This document shows positions 1 to 64,000 of a stretch of DNA of 64,000 bases, one piece after another. Source of the stretch: Flagellimonas sediminis. GTDB taxonomy: Bacteria; Bacteroidota; Bacteroidia; Flavobacteriales; Flavobacteriaceae. Each line of letters opens with the position of its first letter. The stretch's first letter is position 1. The notes beneath the pieces are model-generated. The model worked only from the letters and a program-made list of their open reading frames with translations, had not been told where the DNA came from and did no database searches. The stretch lies in NCBI RefSeq assembly GCF_010500845.1, contig NZ_JAAAMI010000001.1, forward strand, positions 434,001 through 498,000, written 5' to 3'. The translations under genes and the position numbers were made by a program.

Positions 1-2
1 GA

Positions 3-635
3 ATTTCATTGGCGAATACCAAAAATCCATTTGCAGTATCCGCCTGGCTTCGTATGGGTGAATTACAATCTAAAAAGCTTGATTTAAAAGAATACGATAA
101 GAAAAAATTTAAGGATAGTTTAATTAAAATAAAAGAATTAGCTTTTGCTATGCCTAGCGACTTTAAAAGCAGACTGCAGGAAATATGTGCTAACTGTGGT
201 GTTGCCCTAGTTTATACTCCCAACCTTCCAAAAGCCCCAATCAGCGGAGCAGCTAGATGGTTTCATAATATACCAATTATTCAATTATCTGGGAGGTTTA
301 AAACCGACGACCATTTTTGGTTTACCTTTTTCCATGAAGCAGGCCATATTTTACTGCATGGCAAAAAAGATGTTTTTTTAGAGAACTTAGATGGTGCAGA
401 AATTGATGATTTTAAAGAGGAAGAGGCTAACAATTTTGCGTCAAAACAACTTCTATCACAAACCCAGCTTAATGAAATAATTGCGTCTTCACCATTAGAC
501 GATGAAAAAATAAACCGTTTTTCTACCGCTTTTAAAGTCTCCACAGGTATAATCATTGGTAGATTGCAGTATGTTAAATATATTGACTTTTCAGAAGGCA
601 ACCACTTAAAACAAAAGATTAATCTTTTCGATTAA
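3..635 (+). CDS. ImmA/IrrE-type metallopeptidase, C-terminal part (5' end outside window)
   Basis: The reading frame is open to the left edge of the window, so the first TTG at base 9 is probably internal. Counting from that TTG, HEAGH at residues 109-113 is the zinc-binding, catalytic HExxH signature of the ImmA/IrrE family, followed by an acidic stretch that could supply the third ligand. The segment before it resembles the linker of fused XRE regulator-ImmA proteins, which usually carry an N-terminal helix-turn-helix; that part is not visible here. Family members cleave repressors or act as antitoxin-like regulators. It lies 48 bases upstream of a restriction-modification operon on the same strand, so a role in controlling that operon is possible but inferred. 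Confidence 0.8.
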   Translation: MSLANTKNPFAVSAWLRMGELQSKKLDLKEYDKKKFKDSLIKIKELAFAMPSDFKSRLQEICANCGVALVYTPNLPKAPISGAARWFHNIPIIQLSGRFKTDDHFWFTFFHEAGHILLHGKKDVFLENLDGAEIDDFKEEEANNFASKQLLSQTQLNEIIASSPLDDEKINRFSTAFKVSTGIIIGRLQYVKYIDFSEGNHLKQKINLFD

Positions 636-683
636 TGTGTTTACAGCCCATTATTTTTTCAATTAGATACACTAACCTTGCTT

Positions 684-3143
684 ATGGCCAAAAAAAAGAC
701 CAACAAACAAATTGAACAATACAAGCACAGCAAAGACGAACGTGCCAACATACCTCATGTTGGACTGGTAACTCCTGCCAGCGATCCCGACACTGGCGAA
801 AAGAAAACATACGAATACGATCCTCATCTTGACCCACAGTTGCAATGGGCAGGGAAAGCAGAACATACAAGTTTTGAAGTGCCAACTGTAAGCTTGCATG
901 TACATGAACGTATTGACCCGAAAACCATTATTGAAACTGTAAAAAAGGAAAAAGATGATGTCGGACAAATGAGCCTGTTCTCTGAAAAAAAACCCTTACG
1001 TGAAGCCATAGATTTCTACAAGCATAATGAAGGTTGGACCAACAGACTTATCGCGGGTGATAGCCTTTTGGTGATGAACTCCCTATTGGAAAAAGAAGGT
1101 ATGGCAAGCAAAGTGCAGATGGTCTATTTTGACCCGCCATATGGTATAAAATACGGGAGTAATTTTCAGCCTTTTGTTAATAAACGTGATGTAAAAGATG
1201 GCAATGATGGGGATTTAACCGCAGAGCCTGAAATGATAAAGGCATTTCGGGATACTTGGGAGTTAGGTATCCATTCGTATTTGACTTACTTACGTGATAG
1301 GCTTTTACTTGCGAGAGAAATGTTAAATGAAAGTGGAAGTGTCTTTGTTCAGATTTCGGATGAAAATGTACATCATGTTCGAGAAATTATGGACGAAGTT
1401 TTTGGGCGAAATTGCTTTGTTAGCCTAATAGCATTTACAACAACGAGTGGTTTTTCGACAAACGCTTTGAGCAGATCAGGAGACTATATTGTATGGTATT
1501 GCAAAGACCCTGCAAATCTTAAGTTTAGAAAACTATTCAAAAATAAGGTTGCAGGTGAAGCGGGTGCTACGAAATATAAGCCAGCAAACACTTATAGTTC
1601 TATACCAAATAGCTGGTGGCCTGGCGATAAATTGGTTTCTGTTGATTCATTGACTTCTCAAGGACCAACAGAAACTGATTCGAAATTCTTGTTTGACGGA
1701 AAAGTATATTATCCGCCAACCGGGATGCATTGGAAAACCACAGTTGAAGGGCTTTATAAATTGGCTGAAGAAAAAAGAATTGTCATTCAAGGTAATTCAC
1801 CTAGGTTTCTCCGCTTTTTTGAAGATTACCCTGTATATCCTATAAATAATTTATGGACAGATACATCCGGTGTTCAGAATAGAACCGAAGGTAAGATTTA
1901 TGTAGTTCAAACAGCTAGCTCTCCCATTCAAAGATGTATGTTAATGACAACAGATCCTGGGGATTTAGTTTTAGATATTACTTGCGGTAGTGGAACAACC
2001 GCAACCGTTGCTGAGGAATGGGGAAGAAGGTGGATGACTTGCGATACATCTCGTGTAGCCCTATCTCTAACCAAACAAAGGTTAATGACAGCAAATTATG
2101 ATTACTATAAACTTGCATATCCTAAAGAAGGGGTAAGTAGTGGCTTTGATTATAAAACTGTACCACATATCACCCTTAAAAGTATTGCCAACAACGAACC
2201 ACCAGCCACTGAAATCCTTTACGACCAACCCTTAAAAGAAAATGGCAAAACCCGTATTACTGGTCCTTTCACCGTAGAAGCGGTTCCTGCTCCATATGCT
2301 AAAAGCTTTGACGAATTAGAACAAGAAGATACCGGCTCTGATAATTCCATAGCACGCAGCGGAGAAACAAATAGACAAGCAGAATGGCGGGATGAATTGC
2401 TGCGTGCAGGTGTAAGAGCCAAAGGTGGTAACATCATCCAATTTACTCGAGTAGAGCCTTTGGCGGGCACCAAATACATTCAGGCAGAAGCGGAAACCAA
2501 AGAAGACACGCCTAAAAAAGTATTGGTGGTTTTTGGCCCTGAACATGCTCCTTTAGAGCAACGCATGGTAGAAAATGCCTGGCAAGAATCAAGGGCTTTA
2601 AGACCTGATATGTTGTTGTTCTGTGCTTTCCAATTTGACGAAGAAGCCGCTAAAGACATTGATGAACTTACACCAGCAATTGCGGGTATGCAGCTCATCA
2701 AAGCACAAATGAATGCCGATATGCTTACAGATGACCTGCGCAAAAAGCGTAGCAGCAACGAAAGTTTCTGGTTGGTGGGTCAGCCTGATGTACGAATACA
2801 CAAAGTAGAAGATGGCAAAATTCAAGTTGAAGTTATGGGCTTTGATTACTACAACCCAAAAACAGGCAATGTTGAAAGCGGTGGTAAAAAGAATATTGCC
2901 ATGTGGATGCTTGATACCGATTACGATAATCGTTCACTCTACCCTTCTCAGGTCTTTTTCCCAATGGCGGGGGCAAAAGACGGTTGGGTAAAATTGGCTA
3001 AGAACCTCAAAGCAGAAATAGACGAAGAAAAAATTGAAGCATTCAAAGGCACAATTTCACTGCCTTTTGAATCAGGTTCTGCGGTAGCCGTCAAAATTAT
3101 TGACGACAGAGGTATTGAAAGTTTGAGAGTTTTAACTGTATAG
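684..3143 (+). CDS. Type III-like site-specific DNA-methyltransferase (Mod)
   Basis: This 819-residue protein has the beta-class amino-methyltransferase order: the catalytic DPPY motif near residues 150-153 comes before the S-adenosylmethionine-binding motif (DITCGSGTT) near residue 431. It should methylate adenine N6 (or cytosine N4) in a specific site and protect host DNA. The long insert between the motifs probably holds the target-recognition region, and about 350 residues after motif I form an extra C-terminal domain, longer than in many Mod proteins. The ATG at 684 is preferred over an in-frame TTG at 678 because of the MAKKK start. The stop lies three bases before the helicase-nuclease gene, so the two are co-transcribed as one R-M system. 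Confidence 0.9.
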   Translation: MAKKKTNKQIEQYKHSKDERANIPHVGLVTPASDPDTGEKKTYEYDPHLDPQLQWAGKAEHTSFEVPTVSLHVHERIDPKTIIETVKKEKDDVGQMSLFSEKKPLREAIDFYKHNEGWTNRLIAGDSLLVMNSLLEKEGMASKVQMVYFDPPYGIKYGSNFQPFVNKRDVKDGNDGDLTAEPEMIKAFRDTWELGIHSYLTYLRDRLLLAREMLNESGSVFVQISDENVHHVREIMDEVFGRNCFVSLIAFTTTSGFSTNALSRSGDYIVWYCKDPANLKFRKLFKNKVAGEAGATKYKPANTYSSIPNSWWPGDKLVSVDSLTSQGPTETDSKFLFDGKVYYPPTGMHWKTTVEGLYKLAEEKRIVIQGNSPRFLRFFEDYPVYPINNLWTDTSGVQNRTEGKIYVVQTASSPIQRCMLMTTDPGDLVLDITCGSGTTATVAEEWGRRWMTCDTSRVALSLTKQRLMTANYDYYKLAYPKEGVSSGFDYKTVPHITLKSIANNEPPATEILYDQPLKENGKTRITGPFTVEAVPAPYAKSFDELEQEDTGSDNSIARSGETNRQAEWRDELLRAGVRAKGGNIIQFTRVEPLAGTKYIQAEAETKEDTPKKVLVVFGPEHAPLEQRMVENAWQESRALRPDMLLFCAFQFDEEAAKDIDELTPAIAGMQLIKAQMNADMLTDDLRKKRSSNESFWLVGQPDVRIHKVEDGKIQVEVMGFDYYNPKTGNVESGGKKNIAMWMLDTDYDNRSLYPSQVFFPMAGAKDGWVKLAKNLKAEIDEEKIEAFKGTISLPFESGSAVAVKIIDDRGIESLRVLTV

Positions 3144-3146
3144 ATT

Positions 3147-5993
3147 ATGGCAGGTAGCATCGATAAACTCATCATCAACAGTCCTCATCAAGAACCACAA
3201 CAACATTGGTTTTACGATAGAGAGAATAGAAATTTCTACATAAAAGAAGGCAGACGACCTGCGGGCTATGTTATGGCCACTCCAAATTCCAAAGCATTTG
3301 ACGACCCAGGTATTTTCGTAGAAATAGATATCGTTAACAAAATCCGCCCACGGGTTAAAGCTTGGCAAGAAGCAGGTTACCCTGGAGTAACCGGAATCAC
3401 CAAACGACTTCTAGAACATTGGCAAGACCCTGAAGAACGAAAAGACCGTAGATTTTTCTTTTGTCAATTAGAAGCCATTGAAACCTTGATTTGGCTCACG
3501 GAAGCACCTGCTGCGGACAAGGTGGGTGTTGACATTCAAGGAGATGGTGGAGCTTTTGAACGTTGGTGTAGTAAAATGGCAACAGGTTCAGGAAAGACCA
3601 TCATTATGTCAATGATTATCGCATGGAATTTCTTGAATAAAGTATCCAACCCAACAGATGCTCGATTTAGCAAATATGCTTTGTGTGTTGCACCTGGTCT
3701 TACGGTAAAAAGCCGACTTCAAGTTTTACAACCTACTCACGAAGAAAACTACTACGAAGAATTCAATATTGTACCTGCTGCTTTGATGGATAAACTCCGT
3801 CAAGGAAAAGTGATTATTCACAATTGGCATGCTTTAGCCTGGGATTCTCAAGATAAGATTGATGCCAAAGTTGAAAAAGGGTATTTGCGTTCTGTTGACA
3901 AACGCCAACGCATGGAAATTAGTGGTGAAGCGTATGTTCGAAATGTGCTAGGTGAAATGAGCACTGCAAGAAACATCATTGTCCTAAATGATGAAGCTCA
4001 CCATGCTTGGCGGATGAATCCAGAAGCCGTTGGAAAATACAAACGGACTGGTTCAGACAAAGACAGTGCAGAAGAAGCCACAATTTGGGTAGGAGGTTTG
4101 GATAAAATCCATGAACAAAGAGGAATTCTGAAATGCTTTGATTTATCAGCAACACCTTTCACTCCTTCAGGAAAAAAAGCAGCAGAAGATGCTTTATTCA
4201 CATGGATTGTTTCAGACTTTGGATTGAATGATGCCATTGAATCAGGTTTAGTAAAAACACCAAGGGTAGTTGTTCGTGACGATAGTGAGCGAACCAAAGA
4301 ATTGAAATCAAGATTGTATCATATATATGCAGATGATGAAGTAAAAGACGATATCAACCGCAAAGCAGAGGAAACTGAACCTCTACCCGACCTGCTCATT
4401 AATGCCTATTATCTGCTAGGAAAAGATTGGTTAGAAACGAAAAACGAATGGGAATCTGTTGGACACAAAGTTCCACCTGTAATGATTACGGTTGCCAATA
4501 GAACGGAAACTTCTGCACGTATCAAATATGCTTTTGATCACAATCAGATTTTAATACCTGAACTATGTGCTCCAGAAAAAACACTACAAATTGACAGTAG
4601 GGTATTGGAAAGTGCTGAATCAGAAACTGAAGCTCTTGAATTAGTGCTTGATTCTGAAGATGAGGATGGAGAAGAAAACATTCCTAAACTCACTAAAAAA
4701 CAACAAGCAGAATTATTGAGATTGACGGTTGATACAGTAGGAAAAGAAGGTGAACCAGGCGAGCAAATTCAAAATGTGATTTCAGTAGGCATGCTTTCCG
4801 AAGGATGGGACGCGAAAACCGTTACACATATCATGGGGTTAAGAGCTTTCTCCAGTCAATTATTGTGCGAGCAGGTAGTCGGAAGAGGATTAAGACGAGT
4901 AAGTTATGATGTAGGTGAAGATGGTTTATTTGAAGCTGAATATGTGAACATTTTTGGTGTTCCATTTACGTTTTTACCTCACGAAGGCGGCGAAGGAACA
5001 CCACCACCACCGCCCAAACCTAAAACGAAAATTGAACCAAGAAAAGAAAAGGCACAACACGAAATCTCTTTTCCAAATATTGTAAGAATTGACCATGTTT
5101 ATTACCCACAATTGAAATTGGATTGGGAAAAAGTCAATGTATTGGAGATTGACCCTTATGAATCAATCACAGAAGCAGAAATGGCTGCCATCATTTCCGG
5201 CAAAGCCAATCCAAAAGTAAAGTCAGCCATAGGATTAGAGCAAATTGCAGAAGACACAAGGATTCAATCAATTGTGTTTAAAATTGCATCCACGATTTAC
5301 AATTCAGAAAAGAAACCAGATTGGAAAGGAAGCAAAGAAATATTCTTAGCTCAGCTCGTTCGTATTGTCGAACAATTTATTGATTCGGACAATATCAAAA
5401 TTAAAAATGATTTGTTTAATCAAGACGATTCTAAAAGAAAGATTCTAATCATTCTGAATATGAACAAAATTGTTCAGCACATCTGGACAGCCATTCGCTC
5501 GGAGAATACAGAGAGACTAACACCCGTATTTGACAAAGAAAAACCTATTCGTTCGACAGAAGACGTAAGAACCTGGTATACTAGCAAGCCATGCGAATGG
5601 ACAGATAAATCACATATCAGCCATTGCGTTTATGACAGCGGCTGGGAAGCAAGTGAGGCCTACTTCTTTGATAAATCAGACCTGGTAGAATCTTTCGTTA
5701 AAAATGACCATTTAGGATTTACCATTCTATATAATCATAAAGGAGTAATCCGAAAATTCTATCCAGACTTCATTTTAAGGTTGGTAAATGGTGATTACAT
5801 GGTTTTAGAAACCAAAGGTGTTGATAACCAACAAAATCAAACCAAAAGAGAATATTTGAATGAATGGGTAAATGCAGTGAATAATCATGGTGGTTTTGGA
5901 AAGTGGCATTGGGACGTTTCTTTTCATCCTAGTGATATAGAAGGATTGGTTAAAAAATATTTGGAAAGTGAATTGACCAAAAGCCATTTATAG
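3147..5993 (+). CDS. Type III-like restriction helicase-nuclease (Res), BPTD_3080-like
   Basis: This 948-residue protein is the cleavage subunit partnered with the preceding methyltransferase. Visible motifs are Walker A (GSGKT near residue 147), the DEAH box followed by H (near 281), SATPF (helicase motif III, near 333), and a later helicase half with GMLSEGWD and a VVGRGLRR-type motif VI. The C-terminal part has a PD-(D/E)XK nuclease signature: PDF near residue 873 and ETKG near 888. The protein should translocate on DNA using ATP and cut DNA lacking the methyl mark. The architecture resembles the family named BPTD_3080 restriction endonuclease, assigned here from memory of its layout. It ends seven bases before the next gene, so transcription probably continues into it. 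Confidence 0.88.
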   Translation: MAGSIDKLIINSPHQEPQQHWFYDRENRNFYIKEGRRPAGYVMATPNSKAFDDPGIFVEIDIVNKIRPRVKAWQEAGYPGVTGITKRLLEHWQDPEERKDRRFFFCQLEAIETLIWLTEAPAADKVGVDIQGDGGAFERWCSKMATGSGKTIIMSMIIAWNFLNKVSNPTDARFSKYALCVAPGLTVKSRLQVLQPTHEENYYEEFNIVPAALMDKLRQGKVIIHNWHALAWDSQDKIDAKVEKGYLRSVDKRQRMEISGEAYVRNVLGEMSTARNIIVLNDEAHHAWRMNPEAVGKYKRTGSDKDSAEEATIWVGGLDKIHEQRGILKCFDLSATPFTPSGKKAAEDALFTWIVSDFGLNDAIESGLVKTPRVVVRDDSERTKELKSRLYHIYADDEVKDDINRKAEETEPLPDLLINAYYLLGKDWLETKNEWESVGHKVPPVMITVANRTETSARIKYAFDHNQILIPELCAPEKTLQIDSRVLESAESETEALELVLDSEDEDGEENIPKLTKKQQAELLRLTVDTVGKEGEPGEQIQNVISVGMLSEGWDAKTVTHIMGLRAFSSQLLCEQVVGRGLRRVSYDVGEDGLFEAEYVNIFGVPFTFLPHEGGEGTPPPPPKPKTKIEPRKEKAQHEISFPNIVRIDHVYYPQLKLDWEKVNVLEIDPYESITEAEMAAIISGKANPKVKSAIGLEQIAEDTRIQSIVFKIASTIYNSEKKPDWKGSKEIFLAQLVRIVEQFIDSDNIKIKNDLFNQDDSKRKILIILNMNKIVQHIWTAIRSENTERLTPVFDKEKPIRSTEDVRTWYTSKPCEWTDKSHISHCVYDSGWEASEAYFFDKSDLVESFVKNDHLGFTILYNHKGVIRKFYPDFILRLVNGDYMVLETKGVDNQQNQTKREYLNEWVNAVNNHGGFGKWHWDVSFHPSDIEGLVKKYLESELTKSHL

Positions 5994-6000
5994 AGTTCCT

Positions 6001-6681
6001 ATGAAATTATATAGAAATAATAAGTCAGCTGATAAGCCTCGAGAAATTTACAAAGATGAGTATTTAGACGACTTGTCTAACTTCAAAACCAAAAAAAGTA
6101 GGCGTAAGGCCTTAGCCGCGTTTGAAAAAGCTTGGGAAACTAGAAATTTTGAAATTGATTTGTATTGGAGAAGGACAAACTATTTTTGGGCTTTACAAAT
6201 ACCAATTTTCGCCGCATATTTTGCCTTATTAAGTTCTGATAAGCTAGATGACTACAAAGTCATATTGTTTCTAATTAGTTGTATCGGGATAATAGTATCA
6301 TTAGCTTGGAAACTAATTAATGTAGGCAGCAAAAATTGGCAAAGGCATTGGGAAAATCATATTGACCATCTAGAGGATAGGGTTACCGGCCCCTTATATA
6401 AAACAATTTCTAAAACACGAACATATTCTGTTTCAAAAATTAATGAATTGGTGAGTTTATTTTTTCTATTAGTTTGGATACTTCTATCTATTTTTTATTT
6501 ATGGTCCAATAATCTTAAGAATATTTCCACCGATTCGGACTTCGCCTTTGAAGAATTCTTTATCGTTTTAATTACGCTTTTTATTGTTTGGCAAATGATA
6601 TTTGAACATGGATTGGGTTTATTCCAGAATAGAGAGGTACAGTTTTATAGAAGAAAATCAAAAATAAAAAGGTTGAGTTAA
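6001..6681 (+). CDS. Four-helix membrane protein, RipA/octameric membrane protein-like
   Basis: The 226-residue protein has a basic, charged N-terminal 45 residues, then an FEIDLYWRR segment and about four hydrophobic helices (roughly residues 63-78, 87-105, 148-166 and 183-200), with a basic tail. The FEIxLYWxR...YFWA pattern before the first helix is what I associate with the RipA-family octameric inner-membrane proteins; that match is from memory and moderate. It starts seven bases after the restriction gene and ends ten bases before a SIR2 gene. Small membrane proteins next to SIR2 or nuclease genes in defence loci are often effectors or anchors, so a defence role is plausible but not shown. 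A generic membrane protein is the alternative. Confidence 0.7.
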   Translation: MKLYRNNKSADKPREIYKDEYLDDLSNFKTKKSRRKALAAFEKAWETRNFEIDLYWRRTNYFWALQIPIFAAYFALLSSDKLDDYKVILFLISCIGIIVSLAWKLINVGSKNWQRHWENHIDHLEDRVTGPLYKTISKTRTYSVSKINELVSLFFLLVWILLSIFYLWSNNLKNISTDSDFAFEEFFIVLITLFIVWQMIFEHGLGLFQNREVQFYRRKSKIKRLS

Positions 6682-6691
6682 TAATTTATTA

Positions 6692-7876
6692 ATGCAAAAG
6701 CCTTCATTAACCGTTATACTAGGAGCAGGATTCTCAAGGCCAGCAGGATTACCTCTTGCAAGCGACATCAAAAAGCGATTTGACAGAGATCAAAGACAAA
6801 ATCTTTTAAGGTTTGGTTCAGGAGAATGGATGTGGAAAGATGAAAAATCTGAAATAGATATTAATAATGGCAAGATGAATACTGATAGCTCTGTTTATGG
6901 TTATATTCTTAATGAAGTTATCAAAAAATATAAATTAGAGCATTCAGTTTTTATTGACTACGAGCATTTTTATCAATGGATTCAGGATATAGTTAGAGAT
7001 AAGAGATTAAAGGAATATATATACCAAAAGGCAAAAGATTCTTTTCTTCAGGACCATCCAAATTTTATGGAATTTGTACCTGAATATGATGGTGATATCC
7101 ATCCCTTTTTATATCGCTTTAAAAATGATTCAGACTTATCCAATATTTTAGAAATCATAAATTATTTGATAGCCGATTTGATCAGTATCAAGAAGCCTCA
7201 GTTCCTTGAATCCCTTTCCAATTATGAAGTATTCGTTAATTATTTGAGAAAGTTTGAAGAGGTTGATATTTTTTCACTAAATCATGATTTATTACTTGAA
7301 AATATACTACAGTATTTTGGAAGTCAATATAGCCGTGGATTTACAAAAGAAAAATCCGAAATTAGATTCCAGGATAATGATGCTCCTATTGCCGTTTTTA
7401 AAAATCTTTTTGACAAACCAGTAAGGCTATATAAACTGCACGGTAGTATCGACTACTACCGTTTCGAACATTATGTCCAAGGAGATAAGCCCTATCTGCA
7501 ATATACTGGGAATTATAATTATTTTACTACCAACAATTACAAAGAAAAACACTTTGCAGTAAGAGTTAACCCTGAAAATGGAAAACTTTTACAGGAAACT
7601 AATTTTAATGTAGTTCCTAAATTTATTACCGGGACCAATAAAACTGAAATCATAAAAAATGACTTGATGTATACTGAACTTTTTAATCGCTTCGAGTTAT
7701 GTGTTTCCAAAGCAGAGAATATTTTGATATCCGGTTATTCATATAGAGATAAACATATTAATAAGGAGCTTGAAAAGCGAAATGATGTTAATGTTATTAA
7801 TCAAAATCCCTTCAATCGGTATCCTTTTTCGTGCAGGCATTCATTTAATATTCCTTCTTTAAAAGATTTAAAATAA
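6692..7876 (+). CDS. SIR2-like domain protein, probable NAD+-consuming defence effector
   Basis: The 394-residue protein begins almost directly with the NAD-binding glycine motif GAGFS (residues 11-15). It continues with an LNHD segment near residue 194, which matches the catalytic Asn/Asp region, and KLHGS near 248, which carries the catalytic His. A late ISGYSYRD segment is typical of SIR2_2-like proteins. All expected catalytic residues are present, so NADase activity is likely from family knowledge; SIR2 proteins of this kind cause abortive infection by depleting NAD+. The last about 50 residues are short and basic, with no clear second domain. The stop overlaps the next start (TAATG), which indicates translational coupling. 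The trigger is unknown; the adjacent membrane protein or R-M system may sense phage. Confidence 0.82.
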   Translation: MQKPSLTVILGAGFSRPAGLPLASDIKKRFDRDQRQNLLRFGSGEWMWKDEKSEIDINNGKMNTDSSVYGYILNEVIKKYKLEHSVFIDYEHFYQWIQDIVRDKRLKEYIYQKAKDSFLQDHPNFMEFVPEYDGDIHPFLYRFKNDSDLSNILEIINYLIADLISIKKPQFLESLSNYEVFVNYLRKFEEVDIFSLNHDLLLENILQYFGSQYSRGFTKEKSEIRFQDNDAPIAVFKNLFDKPVRLYKLHGSIDYYRFEHYVQGDKPYLQYTGNYNYFTTNNYKEKHFAVRVNPENGKLLQETNFNVVPKFITGTNKTEIIKNDLMYTELFNRFELCVSKAENILISGYSYRDKHINKELEKRNDVNVINQNPFNRYPFSCRHSFNIPSLKDLK

Positions 7877-9351
7877 TGCTGCTTACCAAAACCGATTTTA
7901 TTCAATACCTCAATTGCCCAGAGTCGTTATGGCTACAAAAAAACCGCCCTGATATCTACGAAGAATACAAAGGTGAGTTCTCGCTATTTTTGGAGAAGTT
8001 GATAAAAGAAGGTTATGAGGTTGAAGCTTTTGCCAAGCTTCTATTTGAAAATGGTGTTGATTTACCTGAGGACGCAAGTCCTGAATATACCAAAACAGCG
8101 CTCGACTCAGAAAACAATTTATTTTTTCAAGCTTCCTTCATAACAGAAAAGGGTGTTTTTGCCCGAGTAGACGTTTTAGAAAAGTTACCTGATGGTAGCT
8201 TTCATATTTATGAAATAAAATCATCTACCAGCATTAAAACAGACAAAAAACACAACCATTTAAAAGATGCTTGTTTTCAAAAGTATGTTTTACAAGAGTG
8301 CGGTTTTAAAGTATCAAACGTATCTATCATCAATCTTAATAAGGAATATATTAGGCAAGGAGCCATTATTCCCAAAGATCTACTTAGTATTACAAATGTT
8401 ACCAACGAAATAGACCTTCTTTATAGCACCGTGGTCAATGAAATTAATACTGCCACAACACTCATTACTAAAGATATCATCAATTTAACCGAATGCTCTT
8501 GTCGTTACAAAACAAGAAGCAACCATTGTGATAGTTTTTATTTTTTCAATGCGGATATTCCTGAATATTCAGTATATGAAATAGGTCGTATTTCAGAAAA
8601 AAAAGTGATACAGTTAGTAGAGGAAGGAAATACCTCTATTTTGGACATTCCATCAGATTTTGAGTTGAACTCTAAGCAACAAACTCAAGTTGAATCTATT
8701 CGACAACAACAACCCATAATTAATACAAAAGCTATAGCCAGTACATTTTCAAAACTTCAATATCCGCTTCATTTTGTAGACTATGAAACGTACGCGAGTG
8801 CTGTACCTAAAGTAAATGGTCTGAGTCCGCATAAACATCTGGTATTTCAGGTTTCCATACATACTCTGAACCAAACCGGAGAATTGACCCATTTTGAATG
8901 GTTAGGTGACAGCATGGAACTACCTAAAGATATGTTGAATAAAATGCAAGAATTTACTGGGCAACAAGGCACCTATATTTCTTGGAACGCACCCTTTGAA
9001 ATGAGTCGAAATAAAGACATGATAGATTGGTTGCCAGAATTTACAGGCTACCTTATGTACATGAACGAACATATGTTCGATTTGATGAATCTGTTCAAAG
9101 AAGATTATGTAGATTATCATTTTCATGGTTCCACTTCTATAAAAAAGGTTCTGCCTGTTTTATGTCCACAGTTCTCTTATGCAGATTTAGAGGTGCAGGA
9201 CGGTACTATGGCATTGGACACCTGGGGAAGAATTGTTAATGACCCCAATTTTGTCGGAGATATTGAAAAAACACGAAAAAACTTACTAGCATATTGCAAA
9301 TTGGATACCTTGGCTATGGTCGAGATTTATAAGTTTCTAAAGGAACTATAA
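7876..9351 (+). CDS. DUF2779 protein with RecB-like nuclease and exonuclease-like halves
   Basis: The 491-residue protein has two recognisable parts. The N-terminal half contains a PD-(D/E)XK-type signature, with a conserved Asp near residue 97 and EIKSS near 112-116. It also has Cys residues (CSCRYKTRSNHC near 210, plus C14) that could hold an iron-sulfur cluster, as in RecB/AddB or Cas4-like nucleases. The C-terminal half contains FVDYET near residue 300, the DEDD exonuclease-like Asp/Glu pair of DUF2779, with later Asp residues including KLDTLAM near the end. Proteins of this family are found in mobile and defence loci and are presumed DNA or RNA nucleases. The start codon overlaps the stop of the SIR2 gene, so the two are translated together. 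The exact substrate is unknown. Confidence 0.8.
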   Translation: MLLTKTDFIQYLNCPESLWLQKNRPDIYEEYKGEFSLFLEKLIKEGYEVEAFAKLLFENGVDLPEDASPEYTKTALDSENNLFFQASFITEKGVFARVDVLEKLPDGSFHIYEIKSSTSIKTDKKHNHLKDACFQKYVLQECGFKVSNVSIINLNKEYIRQGAIIPKDLLSITNVTNEIDLLYSTVVNEINTATTLITKDIINLTECSCRYKTRSNHCDSFYFFNADIPEYSVYEIGRISEKKVIQLVEEGNTSILDIPSDFELNSKQQTQVESIRQQQPIINTKAIASTFSKLQYPLHFVDYETYASAVPKVNGLSPHKHLVFQVSIHTLNQTGELTHFEWLGDSMELPKDMLNKMQEFTGQQGTYISWNAPFEMSRNKDMIDWLPEFTGYLMYMNEHMFDLMNLFKEDYVDYHFHGSTSIKKVLPVLCPQFSYADLEVQDGTMALDTWGRIVNDPNFVGDIEKTRKNLLAYCKLDTLAMVEIYKFLKEL

Positions 9352-9361
9352 TACACAAATA

Positions 9362-9847
9362 ATGACAGAGGATACTATAATACAATGGTTAAAAAAATCC
9401 ATTGAAATATTCTATAAAAAAGATTTATTTCTGGTAAAAAATGGTGTTGCAGAAAGAGCAATAACTCATCGAATAGGAATGTATTTACAACAAATCATAG
9501 GAGATTCGCTAGATGTCGATTGTGAATATAATAGAATGGGTTATTTCGACAATGAGAATTTATATTATACAGAGGGTGATTACTTTGCAAAACGAGTTTG
9601 TTTATCTGAGGGCCTAGTATCTGACGAAAGTGATTTAGGCTCACGCGTTTTTCCCGATATTATAATTCACAAAAGAGGTACAGCTGAAAATCTTTCGATA
9701 ATTGAGATAAAAGTTAATGGAAGAAGTGGCGATATCATGCACGATTTTAAAAAATTGAAGAGATACAAAAAAGAGTTAAAATACAAATATGCAATCTTCA
9801 TAGAGCTTTTCAGAAACATAGAAGACGTGCATCTTCAATTTGTCTAG
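9362..9847 (+). CDS. Small PD-(D/E)XK-like protein of unknown function
   Basis: This 161-residue protein has a PDIII strand near residue 98 followed by IIEIKVNG near 113-118. This is the Asp...Glu-x-Lys spacing of the PD-(D/E)XK nuclease fold. The N-terminal part (WLKKSIEIFYKKD, then HRIGMYLQQ) resembles small hypothetical proteins that carry this fold and sit in restriction or defence islands. No helicase, DNA-binding or membrane segment is seen. It begins ten bases after the DUF2779 gene and is the last gene of the seven-gene block; a hairpin follows about 50 bases later. The fold assignment is inferred from two short motifs, and activity is unproven. Confidence 0.65.
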   Translation: MTEDTIIQWLKKSIEIFYKKDLFLVKNGVAERAITHRIGMYLQQIIGDSLDVDCEYNRMGYFDNENLYYTEGDYFAKRVCLSEGLVSDESDLGSRVFPDIIIHKRGTAENLSIIEIKVNGRSGDIMHDFKKLKRYKKELKYKYAIFIELFRNIEDVHLQFV

Positions 9848-9867
9848 GAGTAATGAAATTAGCAATT

Positions 9868-9888
9868 GCCCCCTTTTCTGCCCCCTTT
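9868..9888. repeat. Paired GCCCCCTTT direct repeats beside the tRNA repeat
   Basis: GCCCCCTTT occurs at 9868-9876 and 9880-9888, a 12-base period. The pair is followed by a hairpin and then by the partial tRNA repeat. The same order (repeat pair, hairpin, tRNA repeat) appears at the right end of the 14.8-kb element with a different repeat sequence. I infer arm-type integrase sites of a neighbouring element that ends here. Confidence 0.45.
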
Positions 9889-9896
9889 CAAAAAAC

Positions 9897-9929
9897 AAAC
9901 CCTTCTAAATCAATGACTTAGAAGGGTTT
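9897..9929. terminator. Bidirectional hairpin terminator at the left junction
   Basis: A perfect 12-bp stem (AAACCCTTCTAA with TTAGAAGGGTTT) encloses a nine-base loop. On the minus strand it is followed by TTTG and then a run of T, so it can end transcripts coming from the tRNA side. On the plus strand it follows the defence operon and ends in GGGTTTTCT, which also fits termination. Confidence 0.7.
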
Positions 9930-9932
9930 TCT

Positions 9933-9979
9933 GTGGTCCCACCTGGGCTCGAACCAGGGACCCCCTGATTATGAGTCAG
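9933..9979 (-). repeat. Left attachment repeat (47-bp copy of the tRNA 3' half)
   Basis: These 47 bases are identical to 24758-24804 and correspond, on the minus strand, to the anticodon loop, T arm and acceptor 3' side of the tRNA with anticodon CAT. The 5' half of the tRNA is absent, so this is not a functional tRNA gene. Outward of the repeat the two copies diverge at once (T at 9932 against G at 24757), and the base after each repeat also differs. Confidence 0.92.
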
Positions 9980-10080
9980 TCCAATTATGGTTCCTTGTAA
10001 TTTTGAATGGCTTGAAATGCCCGTTTTACTGGGGGTTTTTGTATCTTCAATATCACATTGAACCATTTGGAATCAAAAAA

Positions 10081-10101
10081 AGCACGCTGAAAGCACGCTG
10101 A
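10081..10101. repeat. Left paired AGCACGCTGA repeats (putative integrase arm sites)
   Basis: AGCACGCTGA occurs at 10081-10090 and 10092-10101, an 11-base period close to one DNA turn. The same pair, with the preceding A-run, occurs at 24690-24710 near the other end. Both pairs lie inside the element, close to the attachment repeats, and this one lies 28 bases upstream of the integrase start. That placement fits arm-type binding sites for the N-terminal domain of the integrase. Confidence 0.65.
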
Positions 10102-10129
10102 AAAAAACATACCATAATCATTCTTCTCC

Positions 10130-11452
10130 ATGGCAACAATTAAGATTGCATTCGATAGACGCGCCTCTAACACGGTTAAAGGTAACAAATACCCATTGGT
10201 TTTGCGCATTGGCCATAACCGAAAAACACGCGACATACCCTTGAATTTGCACCTAAAAGAAAACCAATATGATTTTGCAACCGGTAATATCAAGGGTATA
10301 ATGAACGCTGTACGCCATACAAAACGCATTCGAAAGATGTATTCCGATGTGGATTTATGGGTCGATGAACATGAGGGAGAAATCAAAAATTGGGAGATTG
10401 GCCGTCTAAAATCAGAAATTGAACAAAAGTTTTTTAAGAAATCCCCATCCCGAACCATACTGAACCATGGCGCTAAATACCTTTATCGCCTACGTATGGA
10501 AGGTCGGTTTTCCACAGCCAGTTCTTATGAAGATGCCCTAAAGTCTTTGATAAAATATCGGCGCCATCTAAGAGGTCTAGCGGACTCCAAGATCAAAACA
10601 CTGTTCGAAATCATGGAAGATAAAATGGTTCCCTTGGATGAGTTCAAGGATTTGGATATGGAAATCAAGGCGATAGATTATGGTTTCACAAAGGATTTTA
10701 AGGCTTATTTGACGAATCGCTATGCTTCAAAAAATACACCTGCCATATATCTTCGCAGTCTACAGGCCATCATGAACGATGCCAGGAAAACCTATGAAGA
10801 TTTAAAAGACCATACCCCCTTGTCGGGCATTAAAAAGAAAAGCCATGCAAATGCCCCTGCCCCTATTGACTTAGAGGACATCCATAAAATTCGGAAATTG
10901 CAATTAGTGCCACATACGCCTATTTGGGACAATCGCAATTACCTATTGTTCATGTTCAATAATATGGGAATGAATTTCTTCGATATGGCGATTTTAAAGC
11001 GTTTTCAATTTTCGGATAATCGCATCAAATATTTTCGCAAGAAGACAATTTACGAAGGGGATTATTTCAGCGTACTTCAAAACGATGAGTCTTTGGAAAT
11101 CATCAACCACTATTTAAATGGGCAGGACGACAACGATTATCTTTTTCCGATTATACCAAATGGCACTTCCCCTGAACGCTTGTATAAGGTCAACAAGGGA
11201 AAGGTTAAAATTTTCAATAAGTATGCAGCTCAAATTGCGACACTCGCCGGAATCGAAAAAAAGATTACCACCTACACTCTTCGGGATACATGGACTAATA
11301 TCGGTCTGGACATGGGCATCGACATCCGCAAAATCTCATCGGGACTCGGGCATTCCAGTGTTCAGGTAACTGAAAAACACTATGGCAAAAGTGTTTCAGA
11401 GAAAATATTGGACGAAATCAATGCCAAAATCACAAAAGTCCAAAGCCCTTGA
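10130..11452 (+). CDS. Tyrosine recombinase / integrase of the element
   Basis: This 440-residue protein has the length and layout of Bacteroidota tyrosine integrases: an N-terminal arm-binding part with an RIGHNRKTRDIPL strand, a SAM-like core-binding segment in the middle, and a C-terminal catalytic domain. Catalytic features seen are an Arg in TYTLRDTW (box II), LGHSSVQVTEKHY with the His and the nucleophilic Tyr at the end, and a plausible beta-strand Lys. The usual first Arg (RGM motif) reads NNMGMNFFD and the usual box II His reads Thr, so two canonical positions look altered. It sits 150 bases inside the left attachment repeat and should integrate and excise the element at the tRNA. 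The start ATG at 10130 follows the arm repeats. Confidence 0.9.
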   Translation: MATIKIAFDRRASNTVKGNKYPLVLRIGHNRKTRDIPLNLHLKENQYDFATGNIKGIMNAVRHTKRIRKMYSDVDLWVDEHEGEIKNWEIGRLKSEIEQKFFKKSPSRTILNHGAKYLYRLRMEGRFSTASSYEDALKSLIKYRRHLRGLADSKIKTLFEIMEDKMVPLDEFKDLDMEIKAIDYGFTKDFKAYLTNRYASKNTPAIYLRSLQAIMNDARKTYEDLKDHTPLSGIKKKSHANAPAPIDLEDIHKIRKLQLVPHTPIWDNRNYLLFMFNNMGMNFFDMAILKRFQFSDNRIKYFRKKTIYEGDYFSVLQNDESLEIINHYLNGQDDNDYLFPIIPNGTSPERLYKVNKGKVKIFNKYAAQIATLAGIEKKITTYTLRDTWTNIGLDMGIDIRKISSGLGHSSVQVTEKHYGKSVSEKILDEINAKITKVQSP

Positions 11453-11480
11453 CCAAAATCATTTCGGGAAGAACAAAATC

Positions 11481-11747
11481 CTATCGAGAAAGACCCAGTC
11501 CATTGATTTTCTTAAGGTCCTCAAACTGGTCTTCGTTCTTGGCCCATGGTGGTAACATCCCCCACATCATCGGGGTGATGTGTTTTGGGCTTTCCTATGG
11601 TATGACCCAAAAATCCTGATGTTTGAACCCGTCCAAATGGTGGTATAGAAGTTCCTCCTCCAACTCCAGTCCTTTTTCGGGCCGGGAAACGTTGTAATGG
11701 GTCTCTATTTCGGTATTGGGCCTATCGATTCTTGTATGAAAACACAT
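11481..11747 (-). pseudogene. Decayed SRAP (YedK/HMCES-like) gene fragment
   Basis: Read on the minus strand from the ATG at 11747, translation gives MCFHTRIDRPNTEIETHYNV and so on for 50 codons to a TAG at 11597-11595, then continues in the same frame for 37 codons to a second TAG at 11483-11481. The Cys directly after Met, the YHHLDGF segment, and after the first stop the ITPMMWGMLPPWAK segment all match the SOS response-associated peptidase family, which crosslinks to abasic sites in single-stranded DNA through Cys2. The rest of the roughly 220-residue domain is missing because the integrase gene ends at 11452. This is a remnant, not a working gene. SRAP genes are common passengers on mobile elements. 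Confidence 0.7.
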
Positions 11748-11848
11748 ATGGGTTATTTGATGAATAAACATAACATTTTGTTGACGATCCTGCGAGCAAC
11801 CAACTCAGTGAATAAGTATCATTATTAAGTAGAATAAAAAATTTGTGT

Positions 11849-11877
11849 AAGATTAATCTTATAATAATGTATTATTA
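11849..11877. promoter_or_regulatory. Two palindromes upstream of the lipoprotein-protease operon
   Basis: AAGATTAATCTT at 11849-11860 is a perfect 12-bp palindrome. TAATAAT-GT-ATTATTA at 11862-11877 is an inverted repeat with 7-base arms. They lie 36-64 bases before the lipoprotein start, where an operator would be expected. No confident TAnnTTTG promoter is seen, and the area is AT-rich, so chance is possible. Confidence 0.3.
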
Positions 11878-11912
11878 ACTCTTGATAATAAGTCAATTAA
11901 TAAATTAACACT

Positions 11913-12509
11913 ATGAAAACAAAATTCCATTTGACCATGACATTGATTGTCGCTTTCATTTTTTGCATTATATCTTGTTCGAATGAAAATGAGGGTATAA
12001 AGGATTTTCAGGTCCGCTCTGTAGATAATTGCACTGAAAGTTCCATTGAGGAACTAAAGTTGGCATTCTGCTTATTGGATTCAATGGGCGTCGCAAAAAC
12101 CCAATTTAAGGAAGGTGAAAACATAGTTTTCAGCCTTGCCCTTACGAATACATCAAAGGATACGATTATCATTAAGCAAAATATTATAGACGAGCACTTT
12201 TTCCGGGTCACGGAAAAATCCCAACAACAAAATATGGGTACGCCCCAGACAGGGGCATGGTGTGAATTTAGCAACGCGCCCAGAGAAATTGTTATTGGTC
12301 CGAGCGAAACTTTCCAGCTCACATGTCCATGGATCTTGACAAAATCATTAAAGCCGGTCTATCCATTGTGTAAGGGGCAAAGCAATGAATATTTGCCAAT
12401 TGGGGAATACGATGTAGAACACAACTTGAATTTTTCATTTACGGTTTCACAAAATGAAATATCCACAAATAATGATTTTAAACCCAAAATTACTTTCACC
12501 ATAAACTAA
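11913..12509 (+). CDS. Hypothetical lipoprotein with Ig-like fold features
   Basis: The 198-residue protein starts with a basic MKTK, a hydrophobic stretch, and a lipobox ending FCIISC, so it should be exported and lipidated at the Cys near residue 22. The mature part contains a beta-rich segment of the type seen in Ig-like domains (IVFSLALTNTSKDTI, then a FFRV strand). I recognise no enzyme family. The gene ends five bases before the protease gene, so the two are an operon; the lipoprotein could be an inhibitor, chaperone or surface partner of the protease, but this is only inferred from position. Confidence 0.75.
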   Translation: MKTKFHLTMTLIVAFIFCIISCSNENEGIKDFQVRSVDNCTESSIEELKLAFCLLDSMGVAKTQFKEGENIVFSLALTNTSKDTIIIKQNIIDEHFFRVTEKSQQQNMGTPQTGAWCEFSNAPREIVIGPSETFQLTCPWILTKSLKPVYPLCKGQSNEYLPIGEYDVEHNLNFSFTVSQNEISTNNDFKPKITFTIN

Positions 12510-12514
12510 AAACC

Positions 12515-14668
12515 ATGAAAACACATTTACGCTTATGCATCGTATTATTGTCGTTTTGCTTTACAAATTTTTTGTTCAGCCAGGTAGAAACTAAAAACTT
12601 TCCGGACGGGAACGGCAAACAAATGGGCCTCGGTCTTAAAAGCGACTTTAAACCTAAAAAAAGTAATGTCCTCCCAAAATTCGACGCGCAACAGATGTTG
12701 GCTGAGGACAGGAAAAATGCCGGTAGAAATATACCCTTTAGGTTTGGCAAGCCCTTTGATCTTGATATTAAATTAAAGGATGGGGATTGGAGCGTAAATG
12801 ATGGGTTCAGGGAATGGTCGATGGAATTTTATTCAGAGGGTGCCTTGTCCATAAATTTTGTGTTGGAAGGAATGAAATTGGCAGAAGGAGCAGAATTGTT
12901 TGCGTTCAATGAAGAGGGCACTGTTGTATATGGACCCGTAACTTCCCTTAACAACAAGGACAAGGGAGTATTTTTGACCGACATCATTCCTGGAGAGCGT
13001 GTTACATTGTTCCTAAAGGAACCGGACAATGATAATAAATCGGATTTTACCATTAAACGGGTGGTGCATGGTTATAGGGGGGTCGGCGAAATGCTGAACG
13101 GTACTCCGGGAGCATCGGAGAGCTGTAACAATAATATAGGATGTTTCGGGGCTTGGGACGCTTCTTCGGATGCCGTGGGCCTGGTCCTTTTGTCCAGTGG
13201 TTTTGAACATTGTAGTGGTTCGCTATTAATGTCAACAAATAATAGCTTTCGGCCATATTTTCTTAGTGCGTTCCATTGTATCGACACAAACAACAGTGGA
13301 GCCATAACCGCCGCAGAAAGAACGGCAGCCGAAGATTGGATGTTCAAGTTCCAGTTCAAATCGGTAAGCTGCACTTCGGGAACCGCTTCGGCCGGCTATA
13401 CCTATAACGATGCCACATTTAGGGCGGCATGGTTTCCAACCGACTTCTCCTTGATGGAGCTTGATGAATCGCCGGTAGGAAATCAAGAGATAACATGGGC
13501 CGGCTGGGACAGAAGGGCCAACACCCCGACAAGCGGGGCGGGCATCCACCATCCTTCGGGCGACATGATGAAAATTTCGATAGAAAACAATGCCTTTCAG
13601 GTTTCAAGCTGGAACGGGGCGAACAATAGGTGGTTAGTCAACTTTGACGATGGTGTCGTGGAACATGGGTCTTCGGGTTCCCCAATTTTCAATCAGAACA
13701 GAAGGGTGGTCGGACAATTGCACGGAAATCAGAATTATAATCTATCCCAGTCCTATTGCAGTCAACCAAGGGCAGAATATGGAAGGTTCAATCTGTCCTG
13801 GGCTGGAGGGGGCACCAATGACACAAGGCTGAGTAACTGGCTGGATCCTTGCGGTACGGGGGCCAACACAACCAATACGACCAGAAGTGCCTATATAAAC
13901 GGGCCTACGACTACATGCGCCAGCGGTTCAACATATTCAATAACAAATTTACCCGCTGGGGCCACCATCACTTGGAGCAGTAGTAGCAATATTACAAGAA
14001 ATTCTTCCCAAGGTTCCAACCCATGTACCTTTTCGCTTTCGGGACTGGGCACTACGGGGTGGATCCAGGCCAGGATCACGAATGGATGCGGTGTGGATTT
14101 CACTATTAGAAAAAACCTTGTGTTGAGCACAGGAAGTGTGAACCTTACTATTGGCACGGTGGAATGGGAGGGAAGTGCCATCTATGTTTCTGGCAGCGTA
14201 ACAGGGGGGTCCGCTCCTTTTAGATGGTACATAAACAATCAACTGATAAGCACCACAAGTTCGCGAAGTTTTAGCCATAGGTATCCATGCGAGGGAGGGA
14301 GCTCGTCGTTGGGTGTTGTCGCCAGTTGTGGTGGTTCCGATCAAGCCTATTATTATGAGGAATGCTCTGGGGGTGGCGGACACAAGTTGGTGGTATATCC
14401 AAACCCTTCAGATTCAGAAATAAACATCGCCCTTGATGAAAAAAGTAGTGGTTCAGGTATGAATGTTTTAGAATCAAACACCCTGACCAATATTCAGGAT
14501 GTATCGTTGACATTGTTGGACTTTTCGGGAAACCCAGTTAAGGAAATGGCATTTGAAGGGCCGGTACAGGATATAAAAATGGACGTGTCCTCACTATCAA
14601 AGGGAATATATTTCTTAAAAATTGTTGGAAAGGAATTGGACGAGACCCATACCGTGGTCATCGAATAA
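12515..14668 (+). CDS. Secreted trypsin-like serine protease (lysyl endopeptidase-like) with T9SS sorting domain
   Basis: This 717-residue protein has a signal peptide (about 20 residues), a pro-region, and an S1-type protease domain. The triad is visible as SAFHC (His near residue 252), DFSLMELDE (Asp near 309) and GSSGSP (Ser near 388). A Cys-rich domain with GSGSLLM-type and CNNNIGC features is typical of Lys-C-like enzymes. After it come Ig/PKD-like repeats and a C-terminal domain with YPNPSDSEI and ending GIYFLKIVGK, the type A sorting signal of the type IX secretion system. The protein is therefore exported to the outer surface and processed there. It is cargo of the mobile element. Substrate preference for Lys is suggested by family resemblance only. 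Confidence 0.88.
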   Translation: MKTHLRLCIVLLSFCFTNFLFSQVETKNFPDGNGKQMGLGLKSDFKPKKSNVLPKFDAQQMLAEDRKNAGRNIPFRFGKPFDLDIKLKDGDWSVNDGFREWSMEFYSEGALSINFVLEGMKLAEGAELFAFNEEGTVVYGPVTSLNNKDKGVFLTDIIPGERVTLFLKEPDNDNKSDFTIKRVVHGYRGVGEMLNGTPGASESCNNNIGCFGAWDASSDAVGLVLLSSGFEHCSGSLLMSTNNSFRPYFLSAFHCIDTNNSGAITAAERTAAEDWMFKFQFKSVSCTSGTASAGYTYNDATFRAAWFPTDFSLMELDESPVGNQEITWAGWDRRANTPTSGAGIHHPSGDMMKISIENNAFQVSSWNGANNRWLVNFDDGVVEHGSSGSPIFNQNRRVVGQLHGNQNYNLSQSYCSQPRAEYGRFNLSWAGGGTNDTRLSNWLDPCGTGANTTNTTRSAYINGPTTTCASGSTYSITNLPAGATITWSSSSNITRNSSQGSNPCTFSLSGLGTTGWIQARITNGCGVDFTIRKNLVLSTGSVNLTIGTVEWEGSAIYVSGSVTGGSAPFRWYINNQLISTTSSRSFSHRYPCEGGSSSLGVVASCGGSDQAYYYEECSGGGGHKLVVYPNPSDSEINIALDEKSSGSGMNVLESNTLTNIQDVSLTLLDFSGNPVKEMAFEGPVQDIKMDVSSLSKGIYFLKIVGKELDETHTVVIE

Positions 14669-14692
14669 CCGTGTATGGCGGAAAAGCATGAC

Positions 14693-14713
14693 GAGGGGGC
14701 TTATTGCCCCCTC
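14693..14713 (+). terminator. Rho-independent terminator after the protease
   Basis: GAGGGGGC and GCCCCCTC form a perfect 8-bp GC-rich stem with a TTATT loop, followed by TTTCTTTT. It lies 25 bases after the protease stop codon. Confidence 0.85.
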
Positions 14714-14844
14714 TTTCTTTTGTAAGTATTTGACATCGTAGGTAAAGCACTCCACACCACCAAGGTTTCTCCTGAAATCCACCTGATCAGCCCTTTAAGC
14801 GGCCTTCTTTGTTCCTTATTGGGGCGGCTACAATTCGTGCGCCT

Positions 14845-15090
14845 TTAAATTGAAATCGTTTTATAGAAATTAAGGGTCTTTTTTGAGACCTCTTTGGTCT
14901 TTTCCAATGCCGAGATTATCTCCCTTTGCAAATATGTCGATTCGATAAGTCCGATTTCCGGGTCCGTACCCCGTTCGAGTACCCTTGCTATGATAAAATC
15001 CTTATCTTTTTCAGTATCCAAAAGGTTCGGGTCCACATCCCAAAAGGTAGTAGGGTTCAAATAGTCTTTATTGAGTCTTTGCTTTTCCAA
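14845..15090 (-). CDS. DUF6922-type small protein (lone)
   Basis: The 81-residue protein contains FWDVDPNLLDTEKDKDFIIARVLERGTDPEI, of which FWDVDP and FIIxRVLxxG are shared with the protein at 22619-22939. That shared core is the DUF6922 pattern, found in small proteins often encoded just upstream of AbiEii-type nucleotidyltransferases. Here no nucleotidyltransferase is adjacent, so it may be an orphan antitoxin or a leftover of a second system. It sits on the opposite strand, convergent with the protease gene. Confidence 0.65.
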   Translation of the reverse strand: MEKQRLNKDYLNPTTFWDVDPNLLDTEKDKDFIIARVLERGTDPEIGLIESTYLQREIISALEKTKEVSKKTLNFYKTISI

Positions 15091-15367
15091 GTTCCTTTGA
15101 TTCTAATGGCAATTTACAGATTTTTCAAGTCTTTGGTAATCCTGTTATCCTGATTGAACGTCAATTTTCTTGATTTTCTTTTCTCTCCCTTTCCACAAAA
15201 GAGCACCCGCAGGGTGCTGGAACCCATATCATAGACCATTGAAAACAAGAAGGATACAACGCAACATCGTATTGGATTATGAATATATCAAAAATGGTCT
15301 AAATAGGGTGTCTCCTTCATAAATGATAAAGTTCAAATGAACTGAACAACCGTTAAGATTAAAAAGC

Positions 15368-15646
15368 TTAGGGATTATCCATAAAATTCGTCCTTACGAC
15401 CCTACCCATTTTTTGGCAAAGGTTTAAATGTAGTTTCTTAAAGGTTGTCTCGTCTATTTCAATAATCTCAGACCATTCATCGTAACCGGATAGGTTTTTG
15501 ACTTTACCGTCCACTACTTTGAAGACCATGAAATCTAAGTTTTCGGAGTCTATCAATGTTTCTATCGAATCTTGGAAAAGAACTTTGGCCTCCATATTGG
15601 AACAAAACACATATTTTATAAAATCATCTGATGGCTGAAATGGCAT
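15368..15646 (-). CDS. Small hypothetical protein
   Basis: I recognise no family. The 92-residue product (starting MPFQPSDDFIKYVFCS) is acidic, with the regular hydrophobic-polar pattern of a real soluble protein. The frame stays open further upstream to 15769, but that would overlap the divergent regulator gene and adds a hydrophobic stretch, so the inner ATG at 15646 is preferred. It is divergent from the regulator at 15756, which could control it. Confidence 0.5.
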   Translation of the reverse strand: MPFQPSDDFIKYVFCSNMEAKVLFQDSIETLIDSENLDFMVFKVVDGKVKNLSGYDEWSEIIEIDETTFKKLHLNLCQKMGRVVRTNFMDNP

Positions 15647-15755
15647 TACTTTTTTATAAGTCTTTATAAGGCTATAAACTAACAACAAATATAATGAAAA
15701 TATCACGCTATATATGACGTAATATGTGTCCGCCGTTTTCTGCAACTTTCCGCCC

Positions 15756-15986
15756 ATGCAGAAAGCCAATTATATAGAGGAGAGGAAAGCCATTGCTGAC
15801 CGTATCAAAGAGCTTAGAATCAAAAGCGGATATACCAGTTATGAAGCTTTTGCGGTTGAGAATGGTCTTCCCCGTAAAAACTATTGGCGTATGGAGACAG
15901 GTGAGAACTTTACCATCAATACCCTGATCAGGATTCTCAAAATTCATGATGTTAGCCTTGAAGATTTTTTCAAGGGTATCAAATAA
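15756..15986 (+). CDS. XRE-family helix-turn-helix regulator
   Basis: The 76-residue product reads as a single helix-turn-helix domain: IADRIKELRIKSGYTSYEAFAVENGL followed by YWRMETGENFTINTLIRILKIHDV. The Glu/Arg positions and TLIRIL helix match Cro/C1-type regulators. The upstream extension to 15726 is unlikely to be used, because ATG 15756 (MQKANY) gives the usual start of this family. It is divergent from a small hypothetical gene. It probably represses its own promoter or another gene of the element. Confidence 0.75.
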   Translation: MQKANYIEERKAIADRIKELRIKSGYTSYEAFAVENGLPRKNYWRMETGENFTINTLIRILKIHDVSLEDFFKGIK

Positions 15987-16356
15987 GGATTCTTCTTCAA
16001 AAATTTTCAATTTTAAGCTCTCTAAGGAGGATAAATGCCGATTGGCGGTCCTTAGAGCAAATATCAGTTCGGCTTCCTTAAAACATCCATTACTTTGACA
16101 TCCAGGAAATCAATGACAGGAATCGGAATCTTCCCGATGTTGTAAACATTGTATTCCTGGGCGTTTATAAGCACCTCTTCAAAAAGGATTCAGGATGAAC
16201 TAACCGATTGCGCACAAATTTTTGATTTTCCGCGCATCCTTATCCAATCAATTGTGGACGATTGAAGTTCAAACAAGCAAGATACTGTTCATCGAAAAAA
16301 GGGTGCTGGGAAAAAATTTACAATAAGATAATACAAAATAGTCCGTTAATGAATAT
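15987..16356. other. Intergenic stretch with a possible gene remnant
   Basis: No convincing gene. On the minus strand 16189-16064 is an open stretch of 41 codons ending in a stop (LINAQEYNVYNIGKIPIPV is part of it), closed upstream by another stop at 16192-16190. It reads like the C-terminus of a broken gene, but I cannot name the family. The rest shows nothing definite. Confidence 0.3.
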
Positions 16357-16605
16357 ATGGCCATTAACAAAACAGACACAGAGACAGTAAGGCAAGTGCG
16401 CTCAAAATTAATGTCCGAGCGTATGTACAATGAATCAGCAATCAATAAGTTAAGGGAAAACTTAATAAAGAAAAGGGAAAGGACAAAAGTGCTCCAATTC
16501 ATGAAAAGGAAACAGCTCTCCCATACAATAAACGCCCTTACCTATTTATTGGATAGGCTGAATACAGAAAGTAAAACAGAAAAGCAACCCGCCCCCGACA
16601 GCTGA
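16357..16605 (+). CDS. Small basic hypothetical protein
   Basis: The 82-residue product is rich in Lys, Arg and Glu and looks largely helical (SAINKLRENLIKKRERTKVL). No family is recognised. It stands alone between two noncoding stretches inside the element, and the codon pattern is compatible with a real gene, but it may be spurious. A DNA- or RNA-binding accessory role would be a guess. Confidence 0.4.
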   Translation: MAINKTDTETVRQVRSKLMSERMYNESAINKLRENLIKKRERTKVLQFMKRKQLSHTINALTYLLDRLNTESKTEKQPAPDS

Positions 16606-17169
16606 CCCGGATAAATGAATTCATTCAATTAAAAACTTTCCGGTTACGGGACGGCAGGCTGCTGTATCAATAAATCAGGGGAATGGACATATCATCGAAA
16701 GACAATGATTTTTTTTAAAAATGATGCTCTAAACTAAAGGGTAATCAGGAGCACCACAAGCATAATTATTACTATTCGATGAACGGTAAAGAATTGGTTT
16801 AGTTATCTTAGATTTGATTCATCTTGTATACACATGCCTCCTTTTAGAGTTAATCGGTCCATGGATTTAGTTTCTAGCCCTAATGAAACCTTGGCATAAC
16901 CGTAAATCATATAGTCCCGTATAATCTTATTTTACGAAACCATAAAATGTCACGGAAAATGTTACTAAAATCAAGGCATATTTTATTGGTTTGGATGGTA
17001 CTCTAAGACGGTCGTTTTATGGAACCGTTTTCATAAACCAAGAAAAGTTATTTAATGAAATCCGATATATTTTGAAAAATCAATGGTGCGAAATTATGGA
17101 ATAGACCCATAAATGTGACCTTTGATGATTTTATGTTTCCAAAACATATATAACCACATTTATTAAATC
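16606..17169. other. Noncoding stretch inside the element
   Basis: About 560 bases, AT-rich, with stops in all frames at short distance. I see no tRNA, no strong hairpin followed by T-run and no recognisable remnant. Confidence 0.5.
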
Positions 17170-17328
17170 ATGGTATTATTTTTTGTTCTTAGCTTTAGCA
17201 CTTTGTTTATACTGTTGGCTTTCCTGTTTCAAAGTTGGATGAATGGGAACAAATATAAATCCGAGTACCTTAAGATCAAAAAGGGCGTGAATTTTGGAAA
17301 AGAATTTACCAACGATGGGGCAGTGTAG
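17170..17328 (+). CDS. Possible 52-residue membrane peptide
   Basis: ATG at 17170 opens 52 codons to TAG at 17326. The product has a hydrophobic N-terminal helix (VLFFVLSFSTLFILLAFLF) followed by a basic tail (NKYKSEYLKIKK). This would be a single-pass membrane peptide of the kind seen among small toxins, but no family match, ribosome site or partner is evident, so it is only a candidate. Confidence 0.3.
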   Translation: MVLFFVLSFSTLFILLAFLFQSWMNGNKYKSEYLKIKKGVNFGKEFTNDGAV

Positions 17329-17456
17329 TGGGCTGTAATGATCATGGGCTCCAATCAGTATATAACCTTTTCATCTATCCTTTGATAAATCTATTGATGT
17401 CCTTCCATACTATGCGGGCCTTAATAGTTGATCGTCCAATTTTCCGCATTATCGTT

Positions 17457-17726
17457 CTATAGCTCCAAGGCTCTTTTCAGTTCAAGTATAGCCTTCTCCC
17501 CTATTTCCTTCAATTGCCTCTTTTCCATGGAAACCCAAAGGGTCCTGTTCTTCCAATCGATGGAATTGATCTTTACCTTCTCGTATTTGGGAAACCCTGT
17601 ATGGCTTTCGTTCCAATCCTCACAAACGAGATGGAACCCAAACTCTGCATCAAGGTCTTCGATCTTCCAGATCCTTGTGTTGGTGAAGAACACCGACAAT
17701 TTTTCATAAGTACTTTGAACTCGCAT
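17457..17726 (-). CDS. Small hypothetical protein of the element
   Basis: An 89-residue product with a plausible start (MRVQSTYEKL), mixed alpha/beta pattern and an amphipathic C-terminal helix (KEIGEKAILELKRALEL). No family recognised. It precedes the other minus-strand accessory genes of the element but is separated from the next by about 120 bases downstream of their end. Confidence 0.5.
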   Translation of the reverse strand: MRVQSTYEKLSVFFTNTRIWKIEDLDAEFGFHLVCEDWNESHTGFPKYEKVKINSIDWKNRTLWVSMEKRQLKEIGEKAILELKRALEL

Positions 17727-17847
17727 GATATTTATTTATCTTGGAAGGCCTTGCGGGTTGTCTATTTGACAAAAAAATTTGTTGCCAGAGTTTGATATTA
17801 CGGATAAACGGCCGATTGCGCTTTTCAGGCGTCCCCCCTATCGGCCT

Positions 17848-18105
17848 TTATTTTTCATTTTCCCTGTACCCGATATCTTCTTTTTTTAACCCCGTTATGG
17901 TTTCGTAAAGGTTTCTTCCTGTGAGCGTTCTTGGGAACTTTTGCATTGTGGTATCGTCAAAGAGTTTACCCAGTTTCCCTCTGGTCGCCACGTTTCCGTT
18001 TTTCTCCAGATAGTCCACCATTGCCTCGGCATATAACCTGAGGCCCTGGGCAAAACTTTCTTCTTCCCATGATTTTTCACGTTCTTTTGTCGTTTCTGCT
18101 CTCAT
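17848..18105 (-). CDS. Small hypothetical protein downstream of 18077-18550
   Basis: The 85-residue product from ATG 18105 (MRAETTKEREKSWEEE) is charged, with a helical stretch LRLYAEAMVDYLEKNG and a C-terminal FPRTLTGRNLYETITGL segment. The longer reading frame to 18288 is a shadow of the gene upstream. It overlaps the end of that gene by 29 bases, so the two are likely translated together. No family is recognised; similar pairs occur in accessory regions of mobilizable elements. Confidence 0.5.
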   Translation of the reverse strand: MRAETTKEREKSWEEESFAQGLRLYAEAMVDYLEKNGNVATRGKLGKLFDDTTMQKFPRTLTGRNLYETITGLKKEDIGYRENEK

Positions 18106-18550
18106 TTTGATGTAGTCTTTTTGCCCTCTCAAATTCTTCCCATGATTTCTTTCCGGCACCGTCCAGTGCCAAGAACGCCTCCTTGGTGAGCTCAAAGGGG
18201 GAAACATCGCCCTCCATGCCGTTGAACTCCCTGTTGCAAAGTCCCCTGAGAATGTTGTAGAGCCTGGTGCTGATCCCTCCCGGCACACCTTCCAACCATC
18301 CCTCTAGTTCCCTTCTACCGCCAAATATATGCCTTTTGAAAACAGGGTCTGAAAGGATCGTTATGACCTTTTCCTCAAAAAAGGGATTGTCGCTCAATGG
18401 GTCTTTGCTCCTGAAAAATGCGGAGGTCAAAAACTTGGTGGGTGACTCCACAGCGGTGACCCGCATATCGACAAGCTCATAGACTTCCCCATCGACGTTC
18501 CAAAGCTGTCCCGTCTTTATCTCTGGATATGTCCTGATTCTTTTTCCCAA
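18077..18550 (-). CDS. Hypothetical protein in a three-gene minus-strand cluster
   Basis: The 157-residue soluble protein has an N-terminal beta-rich part (QLWNVDGEVYELVDMRV) and a helical C-terminal part. No family or catalytic motif is recognised. It lies 18 bases downstream of an addiction-module-like gene and overlaps the next gene, so it belongs to a small operon. If the upstream protein is an antitoxin, this one is the positional candidate for its partner, although it does not resemble RelE/ParE toxins. Confidence 0.55.
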   Translation of the reverse strand: MGKRIRTYPEIKTGQLWNVDGEVYELVDMRVTAVESPTKFLTSAFFRSKDPLSDNPFFEEKVITILSDPVFKRHIFGGRRELEGWLEGVPGGISTRLYNILRGLCNREFNGMEGDVSPFELTKEAFLALDGAGKKSWEEFERAKRLHQNESRNDKRT

Positions 18551-18568
18551 TTTATCGATTGTGTCCTT

Positions 18569-18850
18569 TCACTTTCTTTTCTCCGCTCCCAACCTTTTTG
18601 CCCTCTTTTTTTTGGAACCCTCTGGCCCACTATCAAGTTCCTTTTTGATCGGGCCGCCCACCTCTCTGGTCTCGCTCTCAAGGGAATCCCAAATGTCCTG
18701 GACCAGTTGCATCCGCTTGGTCACTGGCATTTTTTTGATGTCTTGAATATCCATAAACCTATCTATATTGTCCATATTGTCCTGTTTTCCTTCCAACCAC
18801 AACGGTAGCATTGGCCAAATCTTCGGCATATTAAATTTTAAGCCTGTCAT
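18569..18850 (-). CDS. Addiction-module-component-like protein (antitoxin-type)
   Basis: The segment DIKKMPVTKRMQLVQDIWDS and the following KKELDSG match the short helical pattern of the putative addiction module component family, whose members are antitoxins of RelE/ParE-type toxins. The protein has 93 residues from the outer ATG. The family-like part begins at the inner Met of MDNIDRFMDIQ, so the true start may be internal. The C-terminus is a basic tail (KKKRAKRLGAEKRK), unusual for the family. No RelE/ParE toxin follows; the next gene encodes an unknown 157-residue protein. Confidence 0.6.
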   Translation of the reverse strand: MTGLKFNMPKIWPMLPLWLEGKQDNMDNIDRFMDIQDIKKMPVTKRMQLVQDIWDSLESETREVGGPIKKELDSGPEGSKKKRAKRLGAEKRK

Positions 18851-19149
18851 GGTCCATTTATATCAATAAGACATTGTCATGTATTGCATAGTTTTTTCAG
18901 CCTTCCATCAGGGGCAATAATGAACGATTCCTTTTTGGGGTTGTTCTGCTTGGCCTTGGTTGTTACCCTCACATCCTAGCTGACAAATGCACTAATGGGG
19001 CAATCCTCAAATAGGCATACAACCATTTGTGTAAATTACCCATTTTTGCTGATTTCGGATACAAACACCCGTTGAACAACAATTAAAGTTAAGCAATTGA
19101 CACCTTCAATGCTTGTATTCTTTCTTTTTTAAATAGCATCTATCCAGAT
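18851..19149. other. Noncoding stretch between relaxase and antitoxin-like gene
   Basis: About 300 bases without a supportable gene on either strand. It follows the relaxase 3' end and precedes the 18850 gene start, so it should hold a promoter for the latter, but I see no clear TAnnTTTG element. Confidence 0.4.
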
Positions 19150-21450
19150 TTATAATGAAACTCCCTTGCCCTTATGTTTTGACCAATCGGTCAGTTCGTC
19201 CCTGAATCCGTTAAAGAACTCCTCTTGTTCTTTGTCCCTGTTGCCCAACAATGAACTGATTGCGTAGAGATCTTTCCTGAGCAAACGGTTCTGTTGGATG
19301 CTGGTTTTTCTTTCCATGGCCCTATGTAAGGTTTCCCGAAGTCCCTTGTCCATGTGGTGTTGCATAATATCATGTTGTAAGTTCGGGTATACCTTTTCCG
19401 ATGTCAACATAAAGGCGACCCTCTCATACAATTCCAATTCCATCATATGACCTGCCCATAGGTTTTTTAGATCGTACCTTCCTTTCTTTAACAAACCGTT
19501 GATAACGGCTTGCTGTCCTTTTAATGTTTCTGACAAGTTAGGGATGGAACTTAAATAAAGGTCTGTCCTTTTGGGCAATATATAACTTGTTGCTTTGTCC
19601 GTATAAATGGACTTGACCTCGAAGCCGTTTTCCCCCTTTACAAAATAGAAACCCTTGGCGTTGAAAAGGGAAAAATAGTCCTTGGCGCATTTCTCGAATG
19701 GGGCGTGCATCCGTTCGGCATGTTTCAGATAGGATGCCAGAGCAGCATGTTCATATCGTTGTCTGTGAACGGGATGCATCCGTTCGAAAAGCTTCGGAAA
19801 GACCATGGGCAAGAAAAAGGCTGATGGCGTCAACTTGGAACCATTGTCGGGATCCTGTACCGTCAACATTTCCAACAGCAAATGGTTCTGGTGGACAAAA
19901 CCCGTGGACACATATTTCTCCATGTCCTTGGGAGATGGTAGGTTCCCCAAAACAACGGGAACCGAATGTTTATTGGAATTCGAAAAGTACAATCGGTCAT
20001 CACGGTATTCCACTCCCAATGCTTGGAACAAATACTGAACCCTTCCCCCTTTGGCATCCACATCGAAAATGCCCTTTTCCAATATATTGCCAATGAGTCT
20101 GAACTTGCCTTCGAGGGTTTCCTTTTCCTTTCTCGTTTCCAGCACGGCTAATCTGTTCCTGACAATTGGAAACGTATTTTGAATCGCTTTCTTGAACAGT
20201 ACTTTTTGATTGTTTGGAATGCATCGCTCCAAGAATCGGTACTTTTCGGATGCTGTTAGTTCTGGAAGAACATCCCGTAAGTTTTTTGTCGCTATGTACT
20301 CCGAAAGTAGCCCTTTTTGTTTTTTGGATTTTAAATAAGATGCATAAAAAGCCTCCTTTATCCGTTTTTGGATTTCCAGTTTGAACTGTTTGCTTTCGAT
20401 ATCGATTTCCGTATGTGCATCGCCCTTGCCGAAAATGTCCAAATGGTTCCGCATTCTTAGGCTTTGACCCAGCTCTCTTTCGGTAAATACATATCCTGAT
20501 TTGTCATAAATAGTGTATCCTTTGAAGACATCTCCTTTCTTGTCCAACTTTATGTCGATGCCCTGATATTCCTTGAGCACATCGGCCAGTTCGTTCGGGC
20601 GGATGGTCTTGAAAAGGGCATAGGTGGTCCCTATCTGTTTCAGCAGGCGTTTCCGGTGCATGGGCAACAACTTTGAACGGGAATGGGCATCGAATACTTT
20701 TTGGAGCTTTGGGCCGCTCAGGTTTCGGTGTACCGTGGAACCGTTGATTAACCTTGTCCGGCATCCATTTTGGTTGTCCAGTCCGTACAAGACCCCTATC
20801 CTACCTGATCCGCTTTTGGTCTGCTTTATCTCGATATAATAGGGCTTCACCAGTCTTTCCAGTTCTTCAAAACTCCGCACCTTGTGTTTTTGGAGGATAC
20901 CGTTGAGCACATCCTGTAAGTAGAACTTTGTTCCCTGTGCATGGTCCATGCCAAACTGTAATTCGGGCAGTCTATAAAGGGGAAGTTCCCTTTCCTGTTT
21001 TGCCCTAGGGGAAGGGGATAGGCCATACTTTTTTTCAAGATGGCGCTGGGTGGCCATGTTCCTTCGATGGCTATTGAAGATCCCGATGACCTTTCCCACT
21101 TCGTCCACATTGGTTGTCACGATATGGACATGCTCGTGCTTGGTGTCGTTATGCCTGACCACTACATAGGGTTGTTCCCCATAGCCCATTTGTTCCATAT
21201 ATTCCTCCGATAACTCATGGAAGGCTTTGTCATCAAGATGTTCGCCATGGGGAAGGTTCAAGGTGATGTGGGCATAGCGGTTTTTGGTGGCATTGCGCTG
21301 CCCTTGAAAATGGAGTACATTCCCGAAGAATCTTTGTGATATATCCTGAGAGCACATATTCCCATAACCAAGGATGCTCATTCCTTTTTTGCCAAACACA
21401 TAGTTCAATATTCCTTGGCAGTTTTCCCGATATAATATCCTCCCTATCAT
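19150..21450 (-). CDS. Relaxase / mobilization nuclease
   Basis: This 766-residue protein begins with a relaxase domain. The three-His metal-binding motif is visible as RHNDTKHEHVHI (His100, Asp102, His105, His107, His109), and candidate Tyr nucleophiles lie in the first 30 residues (LNYVFG). Such enzymes nick the transfer origin, stay bound to the 5' end and pilot the strand into a recipient. The long C-terminal two thirds are charged, with no second catalytic domain recognised. The start is six bases after the MobC stop, so they form an operon. Because no coupling or secretion genes are present, transfer would use another element's machinery. Confidence 0.9.
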   Translation of the reverse strand: MIGRILYRENCQGILNYVFGKKGMSILGYGNMCSQDISQRFFGNVLHFQGQRNATKNRYAHITLNLPHGEHLDDKAFHELSEEYMEQMGYGEQPYVVVRHNDTKHEHVHIVTTNVDEVGKVIGIFNSHRRNMATQRHLEKKYGLSPSPRAKQERELPLYRLPELQFGMDHAQGTKFYLQDVLNGILQKHKVRSFEELERLVKPYYIEIKQTKSGSGRIGVLYGLDNQNGCRTRLINGSTVHRNLSGPKLQKVFDAHSRSKLLPMHRKRLLKQIGTTYALFKTIRPNELADVLKEYQGIDIKLDKKGDVFKGYTIYDKSGYVFTERELGQSLRMRNHLDIFGKGDAHTEIDIESKQFKLEIQKRIKEAFYASYLKSKKQKGLLSEYIATKNLRDVLPELTASEKYRFLERCIPNNQKVLFKKAIQNTFPIVRNRLAVLETRKEKETLEGKFRLIGNILEKGIFDVDAKGGRVQYLFQALGVEYRDDRLYFSNSNKHSVPVVLGNLPSPKDMEKYVSTGFVHQNHLLLEMLTVQDPDNGSKLTPSAFFLPMVFPKLFERMHPVHRQRYEHAALASYLKHAERMHAPFEKCAKDYFSLFNAKGFYFVKGENGFEVKSIYTDKATSYILPKRTDLYLSSIPNLSETLKGQQAVINGLLKKGRYDLKNLWAGHMMELELYERVAFMLTSEKVYPNLQHDIMQHHMDKGLRETLHRAMERKTSIQQNRLLRKDLYAISSLLGNRDKEQEEFFNGFRDELTDWSKHKGKGVSL

Positions 21451-21455
21451 CCTAT

Positions 21456-21833
21456 CTAATTTTCTTCCATGATCTCAATGAGTGAACGCAGTAGTTCGTT
21501 GGTCTTTCCGATCTCGATTTCCAAGGTACTGTTCGGGCTTCTCAAATTTTTATGGTGGGCCAGTTTGACCAATTGGTTGATGTTGTTCCCTATCCTGTTC
21601 AAATGGTAGGAAAGGTTCGAGATGTTCGGGAGCCTCTCCTTTTCCTCCATTTGGCCGTTCAGGACCAACCTTCTCAACAGGGGGCTTATGGTTCCCCGTT
21701 GCGAGATGTCCAGATGGTAGGATTCGCAGATGGATCTCAATTTTTCATATTCCCTATCGTTGAAACGCAACATTATGTTATGGTTCCGCTTCCTTTTTCC
21801 CAATCGTTTCCGGCCTTTTTTCCTTTGTTCCAT
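21456..21833 (-). CDS. MobC-like relaxosome protein
   Basis: The 125-residue product has a strongly basic N-terminus (RKKGRKRLGKRKRNH) and a ribbon-helix-helix-like segment (IMLRFNDREYEKLRS). It then has LNRIGNNINQLVKLAHH, the hallmark of the MobC/relaxosome accessory family. It should bind the transfer origin and assist the relaxase encoded directly downstream. Its promoter and the likely origin lie between 21834 and about 22000. Confidence 0.88.
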   Translation of the reverse strand: MEQRKKGRKRLGKRKRNHNIMLRFNDREYEKLRSICESYHLDISQRGTISPLLRRLVLNGQMEEKERLPNISNLSYHLNRIGNNINQLVKLAHHKNLRSPNSTLEIEIGKTNELLRSLIEIMEEN

Positions 21834-21876
21834 TTTAGCTGTTTTTTTAGCGAAAACACTTCGGCAGAAGTAGACA

Positions 21877-21895
21877 ATTCTGAGTTACTTAGAAT
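21877..21895. promoter_or_regulatory. Inverted repeat upstream of mobC (origin or operator candidate)
   Basis: ATTCTGAG-TTA-CTTAGAAT forms an 8-bp stem with one G-T pair, 44 bases upstream of the MobC start. Transfer origins often carry such repeats next to the relaxosome genes, and MobC-type proteins bind them; a self-regulatory operator is the alternative. Confidence 0.4.
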
Positions 21896-22084
21896 ACAAC
21901 TTGCAATCCGTTCCACGGATAAATATAAGCGATTGATTTTGAATATAAGCAATTAAAAATCAATGTTTTATGTCAATAAATCATATTGGTTTATATAGAG
22001 CCAAATGGGTACAGGAAGCATTTTTAAATGGTCCAATATGGGAATTGTACAGTCACAAAAAAGATAGGAAAAACGTGTCTGTTT

Positions 22085-22270
22085 TTTGTGGGCAGGGAGA
22101 GAAAAGGGCAAGCGGCCTTTCGCCGCTTGTGCTTTTGGGCGGCACCGAGGATGTCGGGAAGGAACGCGAAAAATAGCCGACCTAATGCGCCCCTGCCAAG
22201 CATGGTCGCACGGGAGGTTTTCGAGCAGGGTCGACCGACTTCCGCAGGGGACTTGGGTAGTTTCCTTTAG
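22085..22270. other. GC-rich structured noncoding segment
   Basis: This stretch is clearly more GC-rich than its surroundings. It contains a perfect 8-bp hairpin (CAAGCGGC at 22109-22116 with GCCGCTTG at 22122-22129) and long-range complementary CCCCTGC (22190-22196) and GCAGGGG (22244-22250). The short frames across it lack protein character. It lies between the mobilization operon and the AbiE-like pair, so it could be part of the transfer origin, a replication-related site or a structured RNA. Confidence 0.45.
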
Positions 22271-22582
22271 CAGAACTAGTATACTTCACTGAACAAGTTG
22301 AACCCCCCAACAAAGCAATGAATACAACTTGCCGCTGCATATACAAACAAATTCGCTCGCTATGCCCAAGTTTTTGCCGATCTGGATGGAACGGATAATG
22401 AGAACCACTAAAAATGGCAAATTTGGATCACCAAATATTTCATTGTATTAGGTTGTAGCTCAATATTTTGTTGGTTGCTTCGCTGTGCTCATTTTTCCGG
22501 CGAGGTGGTATACCATGCCTGTTTTTTGCACCCAACTCAACGCAATGGGTTTTTCTGTGAAATGGAAAGATTGGCACATGTA

Positions 22583-22611
22583 TTGCGTTATATAATAATG
22601 TCTTAACTTTG
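22583..22611 (+). promoter_or_regulatory. Promoter of the DUF6922-nucleotidyltransferase pair
   Basis: TTG at 22583-22585 and TAACTTTG at 22604-22611, 18 bases apart, match the Bacteroidota -33/-7 pattern. Transcription would begin about at the GTG start at 22619, which implies a leaderless or nearly leaderless mRNA. Confidence 0.5.
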
Positions 22612-22618
22612 TATTGAA

Positions 22619-22939
22619 GTGGAAAAAAGAAGCGTACATATCGATCTGAGCATCAAAGGGGACAAATCCATAGAAGGGATATTTGAAAAAGGACTCTTTT
22701 GGGACGTGGACCCCAACCGCATCTTTTTGAAAAAGAACGCCGGATTTATCATCGACAGGATCTTGAGATGGTCCAATATTCCCGGTACACTGGACAAATT
22801 GGAGGAAATCTACCCCATAGGGAAGATCAAAAGACATGCAAGGGCCCACAGGGATATCCGTTCAAACGAGGTGTTCGATATCCTATCTTCCAGGTATAAT
22901 ATTCCCAAGAAGGATTTTTTATATTATAGATCGTTTTGA
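22619..22939 (+). CDS. DUF6922 protein, probable antitoxin partner of AbiEii-type toxin
   Basis: The 106-residue product has the core LFWDVDPNRI followed by GFIIDRILRWSN, which is the DUF6922 pattern shared with the protein at 14845-15090, and a C-terminal helical half (NEVFDILSSRYNIPKKDF). It begins with GTG close to a promoter-like element. Its stop overlaps the start of the nucleotidyltransferase gene (ATGA-type overlap), so the two are translationally coupled. By position it plays the antitoxin or regulator role of an AbiE-like type IV system; this is inferred, because the classic AbiEi winged-helix antitoxin is not present. Confidence 0.75.
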   Translation: MEKRSVHIDLSIKGDKSIEGIFEKGLFWDVDPNRIFLKKNAGFIIDRILRWSNIPGTLDKLEEIYPIGKIKRHARAHRDIRSNEVFDILSSRYNIPKKDFLYYRSF

Positions 22940-23742
22940 TGGGAGGGAAACGACAGGGTGTTCCCGAACCGCTTTATGGTCTTATAAAAGAACTGATGGA
23001 GCTGCCTTTTTTGGAAGGCTTCCATTTGGGCGGGGGGACCAATCTGGCCATCAAGTACGATCATAGGGTCTCCGTTGATATTGATTTGTTCAGCGGCGAT
23101 ATAGCTGGTATCGATAGAATCTGTGAAATCCATTTGGAACTTTCCAAATTGTACCCTGAATCGAAATTGGTCATCAACAACAGGGAGAGCGATCAATTTT
23201 CTTGGATTACCGGGATACTCCAAAAGGAAGAGTATCAAGTAAAATTGGATGTTATCCAGAACCTAAAATTGCTCCAAAGAGTACAAATTGTCGACGGCAT
23301 CCGCTTGATAGATGATTTGGACATAGCCCCGCTCAAGTTGGAGTCCATGGCCAATCGGGGTACACGAAAGGATTTGTACGACCTAATCCTATTGAGCGAG
23401 CATTATGACCTTTATGAAATCTTTCATCAATATTTGAGGAGAAAGACAGCCTTTCGAGGGTTTGAGAACAGGAACATATTCGACAAGGAAGGGTTTGAAG
23501 GGGCGAATGATTTGGTCAATGACCTTGGCCGTTTGATAAATTTCAACAATGCCAAGGACTTGTCCATGGGAGGGAACCAGATCATCCTGACCAAGAACTC
23601 TCTCAAAATCTATACAACCTTTGTCAATGTGGCCAGGTTATGGGAAACCAAGGTCAGAGAGCTTGCGGAACAAGTAGGGTTAAAAGTCACTCCACAGAAG
23701 ATCACCCCTGCCAGAAGAAAGGATAGGGGGATGGGGTTATGA
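22936..23742 (+). CDS. AbiEii/AbiGii-type nucleotidyltransferase (toxin)
   Basis: The 268-residue protein has the nucleotidyltransferase signature: FHLGGGTNLAIKYDHR followed by SVDIDLFS, giving the GG...DxD pattern of the AbiEii toxin. A later Asp/Lys region (DDLDIAPLKLESMANRGTRKD) matches the DIAAxKxxAxxxRxxxKD motif of the family. Family members transfer nucleotides to tRNA or other substrates and block growth, protecting the population from phage or stabilising the element. It overlaps the DUF6922 gene by four bases. Confidence 0.88.
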   Translation: MMGGKRQGVPEPLYGLIKELMELPFLEGFHLGGGTNLAIKYDHRVSVDIDLFSGDIAGIDRICEIHLELSKLYPESKLVINNRESDQFSWITGILQKEEYQVKLDVIQNLKLLQRVQIVDGIRLIDDLDIAPLKLESMANRGTRKDLYDLILLSEHYDLYEIFHQYLRRKTAFRGFENRNIFDKEGFEGANDLVNDLGRLINFNNAKDLSMGGNQIILTKNSLKIYTTFVNVARLWETKVRELAEQVGLKVTPQKITPARRKDRGMGL

Positions 23743-23954
23743 TGAGTTCCAATGATTTTATTGTGTTCTAAGACGAGACACATTTATACATATGTTTATT
23801 TGATGATATAAATAAATGTCATGGGGGAAAGGAACTGAATGAACATTAAATTGTATCATCATAGTGTCAAAATCAAAAGATATGTTGAAAAATGTGCTTG
23901 TTCCATGTCAACGGATGGAAACTTGAATGGCCAATTGATTTGAACCTCTCCTGT

Positions 23955-24230
23955 CTAAAGAGACAAACCCTCATCCTTATTTTTGCCTTTTCCCTTGCTA
24001 TCCTCCTTCAATTCATTTTTTGATGAATTTACAGATTTATCAAGGTCTTTACTTTTGGAAAGGGCCACTTCCTTGAAATATTGAAACATTCCTGCATGCA
24101 CCGGATTGTCCGGTGGTGCCTGGGAAATATCCTGACCTTGGAGCATGGGTCTTTCCAATTTCAGTTCCTTGGCCATTTCGTAGCCAAGGTTGAATTCCCT
24201 GATATACTTTTTGTCAACTTTGTTTTCCAT
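23955..24230 (-). CDS. Small charged hypothetical protein
   Basis: The 91-residue product has a folded-looking N-terminal half (YIREFNLGYEMAKELKL, then FQYFKEVALSKS) and a low-complexity charged tail ending KGKGKNKDEGLSL. Small proteins like this lie next to excisionase-like genes in Bacteroidota elements, but I cannot name a function. It starts eight bases after the stop of the upstream regulator gene, so they are probably one operon. Confidence 0.55.
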   Translation of the reverse strand: MENKVDKKYIREFNLGYEMAKELKLERPMLQGQDISQAPPDNPVHAGMFQYFKEVALSKSKDLDKSVNSSKNELKEDSKGKGKNKDEGLSL

Positions 24231-24238
24231 ATTCGTAT

Positions 24239-24508
24239 TTAAAAGGTTTCATGGGCGTGACGTTCAAGATAGTCGTTCAGGGAATCACGGTCATAGAGTA
24301 TTATTTTCTTCTGGGGCTGGGTATATCTGATCTTTCCTTCGTCCCTTAGTTTCTGTAAAGTGGTCGTGGATTTTATTCTGAGGATATGCATGGCCTCCTC
24401 TCCGTCGATCCATTTGTCCGGCTTGTCCCTTCTTTTGGCCTCCACATGCTCGATCACTTTTTCAAACAGGGCATAAAAAGCTTCTTCTTGTAGGCAGACG
24501 ACTTGCAT
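24239..24508 (-). CDS. Excisionase-like helix-turn-helix protein
   Basis: The 89-residue product has WIDGEEAMHILRIKSTTTL followed by KLRDEGKIRYTQPQKKIILYD and a final helix, the winged helix-turn-helix of the HTH_17/MerR-like excisionase group. Such proteins bind near an attachment site and direct the integrase to excision, or act as regulators. The inner ATG at 24508 (MQVVCLQEE) is preferred, since family members begin close to this point. It is the last gene before the right end of the element. Confidence 0.75.
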   Translation of the reverse strand: MQVVCLQEEAFYALFEKVIEHVEAKRRDKPDKWIDGEEAMHILRIKSTTTLQKLRDEGKIRYTQPQKKIILYDRDSLNDYLERHAHETF

Positions 24509-24689
24509 ATTGATGGATTGGTTGAACGACAATATCGGAAAAATTGGTCAGATTTCCACACTTTCCTGATATTCATCCCAATTACACATGTAGAAACCGA
24601 TAGTGTAGGGTTTCAATTATCGGTTGCGACCAAAAAACAGTTCCCGAAACAAAATAAGTAAGGAAAATGAGGTTAATTTGATGTAAAAA

Positions 24690-24710
24690 AGCACGCTGAA
24701 AGCACGCTGA
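24690..24710. repeat. Right paired AGCACGCTGA repeats (putative integrase arm sites)
   Basis: AGCACGCTGA occurs at 24690-24699 and 24701-24710, identical in sequence and spacing to 10081-10101. It lies 48 bases inside the right attachment repeat. Confidence 0.65.
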
Positions 24711-24720
24711 TGAAACAAAA

Positions 24721-24748
24721 AAGCAGTTACGAATTCTTGTAACTGCTT
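24721..24748 (-). terminator. Terminator of the tRNA gene, carried by the element
   Basis: AAGCAGTTAC and GTAACTGCTT form a 10-bp stem with an eight-base loop. On the minus strand it is followed by a T-run, directly downstream of the tRNA 3' end. It lies inside the element, so the insertion supplies a new terminator for the tRNA transcript. Confidence 0.75.
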
Positions 24749-24757
24749 GATTTATTG

Positions 24758-24804
24758 GTGGTCCCACCTGGGCTCGAACCAGGGACCCCCTGATTATGAG
24801 TCAG
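24758..24804 (-). repeat. Right attachment repeat (47 bp, within the tRNA gene)
   Basis: Identical to 9933-9979. It covers the 3' half of the intact tRNA, from the anticodon loop to the acceptor end. Crossing-over somewhere in these 47 bases would excise the element and leave one copy. Confidence 0.92.
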
Positions 24805-24832
24805 GTGCTCTAACCAACTGAGCTATAGGACC
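24759..24832 (-). tRNA. tRNA with anticodon CAT (Met or Ile2)
   Basis: The minus strand folds as a full cloverleaf: acceptor GGTCCTA paired with TGGGACC, D arm GCTC...GAGC, anticodon stem CCTGA/TCAGG with loop CTCATAA, and T arm CCTGG-TTCGAGC-CCAGG, discriminator A. The bases after it read CCA, so the tail seems encoded. CAT may be read as elongator methionine or, if C34 is changed to lysidine, as isoleucine AUA; the sequence alone does not settle which. It does not have the features of an initiator tRNA, whose acceptor lacks the first pair. It is the integration target of the element. Confidence 0.9.
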
Positions 24833-24891
24833 CGCATTTTGCGGATGCAATATTAGTGTTTATTTTTCTACACCGCAAGGTTTTAACCGAC

Positions 24892-25299
24892 CTAGCCTTC
24901 TTTTATTTCTTGGCAAAGTTCCACCAAAACCCCATTGGTGCCCTTCGGGTGCAAAAAGGCAACCAGCTTGTTGTCCGCTCCCTTTTTGGGGGTTTCGTTC
25001 AAAATTTGGAAGCCTTCCTGTTTTAATCTGGCGATTTCCGAAACAATATCATCCACAGCAAAGGCCACATGATGGATCCCCTCACCCTTCTTTTCCAAAA
25101 ATTTGGCAATGGGACTATCGGGATTGGTGGCTTCCAACAACTCAATTTTATTGGGCCCCGACATAAAAAAGGATGTTCTAACCCCTTCCGTGGCCACTTC
25201 TTCCATTTTATATTGAGGTACCCCCAACAATTTAGCAAACAATGGGTTGGATGCCTCCAAATCTTTTACCGCAATGCCGATATGTTCTATTTTTTCCAT
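24892..25299 (-). CDS. mce: Methylmalonyl-CoA epimerase
   Basis: This 135-residue vicinal-oxygen-chelate protein starts with IEHIGIAVKDLEAS and has HHVAFAVDDI in the second half; the two His and the Glu near the end (VELCQEI) are the metal ligands of the family. It converts the (S) and (R) forms of methylmalonyl-CoA, between propionyl-CoA carboxylation and the mutase that yields succinyl-CoA. Length and sequence are complete. It is divergent from rbfA, and it is the first core gene after the tRNA insertion site. Confidence 0.9.
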   Translation of the reverse strand: MEKIEHIGIAVKDLEASNPLFAKLLGVPQYKMEEVATEGVRTSFFMSGPNKIELLEATNPDSPIAKFLEKKGEGIHHVAFAVDDIVSEIARLKQEGFQILNETPKKGADNKLVAFLHPKGTNGVLVELCQEIKEG

Positions 25300-25392
25300 T
25301 TTAACCCTTGGTTTGGTTCACAAAATAGCTGCTTTTCTCCAAAATTACGGACTGTAATCCATTCCTTTTGTGAGGTTAGTCAGGAATTCCTT

Positions 25393-25400
25393 TATTTTTG
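25393..25400 (+). promoter_or_regulatory. -7 element of rbfA
   Basis: TATTTTTG ends four bases before the rbfA ATG at 25405, with TTTG at 25367-25370 as a possible -33 element, 22 bases upstream. The expected transcription start falls on or next to the ATG. Confidence 0.45.
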
Positions 25401-25404
25401 CACC

Positions 25405-25800
25405 ATGGAGGAAACACAAAGACAGAAGAAAATTGCAGGGGTCATTCAAAAAGATTTGGCCGACATCCTACAGCGGGCCACTACCGATAGCGGCCTGAAG
25501 GGAACCTTGATCTCTGTTTCCAAGGTTTCCGTGACCGTAGACCTATCCTTGGCCAAGGTTTATGTGAGCATTTTTCCGAACAAGGATGGCAAAGCCCTGC
25601 TGGAAGGCATCAAGGCCGGTCAGGTGGGCATCCGTCATGAATTGGCCCAACGTACCAAACACCAGTTGAGAAGGGTTCCAGAACTTAATTTTTATCTGGA
25701 TGATTCCTTGGAATACATCGACAATATCGAGAAATCGCTCAAGGGCGAAGAAAATCCAATCGAAAACAGGGACTTGCTCGATAAACGTAAGAAAGCCTAA
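25405..25800 (+). CDS. rbfA: 30S ribosome-binding factor
   Basis: The 131-residue product has the RbfA pattern: QKKIAGVIQKDLADIL at the start, SKVSVTVDLSLAKVYVSIFP in the middle, and LRRVPELNFYLDDSLEY near the end. It binds free 30S subunits and helps mature the 16S rRNA 5' end. The start is ATG 25405 rather than the much longer open frame upstream, which runs through the divergent epimerase gene. The permease gene begins two bases after its stop. Confidence 0.93.
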   Translation: MEETQRQKKIAGVIQKDLADILQRATTDSGLKGTLISVSKVSVTVDLSLAKVYVSIFPNKDGKALLEGIKAGQVGIRHELAQRTKHQLRRVPELNFYLDDSLEYIDNIEKSLKGEENPIENRDLLDKRKKA

Positions 25801-25802
25801 TC

Positions 25803-27008
25803 TTGAACTTTCCGCTTTACATCGCTAAACGCTACCTGAGATCCAAGAGCAGCCAAAATGCGGTGAACATCATCAATTTTATTACGTTTTTGGTCATTGT
25901 CATCGGTTCGGCGGCCTTGTTCATTGTGCTTTCGGCCTTTGCGGGACTCAAAACATTTAGCCTTTCTTTTTCCAACACCTTCGACCCCGATCTGAAAGCC
26001 TTGCCCACCACGGGTAAAGTGTTTTCGCTTTCCGAAGCGGAACAAAATCAACTGAAAGATATTCCAGGATTGGCCAATTATGCCAAAGAACTGGAAGAAC
26101 GGGCCTATCTCTCCTATAAGGATAAAAGTACCATTGCCTATATTAAAGGTGTGGACGAAAATTACCGCTCCGTGACCGGGGTGGATAGCACCTTGTATTG
26201 GGGCGATTGGGGCAATTCAGAATTTGAGGGCGTTATCGGTATCGGTATCTACAACTTATTGGGTGTTCCCACCAACAATCGTCAGCCTTTGGAAGTATTG
26301 GTCCCCAAACCGGGCAAGGGCTCCCTTTCACAACAGGGGTTCAATTCCAAGCCTTATGATGACCTTCCTATTACGGTGAGCGGTGTGTATGCCATTGAAG
26401 AAAATCTGGATAAAAAGTATGTGTTCACTCAGCTTCCCCTAGTACAAAATTTGTTGCGTAAGGATAGCACCGAAGTTTCTGGCATCAATTTTAAATTGGA
26501 GGAAAAAGCCGATGTGGAGGCTGTTAGGGAAGCTATTAAAACGGTGTTGGGCGACAAAGTTTTTGTGCTATCCCGAAGGGAACAGAACAATTCGCTTTAC
26601 CGCATGTTGAACACCGAAAATTTGGCCACTTACCTCATTTTTACCCTGGTTTTGATCATTGCCTTGTTCAATGTGGTGGGGGCCATCATCATGATGATCT
26701 TGGACAAACAACAAAACTCCAAAACGCTGTTCAGTTTGGGCACCACCATTAAAGAATTGCGGCGGATCTATTTTATCCAAGGTTTGCTGGTCACTTCTTT
26801 TGGTGGACTTATCGGAGTGTTGATCGGTTCGTTGCTCATCATTTCCCAATTGCTGTTCGGATGGCTGAAAATTACGCCGTCCCTAGCCTATCCTGTTGAA
26901 TATAGTGTGATGAACCTATTCATCGTGATGGGTACCATTGTGGTCTTGGGCTTTATCTCCGCAAAGATTGCCAGCAGTAGGATTTCCAAAAAATTGATAT
27001 CGATTTAG
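25803..27008 (+). CDS. ABC transporter permease, LolC/LolE-like
   Basis: The 401-residue protein has the MacB/FtsX layout: one transmembrane helix near residues 24-48, a long periplasmic domain, and three helices in the C-terminal third (about 275-300, 325-350 and 370-390). The N-terminal FPLYIAKRYLRSKSSQNAVNIIN is typical of the flavobacterial lipoprotein-release permeases, which extract lipoproteins from the inner membrane for the Lol pathway. The start appears to be TTG at 25803, two bases after rbfA, which makes the pair a compact operon. Its ATPase partner is not in the window. It converges with dusB, with a four-base overlap. Confidence 0.85.
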   Translation: MNFPLYIAKRYLRSKSSQNAVNIINFITFLVIVIGSAALFIVLSAFAGLKTFSLSFSNTFDPDLKALPTTGKVFSLSEAEQNQLKDIPGLANYAKELEERAYLSYKDKSTIAYIKGVDENYRSVTGVDSTLYWGDWGNSEFEGVIGIGIYNLLGVPTNNRQPLEVLVPKPGKGSLSQQGFNSKPYDDLPITVSGVYAIEENLDKKYVFTQLPLVQNLLRKDSTEVSGINFKLEEKADVEAVREAIKTVLGDKVFVLSRREQNNSLYRMLNTENLATYLIFTLVLIIALFNVVGAIIMMILDKQQNSKTLFSLGTTIKELRRIYFIQGLLVTSFGGLIGVLIGSLLIISQLLFGWLKITPSLAYPVEYSVMNLFIVMGTIVVLGFISAKIASSRISKKLISI

Positions 27009-27997
27009 GCGAACTGAAAGTCCCCAAATTTTTCGAGCACCTCATCAAAAGCGGCAAAAACGTTCACCGCATCATCACTGGTCACCATTTTAGCTCGGTA
27101 TTCCTTAAAGTGCGGAATGCCCTTGAAGTAATTGGTATAATGTCTTCGGGTCTCAAATACACCCAATTTTTCACCTTTCCAATCGATGGCCATTTGAAGG
27201 TGTCTCCGGGCAGCATCTACACGTTCCGGCATGCTTGGGGGATCCAAATGCTTGCCGGTTTCAAAAAAGTGTTTCACCTCTTTGAAGAACCACGGATACC
27301 CGATACTGGCCCTACCGATCATGGCACCGTCCAAACCAAATTCATCCCTCATTTTCAAGGCTGCTTCCGGCGTGTCCACATCCCCATTTCCGAAAACGGG
27401 AATCTGCATGCGCTGGTTGTTCTTCACTTCGGCAATCGGTCTCCAGTCGGCCTCTCCCTTGTACATTTGCACTCTGGTACGTCCATGGATGGAAATAGCC
27501 TTAATGCCTACATCCTGCAACCGTTCCGCCACCTCAACAATTTTTATGGAATTGGCATCCCAACCCAAACGGGTCTTGACGGTTACCGGTAATTTGGTGC
27601 GTTTTACAATTTCTTCGGTTAGTTTTACCATGAGCGGAATATCCCTAAGAATTCCGGCACCGGCATTTTTACAAACTACCTTTTTTACTGGACACCCAAA
27701 ATTGATATCGATGATATCAGGATTGGATTGCTCCACAATATCCACTGCTTGTAACATGGAATCGAGCTCCGCCCCGAATATTTGGATGCCCACTGGGCGT
27801 TCCTTTTCATAAATGTCCAACTTGAGGACACTTTTGGCCGCATCACGGATCAATCCTTCGGAAGAAATGAACTCTGTGTACACCACGTCAGCACCTTGTT
27901 CCTTGCACAATGCACGGAAAGGAGGGTCGCTCACATCTTCCATGGGAGCAAGAAGAAGTGGAAAATCCGGGAGTTCTATGTTACCTATTTTGGGCAA
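27005..27997 (-). CDS. dusB: tRNA-dihydrouridine synthase B
   Basis: The 330-residue flavoenzyme has APMEDVSDPPFR at the start, the DINFGCPVKKVVCKNAGAGIL segment with the catalytic Cys, VTVKTRLGWD, and SIHGRTRVQMYKGEADW, all classic Dus motifs. It reduces uridine to dihydrouridine in the tRNA D loop, using FMN and NADPH. The start reads TTG (LPKIGNIELP), which places the family's IGNIELPDFPLLLAPME segment correctly; there is no in-frame ATG close by. A TATTTTTG -7 element lies just upstream on the minus strand. Confidence 0.92.
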   Translation of the reverse strand: MPKIGNIELPDFPLLLAPMEDVSDPPFRALCKEQGADVVYTEFISSEGLIRDAAKSVLKLDIYEKERPVGIQIFGAELDSMLQAVDIVEQSNPDIIDINFGCPVKKVVCKNAGAGILRDIPLMVKLTEEIVKRTKLPVTVKTRLGWDANSIKIVEVAERLQDVGIKAISIHGRTRVQMYKGEADWRPIAEVKNNQRMQIPVFGNGDVDTPEAALKMRDEFGLDGAMIGRASIGYPWFFKEVKHFFETGKHLDPPSMPERVDAARRHLQMAIDWKGEKLGVFETRRHYTNYFKGIPHFKEYRAKMVTSDDAVNVFAAFDEVLEKFGDFQFA

Positions 27998-28048
27998 ATG
28001 CTTCTTTTTTTGGACTGCAAAAATACAAAATAACCCAAAATCAGCATA

Positions 28049-30469
28049 TTACTGTTGCGATTGTAGTCGGTCGCGTTCCTTTTTGTCTATTCCGCGTTGG
28101 TTGTCCTCCAATCGGAAGTTTCCAAAATTGTAGGTAAATCCGAAGCGGATGAACTGGGTTTCGGGCCTTCTTCGGTAAAAATTATCTTGGTTCAAATATT
28201 GGGAACGATAAGTGGGCACGTATTTTTCCAGAATATCCTCGGCCGCCAAAGAAAGGATGATTTTATTTTTGAAGAGCGTTTTACGCAATCCCAAGGTCAA
28301 GTTGAACTGCTCATCGGAAACATAGGACCCGAACAGGAACTTTGAAATATAGGTGGCGGCGACTTCTCCGGTAAACGTGCCGTCTTTGGACAAGGTTAAA
28401 TAGTTGCCCAAATAGGCATATACCCCGTTTACTTCGTTGGTAAATTCCACATTGCCGCTTTGGGCGGCCAAAAAGGTCTCTTCTTCATGAAAAAGGGATG
28501 TGTAGGCATACACAAACCATGATGACATGAGGGATTTGCTCAAGGTAAAATCCAACCCGTACGATTTGCTGTCCAACACATTTTGCTTCAGTTCTACCAA
28601 AGTCTGATTATCATTATCTTGAAAGACCAAGTAGGCAATATTGCTTCCATTGTCGCGGTAATAGACATCGAAGAAATACTCGCTGTTGAGGGTATAGTTA
28701 AAGTTGAAATTGTTGCTGAAACTTGGGGTCAACCTTGGATTCCCCTGCTCATAGTCGTTTTCATTGAAGAAAAACCGAAAAGGGTTCAGGTCATTGTATT
28801 TGGGACGGTTCACATTTCGTCCATAATCAAAGGAAAAACTGTGCTTGTCCGAAGGGGAGTATAGTAAGTAGACGGAGGGGAACGGTTCAAAAAAGTCTTG
28901 GGTATTGACTTGGTTCAACGTCAAGGACGTGCCTTCGGCCTCTGTCAGTTCTCCACGTACGCCCAACTTCATCGACCATTTTTCCCAATTCTTCACAAAG
29001 CTCAAGTAGGCAGCATACACATTTTCATCATACGTGTATCTGTCCGATAAGGATGCATCCACCGTATTGCTCGAACCTGTAAAATTGAAGAAATCCACAT
29101 TGCTTTTGGAGTTAATGGAAGATATCTTGGCCCCGGTCTCGAAGGAGGCATTTCCTATTGGTGTGGAATAATCCAACTGCCCAGTGAAAATCTGGATGTC
29201 CTGCTCCGAATCGGAATCAAATCCGAATTCCCGTAAAAAAACGCCGTTGGTATCAAAATAATCCGAGCCCAAGTTTTGGAGCGACTTCCCATTGAAGTAG
29301 GTGTAATGTCCGTTCGCACTCAATCGGGCGCCGGGCTTTTTCAATTTGTGCACATAGCTCAAATCAAAAGCCAAATTGGTATTGTCCAAATTGGCCATGT
29401 TCTGGGTGGTAAAAGTAGAATCCAACTGTCCCGACCCGTTAAGCATTTCATTATTAAGATTTGTATGCTGGTCTTGGTCCAGATTGAACAGGAGATTGGA
29501 AGTAAAATTCAAACTGTTTCGTTCATCAAAATCATAGTCCAAAATAAAACTACCATTTTGGGATTGGGACTTGTTTATTTGATTGTAATTCGTATCCCAT
29601 TCCGAAAAAACGGTGTTGGTATCATCCATAAAATGGATGCCCTTGGTTGTTTTTCGCAATTCTTTTTGTGGGTTGATGGTATAGTTGGCGAACAGATGCA
29701 ATTTGTCCGTTTTGTAATAATGGCTGGTCCCCATGCTGAATTTGGGGAACACGGCCTGCGTATAAGTGCCGTTGACGCTTCCTTTGTAACCCGGAATGAT
29801 ATTTTTACTGGTGACGATATTCAAAATAGGACCGCCTTCGGCATCATAACTTGCCGGTGGGTTGGCAATCACTTCCACGGATTTGATGTTGGCGCCTGAT
29901 AGTCCTTGTAATAAATCCCGAACCTCTTGTCCTGAAAGTTGCACCTTTCTGTCGTTCAGGTATACCGTTGCATTTTGCCCACGAATCATGAGTTCCTCTT
30001 GGTTGACGATCACCCCTGGCGTACTTTTGAGGATATCCCATGACGTTCCCTGTGAAACCACGGTGTTTTCAACCGAGAAGACCAGTCTGTCTGGCAATTT
30101 TTGCAGTTTCGGACGCTGTGCGGTGACCACCACCTCATCGAGTTCGTTGGTTTCTAAGGGAATGATCAAAGCGCCTAGGGAAACATCGGTCTTGATATCC
30201 AAAGCCCGTGGTTCAGAACCTCTCCCCACATAACTTGCTTGGAGCAAATACAGGTTGGGTTCCACATCCAGCAGGGTAAAAAACCCATTATCGTCTGCTG
30301 AAGTACCCTTAACAAATGTGGTATCCGCTGCTTTTAAAAGTAGAATGTTCGCGAAGGGAATAATTTGGTCCTGCTCATCAACAACCTTACCTGAAATCTT
30401 AAAGGTTTGTCCGCTCAATGCGTTTGCCGTCAAAATCACCAATAAAACAATGTAGGTGGTTTGCTTCAT
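28049..30469 (-). CDS. Outer-membrane beta-barrel receptor-like protein (TonB-dependent type)
   Basis: The 806-residue protein has a signal peptide (about 20 residues, ending SGQ), a carboxypeptidase-like regulatory domain (residues 22-105, FKISGKVVDEQDQIIPFANI), a plug-like region (DILKSTPGVIVNQEELMIRG and IKSVEVIANPPASYDAEGG), and a C-terminal barrel ending FIRFGFTYNFGNF. This is the OMP_b-brl_3 type, common in Bacteroidota and related to TonB-dependent receptors. No SusD partner is adjacent, so the substrate is unknown; it stands alone between dusB and lepA. Confidence 0.85.
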   Translation of the reverse strand: MKQTTYIVLLVILTANALSGQTFKISGKVVDEQDQIIPFANILLLKAADTTFVKGTSADDNGFFTLLDVEPNLYLLQASYVGRGSEPRALDIKTDVSLGALIIPLETNELDEVVVTAQRPKLQKLPDRLVFSVENTVVSQGTSWDILKSTPGVIVNQEELMIRGQNATVYLNDRKVQLSGQEVRDLLQGLSGANIKSVEVIANPPASYDAEGGPILNIVTSKNIIPGYKGSVNGTYTQAVFPKFSMGTSHYYKTDKLHLFANYTINPQKELRKTTKGIHFMDDTNTVFSEWDTNYNQINKSQSQNGSFILDYDFDERNSLNFTSNLLFNLDQDQHTNLNNEMLNGSGQLDSTFTTQNMANLDNTNLAFDLSYVHKLKKPGARLSANGHYTYFNGKSLQNLGSDYFDTNGVFLREFGFDSDSEQDIQIFTGQLDYSTPIGNASFETGAKISSINSKSNVDFFNFTGSSNTVDASLSDRYTYDENVYAAYLSFVKNWEKWSMKLGVRGELTEAEGTSLTLNQVNTQDFFEPFPSVYLLYSPSDKHSFSFDYGRNVNRPKYNDLNPFRFFFNENDYEQGNPRLTPSFSNNFNFNYTLNSEYFFDVYYRDNGSNIAYLVFQDNDNQTLVELKQNVLDSKSYGLDFTLSKSLMSSWFVYAYTSLFHEEETFLAAQSGNVEFTNEVNGVYAYLGNYLTLSKDGTFTGEVAATYISKFLFGSYVSDEQFNLTLGLRKTLFKNKIILSLAAEDILEKYVPTYRSQYLNQDNFYRRRPETQFIRFGFTYNFGNFRLEDNQRGIDKKERDRLQSQQ

Positions 30470-30552
30470 GAAAGGTTGGGGTTGAACCTCAAATCTAAGA
30501 AATTATTTTTGAGCGATATAACCCCTTGGTTTTCTTATTTTCAAAAAACCCA

Positions 30553-30580
30553 TTGTGGGCAGTTAAAACAACTATATTTG
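30553..30580 (+). promoter_or_regulatory. lepA promoter
   Basis: TTG at 30553-30555 and TATATTTG at 30573-30580, 17 bases apart, fit the Bacteroidota -33/-7 pattern. The lepA ATG follows 38 bases later, which leaves a short 5' leader. Confidence 0.6.
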
Positions 30581-30618
30581 CAGTTGCTTAGACCCTTTTT
30601 AAGGATAGGTTTTGTTAT

Positions 30619-32415
30619 ATGAAAAACATCAGAAATTTTTGCATCATTGCACATATTGACCACGGTAAGAGTACCTTGGCCGACCGTTTGTTGGATTTTA
30701 CGGGCTCCGTTACCGAACGTGAAAAGCAGGACCAATTGTTGGATAACATGGACCTGGAACGCGAACGTGGCATCACCATTAAAAGCCATGCCATACAGAT
30801 GGAATACGTGTACGAAGGTGAAACCTATATCCTTAACCTGATCGATACTCCCGGACACGTGGATTTTTCCTATGAAGTATCACGGTCCATCGCCGCCTGT
30901 GAGGGTGCCCTTTTGGTGGTAGATGCAGCACAAAGTATTCAGGCCCAAACCATATCCAACCTATACCTGGCCTTGGAAAATGATTTGGAAATCATTCCCG
31001 TGCTGAACAAAGTGGACCTTCCCAGTGCCAACCCAGAAGAGGTTACGGACGACATTGTGGACCTATTGGGCTGTAAAGCTTCGGAGGTAATTCCTGCCAG
31101 TGCCAAAACGGGTATCGGTATCGAAGAAATCCTAAAGGCCATCATTGAGCGGATTCCAGCTCCCAAAGGTTCCGTTGACGAACCGTTACAGGCCTTGGTT
31201 TTTGACTCTGTATACAATCCATTTAGAGGTGTAGAGACTTATTTTAGGGTAATAAACGGGGAAATCCGAAAAGGACAAAAAATCAAATTCGTGGCCACAG
31301 GTAGGGCCTATGAAGCCGATGAGATCGGAACCTTAAAGCTTACCCAGGTACCCAAAAACAAGATATCCGCTGGCGATGTGGGCTATCTGATCACCGGTAT
31401 AAAGGATGCCCGTGAAGTGAAAGTGGGTGATACCATTACGGACGCGGCCAACCCTACCAAAAATGCCATTGAAGGCTTCGAGGACGTAAAACCTATGGTA
31501 TTTGCAGGTATTTATCCTGTTGATAATGAGGATTTTGAAGAGCTACGCTCCTCCATGGAAAAATTACAACTCAATGATGCCTCTTTAGTGTTCACGCCAG
31601 AAAGCAGTGCCGCCTTGGGATTTGGCTTCCGTTGTGGTTTCTTGGGTATGCTACACATGGAAATCATCCAGGAACGTTTGGAGCGCGAGTTCGATATGAC
31701 GGTGATCACGACTGTGCCCAACGTAAGCTATCACGCCTTTTCCACAAAGGACAAGGAAACGCCAATCATCGTGAACAACCCTTCGGATCTTCCGGATCCT
31801 TCTTCCTTGGACCGGGTAGAAGAACCATACATTAAAGCAACGATTATTACCAAATCCGATTTTGTGGGGAACGTAATGTCACTTTGTATTGATAAACGGG
31901 GGCAAATTACCAATCAGACCTATTTGACCACCGAGCGTGTGGAGTTGAACTTCGACATGCCATTGGCGGAGATCGTATTTGATTTTTACGACCGTTTGAA
32001 AACCGTTTCCAAAGGGTATGCTTCGTTCGATTACTCTCCGATAGGTATGAGGGTTTCCAAATTAGTAAGGGTAGATATTCTTTTGAACGCCCAACCTGTT
32101 GACGCCCTTTCCGCTTTGGTCCATTTTGACAATGCCCACAACATTGGGAAAAAAATGTGCGAGAAGTTGAAGGAGCTTATCCCGAGACAGCAATTCGATA
32201 TTCCGATCCAAGCTGCCATTGGGGCCAAGATTATTTCCCGTGAAACCATCAAAGCCCTAAGAAAAGACGTTACCGCCAAATGTTATGGTGGGGATATTTC
32301 CCGTAAACGTAAACTTTTGGAGAAGCAGAAAAAGGGTAAAAAACGTATGCGCCAGGTAGGAAACGTGGAAATTCCGCAACAGGCATTTATGGCAGTTCTG
32401 AAGCTGAACGATTAA
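30619..32415 (+). CDS. lepA: Elongation factor 4 (LepA)
   Basis: The 598-residue GTPase has [15 protein letters not shown] (G1), [10 protein letters not shown] (G2), [12 protein letters not shown] (G3), NKVDLP (G4) and PASAKTGIG (G5). The LepA-specific C-terminal domain follows, ending in a basic [20 protein letters not shown] segment. It acts on the ribosome during translation under stress, with back-translocation proposed. The length is normal. It converges with the antiporter gene, and the two stops overlap by four bases. Confidence 0.96.
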
Positions 32416-34253
32416 TCTTGGTCATCCTCATCGGGGTCGATCATTTTTCCTAGATACACCAATTTGAAACCATCTCCTTTCGGCACAAAATCTTTGCTGT
32501 TTGCGGGGATGATATCAATACTACCACCAGGAGCCTTTGTAAATAAGGGCACAATATCGCTGTCCTTTAGGGTTAGGTCAATAAGGCTGTCGTAGTGCTT
32601 TTTATCCTTCAGATCAATTTCGTGGATGGTGGGATGTTTCCTTACCGTATCCATCAATTGAATAAAATCATCCGTGTGCGAGAAAAGTCCCTCTTTCGGA
32701 TTGTTGTCCGGGTCGTTCACCTCTTCCGTGTTCACCAAACGGAACGCGCCGTTCTCCCCAAATTGTTTTTGAAACTTTCGGATCGCAAATTTGTTGATGT
32801 CCGAGTTGCCTGTCAGGGCCATCAGATAACCCATATCGTTCAATTCAATATTGTCCGTGAGCGTATCCGAGAATATGTTTGCGGTAATGGCCTCTAGACC
32901 TAATCTTTTGGCCTTGTCCACATTGGCCTGGTTGTTATCTATCAACACTACGTGCCTGTTGTTCTTCTTAAGGTAATTGGCAATCAGCCGCGATAGTTTG
33001 GAAGCACCAATGATCAAAATACCCTCGGATTTGGTCAAGAACACCCCTACCAGTTTTGCAAATAATCTGGCCGTGGTCGCATTCAACAAAACCGTTCCCA
33101 AGACGATCATGAACACCAATGGCGTAATATATTCGGCTCCTGCCTCTCCCCTCAACATCAGTTTCGACCCAAATAAAGAGGCAATACCAGCGGCAACGAT
33201 CCCACGAGGGCCCACCCATCCTATAAAAAGCTTTTCATTAAATTTTAAATTGGAACCTTGTGCGCTCAAAAAAACACCCAATGGCCTGATTAGGAAAACT
33301 ATTATCGCAAAAAGCGCCACCGAGTTCCAGTTGAAGATCAACTCCATGTCCCCAATGTTGATATTGGCCGCCAATAGAATAAACAGGATGGAAATCAACA
33401 ATACGCTCAACGATTCCTTGAAATAAAGCAGTTCCTTTAAGTTGGGCAAGTTCATGTTGCCCAACACCATTCCCATGACCACTACGGCCAATAATCCGGA
33501 TTCGTGCGCAAAAACATCCGACTCCACAAAAACCAGAAGTACGGCAGAAAGGGAAACCACATTCAACAAATAATGCGGAATAAAATCTTTTTTAATGGCA
33601 AAGGCCAAGGCGTGGGCGAAGGTGAAACCAAAAGTGGTTCCAAACAGAATGATTTTACCAAACTCGATCAGGGCCGTTTGCGTATAGGCCTGTCCTTCCC
33701 CTACGCTGATAAACTCGAACACCAATACCGCCACCAAGGCCCCAATGGGATCGATAAGGATACCCTCCCATTTCAACACCGCAGAAACATCCTTTTTTAG
33801 GGGAATGTTCCTTAAAATCGGTGTGATTACGGTGGGTCCCGTTACAATGATCAACGCGGAAAACAGAAACGAAATCTGCCACGAAAGTCCAAAAATATAA
33901 TGGGCCGCAACACCGGCCCCAAAGAAGGTGACCACCGTACCAATGGTGATCAATTTGGAAATTACAGGCCCTACGTTCGATATTTCGGCCCGCTTAAGGG
34001 TAAGTCCACCTTCAAAAAGGATTACGCTAATGGCCAATGACACAAAGTAATAAAGCCCTTCCCCTGGAAAAAGGCCTTGGGTTCCGTTCCAAATAGGCTC
34101 TATAAGCTTTGATCCATCTTCCGTAAACAAAGTGGCAATGGGCCCTACCAACAGACCGATAAGTATTAGGGGCAAAATGGCGGGGATTTTAAACCGCCAG
34201 GCCACCCATTGAGCAATAATGCCAAGAATAACGATTCCTGCAAGTTCGAGCAT
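32412..34253 (-). CDS. Cation:proton antiporter with TrkA-N domain
   Basis: The 613-residue membrane protein has about 12 hydrophobic segments over its first 390 residues, beginning [29 protein letters not shown]-type and FWGxVGPRGIV-like ([14 protein letters not shown]) motifs match the CPA1/CPA2 antiporters. A cytosolic NAD-binding TrkA-N-like domain follows ([18 protein letters not shown], then VVLIDNNQ). It should exchange Na+ or K+ for H+ across the inner membrane, regulated by nucleotide. The open frame extends 31 codons further upstream, but the inner ATG at 34253 directly precedes the first membrane helix and is preferred. Confidence 0.85.
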
Positions 34254-34386
34254 TGTCTTTGTTTTGTGGAAATTTACTGCTTTTCTTTTAGATTTTGCTT
34301 TTGACGCAATACGCGCCACCCCTTTTTTGTGATAAACAGGGCCCAAAATTCAAGTTGTGCAGGCATAATTCCCGCGAAGACCATAT

Positions 34387-34412
34387 CGGGACAGGTTACT
34401 TGTCCCGTTTTT
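34387..34412 (+). terminator. Terminator-like hairpin between divergent genes
   Basis: CGGGACA and TGTCCCG pair perfectly around a seven-base loop and are followed by TTTTTG. It lies in the intergenic space between the divergent antiporter and hydrolase genes, where no upstream plus-strand gene exists. It may end a short leader or a small RNA. Confidence 0.5.
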
Positions 34413-34494
34413 GTTAAAATACGGCCAATTAAATCTCATTTTTAAGGCATTTGGATGTCGCTTTTCTTATTTTGCATGCCATTTTGTTTTCTAA

Positions 34495-35352
34495 ATGACA
34501 ATTTATCCCATAGAAACCGGTAATTTCAAATTGGACGGTGGTGCCATGTTCGGTGTGGTACCTAAATCCATTTGGAACAAGACCAATCCCGCAGATGCCA
34601 ACAACATGATTGATATTGCTGCCCGCTGTCTTTTGATCGAAGATGGTGATCGACTGATTTTGATCGATAATGGTATGGGAAACAAACAATCCGACAAATT
34701 CTTTGGATATTATTATTTGTGGGGAGACCACACCATGGATGGTTCCTTGCAAAAGGCAGGGTTTCATCGGAATGACATTACGGATGTTTTCTTGACGCAC
34801 CTGCACTTTGACCATTGTGGCGGAAGTATTCAGTGGAACAAAGACCGGACAGGGTATGAGCCCGCTTTTAAAAATGCCCGCTTTTGGACGAATGAGGAGC
34901 ACTGGGAGTGGGCCACCAAGCCCAATGCCCGGGAAAAGGCTTCCTTTTTAAAGGAAAACCTATTGCCTATGCAAGAAAGCGGTCAACTACATTTTATAAA
35001 CAGAAAGGGAGCTCACTACTTGGAAAAATCCGAATTGGGATTTGGAATCCATTTTATGGATGGCCATACCGAAAAGCAAATGCTTCCCAAAATCAACTAT
35101 AAAGGCAAATCCTTGGTCTTTGTGGCCGATTTGATCCCAACGGTGGGCCATCTTCCTGTACCTTATGTGATGGGATACGACACAAGACCCTTACTTACCC
35201 TGACCGAAAAAGAGAAATTTTTAAGCAGTGCCGTGGAAAACAATTGGCTTTTGTTCTTTGAACACGATGCCCACAACGAAATCTGTTCCCTGCAAAAAAC
35301 CGATAAGGGTGCCCGGTTGGATACCGTTTTCACCTTCAATGAATTATTCTGA
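34495..35352 (+). CDS. Metallo-beta-lactamase-fold hydrolase
   Basis: The 285-residue protein has the zinc-binding THLHFDHCGG motif near residue 101, a downstream GHTEKQM His region, and later HDAHNE. This matches the lactonase/MBL family of hydrolases, which includes N-acyl-homoserine lactonase-like enzymes. No signal peptide is seen, so it is cytosolic. The start ATG at 34495 gives the usual MTIYPIETG-type N-terminus. The following protease gene starts 34 bases after its stop, so it may be in the same transcript. The substrate is not predictable. Confidence 0.88.
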   Translation: MTIYPIETGNFKLDGGAMFGVVPKSIWNKTNPADANNMIDIAARCLLIEDGDRLILIDNGMGNKQSDKFFGYYYLWGDHTMDGSLQKAGFHRNDITDVFLTHLHFDHCGGSIQWNKDRTGYEPAFKNARFWTNEEHWEWATKPNAREKASFLKENLLPMQESGQLHFINRKGAHYLEKSELGFGIHFMDGHTEKQMLPKINYKGKSLVFVADLIPTVGHLPVPYVMGYDTRPLLTLTEKEKFLSSAVENNWLLFFEHDAHNEICSLQKTDKGARLDTVFTFNELF

Positions 35353-35386
35353 ACACTATAAATTTACGATTTACAAAAACATTTCT

Positions 35387-37036
35387 ATGAACCGCACATA
35401 TTATAAACTGACATTCCTTTCCCTGTCCGCAACCTTTTTCTTTATGGGATGTGGCTCCACTTCGCTCGTTTCAACACCTGTTGAGAATATTGATTCCATT
35501 CCCCTTAAGGTTTCGGAGCTTACCGAGGCGCAGGAAAAAAACTGGGGCCATTTGGATTTGGTACAAGATACTATTCCAGGGATGAGCGTGGACAAGGCCT
35601 ATGATGAAATCATCAAGAACAAAAAGGGGAAAACAGTGGTGGTTGCCGTTTTGGATTCTGGAATGGACCTAAACCACGAAGACCTCAAGAATGTACTTTG
35701 GACCAATACCGATGAAATCCCAAACAACGGGAAAGACGATGATGGTAACGGATATGTGGACGATATACACGGGTATAACTTTTTGGGTGATGCCTATAAC
35801 GAACAGTTGGAATATGTGCGCATGCTTCGCTTGAATATTGGTGATGCTGCGGACAGGGCCAAGGCCCGTTTATTGTTGGATGAAGAATATCCAAAGGCAT
35901 TGCAGAACAAGCAACAGTACGAGCAGATCTTTCAAGTGGTAAAAGGTGCCGATAAGACCGTTAAGGAAGAATTGGGCAAGGAAACCTACACCAAACAGGA
36001 CTTGTTGTCCATTCAGCCTAAAACACCACAAATGGAACAAAGTGTGGCCGTGTTGACGCAAATGTTTACCTATGGCGACAGCATAGCCGATGTTTTGGAT
36101 GAACTTCAGGAAGGGATTACCTACTTCACCGATCAAGTAAACTATAACCTCAACAAAGATTTTGATGGGCGAACTCCTGTGGGTGATAATCCCTACGATA
36201 TCACCGATGTGCCATACGGAAACGGTAATCCGAAAAACCAAGTGGTTACAGAAAGTCATGGTACCCACGTCGCCGGCATCATCGCTGCCCAGCGCAACAA
36301 CGGCATTGGCATTAACGGAGTGGCCAACAATGTGGAAATCATGAGCGTCCGTGCGGTCCCCAATGGGGACGAATATGATAAGGATATTGCCATGGGCATC
36401 CGATATGCCGTGGATAACGGGGCCTCCATTATCAACTGTAGCTTTGGAAAAGCTTTTTCGCCAGAAGCACAATGGGTGTACGATGCCATTAAATATGCAG
36501 AATCCAAGGATGTATTGATCGTGCATGCCGCCGGAAACGATGGCGAAGATCTAGATGATCCGGAAAACCCTAATTACCCGAACGACCACAGATTTGGAAG
36601 TTCCGAATACGTGAACAACGTGATCACTGTTGGTGCCCTTACCAGCAGTTATGGTTCCGATATGGTGGCCACATTTTCCAATTATGGCCATGCCAATGTA
36701 GATGTGTTCGCCCCTGGTGACAAGATTTATTCCACCATGCCAAGCAACGATTACGAGTTTCAAGGGGGAACTTCTATGGCGGCACCTGCTGTTGCCGGGG
36801 TTGCGGCCTTGATCCGTTCCTTTTATCCGAGCTTGACGGCGCCCCAGGTAAAAAGCATCATAATGCAATCAGGACTCAAGACCAAAACCACTGTCATATT
36901 GGCCGGGGACCAGTCCAATGCAGCAGCTTTTGATAAAATTTCAAAGTCTGGTAAAATGGTCAATGCCTACAATGCCTTAATTTTGGCAAGCAACATATCA
37001 AAAGGAAAAACAACCTTGGAAAGTAACTCAAAATAA
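35387..37036 (+). CDS. S8 family (subtilisin-like) lipoprotein peptidase
   Basis: The 549-residue product starts MNRTYYKLTF with a lipobox-like FFFMGCGS, so it is probably exported and lipidated. The triad is visible: VAVLDSGMD (Asp, near residue 90), ESHGTHVAG (His, near 292), and GGTSMAAPAVAG (Ser, near 461). An insert of about 150 residues lies between Asp and His, common in Bacteroidota members. The start ATG 35387 is chosen because it gives a signal sequence; a longer frame reaches back into the previous gene. The M1 peptidase gene follows after two bases, indicating an operon of secreted peptidases. Confidence 0.88.
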   Translation: MNRTYYKLTFLSLSATFFFMGCGSTSLVSTPVENIDSIPLKVSELTEAQEKNWGHLDLVQDTIPGMSVDKAYDEIIKNKKGKTVVVAVLDSGMDLNHEDLKNVLWTNTDEIPNNGKDDDGNGYVDDIHGYNFLGDAYNEQLEYVRMLRLNIGDAADRAKARLLLDEEYPKALQNKQQYEQIFQVVKGADKTVKEELGKETYTKQDLLSIQPKTPQMEQSVAVLTQMFTYGDSIADVLDELQEGITYFTDQVNYNLNKDFDGRTPVGDNPYDITDVPYGNGNPKNQVVTESHGTHVAGIIAAQRNNGIGINGVANNVEIMSVRAVPNGDEYDKDIAMGIRYAVDNGASIINCSFGKAFSPEAQWVYDAIKYAESKDVLIVHAAGNDGEDLDDPENPNYPNDHRFGSSEYVNNVITVGALTSSYGSDMVATFSNYGHANVDVFAPGDKIYSTMPSNDYEFQGGTSMAAPAVAGVAALIRSFYPSLTAPQVKSIIMQSGLKTKTTVILAGDQSNAAAFDKISKSGKMVNAYNALILASNISKGKTTLESNSK

Positions 37037-37038
37037 TT

Positions 37039-38889
37039 ATGAAGCGATTATCATTGTTCTTTTTTGCCGCCTTAATGGGAGTTTCGCTCCTCTCGGCGCA
37101 AGACCCCTGCTACTGGCAACAACATGTGGACTACACCATGGATGTGAACATGGATGTAAAGACCTTCCAGTACACAGGTACCCAAAAATTGGTCTACACC
37201 AACAATTCTCCAGATGCCTTGGGCCGTGTTTTTTATCATTTGTACTATAACGCTTTCCAACCCGGCAGCGAAATGGATATTAGGCTCCAAAACATCAAAG
37301 ATCCCGATAAAAGGATGATGGACGGTGAAAAGAGCAGGATTGCCGCCCTTTCTGAAAGTGAAATGGGTTATCTCCATGCCGAATCGCTTACCCAAGACGG
37401 TCAACCTGTAACTTTTAAGGAAGAAGGAACCATACTTGTAGTGGATTTGGCAAAACCGATTCCCGCTGGAGGAAAGACGACTTTAGAAATGACCTTCAAG
37501 GGGCAGGTTCCCCTTCAAATTAGACGGTCTGGAAGAAATAGTAGAGAAGGCGTGGCCTTGTCCATGAGCCAATGGTATCCGAAACTATCCGAATACGATT
37601 TTGAAGGTTGGCATCCCAATCCCTACATCGCCCGTGAATTCCACGGCGTTTGGGGCAATTTTGATGTAAAACTTACCTTGGACAAAGATTACACCGTAGG
37701 TGGATCAGGATATTTGCAAAATCCACAGGAAATTGGACACGGGTACGAAACCCCTGGAACTACTGTAAAGACCAAGGGCAAAACGCTTACCTGGCATTTT
37801 GTGGCCCCCAATGTTCATGACTTTATGTGGGCCGCCGATCCCGATTACATTCACGATGTCCTGCCCATGGAAGATGGACCTACCCTTCATTTTCTTTATA
37901 AGAACAATCCTGATTTTATAGAAAATTGGAAAAAATTTCAGCCCACAACAGCCGAGGCCATGCGTTTCTACAGCAAGAACGTCGGGAAATATCCATATGA
38001 TCAATACTCTGTGATCCAGGGAGGCGATGGCGGTATGGAATACGCCATGAGCACCTTGATTACCGGAGGCCGCGAATACGGCAGTTTGGTTGGGGTTATG
38101 GCTCACGAAATGGCGCACTCCTGGTTCCAGCATATATTGGCCACCAATGAGTCCGAACACGCTTGGATGGACGAAGGTTTTACCTCTTTCATCAGCAGTC
38201 TGTGCATGAACGAGATTATGGATCAGGAAAAACAAAATCCGTTCGAGGGCTCGTACAAAGGATATTATGCCTTGGTCAATTCCGGATTGGAAATGCCACA
38301 GACCACCCATGCCGACCGTTACACCACCAACTTTGCCTATAGTATTGCAGCCTATAGCAAGGGGTCAATCTTTTTATCACAATTGGGCTATGTGATCGGA
38401 CAGGATAAATTGATGGAAACCATCCACAAATACTTTGACGATTTCAAGTTTAAACACCCTACCCCTAACGACATCAAAAGAACGGCAGAAAAGGTATCGG
38501 GTATGGAACTGAACTGGTACTTGACCGATTGGACCATGACCACCAACACCATTGATTACGGCATCAAAAGTGTAGAAGCTGAGGGCAATAAAACAAGAGT
38601 TTCCTTGGAGCGCATCGGCGAAATGCCTATGCCTATCGATATTTTGGTGGTGGGTGAAGACGGAACCCAAGAAACCTATTATATTCCGTTGCGAATGATG
38701 TTCGGGGAAAAGGATAATCCTTATCCAACCCTTAAAAGAACCGTTTTGGACAACTGGGCCTGGGCATACCCTACCTATGAATTTACATTGGACATGCCTT
38801 TGGAAAAAGTGAAGGCCATTATGATCGACCCATCACAACTGATGGCGGATGTGGACGGCGAAAACAATGTATACCAAGCCAATCCTTAA
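37039..38889 (+). CDS. M1 family metallopeptidase (secreted aminopeptidase)
   Basis: The 616-residue protein has a signal peptide (MKRLSLFFFAALMGVSLLSAQ), the zinc-binding HEMAHSW (residues 355-361) with WMDEGFTS Glu about 18 residues on, and upstream the substrate-gating motif GGMEY in place of the canonical GAMEN. That variant is common in Bacteroidota M1 peptidases. It should remove N-terminal amino acids from peptides in the periplasm or at the surface. It shares an operon with the S8 peptidase just before it, and a strong terminator follows. Confidence 0.93.
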   Translation: MKRLSLFFFAALMGVSLLSAQDPCYWQQHVDYTMDVNMDVKTFQYTGTQKLVYTNNSPDALGRVFYHLYYNAFQPGSEMDIRLQNIKDPDKRMMDGEKSRIAALSESEMGYLHAESLTQDGQPVTFKEEGTILVVDLAKPIPAGGKTTLEMTFKGQVPLQIRRSGRNSREGVALSMSQWYPKLSEYDFEGWHPNPYIAREFHGVWGNFDVKLTLDKDYTVGGSGYLQNPQEIGHGYETPGTTVKTKGKTLTWHFVAPNVHDFMWAADPDYIHDVLPMEDGPTLHFLYKNNPDFIENWKKFQPTTAEAMRFYSKNVGKYPYDQYSVIQGGDGGMEYAMSTLITGGREYGSLVGVMAHEMAHSWFQHILATNESEHAWMDEGFTSFISSLCMNEIMDQEKQNPFEGSYKGYYALVNSGLEMPQTTHADRYTTNFAYSIAAYSKGSIFLSQLGYVIGQDKLMETIHKYFDDFKFKHPTPNDIKRTAEKVSGMELNWYLTDWTMTTNTIDYGIKSVEAEGNKTRVSLERIGEMPMPIDILVVGEDGTQETYYIPLRMMFGEKDNPYPTLKRTVLDNWAWAYPTYEFTLDMPLEKVKAIMIDPSQLMADVDGENNVYQANP

Positions 38890-38919
38890 TCGATTTTTTC
38901 ATATAATGGAAAGATTTTA

Positions 38920-38948
38920 GGGCGGGCCGAATGGCCCGCCCTTCTTTT
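38920..38948 (+). terminator. Rho-independent terminator after the M1 peptidase
   Basis: GGGCGGGCC and GGCCCGCCC form a 9-bp GC-only stem with a GAAT loop, followed by TTCTTTTTT. It lies about 30 bases after the M1 stop and closes the S8-M1 operon. Confidence 0.92.
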
Positions 38949-39074
38949 TTAAAATTTTTTTGGCCTTCAATCCAAAATTCGCGGGAAATCCCCTGATGGG
39001 TCGCTCCTTCATCAAAATATAAATTGAGTAACTTGGTGCGGTAAAAAGTACGCCCGTTGCATAAAGGCTTTCCT

Positions 39075-39458
39075 ATGTATACATTTCCCAAAATTGAAAA
39101 GCTCAAGAGCAAAAAAACAATCGAGGCACTCTTTGCCGAAGGAAAGAACCTTCGCGAATTTCCCATAAAGTTGATATATCTCAAAACCCCATTTGAGGAT
39201 GGGGCCCACATAAAAGTGGGGGTGGTGGCACCCAAAAAAAAGTTCAAAAAGGCGGTGGACCGAAACGGCATCAAACGGTTGCTACGGGAATCCTATCGGC
39301 TCAATAAGTCCCTTATTTTTAACAACATTGAAGGAAACTATGCGTTCTTATTTTTATACCTTGGTCATAAAGTGCCCTCTTTTGAAGAGGTGGACACAGC
39401 CATGAAGCAATTGTTGGAAGCCTTCCTAAAAAAAGAATGTGATGAAAGCGTCGGTTAA
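39075..39458 (+). CDS. rnpA: Ribonuclease P protein component
   Basis: The product starts MYTFPKIEKLKSKKTIEALF and contains KVGVVAPKKKFKKAVDRNGIKRLLRESYRL, the RNR motif of RNase P proteins. It binds the RNA subunit and assists 5' processing of tRNA precursors. The ATG at 39075 is chosen over one six codons earlier. It overlaps the next gene by 17 bases, so the two are co-transcribed, as in other flavobacteria. Confidence 0.9.
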   Translation: MYTFPKIEKLKSKKTIEALFAEGKNLREFPIKLIYLKTPFEDGAHIKVGVVAPKKKFKKAVDRNGIKRLLRESYRLNKSLIFNNIEGNYAFLFLYLGHKVPSFEEVDTAMKQLLEAFLKKECDESVG

Positions 39459-41067
39459 GAAAAAAATATGGGTGCCCATTTTGGCAGTCGCCCTATTGGT
39501 GACGGCCAGTAGTTTTAAAAGTGATTTTTTTGAAATTGCAAAGCAGATTGAAATCTTCACCACCTTGTTCAAGGAGTTGAACATGAACTATGTGGACGAA
39601 ACCAATCCGGGAGAACTGATGGATTCGGCCATTAAAAACATGCTGGACGAACTGGACCCCTACACTCGTTTTTTGAACGAGCAGGATGTAGAGGCCTACA
39701 AAATCAATAATTCTGGGGAGTATTCAGGAATCGGTGCCCTGGTACGTTCCTACGAAAGCAAATTGGTGATCGTGGAGCCCTACAAAGGCTATGCCGCCGA
39801 TAAGGCCGGCCTTAAGGCCGGGGATGAAATCATCAAAATTGGGGAGACCAAAGTGGCCGACTTTGACGACAATGCCAGCGAGCTGCTGAAAGGCGCCAAC
39901 AACACTTCTGTGGAGGTGACCTTTGTGCGGCAGGGCCAAACCAAGACCGCCACCATCACCCGTGAAGGCGTGGAAGTGGATGCCGTGCCATTTTACGATA
40001 TGATCGATGCCAAAACGGGTTACATCGTACTCTCCCGATTCAATGAAAAAGCTTCCAGCCAGACCAAATCCGCCATTCAGGATCTAAAAGGTAGGGGGGC
40101 AGAACGATTGGTGTTGGATCTAAGGGGAAATCCGGGCGGATTGCTTTCCGAAGCCATCAACGTGACCAATTTATTCGTTCCGAAAGGAGAATTGATCGTA
40201 ACCACCAAATCCAAGGTGAAAAAGTTCAACCAAGAATACCGCACCCGCAACCAACCTGAAGATGAAAACATTCCCCTGGTGGTTTTGGTGGATGGCAAAA
40301 GTGCCTCGGCCAGCGAGATTGTTTCCGGTGGACTACAAGATTTGGATCGTGCCGTTATCATCGGGGCCAGAAGTTTTGGCAAGGGATTGGTGCAAAGACC
40401 CCTTAAACTCACCTATGGTACCCAGTTGAAGGTGACCATTTCCCGATACTACACCCCATCTGGAAGGTGTATCCAAGCGTTGGATTATTGGCACAGGGAT
40501 GCCGAGGGCAACGCTGTTAGAAATACCGATTTTAAGGAATACACCACCAAAAACGGCCGTAAGGTGTGGGATGGCGGGGGCGTAATGCCCGATGTGGCCA
40601 TCAAATCCCTCAAGACCAACACGCTCATTGATGCCCTTCAGGACAATGATGTGGTCTTCGATTTTGCCACGAACTATTTCTACGATCATTCTTTTGCCAA
40701 TGTGGATGATTTTGTTTTTTCCGACGCTGATTACAATGCCTTTAAAAAATACGTGCAGGAACAGAATTTTACTTTTCAGACCAAAACGGAAGAGCTGTTG
40801 GAGCAATCCATAAACGCGGACGACTCCCTTTTGGGCGCAGAGGTGCAGGAAAAATACAAGGATTTGCTTTTGGCCGTGAACCGGGGCAAGATTTCCGCTT
40901 TGGACTCCTATAAAAACGAAATCAAAAAGCTATTGGAGGACGAAATCATCACCCGTTACTTCTACCGTGAAGGGCTTTACCAATACTTTTTAGCCCATGA
41001 CGATGCTATTCTGACCGCCAAGGAACTGTTGGCCGACAATTCAAAGTATGCCAGTATTTTGAAATAG
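39442..41067 (+). CDS. S41 family C-terminal processing peptidase
   Basis: The 541-residue protein has an N-terminal membrane or signal segment (KKKIWVPILAVALLVTASS), a PDZ domain (about residues 90-170), and the S41 catalytic part. That part carries LDLRGNPGGLL, VDGKSASASEI with the Ser near residue 288, and GARSFGKGLVQ with the Lys near 314. It cleaves periplasmic proteins at their C-terminus. The C-terminal 130 residues are helical. It starts within the rnpA 3' end; GTG at 39439 and ATG at 39442 are both possible. Confidence 0.93.
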   Translation: MKASVKKKIWVPILAVALLVTASSFKSDFFEIAKQIEIFTTLFKELNMNYVDETNPGELMDSAIKNMLDELDPYTRFLNEQDVEAYKINNSGEYSGIGALVRSYESKLVIVEPYKGYAADKAGLKAGDEIIKIGETKVADFDDNASELLKGANNTSVEVTFVRQGQTKTATITREGVEVDAVPFYDMIDAKTGYIVLSRFNEKASSQTKSAIQDLKGRGAERLVLDLRGNPGGLLSEAINVTNLFVPKGELIVTTKSKVKKFNQEYRTRNQPEDENIPLVVLVDGKSASASEIVSGGLQDLDRAVIIGARSFGKGLVQRPLKLTYGTQLKVTISRYYTPSGRCIQALDYWHRDAEGNAVRNTDFKEYTTKNGRKVWDGGGVMPDVAIKSLKTNTLIDALQDNDVVFDFATNYFYDHSFANVDDFVFSDADYNAFKKYVQEQNFTFQTKTEELLEQSINADDSLLGAEVQEKYKDLLLAVNRGKISALDSYKNEIKKLLEDEIITRYFYREGLYQYFLAHDDAILTAKELLADNSKYASILK

Positions 41068-41069
41068 TG

Positions 41070-41351
41070 ATGGCAGATAAAAGAATTGAAAAAACAAAAA
41101 AAGATTTTGATCGGTTGACTTTTTCGATTGTTGTAATGGCGATCTTTTTACTTTCTTATGGACTATACCATTATTTGTATTTGGGTACTGTATCGGTAAC
41201 CCATCCTAAATTTCCACAACCTAGCTTATCTAATGGGTCTGAAGTTGTTTTCGTTGGAATCATCTTACTGATTCTGGCTTTATACCGAATGGTTAGAAGA
41301 AAAAAGTTGATCGAACAGGTGAATGAGTTAAAAAAATCAAAATTCAAATAA
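41070..41351 (+). CDS. Small two-helix membrane protein
   Basis: This 93-residue product starts directly after the peptidase stop (TAGTGATG) and has hydrophobic segments near residues 19-38 and 57-75, with charged ends. No family recognised. It probably forms part of the ctp transcript, as its start overlaps the peptidase stop region. Confidence 0.6.
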   Translation: MADKRIEKTKKDFDRLTFSIVVMAIFLLSYGLYHYLYLGTVSVTHPKFPQPSLSNGSEVVFVGIILLILALYRMVRRKKLIEQVNELKKSKFK

Positions 41352-41363
41352 ACAATTCATAGC

Positions 41364-41648
41364 ATGGATATTAAGTTAATAAATATGCTTATAGAATTAA
41401 AAAAGTCTCCATTAAATTCCCAGGTAGACCATATAGAGTTATTATATCAATTGTATTGGGAATATAGCGAGGGAAACCAAAAATTGAAACCCTTGGTCAG
41501 TTACTTTGTACATGGGATAGACGATTTGCCATCGTTAAAACAAAGGCCATTTTGGAACAAAGCCAAGTTTGAAGAAATTAGGAAACCTTTGATTGAAAGT
41601 CATAGTAAATTAATAGAAATTGTAGATAGTATATTAAGAAGTTTATAG
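41364..41648 (+). CDS. Small hypothetical protein
   Basis: A 94-residue soluble product (MDIKLINMLIELKKS) with a largely helical pattern. It follows the membrane protein by 12 bases and is probably co-transcribed. I recognise no family. Confidence 0.55.
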   Translation: MDIKLINMLIELKKSPLNSQVDHIELLYQLYWEYSEGNQKLKPLVSYFVHGIDDLPSLKQRPFWNKAKFEEIRKPLIESHSKLIEIVDSILRSL

Positions 41649-41713
41649 GTTGTTCAAAAAAATTACGTTCTGATTAGAAATGATTTTAAAAGCTGATTGT
41701 CTTCGATTTAAAA

Positions 41714-42166
41714 ATGACTAGAGTAAAAACCTTTTTATCTGGATTAGACGATTATGAATTGGCTTATTTTGCCAGATTCAAGCTTCTGACCTATATGAAA
41801 GGTACTTAATCAGAAATTAAAGAGTATTTGACCGAAAGAAACTTAAACGAATCCAAAATTGACCGTCTAATTTCGGAAAATCCAAAATCTAAATTGAACG
41901 ATGAACGTGAAAGGTGTCCTAGGTGTTATTCGGACAAAATCCGAAAGAATCAAGTGGAATGGACCAACACCAGGGGTGGATTTGGAATAGAAGATGAAGT
42001 TGCCACGTGGGATGGATTGGGGGGCCGCGCAACATATAAAAATGAAGTTATCTGTAATGTTTGTGGGTTTTGGCTTGAGGACCCCAATCAAGAAAAACCC
42101 TTGTCCACATCCAAAAAGGCACTCAATGTGATTTGGGACATTTTATTGGGGGCTCTGCGGCGTTGA
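41714..42166 (+). pseudogene. Zinc-ribbon protein gene interrupted by an in-frame TAA
   Basis: ATG 41714 opens 31 codons (MTRVKTFLSGLDDYELAYF and on) and then meets TAA at 41807-41809. The same frame continues without another stop to 42166. The second part carries CPRCYSDKIRK near its start and VICNVCGF 40 residues later, two CxxC pairs that would bind zinc. The frame match across the stop suggests one former gene of about 150 residues broken by a single-base change; restart at TTG 41828 would give a 112-residue remnant. Function unknown. Confidence 0.6.
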
Positions 42167-42304
42167 TTGATTTCGAAGAAAACCTTTTACAATTAATTTT
42201 ACCAAAACAAACCATACGGCCCTTTGGTCAATCCATATTCCGTAACGGTCAAGTTTTGGGCCTAGGAAATTTTTCCGGTTAGTATTTTAACCGAAAACGC
42301 CCAA

Positions 42305-43279
42305 ATGACCTACACCCTCGTCACCCTATTCTTGGTTGGCACCATTCTTCTGTTCTGGCTGTATAAAATGATGTGCAACTGCTTTTGTCGGTCCTTTTGC
42401 GCATGGAAAGACCAAAAAAGCGGCTCCCTGGTCACCAAGGAGGCGACCATTTTGTCCATCAAAACCATAAAAGAAGGAAGAAAACCGCTATTGGAACTTT
42501 TATTGGTTTTTGAAAACCTATCTGGATTTCCCATTCACCGAAACGTTCGCGTGCGGGACAGCCAACCCTTTTTAAGCAGGTTCCGTGCCGACGACAAAAT
42601 TTCCATTGCTCTGAACAAATCCAGAAGGCCCAAAGACCCTATATTCCTGGCCACGGGAACCTGTGGTGTTTCCCTTTTTTTGGTGTTGGCCTGCTGTATA
42701 AAAATCATGGTTTATGTGACCGGATGCTATCTTTTGATCGGGGAGGCCCTGAACCGGATCTGGGAATCCCCGGACCGATTTGAATGCATTTTCAGCACCT
42801 CGGAAATCCCGGAAATCTATCTAATTTTATTGGGTGTGGTCTTTCTGCTCCACTTTCTGCTCAAAAAAATAGGATGGATGGAAACAGGACAGACCCGCTC
42901 CCAAAAGTGGGACCTGCTGTACCTGGGAAAAGGTACCAAAGCGCACATAAAGGGATATAGGGATACGGGCACCAAAATAAATGGCCATCGCGTACTTCAG
43001 GTAGATTATGTGTTTACGGACGAAAAAGGACAGGTCTTTGAAGGTGTCGATAAAAAAACAGTTGACTCTTTGGAAATGGTTTCCCCAACAGAAATGGATA
43101 GTCACGAAATCATGTTTTTGCCCGATAATCCCTTTATCTCCCGATTGACCGAAAATCTTGAATCCCCCGACATTTCTAAATTCATCAACACCCTTTTTCT
43201 TATTGTGGTGTTCCTGTTTTCGGTGGTGGTGATCGGATTATTTTCCCATGCCGTTTTTGCCTCAACAGCAATCCCATAA
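42305..43279 (+). CDS. Integral membrane protein of unknown function
   Basis: The 324-residue protein has about four hydrophobic segments (near residues 3-22, 120-145, 168-187 and 297-320) around two soluble beta-rich parts. The soluble segments (IKTIKEGRKPLLELLLVFENLSG and later KGYRDTGTKINGHRVLQVDYVFTD) look like the DUF3592-type fold, repeated twice. That would make it a membrane-bound tandem-domain protein; I hold this at moderate strength. It sits upstream of a restriction-modification pair but with its own 50-base gap. Confidence 0.6.
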   Translation: MTYTLVTLFLVGTILLFWLYKMMCNCFCRSFCAWKDQKSGSLVTKEATILSIKTIKEGRKPLLELLLVFENLSGFPIHRNVRVRDSQPFLSRFRADDKISIALNKSRRPKDPIFLATGTCGVSLFLVLACCIKIMVYVTGCYLLIGEALNRIWESPDRFECIFSTSEIPEIYLILLGVVFLLHFLLKKIGWMETGQTRSQKWDLLYLGKGTKAHIKGYRDTGTKINGHRVLQVDYVFTDEKGQVFEGVDKKTVDSLEMVSPTEMDSHEIMFLPDNPFISRLTENLESPDISKFINTLFLIVVFLFSVVVIGLFSHAVFASTAIP

Positions 43280-43318
43280 AGCGGGCCAATAAGGATCGTT
43301 AATAAGAAAGATTAATCC

Positions 43319-43326
43319 TATTTTTG
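43319..43326 (+). promoter_or_regulatory. -7 element of the cytosine methyltransferase gene
   Basis: TATTTTTG ends three bases before ATG 43330, a spacing that predicts transcription starting at or beside the start codon. No clear TTG is seen at the -33 position. Confidence 0.4.
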
Positions 43327-43329
43327 AAC

Positions 43330-44571
43330 ATGCAAAAACTAAAGGTGTGTGAACTTTTTGCCGGGGTAGGTGGTTTTCGTTTGGGGCTGGAAACCACGGA
43401 ACACTACAAAGTAGTGTGGAGCAACCAATGGGAGCCTTCCACCAAAACGCAACACGCTTCTTTGGTGTATGAAGCCCGATTTGGGAGCGACAACCACTCC
43501 AATAAAAATATTGAAGAAGTCCCTACCGACGAAATTCCCGATCATGACATTTTGGTGGGTGGCTTTCCCTGTCAGGATTATTCCGTGGCCACCAGCCTAA
43601 AAAATTCCAAGGGCCTTTTGGGTAAAAAGGGGGTGCTTTGGTGGTCCATTCACCGTATTCTTTCCGAAAAAAAGAACAAACCCAAATACCTTTTTTTGGA
43701 AAATGTGGACCGCCTTTTAAAATCACCTTCCAACCAACGAGGTCGCGACTTTGCCATTATGCTTCGTGGTTTGTCTGATTTGGGCTATGCCGTGGAATGG
43801 CGCGTAATCAACGCGGCGGAGTATGGTATGCCTCAGCGCCGAAGGCGCGTTTTTTTTCTGGCGTACCACAAAACGACCCTATTGTTCAAAAACATAGAAA
43901 AAAAGGGGGCTTCAAATTGGCTTTTAAAGGATGGAACCACTGCAACGGCCTTACCCGTAGGAGAAACGACTGAAAATTCCCAACATTTTACTCTCGAGAA
44001 GGACCTTGTTTCCATTTCGGAACATTTTAATACCAAAAGAGGACATTCTCCCTTTCAAAATACCGGTATGTGCCTTGATGGCCATGTTACCACTTTTAAA
44101 ACGGTCCCCTCTTATGATGGGACAAGAACATTGCTTTCCGATATTTTGGAAAAAAATGCCGTTGACCCAGAGTTTTTCATCGACGATACCGAGTTGGAAA
44201 AATGGACATACCTGAAAGGCGCCAAAAAAGAAATCCGCAAGACCGTCGCCGGTTTTGAATACCATTATAGCGAGGGAAGCATGGTGTTTCCCGATGCACT
44301 CGATCAACCTTCCAGAACGATCATAACCGGTGAGGGTGGCAAATCTCCTTCCCGGTTCAAGCACGTAGTCAAAACCTCCAAGGGACTCCGAAGACTCACA
44401 CCCATTGAATTGGAACGGTTGAACATGTTTCCGGACAATCACACCTTATTGGAGGGAATCCCAAATGCCAAACGTGCATTTTTCATGGGAAATGCCCTGG
44501 TTGTAGGCATTGTGGAACGGATAGGTGCTACCCTGTTCCGGAAACTTGCCCAAATTGAAGAGCCATTTTAA
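43330..44571 (+). CDS. DNA (cytosine-5-)-methyltransferase
   Basis: The 413-residue enzyme shows all the family motifs in order: FAGVGGFRLGL (SAM binding), GGFPCQDYSVA (catalytic Cys in PCQ), ENVDRLL, AEYGMPQRRRRVFFLAY, then a target-recognition region, RRLTPIELERLNMFPDN and FFMGNALVV. It methylates cytosine at C5 in a specific site. The next gene, overlapping its end by 47 bases, is a likely restriction partner, so this is a type II system. It lies outside the tRNA-bounded element. Confidence 0.93.
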   Translation: MQKLKVCELFAGVGGFRLGLETTEHYKVVWSNQWEPSTKTQHASLVYEARFGSDNHSNKNIEEVPTDEIPDHDILVGGFPCQDYSVATSLKNSKGLLGKKGVLWWSIHRILSEKKNKPKYLFLENVDRLLKSPSNQRGRDFAIMLRGLSDLGYAVEWRVINAAEYGMPQRRRRVFFLAYHKTTLLFKNIEKKGASNWLLKDGTTATALPVGETTENSQHFTLEKDLVSISEHFNTKRGHSPFQNTGMCLDGHVTTFKTVPSYDGTRTLLSDILEKNAVDPEFFIDDTELEKWTYLKGAKKEIRKTVAGFEYHYSEGSMVFPDALDQPSRTIITGEGGKSPSRFKHVVKTSKGLRRLTPIELERLNMFPDNHTLLEGIPNAKRAFFMGNALVVGIVERIGATLFRKLAQIEEPF

Positions 44572-45163
44572 AGCAGACCTATCCAAAGAAAAACAATTAA
44601 TCCCCTTACTGGATCACTATTACAAAACCTGTTTAAAACACTCTAGTTTTGAACGTATAACCGACCTTAAACTACAAAAGGCCGGCGTGGACCTTATTTT
44701 AACCGACCACAGAAACAACAAAGAATACTATGTGGACGAAAAGGCACAATTGGATTATGTGAACGAATCCTTACCCACCTTTGCCTTTGAATTGTTTTAC
44801 AGGAAAAACAGAAAAATCCGCGAAGGTTGGTTTCTGGATGCAACCAAAAAGACCCATTTTTATGCGCTGGTGACCAGCATTTTTTCGGATGAGAAAGATA
44901 CCTTCACTTCGTGCAACATCACTTTTGTAAATCGGGAAAAATTGATGGTCCATTTATCCCAAAGAGGTCTGACCCAAAAATTTTTAAGGGAGATTTCCAT
45001 GGTGCATAAAAATCTTCATGGCAAAATGGAATTGAAGGAAATCCATCCCAAAAAGGAAGGCTATTTGTTCTTTTCTACCCAAAACAAGGCCGAAAAACCC
45101 ATTAACCTTATCCTAAAATTGGATTTTTTAGAGAGAATAGGGGTGGCAAAACGGTTGGTTTGA
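44525..45163 (+). CDS. Probable type II restriction endonuclease partnered with the methyltransferase
   Basis: The product (212 residues from the GTG at 44525; in-frame TTG codons at 44546 and 44555 are alternatives) contains a KAGVDLILTD strand followed by YYVDEKAQLDYV. This is the Asp...Glu-x-Lys pattern of the PD-(D/E)XK nuclease fold. I recognise no named enzyme family. Its reading frame begins inside the last codons of the methyltransferase, which couples translation and fits an R-M pair. If it is a nuclease it should cut the site the methyltransferase protects. The exact start is uncertain. Confidence 0.65.
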   Translation: MLPCSGNLPKLKSHFKADLSKEKQLIPLLDHYYKTCLKHSSFERITDLKLQKAGVDLILTDHRNNKEYYVDEKAQLDYVNESLPTFAFELFYRKNRKIREGWFLDATKKTHFYALVTSIFSDEKDTFTSCNITFVNREKLMVHLSQRGLTQKFLREISMVHKNLHGKMELKEIHPKKEGYLFFSTQNKAEKPINLILKLDFLERIGVAKRLV

Positions 45164-45604
45164 TCAACTCCTCAACATTCGGGTATGCGGGATGCCGTCT
45201 TCCAGGTACTCTTCGCCAAAGGCGGCAAACCCCAAATCGGCATAAAATTTTAAAAGATAGGATTGGGCCGAAATTTCTATGGAAGTATTCGGAAATTTTT
45301 TTTCAATGGCGGCAATGGAAGCTTCCATAATCTTTTTCCCATACCCGTACTTGCGCTGGTCGCGGGCCACCACTACCCTGCCAATACTGGCATTTTCAAA
45401 ATAATCCCCTGGTTTAAAAACACGGGTATAAGCGACCACCTCATTGTTCTTTGTACCAAAAATATGTAGGGCCTTTTGGTCTTTATTATCCAAATCTAGG
45501 TACACACAATCCTGTTCCACCACAAAAATATCACTGCGGAGCCTTAATATTTGGTACAACTCCAAGTTGGAAAGTTCTTCAAAGGTCTTTACACCGATTT
45601 TCAT
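45164..45604 (-). CDS. GNAT family N-acetyltransferase (ElaA-like)
   Basis: The 146-residue product (MKIGVKTFEELSNLELYQI) has IGRVVVARDQRKYGYGKKIMEAS, the acetyl-CoA-binding P-loop region of GNAT enzymes, and the ElaA-like LRSDIFVVEQDCVYLDLD start. The ATG at 45604 shares a base with the stop of the cation exporter gene (TAATG), so the two are translated in sequence. A longer frame to 45637 exists but breaks that coupling. The substrate is unknown. Confidence 0.85.
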   Translation of the reverse strand: MKIGVKTFEELSNLELYQILRLRSDIFVVEQDCVYLDLDNKDQKALHIFGTKNNEVVAYTRVFKPGDYFENASIGRVVVARDQRKYGYGKKIMEASIAAIEKKFPNTSIEISAQSYLLKFYADLGFAAFGEEYLEDGIPHTRMLRS

Positions 45605-46524
45605 TAATCCTGTACAATTACGCTTTTGGAATCGCATTTGTCAAATTCCGGTTGAATATTGACATGGTTGATACCGTGTTTGTGATAGAGATGTTCTTCT
45701 ATTTCCTCCAAAATAGTATCGAACTGGGAAAGTGTGATATCTTCCACAAAATCAATGTGGGCTTCCATATGTACCTCATCTTCATTCAATTGCCAAATAT
45801 GTACATGGTGCACATTTTTAACTCGATCTATGGTACAAATAGATTCCACTAAATCCTGTATGATGATGGTCTTGGGTGTAAAAAGCATCAAAACTTTGGT
45901 AGATTCCTTCAACAGATCATAACCCATATAAATTAGATAAACACCAATGGCCATGGTCAACACTGCATCTACCCAATAGATTTGGTAAAACTTCATCAAA
46001 ATACCACCCACCAAAACAGCTACGGAAGCCATCATATCTGTTAATAAATGCAGGTAGGCTGACTTCATGTTCATGTTATGCTCGGAATCCTTTTTCAATA
46101 AGAGCACACTAAAACCGTTACCGGCAATGGCAATCAAGGAAAGCCAGATGACCAGATTCGATTCTATAGGTTGGGGATGGAAGAGTCGCTCTACGGCCTC
46201 CTTTATTAAAATAATGGCCACGACCACCAAGGTTGCCGCGTTCACGAAAGCCGCCATAATCTCGGCCCGTTTGTAACCGAAAGTCTTTTTTTTGCAGGCC
46301 TTCTTTTTTCCCAATTTAGTGGCTACATAACTGATTACCAAGGAGAGTACATCACTGAAATTGTGCAAGGCATCCGACAAAAGGGCCAAACTGCCAGAAA
46401 TAAGTCCACCCACAATCTGCGACACAGTAATGGCCACGTTCAAAAAGATGGAGATAAGCAGGTTCCTTCCCTTTAAATCGGGATGCGAATGTGAATGCCC
46501 ATGATGGTGATGGTGGTGTGCCAT
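45604..46524 (-). CDS. Cation diffusion facilitator (Zn/Cd exporter-like)
   Basis: The 306-residue protein has six hydrophobic segments, an N-terminal His-rich tail (HHHHHHGHSHSHPD), and the paired metal-site motifs LSDALHNFSDV in helix 2 and HLLTDMMAS in helix 5, which match HxxxD-type transport sites of CDF exporters. A cytosolic C-terminal domain with VHHVHIWQLNEDEVHMEAHID and HGINHVNIQPE follows. It should export Zn2+ or a similar divalent metal in exchange for protons. It is second in a three-gene minus-strand operon (rpiB, this gene, GNAT). Confidence 0.92.
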   Translation of the reverse strand: MAHHHHHHGHSHSHPDLKGRNLLISIFLNVAITVSQIVGGLISGSLALLSDALHNFSDVLSLVISYVATKLGKKKACKKKTFGYKRAEIMAAFVNAATLVVVAIILIKEAVERLFHPQPIESNLVIWLSLIAIAGNGFSVLLLKKDSEHNMNMKSAYLHLLTDMMASVAVLVGGILMKFYQIYWVDAVLTMAIGVYLIYMGYDLLKESTKVLMLFTPKTIIIQDLVESICTIDRVKNVHHVHIWQLNEDEVHMEAHIDFVEDITLSQFDTILEEIEEHLYHKHGINHVNIQPEFDKCDSKSVIVQD

Positions 46525-46528
46525 ATAC

Positions 46529-46960
46529 CTAACTGCAGGGTATTTTTTCTATCCTACGTTCATGTCTTCCACCAGCAAATTCGGTATTCAAAAAGGTTTC
46601 CACCATATCCAGAGCCTGTGGCATGGAAATAAAACGGGCGGGAAGACTTAATATATTGGCATCATTGTGTTCACGGGCGAGTTGGGTTATTTCTTTGGTC
46701 CAACAAAGTGCACCCCTTACTTTTTGGTGTTTGTTTATGGTCATGGTGGCGCCATTTCCGCTTCCACAGATCACAATGCCAAAATCCACCTTGCCTTCTT
46801 CCACATCAGTGGCAACGGGATGGGTAAAATCAGGATAATCCACACTATCGGTGCCATCCGTTCCGTAGTTTACTACCTCTATTCCCTTTGATTTTAAAAG
46901 TCCCACAATGGCCAGTTTATAATCGGTTCCGGCGTGGTCGTTTCCTATAGAAATTTTCAT
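46529..46960 (-). CDS. rpiB: Ribose 5-phosphate isomerase B
   Basis: The 143-residue product has MKISIGNDHAGTDYKLAI at the start, FGIVICGSGNGATMTINK with a Cys-Gly-Ser catalytic loop, and NDANILSLPARFIS. These are the RpiB/LacAB motifs. It interconverts ribose and ribulose 5-phosphate in the pentose phosphate pathway. It begins the minus-strand operon with the metal exporter, four bases apart. Confidence 0.93.
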   Translation of the reverse strand: MKISIGNDHAGTDYKLAIVGLLKSKGIEVVNYGTDGTDSVDYPDFTHPVATDVEEGKVDFGIVICGSGNGATMTINKHQKVRGALCWTKEITQLAREHNDANILSLPARFISMPQALDMVETFLNTEFAGGRHERRIEKIPCS

Positions 46961-47553
46961 GGTTTAAGTATTTTGAGGATACCTAACAAAGGTACAATAT
47001 CTTTCTTATGTGATGGTGTTCATAAAAATCACCAGAAGTTTATATTCCTTTAAAAAACAACCTATTAACAAAACCTGTGTTTTGTTCATTTTTTTAAGAA
47101 AAATAGAGGTAACTAAATTTTGATTTTTCAGAAAATGGATCAATTACAATAAATTTCCAGAGTTGGAGCAAAAATCGATCAAAAATTAATCAACCAGTTG
47201 GGAACATTTTATATTATTAGTTAACATTAAAGATACATTTACTTTTCAATAAATTGATGTTGAAAACGGTTATCAAAAACCGTGGATAACATTTCTAAAG
47301 GCTTGATTCTTACATTTCTTTTGGTCTGAAAAATTGTGAACAAACTTTTTTCACTGTTCAAAGCAATATTTGGTTCAAAATTTTATTCCACATTTCAACA
47401 ATACATCATCATCATCATTTTTTAAAATTTAAAGAAAGAAGAAAAAAGATACTATTGATGATTGTTGATAAGAACGTATTGTTTGCGTTTCTGGTATCAA
47501 TCCTTGTGGGCCAAGAATTATAATTCGTATTTTTCAAAAAAATAAGGACGTAA
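46961..47553. other. Long AT-rich divergent intergenic region with DnaA-box-like sites
   Basis: No gene on either strand in 593 bases between divergent rpiB and rnr. It is strongly AT-rich and contains sites one mismatch from the TTATNCACA consensus: CGTGGATAA at 47281-47289, TGTTGATAA at 47464-47472, and TGTTCATAA at 47017-47025 (given as plus-strand reverse complements). AACAAAAC-CTGT-GTTTTGTT with a T-run at 47067-47095 is a weak terminator-like hairpin. A secondary replication or regulatory region is possible. Confidence 0.35.
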
Positions 47554-49737
47554 ATGTCAAAGAAAAAGAAGAGGGCCAAGGGTCAGAGGAAGAATGAGAT
47601 AACGAAAGGCATTTTTACGGTTCTGGAAAAAGAACCTTCCAAAAGCTTTAATTACAAGCAAATAGCATCTAAATTAGGGTTAACTGATACGCAGGATAGG
47701 AACGAATTGATCAAACGATTGGGTCAACTGAAAGCTACAAATCGTATTGAGGAGGTAGAAACGGGCAAGTACCAAAAGAAGCCTACGCTGCATACTTACT
47801 TTACAGGCAGGGTAGATTTGACCTCCAGCGGAAACGCATATGTAATTGTTGATGAACTGGATGAGGATATCTTCATTCCCAATAATAGATTGAACAGAGC
47901 TTTTCATGGTGATACGGTGGAAGTGTTCTTAATACCCAAACGAAAAGGAAAGAAACTGGAAGGGGAGATTTCCAAGGTTTTGGAACGTAAGAAGAGCTCC
48001 TACGTGGGCATTGTGGACAAGCAACAACGATTTGCTTTTGTACGGCCAACGGATTCTAGAATGTATACCGATATTTTCGTTCCCCTTGAAAAACTGAAAA
48101 AGGCCAATGATGGGGACAAGGTTTTGGTAAACTTGGGAGAATGGCCAGACGATACCGATTCTCCATATGGGGAAGTGGTGGAGGTTTTGGGCAGACCCGG
48201 CGAACACAATACCGAAATACACGCCATCTTGGCGGAATATGGCCTTCCCAATGAGTTCCCGTATGAAGTGGAACAATTTGCAAAGACCTTGGATACTTCC
48301 ATTAAAGAATCTGAAATAGCCAAACGAAGGGACATGCGCCAGGTACTCACCTTTACCATTGATCCCAAGGATGCCAAGGATTTTGATGATGCCCTTTCCT
48401 TTCAAAAATTGGAAAATGGCCATTACGAAATAGGGATCCACATTGCGGATGTTTCGCATTACGTGGAACTAGGTACGGTGCTGGAAGATGAAGCTTATGA
48501 AAGGGCGACTTCTGTTTATTTGGTGGACCGGGTAGTTCCGATGTTGCCTGAGGTTTTGTCCAATTTAGCTTGTTCGCTTCGGCCAAATGAGGAAAAATAT
48601 ACATTTTCCGCTGTTTTTGAAATAGATGAACAGGCCAAGGTGGTGGATCAATGGTTTGGACGGACGGTCATCAATTCCAATGAACGGTTTGCTTATGAAG
48701 AAGCCCAACATATCATAGAAACAGGTGGTTCCCAGATTCCGGAAGAAATTTCCATTCGGGGCAATGCCTATTCGGTATCCGATGAAATTGTGGATGCGGT
48801 TCTCACTTTTGATCGATTGGCCAAGATCATGCGCAAGGCACGTATGGATGCAGGAGCCATTTCTTTTGATAAAATAGAGGTAAAATTCAATCTTTCCGAG
48901 AACAACGAACCGGAAAGTGTATATTTTAAAGAAGCGAAGGATGCCAACAAGCTTATAGAGGAATTTATGCTCTTGGCCAATAGGAAGGTGGCCGAATTCA
49001 TCGGCAAGCAGAAAAAAACGTTTGTTTACCGGGTGCATGACAAGCCCGATGAAGAGAAATTGATGGCCCTGAACGGCGTTATTTCCCGATTCGGACATAG
49101 TATAAACCTAAAGGATAGAAAGAGCATCAATAAGTCCCTGAACCAGTTATTGGAGGATGTTAAGGGCAAAAAAGAACAGAATTTGGTAGATACCTTGGCC
49201 ATCCGCAGTATGAGCAAGGCCATCTATACCACTGAAAATATTGGACATTACGGTCTGGGCTTTGATTATTATACACATTTTACTTCGCCTATTAGAAGAT
49301 ATCCGGATGTGATGGTACATCGATTGCTGCAGCATTATTTGGAGGGGGGCAAGCAACCGAAAGCCACTATTTATGAGGAAAAATGCAAGCATTCCTCCGA
49401 TATGGAACTATTGGCCGCCAATGCGGAGCGGGATTCTGTAAAGTATATGCAGATCAAGTTTATGCAGGATCACAAGGACCAAGAATTCTTAGGGGTGATT
49501 TCTGGGGTCACCGAATGGGGTATTTATGTGGAAATCATTGAGAACAAATGTGAGGGAATGGTAAGGATCCGCGATATTCGTGATGATTATTACATTTTTG
49601 ATGAACGACAATATGCCATAATCGGCGAACGCACCAAGCGTATATACCAGCTGGGTGACGAGGTGTATGTTATGGTAAAGGATACCGATTTATTGAAAAG
49701 ACATCTCGACTTTTCGTTGATTGGAAAAAGGGAATAA
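47554..49737 (+). CDS. rnr: Ribonuclease R
   Basis: The 727-residue exoribonuclease has a basic N-terminus (MSKKKKRAKGQRKNE) and a winged-helix segment, two cold-shock domains (HGDTVEVFLIPKRKG region), and the RNB catalytic domain with TIDPKDAKDFDDALSF (catalytic Asp residues). A C-terminal S1 domain follows (GVISGVTEWGIYVEI). It degrades structured RNA 3' to 5', acting in rRNA quality control and mRNA turnover. Length is normal for the family. TATTTTTC about 25 bases upstream is a weak promoter match. Confidence 0.95.
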   Translation: MSKKKKRAKGQRKNEITKGIFTVLEKEPSKSFNYKQIASKLGLTDTQDRNELIKRLGQLKATNRIEEVETGKYQKKPTLHTYFTGRVDLTSSGNAYVIVDELDEDIFIPNNRLNRAFHGDTVEVFLIPKRKGKKLEGEISKVLERKKSSYVGIVDKQQRFAFVRPTDSRMYTDIFVPLEKLKKANDGDKVLVNLGEWPDDTDSPYGEVVEVLGRPGEHNTEIHAILAEYGLPNEFPYEVEQFAKTLDTSIKESEIAKRRDMRQVLTFTIDPKDAKDFDDALSFQKLENGHYEIGIHIADVSHYVELGTVLEDEAYERATSVYLVDRVVPMLPEVLSNLACSLRPNEEKYTFSAVFEIDEQAKVVDQWFGRTVINSNERFAYEEAQHIIETGGSQIPEEISIRGNAYSVSDEIVDAVLTFDRLAKIMRKARMDAGAISFDKIEVKFNLSENNEPESVYFKEAKDANKLIEEFMLLANRKVAEFIGKQKKTFVYRVHDKPDEEKLMALNGVISRFGHSINLKDRKSINKSLNQLLEDVKGKKEQNLVDTLAIRSMSKAIYTTENIGHYGLGFDYYTHFTSPIRRYPDVMVHRLLQHYLEGGKQPKATIYEEKCKHSSDMELLAANAERDSVKYMQIKFMQDHKDQEFLGVISGVTEWGIYVEIIENKCEGMVRIRDIRDDYYIFDERQYAIIGERTKRIYQLGDEVYVMVKDTDLLKRHLDFSLIGKRE

Positions 49738-49789
49738 TACTATTTTGGAATAAAATTTGTTATCCTTTTGAGAACCAAATTTTTATAAC

Positions 49790-50470
49790 ATGAAACAAAT
49801 TACGCTTGTTATTATGTTTCTTACCCTTTCCGGTGTTATGGCACAGGAAAAAAACGTTACAAAGAACCTACAAAAATTTACCGAGGTGAAGGGTTTTGAT
49901 GGACTTGCCATTAACCTCATCAAGGGGAAAGAAAACAAAGCAGTGATCACTGGTGCCAATACCAATAAGGTAGCCATTGTGAATAATGATGGGGTACTGA
50001 AGATACGAATGGAAATAGATAAAATTTTTAGTGGGTACCGCACCTATGTGGATCTATACCATACCGAAGATTTGGTGGTCATTGATGTGAACGAGGATGC
50101 ACGGATTACTTCCGATGCCACTTATGTTCAGGATGTGTTGGAATTGAAGGCCCAAGAAGGGGGTGAACTCGAAATCAGTTGCCAGGTAGACCAATTATTG
50201 ATCAAAGCGGTTTCAGGTGGAAAGGTTTTAACAGCCGGTTTTTCCAATAATCAAGATGTGATTATCAATACCGGGGGAGCCTACACAGGACGCACTTTTA
50301 AGACAAAATTCACCACAATCAATGTGAATGCAGGTGGAAATGCCGAAATTTATGCTACCGATTATGTGAAGGCAACCGTAAAGGCCGGTGGTGAGGTGCT
50401 GGTTTATGGTAATCCAAAAAAAATGGACGAGCAGACCTTGTTTGGAGGAAAGGTAAAAAGAGTAAAGTAA
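49790..50470 (+). CDS. DUF2807 (head GIN domain) exported protein
   Basis: The 226-residue product has a signal peptide (MKQITLVIMFLTLSGVMAQ) and the beta-helical head GIN domain (FDGLAINLIKGKENKAVITG, then SGGKVLTAGFSNNQDVIIN and VNAGGNAEIYATDYV), in which short strands repeat with Gly-Gly or Asn turns. Such proteins are common in Bacteroidota, with unknown surface or periplasmic functions. It lies between rnr and a LysE exporter gene, four bases from the latter, so the two may be co-transcribed. Confidence 0.85.
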   Translation: MKQITLVIMFLTLSGVMAQEKNVTKNLQKFTEVKGFDGLAINLIKGKENKAVITGANTNKVAIVNNDGVLKIRMEIDKIFSGYRTYVDLYHTEDLVVIDVNEDARITSDATYVQDVLELKAQEGGELEISCQVDQLLIKAVSGGKVLTAGFSNNQDVIINTGGAYTGRTFKTKFTTINVNAGGNAEIYATDYVKATVKAGGEVLVYGNPKKMDEQTLFGGKVKRVK

Positions 50471-50473
50471 GGA

Positions 50474-51136
50474 ATGATAGAAGATATCCAGGCAGCGATT
50501 CCCTTGGGCTTTTTATTGAGCTTTATGATAGGCCCTGTGTTTTTTGTGTTGCTGGAGACCAGTGCCACAAAGGGCTTTAGGGCTGGAGTGAGCTTGGATT
50601 TTGGAGTAATCATTGCCGATATCGTTTTTTTGACCATTGCTTATTTCAGTAGTTTTCAACTGTTGGAAAATTTAAGCAATGAACCGGGGCTTTTTGTGTT
50701 CGGGGGTATGATCTTGTTGGTCTATGGTATTTTTCTTTTTGTAAAAAAGGCTAAAAAGCGAGCTAATGTTAAGGCGACCAAAGGCACGTATCTTGGACTT
50801 TTTGCCAAAGGATTTATTTTAAATTTCATCAATATAGGTGTATTGGCCTTTTGGCTGGGGCTGATCATTGTAGTGGGCCCAAGTTTGGATAACGAACCCA
50901 AACGCATGTTCGTGTTCTTCGGTACAGTGATCTTGGTGTACTTTGCAACCGATCTTTTAAAGATTATTTTAGCTAAACAACTGAAGCGCTATCTCACCCA
51001 AGAACGAATCGTACTTATTAAAAAAGGTCTTGGAATTGTATTGATAATCTGTGGTATTGTTCTGATTATCAAGGGATTTATACCAAGGGATAAATTCGAT
51101 ATAAAGAACGAGATTGAAAAAATAGAGAAGCTTTAA
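50474..51136 (+). CDS. LysE-family amino acid exporter
   Basis: The 220-residue membrane protein has about six hydrophobic segments and the LysE/RhtB start (IPLGFLLSFMIGPVFFVLLETSATKGFRAG), including the conserved GPVFF-type turn. It should export an amino acid or related compound; the substrate cannot be named. The C-terminus is charged. A strong bidirectional terminator follows. Confidence 0.88.
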   Translation: MIEDIQAAIPLGFLLSFMIGPVFFVLLETSATKGFRAGVSLDFGVIIADIVFLTIAYFSSFQLLENLSNEPGLFVFGGMILLVYGIFLFVKKAKKRANVKATKGTYLGLFAKGFILNFINIGVLAFWLGLIIVVGPSLDNEPKRMFVFFGTVILVYFATDLLKIILAKQLKRYLTQERIVLIKKGLGIVLIICGIVLIIKGFIPRDKFDIKNEIEKIEKL

Positions 51137-51140
51137 ACAA

Positions 51141-51167
51141 AAAACCCAGTACTAAGTACTGGGTTTT
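51141..51167. terminator. Bidirectional terminator between lysE-like gene and tRNA-Cys
   Basis: AAAACCCAGTAC and GTACTGGGTTTT form a 12-bp stem around TAA. The minus strand ends in a T-run after the hairpin, so it also terminates the converging tRNA-Cys transcript, whose 3' end is two bases away. Confidence 0.92.
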
Positions 51168-51168
51168 G

Positions 51169-51239
51169 AGGCATCGAGCGGATTCGAACCGCTGTACAAG
51201 CTTTTGCAGAGCTCTGCCTAGCCACTCGGCCACGATGCC
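51169..51239 (-). tRNA. tRNA-Cys (GCA)
   Basis: The minus strand folds normally: acceptor GGCATCG/CGATGCC, anticodon stem GAGCT/AGCTT with loop CTGCAAA (anticodon GCA, U33 present), T arm AGCGG-TTCGAAT-CCGCT, discriminator T. CCA is not encoded. It is the standard tRNA-Cys of this genome region. Confidence 0.95.
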
Positions 51240-51335
51240 ATTTTGGTTGGCAAAGCTATAAATATTTTATGAATTTTTAGATGGTAAAATATCTAAATAG
51301 TAGTATGATAACTTTATCAAAAAAGTTTATCTTTG

Positions 51336-51407
51336 AGGCATCGGGTGGACTCGAACCACCATTAAAATCCTTGCGGGACTTTGTCTATCCAATTCGACCA
51401 CAATGCC
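51336..51407 (-). tRNA. Second tRNA-Cys-like gene with divergent anticodon loop
   Basis: The minus strand folds as a full cloverleaf of 72 bases: acceptor GGCATTG/CGATGCC (one G-T pair), anticodon stem AAGTC/GATTT, loop CCGCAAG, and T arm GGTGG-TTCGAGT-CCACC, discriminator T. The anticodon position reads GCA, so it looks like Cys, but base 33 is C instead of the near-universal U. It could be a duplicated, drifting copy, a special Cys-type tRNA, or a decaying gene. It lies about 100 bases upstream of the normal tRNA-Cys. Confidence 0.65.
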
Positions 51408-51468
51408 GTTTTTGTTGTAGACAAATTTAAAAAAAGTTTAACAGTGCGGCCTTTCCTAAGGCTGCGGT

Positions 51469-51825
51469 TCATCGAGTAAATCTGAGTTTCACCGAAACAC
51501 TCTCCACATCACCACCTATAGGCGGATTTATTTTGGCCACCTCTACCTCCACTTCCGTTACTTCATAGAGTTCTTCCAGAACTCGGTCACAGATTCGTTT
51601 GGCAACATGTTCCAAGAGATTGGAGCGTACCATCATCTCTTCTTTCACAATGTTGTTCAGGTGAACATAGTCCACAGTTTCATCAAGCTTATCGGATAAT
51701 GCCGGTCTTACCAGATCGGTAGTCACTTCAAGGTCTACTCTATAGTCACTACCTATGAGCATCTCTTCTTTTAAACAACCATGGTTGGAATGTATCCTGA
51801 TGTTCCTTAGCCTAATTTTTCCCAT
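51469..51825 (-). CDS. folB: Dihydroneopterin aldolase
   Basis: The 118-residue product has GKIRLRNIRIHSNHGCLKEE and a HVAKRICDRVL segment with the conserved Glu just before it, matching the FolB aldolase/epimerase of folate synthesis. The enzyme cleaves 7,8-dihydroneopterin to the hydroxymethyl pterin and glycolaldehyde. It is the third gene in the direction of the adhesin operon, but with a 45-base gap it may be independent. Confidence 0.9.
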   Translation of the reverse strand: MGKIRLRNIRIHSNHGCLKEEMLIGSDYRVDLEVTTDLVRPALSDKLDETVDYVHLNNIVKEEMMVRSNLLEHVAKRICDRVLEELYEVTEVEVEVAKINPPIGGDVESVSVKLRFTR

Positions 51826-51870
51826 GAAAATGCCTTTAAAAATGGCAAAAATAGGTTAAATAGGCCTAAA

Positions 51871-52821
51871 TCAATACATACACCTACAGTTGCTTATACC
51901 TTGGAATAGGTCCATACCTACCGTTACCACATGGGTACCTGTGCTATATCCCAGAATTTCATTAGTGATTACCTGATAGGAATATCCAAAATAGAAGTTG
52001 TTCTTTTTGAATCCGGCTATTGGGGCAATATACAAGGGGGCACCCCATTGATCGTTCAAAAAGCGATAGGTAAGCCCTACATAATAGTAGTCTTCAAAAT
52101 CATGAAAGCGGAACTTGGCATTAAGATCGGTAACGGAACGCCCATCGCTTTCAAACCATTGAAAGAAAATGGAGGGCTCTATTTCCAATTTACTGTTCTT
52201 GTTCTTCATGATGCTATACCCTGTGTATGCATAATAGTTCCTGAGGGTATTGGGTTCAAAGGTAGGATTGAAACGTTCCAAGTTTTTGTTGAGGATATTG
52301 GAGGCATTCAAACTGAAATAGAATTTGCCGTAACGATACAGGGCCCCGAGATCAAAGTTATGGTTGGTGGTTGCCTTATCATCTGTGGGAAGCTGACCGT
52401 TGTTTTCAGTAAAATTCTCCACATCGATCCTAAACTGGTTAAAGTTATAGGAGATACCGAATGATAGAAAGATATCGTCATACCTGTCCAGGGTCAAATG
52501 GTGGGCAAAAGATACCCTTGCACCCCTTTGTTTGGTCTCCCCATTGCTATCGTTATAGAGCAACATACCAATCCCTGATCGGTTCCCGATCCTGGCGTCT
52601 GCGGCCAAAGTTTGGGTATCAGGGGCATCCTTGATACCAACCCACTGTGTAAGTCCGTTCAGACGGACCTTTATATGGTCCCCGATACCTGCATAGGTCG
52701 GGGACATAATAAAAGGGTTGTCTGCAATATATTGTGAAAGCTGTGGTATGGTCAACTCTTGTCCTTTGGTCGTAAGGGCCAATAAAAATAAGAGGACGGT
52801 TGAATATACTTTTTTGAACAT
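51871..52821 (-). CDS. PorP/SprF family type IX secretion outer-membrane protein
   Basis: The 316-residue protein has a signal peptide (ending TTKGQ) and a beta-barrel pattern of alternating strands. The PorP/SprF start is ELTIPQLSQYIADNPFIMSPTYAGIGDHI, and the end has the usual FYFGYSYQ...NEILGYSTGTHVV. Proteins of this family pair with a giant adhesin of the SprB type, for its secretion or anchoring by the type IX system. Here it lies 19 bases downstream of such an adhesin on the same strand, as expected for a partner. Confidence 0.93.
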   Translation of the reverse strand: MFKKVYSTVLLFLLALTTKGQELTIPQLSQYIADNPFIMSPTYAGIGDHIKVRLNGLTQWVGIKDAPDTQTLAADARIGNRSGIGMLLYNDSNGETKQRGARVSFAHHLTLDRYDDIFLSFGISYNFNQFRIDVENFTENNGQLPTDDKATTNHNFDLGALYRYGKFYFSLNASNILNKNLERFNPTFEPNTLRNYYAYTGYSIMKNKNSKLEIEPSIFFQWFESDGRSVTDLNAKFRFHDFEDYYYVGLTYRFLNDQWGAPLYIAPIAGFKKNNFYFGYSYQVITNEILGYSTGTHVVTVGMDLFQGISNCRCMY

Positions 52822-52840
52822 GGGGTTAGCAGGTTAAGCG

Positions 52841-55800
52841 TTATTGTCGATATAGGGTAAAGTGGCCTACGAACTCACGATCGTCAAGATCACCCTTCAG
52901 TTTAACTACATACCAGTAGTCTCCCGTTGGCAATGGCTTACCGTCGTAATCACCATCCCAACCTTGGGTATCTCGGGTCATCTCTTCCACTACTCTACCA
53001 TAACGATCGTAAATCTTAATTAGTACGTCTGGGAAGCCTTCCAGGTTATCCGGAATCCAAGTATCGTTCAATCCGTCACCGTCAGGGGTGAAGAAATTCG
53101 GGAACTCTACATCTATAAATTCCATAAATATCTCCGCCTGGACCTCACAACCGTTCTCATCGATAACCGTTACCGTGTAGGTATCGGTACGGTTAATGAA
53201 GAAGGTGTTGTCCGTACCATTATTGTGGTCGTTGAAATAGAAGGTATAATCTTCCACTCCACCGTTGGCAATGGCCGTAATCTGGTTGATGACGTTGTTC
53301 TCCAATACCAATGTCAAAGGTTCGTAACCTTCAATGGTAAAGTCGTAGGTGATCATACATCCATTGGCATGTGCTATGGTCAGATAATGGTCGCCCGGTG
53401 TCATATTTCTATAATCGGCGGTCAATTGCATATCAGCAGGATCGGTGGAATCCAGAGCGTACAATACATCAACAGAAACAGATGGATCTTCGAACACAAT
53501 GTTTAGATAATTATCCGGAATGTTGCCCGTACACTCATACATTGGGGTTACGGTAGCGGCAAGGTTTACACCGGGCTCTATTTCAACAAATACATTGGTT
53601 TCACATCCTTGGGCGTCCCTAACAAAGACCACATGGGTACCGGCAGCCAAGTTTTGGAACAAGAACTGGTCTTGAACAAAATCTGCATCTGCATTGGAGT
53701 TCAACGCGGTTTCATAAGGAGCCGTTCCTCCAGTTACCTGTAATTCAAATGAACCATCGGCACTGTTGTAACATACTTCGTGCATGATGTTCACTGCTTC
53801 GGCCTGAATCGGTTCAGGTTGAGTAATCTCAAACTGGAAGGTGATGAAACATCCATTCACATCCTGAGCGATCACATCATAAATGCCAGGTGCCAAATCG
53901 GTAAAGGTATTTTCTGAATCAAATTGATCCAAGTTTGGTGAAATGGCATAAAGAATCTGTCCAGTACCACCGGAAACTTCCACAGTAATGGTACCATCGT
54001 CCATTCCTGAACAGGTAACATTGGTGAAACCTTGATTATCAACTTGTAATGGAGCCGGATCTACAATCACGATTTCTGGGGATACCTCAACGCAGTCGTC
54101 ACTGATTACCCGCACATAATAGCTGCCGGCTGGTAACATGTTGAAGGTGCCACTGGTTTGTGGTCCAGCCAACAAGTTTGTCAAGGCCGCATCACCGAAC
54201 AATTCGTAGTTATAGTTACCTAAACCACCGGTTGCCGAAGCGATGATGGTAGCGGATGCTTCTCCCATACAGTTGATAAAGGCAGCAGACTCGTCAATAT
54301 TCAAAGTCAATGGCGGAATAGGATCTATGCTCACCTGGTTGGAGATTTCGGCCTCACAACCGTTGGTGTCACGCACATAGAATTGGTAAACCCCGGCACT
54401 TACAGTAAGCGTCACTGAGTTTCCGCTCATTGGGGTAAAACTGATGTTATCACTACTGTATTCGTATGACCCATTTCCTCCGGAAGCGGTCAATCTAATT
54501 TCGGCATCGTTTAGACAGGTCATTTCAGTAACCTGTACCAAAGAAGCCATAACTTCTGTTGGTTCGTTGATGGTCACCTGTGGTGTTTCCATACTACAGT
54601 TCCATCCATCGGATACGGTGATGCTATAAATACCAGCACCTAATCCGGTGAAGGTGTTATTACCTTGTTCACCCGTGGTAAAGACTATGTTGGTTCCCGT
54701 TGCATCATAGATGTTCAACTGGTACACATAGGAACCTTCACCTCCAGCCACATTGTAGGCCCATACCGCAGCACTTTCGTCTCCGTAACAGGTCAAGTCA
54801 ATAGGTGCAGCATCAATATCGGCAGTGATTGGTAGTGGTTCGGTTAACGTCAGATTTCGGATAATTTCACATCCTCCATTATCGGTGATTCGCACTTGGT
54901 AAACACCTGCTGACAGGCCTGTGAACACATAGCTCGGTACATCGTTGATGGTGTATACCTGTGTTGTTGTGGTATTGGTCAATATAATATCATAAGGCGC
55001 ATAACCACCTGTTGGAGCCACCAATATTTCGCCTTGGTCATTGGTACAGGTTACGCTTGCCACTTGTTGGGGGGTAGCGTCCAGCTGAGAACTTGGAGAT
55101 ATGATGGTGATGGTATTGGAATCCTCGGCACAGAACGGATAACCGGTTTCGGTAACACGTACAAAGTAGTTTCCACCTACCAAGGCAGGGTCTGTGATGC
55201 TCAATGGGTTAGTAGAGGTATTTCCCGCTCCTACGATACCTGTTGTGGTTCCGTTGGCCATGAAAACCTCATAGTTATAAGCACCGGTATAGCCTGTTAC
55301 ATTAATTTCCAAAGTACCCGCATCTCCAAAACACATGGCAGGAGAAGTAGCCGTTGCAATAACATCAATAGTATCATAAGGCGGAATGGTATAGGCCACC
55401 GTAGTTACGTAACAACCGGTAGCATTATCCGTCACCCTGAAGGTATATGTTCCAGGGGCGTACAACTCGAATGTAGCTGTAGTGCTCGTTGGAGTACCTG
55501 TCAGTGCGCCATATGTGTTACCAATTGGCAACAATTCAAACGTATAGGTATTGGCTACATCACCATTATCGGTAACGGTCAACAATACTTCCTCGTAATT
55601 GGCACAACTAATGGCTGTGGTCTGGGTAACGGCAACACTGAATTTGTTGATAGTTGGTATCATCACAGAAGTTGTGGTGGTACAACCGTTGCTATCCCTT
55701 ACATACAAGGTGATGTTTTGATCAACCCCAGTATCCACTACAGCAAAAGTATTTGCAGATTGGAAGGTTACATTATTCCTACTGTAGAAATAAGGTCCTG

Positions 55801-58800
55801 TTCCACCAACCGGGCTAACGGTTACGGTTGAAGTGTTCACCGAATTGTTCGGGTTACACACAAAATCCGTGGCTACGGCAGTAGCGGTCAAAGGAGTTGG
55901 TTGTCCAACAGTAACATCGAAGGTATCCTCACAAGCCCTGCTAGAAATCACCCTTACACGGTAGTTGTCCGCAGGAAGATTATCGAAAACCAAGCTAGAC
56001 TGTGCAAAACGGTATGGTGTTCCCAAATTTGACATTCGGTAAAGCTCATAGGTATACAGAGGATCAACCACAGTTGCAGGATCCATTACCACAGTCAAAC
56101 TTCCATCTGAACCACCAAAACAGTTCACATCATCTATTAGTACATCATTGATTACAGGGTCTACCTTGTCATCCAATTCTTGGGTAACCACATAGGTACA
56201 AGGTGTGGCCGTATCATTATCCGTAACGGTGAAGGTATAAACACCTGGCTGAATAAGTCCTGTGAACATACCCGTTGCATTGCTGGCAGTCGTAATTCCA
56301 TCAGGATACACCACATCAAAGGTCAAGTTAGAGGAACCACCACTTACATTGATGGTAATCTGACCTCCTGGATCCACGGTACAATCAATAGGTTTTACTA
56401 CAGTTGATGTGGCCGTCATAGCATTGGTCAATACTACTGGTCCAACAGTAGTAGTACAAGACCACTGATCCGCGATCAACACCTCGTAAGAACCGGCACC
56501 CAAGTTTGAGAATATTGGGTTGGTCTGTGGAGATCCTATGTTAGAACCATTGCGGATCAATTGGTAGGTATAGTTGCTACCTTGACCGCCTGCAGTTCCA
56601 ACCACTTCAATTTCACCTTGAAGGTTGGTACAATTCTCTTGGTTGATCTGTAATGTGGCCGTAATAGGCATTGGATCTACCAAAGAAACGGTATCAACCA
56701 TTTGGGAACATCCACTTGAGTCGATGACCCATACTTCATAAGTTCCTACAACCAATCCGGTAAAGCTTGGGCTGGCAACGTAATCGCCAGGACCAGCAGG
56801 ACTTGTGGTTCCCACGTAATAGGAATATCCACCCCATCCACCGGACACATTGGTCACCTGGATTTCGCCATCATTACCCAAACAGGTAATATCGGTTACC
56901 ACGGTTGCACCTGTAATGGCAGCAGCAGGACCAGCAATGTTGAACGATTCACTGTACACACAGGCAGAACCTGGAGGGTTGGTATCGGTCACTTCAATAT
57001 AATATGTACCTGCCGCGAGGCCAGTGATGGTAAAGCTTCCATCGGCATCAGATCCGGTGGTCACTACATCATCGCCCAAGTTGGTCGGCGTGTGGTTTAC
57101 ATCGTAATAAAGCGTATAGCTGGTTGCACTTGCGTAGGTTACGCTAGACCCATCAACCAAGTTCAATTCTACCGTACCATCTGTATCACCATAACAGGTG
57201 ATGTTGGTGGTGCCCACAACCATTAGATCTAACACTTCTGGGTCCGCCACTTCGTGGGAAACGGTTAGGATACATCCTGTTACGGTGTTTCTCACCTCAA
57301 AGTAATGAACACCAACAGAAAGACCGGTAAAGCTACCAGAAGCTTGGAAAGTACCAGATGGCAGTTCCCTAAACTCATAGTTGGCAGGGTCGGTAGTTGA
57401 ATTGGTGATGGAACCAATGGCCGTGATGGTGATATCTTCACCCGTTACACAAGTAGCAACGGCATCCACAACAATATTAGCGGAGTCCAAACTATCAAAC
57501 GGAGCAATTACGGCTGTGGTTGTACCCAAACAGCCATTTTCATCATAAACGTTGATGGTATAGCTGCCACCGTTGATATTGGTTTCTGTATAAACAGGGT
57601 TGCTACCAGCTTGTACCACTACAGAACCAGCATCGTTGATAAATTCATAGATAACATAGGTTCCACTACCTCCAGTGATGGAAGCAGTATCCACAGTAAT
57701 AGTGGCATTATTGGTATTGTTCCCTGCGGTACAGCCGAACTCAACAACCGTTGGAGCAGGAACCGCAATGGCCGCAGGCTCGTTGATGATAATATCGAAT
57801 ATGTCCACGAAACAGCTGTTAGCTCCCACACCACGAACACTATAAGTGCCCGCAGGAAGGTTTTCAAAAGTGGTACCGTTCAATACGGCACCCGCTGGCA
57901 TTGGGGTAAGCGTGTAGGTCAACGGATTGATTCCATTATCAATTTCGTGAAGGGTAATGCTACCATCGCTTCCACCAAAACAGCTCACATCCATATGGGT
58001 TTCTGTAAAGGAAGGCAGGGGTGCATCCGGTACTTCCACTGTAATGGTTTTGGAACAGTTCGGCGGAGCGGTGCCCATATCGAACACTATTACACTATAA
58101 CTACCGGCAGCGGCAGCGGCAGTCCACGTAAATGGATTGGATGGAAGCACCGTTCTAGTCTGGTCGTTCGTTCCCGGACCATCTATCATGTATTCGTAAT
58201 TTCCAGATCCAGCAATTACTGTAATTTCAATTTCTGCATTGGCAGCGGAGCCCGGCTCACAATCCAAAGCAACAGTTTGAATGGCCGTAAATTCTAGTGG
58301 AGCATGTACCGTAATGGTGTCGGTATCCATACATCCATTACTATCAAGGATGGCGACATTGTAAGTCCCAGGAGCCACATTAGTAAATACACCACCATTG
58401 TCCACATAAGTTGCTCCACCATCCAAAGAATAGAAGATTTGGGCAGCGGCACTGGTGGCATTGATGGTCACCGTAATCGGAGTGGCACAATTGTCTATAA
58501 CAACACTGTCAATAGTTGGGTTTGGTGTCAAGGTCAATGGCACAGTTCCCAAATTCACCCCACAACCAAATTGGTCTTCCATGGTGATATCGTAGTTTCC
58601 AGCTGGTGAATTGGCAGGAATCTCTATAGGGTTATCGGATGTTGAAGTAATGGTCGTAAATCCGGCAGGACCTGTAACAGTATAGGTGTAAATGCCCCCA
58701 CCCCCAAGTGGATTTTGGATCTGGATCAATCCTGGAGCATCACAGGTAATATTCTGAAGCACCACCGGAGTACCGGTCAATGGATCCAATTCTTGTAAAA

Positions 58801-61800
58801 GGGCATTTTCAGTAGCACCAACGCAACTATCTACACCACCATCAACTTCAACAACTTCAATAAAGTAAGTACCGGCAGGCAAATTGTTTACGGTTACATC
58901 CTGTGGAGAGGAATACGCAATATTGCCACCACTATTGGCAACGGCAACAGGGCTTCCAGAAGAAATATCATAAACAGTCCATCTGAATTGGTTTCCAAAT
59001 GGTGCTTGGTTATCGGTAACAGTATAAGTAATACTACCGTTGTTCATTCCAAAACAGGAAGGAGTAAGCGCAGTGGTAATTTCCAAAGGAACGGTAATCA
59101 AGTCGTTTACATCCACATTGCTTTGGCGCACACAACCTGCCGCATCCCTTACATAGAACACATAGGTTCTACCAGGAACAAGACCTGTAAACACATAAGG
59201 AGTAAATTCATCCTGTGCAGGAGTGGTCCACGCAGCAGTTGCAGGGTTGAAAGTTCCGGGCTCTTCAGAATACGCATATTGATAGTCCGGAGTACCTTCC
59301 GCACCTTGAACGGTTACCTGAAGTTCGTTACAATTAACAACCACTGCAGAAATGGTGATATCCAAATCATCCAAAGGATAAGGAATGACAAAAGGAGGTA
59401 GATCGGTTTGACAAAGGGTGTTCCCCAATCCATCCACGGTTCTCATGGAAGGATAAACAGTTTGTCCTGAGGTATAACCTGTGAATTGGTCAGATACACC
59501 TGGGTTAGAGTTATCTCCGATCCAAGTAGTACCACCATCATCACTGAATTCAATGGTTCCCAAAGTAGTTGGATATCCTGAGAATCCAAATCCAAAATCA
59601 TTGATGTCACCAGTACAGGAAGATGGAGTGATTCCATTCACAACACCGGTCAATTCATCAGGATTATTGATTGTTTGGGTATCCGTTATGGTACAACCCG
59701 CGGCATCTGTAACATTAATGGTATAGTTGCCAGGCATTAGGTTGTAATAGGTTCTGGTTGAAGCCAGTACATTGGTATTGGTTTGGTTGGAAGCTCCACC
59801 ATTGTCCAAATCGATGATTTGAATGGTGTAAGGTGCTAAGCCAGAAGTAATGTTCACCAAAATAGAACCCGTTCCATCGTGACATTGTGGGTCGGTTGGA
59901 GTAACGGTCATGGTCAAGGGCACTCCAGGATTAACGGTCACCGTTTCCATATATTCACAATATGGGGCAGTAGCAGAATTATCCCTTACGTACACATCAT
60001 AAGTTCCGTCATTACCAGTGGTTATGGTGTAAACATTGGACGCCGTGAACAGACCTGTTGGGTCAACTCCCGTCAACACGAATGCATATTGCAAAGTAGG
60101 TGAACCTCCAGAAGCGGTTACCGTAATGCTACCATCCGCACAAGTAGAAATATCCACTACTTGCACTTGGGCAACCAAGGCATCCACAATGGTCACGTTC
60201 TGTTGTACACCAAGACATCCATATTGATCACGAACGTCAATGGTATAGGTTCCGGCGGTCAGGTTGCCAAAAGTATAGGTGGTTCCGGTAGATGGCGTAG
60301 GTGTCATCCAAGGACCTCCGTTCAGGCTAAATTGATAGTTTCCGTTACCACTGGTCACATCAACTTGAATGCTTCCATCACTGTTTCCAGTATAACAAGC
60401 TGTTGGGGTTGTGGTAAATACAATCGGGATTGGGGCTACAACCGTCATAACCGTGGTAACATCCTCACACAAATTGGTATCCCTTGCCCTAACCACATAA
60501 TCACCGGCAGTAAGGCCGTTGAAAACGGTTGAGGATTGGAAAGCTACCAAGACTCCGCCAACGCCATCTTCCAATTGGTACTGATAGGTTGGGGTGCCGC
60601 CAGTGGCAGCAGCCGTAATGACCGCTCCTCCGTTGGTACAGGTCAATTGCGTGGTAATGGAAGCCGTAACATCCAACACCGCAGGTTCTGTCAATGTTTG
60701 GTTGAGCACCACGGAACATGCAGGATCCCTAAGGTCTACAATGGTGATGGTATGGTTGCCTGCTGTTAATCCGTTAACGGTTATCGGGCTGGCAAATTGG
60801 GCCGCGGAAACCGCGCCACCATCCACTTGATACGTAAATCCGGTAGCAGGGTCAAAATTTTCAGCCTCAAAAGCGATGGAGCCATCAGCCGCACCGTTAC
60901 AAGTAAGATTGGTGAAGTTGGTAATGGCAGCATCAAAAGCATGTCCGTCTTCCACGGTAACGTTCAAAGTCAAGGAATCTGTACAAACTTCCGGGGTTTG
61001 GAAGGCTTCAATATCATCTATGGCGATATCGTTTCCACCGGTTACAGCAGAATTGGTCCTGATAACAATGTCGAGATTGGTATTGGCGCCTGGATTAAGG
61101 GTTACCGTATAATTTTGCCAGTCGTTGGCACCATTGTTTTTGGGGACATTTCCTGTGGTAGTGCTCGCAATAACGGTTCCGCCACCATCTACCAATTGAA
61201 TGTCGATATCGGGATCAGCTCCACTGGTTCCTGTTCTCAAAAGGTTGAAGGCCCAAAGGGAAATGGTAATGTCCCTGTTGGCCACCACTTCAATGTTTCT
61301 TTTGGCATAAATGATTCCGTTTGGACCTACCGCTCCTCCAACGTTCATAGCCAAGAATCGACCATTGGCTAAGCCAGAATGGTCATTTGGACTCAACCAT
61401 GTTCCATAAGGATTTACGATGGTCTGGGTAACAGAGTATTCTCCATCCTGAATGTGGGTGTCAATACCCCAACCACATGAATTCACGGCACCATTTTGCG
61501 GTTCGTAGCAATAGGCTGGATCTACTTCGGGAATACTGGTATTTGGACCAGTTCCAAAGGTTTCCAGAAGCAACACACTGGGGGATGGCGCAATATTGCT
61601 GGTATAGTTTACGGTAATGGTATGGCTGCCAACGGCTACATCCGTAAAAATGTTTGATGTATTGGGCGTGTTGGGATTGCCATCAATTTCGTAAGTGTAG
61701 TCAAAGTCAGTGCTGCTAGGAGTCACCGTAATGGTTCCCTCACCATCACACTCATAGTCAATAGCGGTAGTGGCAGTTGGAGGGGTTGGTTCTGGGTCAA

Positions 61801-64000
61801 TGGTAACCGTCATAGGATAGCTACACAAGTTGGCATCCCTAATGTATAGGGTGTGCGTACCTGGAAGCAGGTACCCGATAGAACTGGCGCCATAAGTGGA
61901 ACCACCGTCAAAACTGTATTCGTAAGGAGCGGTGCCCCCGATAGCATTGGTAATCCTTACCTCGGCCCCCATACCTGGGTAACATTCAGCAAGAGCGGTA
62001 ACCGCTGCAGAGGCAGAAAGTGTCAAAGGTTCGGTTATGGTATAGATTTGGTTTACCACACAATTGTTGGCATCCCTAACCCTAATGTTGTAACTACCAG
62101 CTGGCTGGTTAACAAACGTGTTGGAGGTTTGATAAGTTGCACCATTGTTAATACTGTACATATAAGGCGCTTCCCCGCCAGAAGCCGTAATGGTAATCTG
62201 GGCTTGAGACTCTCCACTACACAGAATACCGGTGTCCACCACAGAAATCACCAATGGAGGGTCTTGTGTAATCGTAATATCATAAGTTGCCTCACAATAT
62301 CCTGAAGCACCGCCATTATCCCTTACATAAACATCGTAATCTCCAGCACCTGTAACGGATACTGGGTTTGTAGTTGAAAAATCCCCAGCGGTTGGAGCAA
62401 CACCATTGGCCACCACGGCATACACATAGTTTCCATCGCCACCAGCGGCGGTAATGGTCACATCGGTATCGGTGGTACAAGCCGTAATATTGGGGGCCGA
62501 AGCCACTACACTCAATTCGGGATCAATAGTAATGGTCTCGGAATCGAAGCAGTCGTTGCCATCTCTCACAGAAATGGTATAGGTACCAGGGCCCAATCCA
62601 GTGAACACATTGCTAGTTCCATACGGACCGCCATTCAAACTGTATTCGTAATTACCATCTCCTCCTGAAGTTACATTAGCAGTAAGGGTCAATCCCACCG
62701 CGTCGTCATAACAAATATCATTGGGAACAATGGCCAAAACGGGTGCCACGGCTTGAATAATGTCAAAAGTATCTGTAAACACACAGCCATTGGCATCGGT
62801 AACCGTGAAAGTATAGGTTCCCCCTATGGTCAAATTGGCAAACAATCCATTGGACTGCGGTCCAGTAAGTACGTAACCAGCAGGAGCATTTGTAATTTCG
62901 TAGGTATAGCTTCCCCATCCTCCGGAAGCTACAATGGTAGCATCACCATCGGCCACGCAAGTGGGTTGGTTAACGGTAACGGGAGCCGAAATAGCAGCTG
63001 GTGGAGCGGCAATGGTCACATCAGCCGTATCGGTACAGGTTGTAAAGTTATCGGTTACCGTAATGGTGTAGGTTCCTTCGGCCAGTCCTGTCAAGGAAAT
63101 AGTACCGTTGGTCTGTGCACTTCCGGAGAAGTTGGCAGGACCGGTAATGTTATAATCGTAATCGGTGTTAAAGCCTGCAACGGTGTATAGCAATTCACCA
63201 TCACTAGCCCCAAAACAGGTTATATTACCTATTAATTGACCCACTACTGAAATTTCGGTAACGGGATCAATGGTGAACGATTCGTCATAAGAACATCCGT
63301 TTGCATCGGTAACCCGGAACATATAGGTTCCTGGTGACAAACCGGCAAAAGTTGCGTTGTTTCCATTGTTCACAGCACTTCCCGCGGGGGAAATGATTTC
63401 GTATACCAAATTAGGTGTGCCACCAGTTGGTGTTACCGTTACATCGGAAACAAATGTTGGACAAATTGGATTGGTGGCCGAGAAACTCAAATCCGTTGGT
63501 GGATCCAAAGGATCGATGGTAATTGAGTTGGTCACGAAAGTACATCCGTTTTCATCCCTTATGGTGATGCTGTATGTTCCATCGGTTAAGTTGGGGAACG
63601 TTGGAGAGGCGCCAAAGGTGACCCCGTCAATACTATATTGGTATGGAGCGGTCCCTCCTGTAACATTCTGCGCTTCGATAATACCATCTTGCAAACAAGA
63701 GTATCCTTGTACCAAAACAGCATCTGCATCCAAGGCAAAGGAAGGCGCAGAAATGGTATGGTATTCAAAATAATCACAAGACGCACTACCTTTTCTTTGG
63801 TTGATAACCACTACATAATCGCCACTTGCCAAACCGGGGAAGTTTCCGGAAGCGTTGGTGGCCAAAGCATTAGCATAGCTATAGTTATCCTCGTCAAAGC
63901 CGGTAGCATCAAACAAATAATAAGTTAGTTGGTAGCCATTACTGTTTATTAGATTGAATGCAATGGAACCGGTAGCATCGCCATAACACAACACATCAGT
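52841..64000 (-). CDS. Giant SprB-repeat adhesin with T9SS type B C-terminal domain (5' end outside window)
   Basis: The frame is open to the right edge, so at least 3,720 residues lie in the window and the N-terminus is beyond it. I count about 40 repeats of roughly 80-90 residues. Most start with a Cys-containing strand (NITCFG, DVNCFGGSDGS and similar), then GG.xPY.Y or equivalent, and end in a GTYTI or GxY-type strand before RDxNGC: the SprB repeat. A non-repeat insert of roughly 200 residues (about 60970-61580) looks like a jelly-roll domain. The C-terminal 90 residues (FPNFFTPDGDGLNDTW and on to WYVVKLKG) are the gliding-motility-associated sorting domain. It is a surface adhesin for gliding or attachment, secreted by T9SS with the PorP/SprF protein encoded next. 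Confidence 0.95.
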   Translation of the reverse strand, partial: TDVLCYGDATGSIAFNLINSNGYQLTYYLFDATGFDEDNYSYANALATNASGNFPGLASGDYVVVINQRKGSASCDYFEYHTISAPSFALDADAVLVQGYSCLQDGIIEAQNVTGGTAPYQYSIDGVTFGASPTFPNLTDGTYSITIRDENGCTFVTNSITIDPLDPPTDLSFSATNPICPTFVSDVTVTPTGGTPNLVYEIISPAGSAVNNGNNATFAGLSPGTYMFRVTDANGCSYDESFTIDPVTEISVVGQLIGNITCFGASDGELLYTVAGFNTDYDYNITGPANFSGSAQTNGTISLTGLAEGTYTITVTDNFTTCTDTADVTIAAPPAAISAPVTVNQPTCVADGDATIVASGGWGSYTYEITNAPAGYVLTGPQSNGLFANLTIGGTYTFTVTDANGCVFTDTFDIIQAVAPVLAIVPNDICYDDAVGLTLTANVTSGGDGNYEYSLNGGPYGTSNVFTGLGPGTYTISVRDGNDCFDSETITIDPELSVVASAPNITACTTDTDVTITAAGGDGNYVYAVVANGVAPTAGDFSTTNPVSVTGAGDYDVYVRDNGGASGYCEATYDITITQDPPLVISVVDTGILCSGESQAQITITASGGEAPYMYSINNGATYQTSNTFVNQPAGSYNIRVRDANNCVVNQIYTITEPLTLSASAAVTALAECYPGMGAEVRITNAIGGTAPYEYSFDGGSTYGASSIGYLLPGTHTLYIRDANLCSYPMTVTIDPEPTPPTATTAIDYECDGEGTITVTPSSTDFDYTYEIDGNPNTPNTSNIFTDVAVGSHTITVNYTSNIAPSPSVLLLETFGTGPNTSIPEVDPAYCYEPQNGAVNSCGWGIDTHIQDGEYSVTQTIVNPYGTWLSPNDHSGLANGRFLAMNVGGAVGPNGIIYAKRNIEVVANRDITISLWAFNLLRTGTSGADPDIDIQLVDGGGTVIASTTTGNVPKNNGANDWQNYTVTLNPGANTNLDIVIRTNSAVTGGNDIAIDDIEAFQTPEVCTDSLTLNVTVEDGHAFDAAITNFTNLTCNGAADGSIAFEAENFDPATGFTYQVDGGAVSAAQFASPITVNGLTAGNHTITIVDLRDPACSVVLNQTLTEPAVLDVTASITTQLTCTNGGAVITAAATGGTPTYQYQLEDGVGGVLVAFQSSTVFNGLTAGDYVVRARDTNLCEDVTTVMTVVAPIPIVFTTTPTACYTGNSDGSIQVDVTSGNGNYQFSLNGGPWMTPTPSTGTTYTFGNLTAGTYTIDVRDQYGCLGVQQNVTIVDALVAQVQVVDISTCADGSITVTASGGSPTLQYAFVLTGVDPTGLFTASNVYTITTGNDGTYDVYVRDNSATAPYCEYMETVTVNPGVPLTMTVTPTDPQCHDGTGSILVNITSGLAPYTIQIIDLDNGGASNQTNTNVLASTRTYYNLMPGNYTINVTDAAGCTITDTQTINNPDELTGVVNGITPSSCTGDINDFGFGFSGYPTTLGTIEFSDDGGTTWIGDNSNPGVSDQFTGYTSGQTVYPSMRTVDGLGNTLCQTDLPPFVIPYPLDDLDITISAVVVNCNELQVTVQGAEGTPDYQYAYSEEPGTFNPATAAWTTPAQDEFTPYVFTGLVPGRTYVFYVRDAAGCVRQSNVDVNDLITVPLEITTALTPSCFGMNNGSITYTVTDNQAPFGNQFRWTVYDISSGSPVAVANSGGNIAYSSPQDVTVNNLPAGTYFIEVVEVDGGVDSCVGATENALLQELDPLTGTPVVLQNITCDAPGLIQIQNPLGGGGIYTYTVTGPAGFTTITSTSDNPIEIPANSPAGNYDITMEDQFGCGVNLGTVPLTLTPNPTIDSVVIDNCATPITVTINATSAAAQIFYSLDGGATYVDNGGVFTNVAPGTYNVAILDSNGCMDTDTITVHAPLEFTAIQTVALDCEPGSAANAEIEITVIAGSGNYEYMIDGPGTNDQTRTVLPSNPFTWTAAAAAGSYSVIVFDMGTAPPNCSKTITVEVPDAPLPSFTETHMDVSCFGGSDGSITLHEIDNGINPLTYTLTPMPAGAVLNGTTFENLPAGTYSVRGVGANSCFVDIFDIIINEPAAIAVPAPTVVEFGCTAGNNTNNATITVDTASITGGSGTYVIYEFINDAGSVVVQAGSNPVYTETNINGGSYTINVYDENGCLGTTTAVIAPFDSLDSANIVVDAVATCVTGEDITITAIGSITNSTTDPANYEFRELPSGTFQASGSFTGLSVGVHYFEVRNTVTGCILTVSHEVADPEVLDLMVVGTTNITCYGDTDGTVELNLVDGSSVTYASATSYTLYYDVNHTPTNLGDDVVTTGSDADGSFTITGLAAGTYYIEVTDTNPPGSACVYSESFNIAGPAAAITGATVVTDITCLGNDGEIQVTNVSGGWGGYSYYVGTTSPAGPGDYVASPSFTGLVVGTYEVWVIDSSGCSQMVDTVSLVDPMPITATLQINQENCTNLQGEIEVVGTAGGQGSNYTYQLIRNGSNIGSPQTNPIFSNLGAGSYEVLIADQWSCTTTVGPVVLTNAMTATSTVVKPIDCTVDPGGQITINVSGGSSNLTFDVVYPDGITTASNATGMFTGLIQPGVYTFTVTDNDTATPCTYVVTQELDDKVDPVINDVLIDDVNCFGGSDGSLTVVMDPATVVDPLYTYELYRMSNLGTPYRFAQSSLVFDNLPADNYRVRVISSRACEDTFDVTVGQPTPLTATAVATDFVCNPNNSVNTSTVTVSPVGGTGPYFYSRNNVTFQSANTFAVVDTGVDQNITLYVRDSNGCTTTTSVMIPTINKFSVAVTQTTAISCANYEEVLLTVTDNGDVANTYTFELLPIGNTYGALTGTPTSTTATFELYAPGTYTFRVTDNATGCYVTTVAYTIPPYDTIDVIATATSPAMCFGDAGTLEINVTGYTGAYNYEVFMANGTTTGIVGAGNTSTNPLSITDPALVGGNYFVRVTETGYPFCAEDSNTITIISPSSQLDATPQQVASVTCTNDQGEILVAPTGGYAPYDIILTNTTTTQVYTINDVPSYVFTGLSAGVYQVRITDNGGCEIIRNLTLTEPLPITADIDAAPIDLTCYGDESAAVWAYNVAGGEGSYVYQLNIYDATGTNIVFTTGEQGNNTFTGLGAGIYSITVSDGWNCSMETPQVTINEPTEVMASLVQVTEMTCLNDAEIRLTASGGNGSYEYSSDNISFTPMSGNSVTLTVSAGVYQFYVRDTNGCEAEISNQVSIDPIPPLTLNIDESAAFINCMGEASATIIASATGGLGNYNYELFGDAALTNLLAGPQTSGTFNMLPAGSYYVRVISDDCVEVSPEIVIVDPAPLQVDNQGFTNVTCSGMDDGTITVEVSGGTGQILYAISPNLDQFDSENTFTDLAPGIYDVIAQDVNGCFITFQFEITQPEPIQAEAVNIMHEVCYNSADGSFELQVTGGTAPYETALNSNADADFVQDQFLFQNLAAGTHVVFVRDAQGCETNVFVEIEPGVNLAATVTPMYECTGNIPDNYLNIVFEDPSVSVDVLYALDSTDPADMQLTADYRNMTPGDHYLTIAHANGCMITYDFTIEGYEPLTLVLENNVINQITAIANGGVEDYTFYFNDHNNGTDNTFFINRTDTYTVTVIDENGCEVQAEIFMEFIDVEFPNFFTPDGDGLNDTWIPDNLEGFPDVLIKIYDRYGRVVEEMTRDTQGWDGDYDGKPLPTGDYWYVVKLKGDLDDREFVGHFTLYRQ

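Follow-up and report, generated by a model that had tools for sequence, protein, structure and literature searches.

A probable SprB gliding adhesin of Flagellimonas sediminis with constrained length, in-register block exchange between species and putatively disulfide-stapled joints

The sprB locus and its surroundings

We analysed a 64,000-nucleotide stretch of the Flagellimonas sediminis genome, referred to here as the window, whose last part carries most of a gene for a giant SprB protein (Table 1). The portion of the frame in the window codes for 3,719 residues and contains no stop. An earlier note on this DNA had placed the N-terminus outside the window, and extending the frame confirmed it: the ATG lies 3,024 bases past the edge (L011:15024), and the full frame has 4,737 codons. 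The protein, P0001, is 4,727 residues long. Rather than ending shortly beyond the window, it continues there for 1,008 residues, with a hydrophobic, signal-peptide-like N-terminus after the ATG as judged by eye.

The Pfam model for SprB, PF13573, matched P0001 as a whole in 10 stretches (E 2.2e-96; 315.6 bits against a cut-off of 28). Cutting the protein at its cysteines gave 42 units between residues 737 and 4570, each 77-104 residues long except unit 13, which is longer because of an insert. Of these, 39 are in the window (u5-u42 complete, u4 cut), and the earlier estimate of about 40 SprB repeats was a good one. Ahead of the units lie a tip domain (residues 24-375), for which no Pfam or NCBIfam match was found at E 1, and then a DUF7619-matching part and Cys-rich linker domains. 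After u42 come a domain that has only the second of the two unit cysteines and a type B T9SS tail, matched by TIGR04131 at 96.4 bits (cut-off 35, E 8.2e-28) and also by CHU_C, PF13585.

Table 1. Features of the sprB region, in window coordinates; residue numbers are those of P0001.
Feature	Position	Strand	Basis
sprB coding part in the window, residues 1009-4727	52841..64000	-	open frame
Ig-type two-Cys units: part of u4, u5-u42, residues 1009-4570	53315..64000	-	Cys cutting, PF13573, AF2 of u38-41
Putative exchange block spanning u12-u13; two allele classes, one with the insert and one lacking it	60941..62017	-	alignment, classes, AU tests
Predicted jelly-roll insert in unit 13, about 203 residues (1811-2013)	60986..61594	-	AF2, VIA, Pfam MAM below cut-off
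Putative exchange block spanning u17-u23 (residues 2285-2912), each unit with 2-4 allele classes	58289..60172	-	classes, AU tests, pair identities
u20-u21, candidate swap in the present copy	58781..59368	-	nucleotide identity to named relatives
Last domain before the tail, residues 4571-4638; Cys 4626 = C2, without C1	53111..53314	-	Cys spacing
u39 to C-terminus, conserved, tracks the species tree	52844..54313	-	classes, AU tests, rpoBC correlation
T9SS type B sorting domain	52847..53107	-	TIGR04131, PF13585
sprF-type carrier, PorP/SprF family, 316 aa, C-terminus C-R-C-M-Y	51871..52821	-	profile matches, twin-Cys motif

The minus-strand gene order begins with an Ig and CHU_C protein, followed by a PorP/SprF barrel that also carries a SPOR domain; P0001 and a PorP/SprF protein come next. 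By order only, the two genes upstream of sprB match the sprC and sprD positions. The gene directly downstream encodes a SprF-type protein (P0004; TIGR03519, 205 bits) that ends in CRCMY, a C-x-C tail. By SprF, the nearest named relatives are Muricauda sp. M10 (97%) and Flagellimonas pelagia (95%), and the host genome is close to Flagellimonas/Allomuricauda. Like F. johnsoniae SprB, for which PMC9870892 gives 6,497 aa, P0001 is a giant repeat protein with a type B T9SS tail and an adjacent SprF gene; the likeness extends, by gene order, to the genes in the sprC/sprD position and also to gliding genes in the genome. It differs from that protein in its 4,727 aa, its 42 units, the insert in unit 13 and the interspecies block exchange described below.

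Two further regions were recorded in passing. In the window, at 43324-45163 on the plus strand, a DNA cytosine methyltransferase-like gene is followed by a small gene that may, by eye, code for a restriction enzyme. About 500 kb away on the same contig (L014:3033-7988), a second SprF-type gene, ending CTCTY, lies beside an adhesin-like gene with masked or unknown bases mid-gene; the repeats of the latter, about 70 residues each, are near-identical by eye and recent, unlike the array in the window.

Ig-type units, their cysteines and the carrier

The 42 units are far from identical to one another, with pairwise identities of 10-41% and a mean of 24.6%. We compared neighbours, as the earlier note had proposed, and found them no more alike than other unit pairs (mean 24.1% at lag 1, equalled or exceeded in 3936 of 5000 shuffles), and a DNA tandem-repeat finder returned 0 rows for the array. 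On these three grounds a recent tandem expansion was rejected, and the units are, judged by their identities, old. The earlier note had read the diversity of the repeats as an old expansion; unit identity and the colinear order of 27 of 28 aligned orthologs support that reading, but it is incomplete, since exchange of blocks between species appears to have contributed too.

Each of the 42 units has two cysteines, those of the insert counted apart: C1 near the start, which the earlier note had rightly reported, and C2 near the end, which it had overlooked. C1 and C2 are 51-78 residues apart, and 24-29 residues separate C2 from the next C1. In the present genome and 27 relatives, exactly two cysteines were present in 1147 of 1148 aligned units (41 positions in 28 sequences, unit 13 being excluded owing to its insert), and the one single-Cys unit, L104_u17, lies in a locus with 44 N. 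This pattern is kept although units can be 80% different. The last domain before the tail has C2 without C1 in 133 of 134 arrays, a set whose members are interrelated and in which named and unnamed records may be identical genomes; the exception is L014, a locus with masked bases. In proteins of other genera (L189, L191-L193, L195, L196, L199 and L201) two extra cysteines, missing in P0001, follow the C2-only cysteine near the start of the tail, at spacings of 70-76, then 14 and 16-20. A search of the literature on repeats and cysteines found nothing of use.

AF2 modelling of u38-41 from 68 sequences predicted all-beta domains with a pLDDT of 91. Foldseek and VIA matched this model to fragments of GhpA, to titin I65-I70 and to other Ig or FN3 tandems, and a sequence profile of the units found GhpA at E 5e-29. 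The best solved relative of the units is GhpA of Aureispira sp. CCB-QB1 (9flp, 9flu, 9flw and others; VIA Z 10.3 over 296 residues, rmsd 7.9), some of whose aligned units also have a cysteine at both positions. GhpA, a PDB chain of 5,898 residues, acts as a predatory grappling hook; for P0001 we found no evidence of a hook.

We then analysed couplings in 3,920 rows of neighbouring units from the 134 arrays (effective number 1,772). The couplings recovered the Ig topology, with strands C and F antiparallel (20-51, 22-49, 24-47), F and G antiparallel (45-63, 47-61, 49-59) and the BC turn paired with the end of F (15-52). A parallel pairing of A' and G at an offset of 66-68 was weaker (mean z 0.4-1.0), and its one cell of z 5.7 is common to an antiparallel diagonal. 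By these couplings C1 falls in the A'-B turn and C2 in the F-G turn, such that C1 (position 0) is opposite position 66-68 of strand G and C2 (position 56) is ten or more residues away. Since the two cysteines are at opposite ends of the unit, a bond within the unit is unlikely, and we propose instead a staple between C1 of unit n and C2 of unit n+1. A rod stapled in this way would need only C2 in its last domain, which is what all arrays but one have. Couplings between neighbouring units were no stronger than those from unit n to unit n+2: of 180 pairs, 6 and 5 respectively exceeded z 3. The top neighbour-unit pair runs in the wrong direction for a staple. Strong couplings among the invariant Cys columns were discarded as artefacts, C0-C0' scoring the same.

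A C1-C2 disulfide inside each unit would suit the constant number of two cysteines per unit and, by count, would close neatly at the N-terminal end of the array. We nevertheless regard it as unlikely, with C1 placed after strand A' and C2 at the start of strand G, about ten residues apart on parallel strands, and with a cysteine left free in the last domain of the 133 arrays. One cysteine is unpaired in either bonding scheme.

The carrier bears on whether the protein is moved at all. In F. johnsoniae, according to PMC9143113, SprB is exported by the T9SS and its last 368 aa bind SprF, a region that in P0001 falls within u39 to the C-terminus, and PMC12635249 reports that the twin-Cys tail of SprF bonds to GldK of the moving track and that the C-x-C motif is needed for gliding. 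The C-x-C tail of SprF was present in 27 of 27 relatives collected and in 68 of 69 named loci. GldJ was found in the present genome (886 bits) and in all 71 congeneric genomes (69 over cut-off), and GldK in the present genome (610 bits) has its cysteine in DTGCF. It could be argued that P0001 is a static T9SS type B adhesin that gliding does not move, given that the group includes species reported not to glide (two Muricauda species in PMC10301316) and that in F. johnsoniae the static pairs lie close to a PorE-type gene (PMC12618676, PMC9143113). The C-x-C tail here and in every relative collected, together with GldJ throughout the genus, makes this distinctly improbable.

Array length and exchange of unit blocks

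We fetched 29 sprB genes from 35 same-genus relatives. Left out were G003, G011 and G023, which have a full or nearly full N-terminal match in frames of 2754, 2583 and 853 aa, and G006, G026 and G029, with little or no N-terminal match; the frameshifted L129 (G014) was excluded from the alignments, and L128 was aligned but excluded from class counts and trees. Register was kept in 27 of 28 aligned congeneric orthologs, with no unit gained or lost. Frames with the unit-13 insert (21 orthologs) measure 4722-4817 aa and those without it (L102, L107, L110, L114, L121 and L123) 4549-4596 aa. The array length is not absolute, because L128, with 28 units, has lost about 14 units in two register-keeping losses, u10-u16 and about u24-u31; it is a natural short-rod variant. 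Two sprB genes may be broken or may contain a sequencing error: that of L129, which is read in two frames that overlap (1,867 and 2,956 aa), and that of L033 (Allomuricauda amphidinii), with a 2,956-aa frame.

Family-wide, 135 of 249 genomes had a SprB-like match, and the frames bunch at few lengths. By our own count, at least 48 frames among the matches listed fall at 2,720-2,850 aa, with other clusters near 3,220-3,260, 4,550-4,880 and 5,700-6,060 aa, some frames lying between these and some being cut by contig ends. Ig domains are roughly 3-4 nm long, and about 45 of them would plausibly give a SprB rod of about 130-180 nm. The earlier note's remark that the array would reach far from the cell surface is plausible on this domain count. 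The longer SprB of F. johnsoniae is put at about 200 nm in PMC12635249.

The insert sits before the last strand of unit 13 and is missing in 6 of 27 full-length relatives, its presence varying by species. AF2 (25 sequences, pLDDT 88) predicted a jelly roll of CBM4/CBM22/MAM type, and VIA aligned it to 3jxs, a CBM4-2 derivative, over 149 residues (Z 13.9, rmsd 2.8). In Pfam only MAM was matched (7.6e-4; 19.8 bits against a cut-off of 26.4), and in NCBIfam choice_anch_J (18.7 against a cut-off of 30) and three weaker models, none over cut-off. By its modelled fold, the insert is a jelly roll of carbohydrate-binding type (CBM4-like), shared with 3jxs, 4xuo, the meprin MAM domain and the alginate and porphyran CBMs 8zqf and 8xmz; it differs from these in identity, at 10-18% in the top rows, and in its place inside an Ig unit of a motility rod.

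Sampling was one genome per species. Identity to P0001, in 200-residue windows, leaps within single proteins from 70-90% to about 30% and back. Runs of 1-8 units form deep allele classes, about 20-40% identical, that are scattered over the species tree. Per-unit clustering gave a single class for several parts, including DUF11-u2, u9-u10 and the stretch from u39 to the tail; the first part of the tip, u3-u4, u8, u12-13, u17-u28, u32-u34 and u38 fell into two to four deep classes. The species tree was built from rpoB and rpoC (8,142 columns, 30 species) and covers 26 of the 28 class-count sequences, G007 and G013 being without a whole rpoB. On this tree the insert block changed 5 times against a mean of 4.8 for shuffled labels, u38 3 times against 2.9, u17-18 5 times against 8.2 and u19-20 6 times against 8.9. 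Near-perfect fits to the species tree were obtained for u8, with one change, and for u33, with two changes among three classes.

AU tests, whose p-values are not those of blind hypotheses because the pairs were picked after the pattern was visible, rejected the sisterhood of G019/G024 in u17-23 (lnL 585, p 1e-56), of G008/G034 in the tip (p 2e-61) and u12-13 (p 4e-63), of G001/G005 in u12-13 (p 2e-77) and of G012/G021 in u3-4 (p 5e-69) and, more weakly, in the tip (p 0.005). Over five rejected block tests in these four sister pairs the lnL gaps were 159-585. All four pairs are clades in u39-CTD, with support of 96-100. There was no rejection for G012/G021 in DUF11-u2 (p 0.08) and u17-23 (p 0.23), for G001/G005 in u3-4 (p 0.09), or for G002/G018 in the tip (0.39) and u12-13 (0.40).

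Across 325 pairs, the identity of units u39-u42 correlated with that of rpoBC (r 0.79-0.86), and the correlation was slight for u12 (0.03), u17-23 (0.16-0.36) and u27-28 (0.14-0.16). Only 3 of these 325 pairs combined rpoBC identity of 95% or less with a segment at 96% or more in nucleotide sequence, and most of the exchange is therefore not recent. The clearest of the three, G009 and G022, at 89.5% in rpoBC, are 98-100% identical at the nucleotide level in u31-u32 (u32 100%) and 98-99% in u37-u40. G001 and G005 have u22-24 at 100% in nucleotides and u12 at 47%.

Named loci showed the same kind of break. Out of 80, a frame was obtained for 75, of which 69 had the length needed for comparison; among the 31 named pairs with SprF at 95% or more, 21 had a segment below 60% and 10 did not. 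F. amoyensis and F. hadalis (SprF 98%, median 94%) are 39-45% identical in u19-u21, and Muricauda sp. CP2A and CAU 1633 (SprF 97%) are 30-38% identical in u17-u23 and 40-51% in u27-u29. The three nearest named relatives match u20-u21 of the present genome at 72-73% in nucleotides; elsewhere the values are mostly 79-95%, and u36 is low too (71-74%).

For comparison we used the neighbouring genes and a second SprB-like protein. In six sister pairs, 8, 7, 2, 0, 1 and 2 of 47 SprB windows were below 60%; the second SprB-like protein had 0 of 27 windows of 100 residues below 60% in each pair, and SprD and SprF were 91-99% and 96-100% identical. The sister pair G018/G002 had no such SprB window. In four further, non-sister pairs the SprB counts were 12, 9, 5 and 1 of 47 and those of the second protein 0, 0, 0 and 1 of 27; its copy in G017 is cut at 2,494 aa. 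As SprD, SprF and the second SprB-like protein lack the pattern, exchange is not a property of whole genomes or of the operon. The second protein itself (L012:1172-9487, 2,771 aa) is a SprB-like protein with no block exchange in the six sister pairs, and its length falls in the family-wide cluster of 2,720-2,850 aa.

Other genera have allele classes in common with this one. The insert occurs in Maribacter thermophilus and Maribacter sp. MMG018, whose u12 is at 74%, against 27-38% for u12 in the four other Maribacter records that reach it. In a second genus, with SprB frames of 4856-4921 aa in nine species, no window below 50% was found in any of 36 pairs, and windows at 54-66% lie within arrays of median 80-97% and group the species differently. 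There G345 and G347 are 99-100% identical in two windows in which five others are about 60% to G345, and G347 groups with G342 and G344 in another window; a second array has one block at 29-36% between G344 and G342, at a median of 95%. The pattern in this genus is milder but, from these identities, present. The genus of G164 is represented by one genome only.

Units 10-16 and 12-18 of the 3,600-aa and 4,125-aa SprB-like arrays of the genus are similar to class A of u17-u23 (54-84% at best), while the other u17-u23 classes reach 29-45% at best against these arrays and flanking units about 46-58%; blocks have therefore also moved between different SprB-like genes. Such paralogs can be donors, which would also suit silent cassettes kept in each strain for self-switching by antigenic or phase variation, as would a u17-23-type block at 47% in the second array of G012. 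However, a search of six genomes, made for u17-23 only, saw no close second copy of the other class: the best-scoring matches of class B in G000, G008 and G019 were 34-35% to another array, and those of class A in G024 and G005 were partial, 40-42% at best. We consider silent cassettes very improbable.

Divergence in place alone, with units changing at unequal rates and without exchange, is hardly credible: the units are old and diverse, u8 and u33 fit the species tree and some pair-block AU tests gave no rejection, but the four sister pairs fail as clades in the five block tests, distant species share a class, the insert block changes as often as shuffled labels and identical units stand beside 47% ones in G001/G005, which together with the rpoBC correlation refutes this explanation unless genes were misassembled. 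We infer from the sequences an interspecies exchange of unit blocks in a length-constrained rod, in which the SprF end has passed down by vertical inheritance, exchange in blocks having affected much of the remainder.

A proposed length-constrained rod with exchangeable blocks

Taken together, P0001 is probably a SprB gliding adhesin with constrained length and in-register exchange between species, and we propose that disulfides staple its joints. A broader proposal is a standardised construction kit in which stapled Ig units make up a load-bearing chain of fixed length. Every joint being alike, species and genera would trade blocks and the sugar-binding insert in register, and pressure exerted by phages or surfaces would leave each species with a combination of its own; this we put forward tentatively, as possible rather than probable.

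In the proposed mechanism the T9SS would export SprB, SprF would hold it and it would be dragged along the GldJ/GldK track, the N-terminal domain forming the tip. The unit count, and hence the length of the rod, would be under strong constraint, equal length mattering where a cell uses many rods to pull on a surface. The middle and tip would vary by homologous, in-register exchange whose partners are other species and, at times, other SprB-like genes, blocks being interchangeable because every unit offers the same ends. Each joint would be stapled by the bond from C1 of one unit to C2 of the next, so that the rod still bears load. The insert and the tip classes probably set what the rod sticks to, and selection by phages or surfaces in contact with the rod probably maintains the diversity, the least certain of these steps. 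In F. columnare, phage-resistant lines had lost gliding, and the receptor suggested by the authors is the gliding apparatus (PMC3534065); by analogy, phages are a likely driver of the diversity.

Conserved ends with exchanged middle parts are also found in flagellin, streptococcal M protein and myxobacterial TraA. Unlike in those proteins, the exchange here would be between species and in register over 42 units, with the unit number and the Cys frame kept. Among the open-licence papers listed, none reporting SprB block exchange was found by title or abstract start, and block exchange at a near-fixed unit count, an insert that comes and goes and the proposed staples appear to be new.

SprB is the moving leg of the Bacteroidota gliding system. 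A nearly constant unit count with swapped blocks separates what this leg needs, namely its length, its joints and its SprF end, from what can be changed, the middle and the tip. A covalent link further down the SprB-SprF-GldK chain has been invoked for bearing the pull (PMC12635249), and a disulfide ladder in a tensile rod, if true, would explain how that pull is borne.
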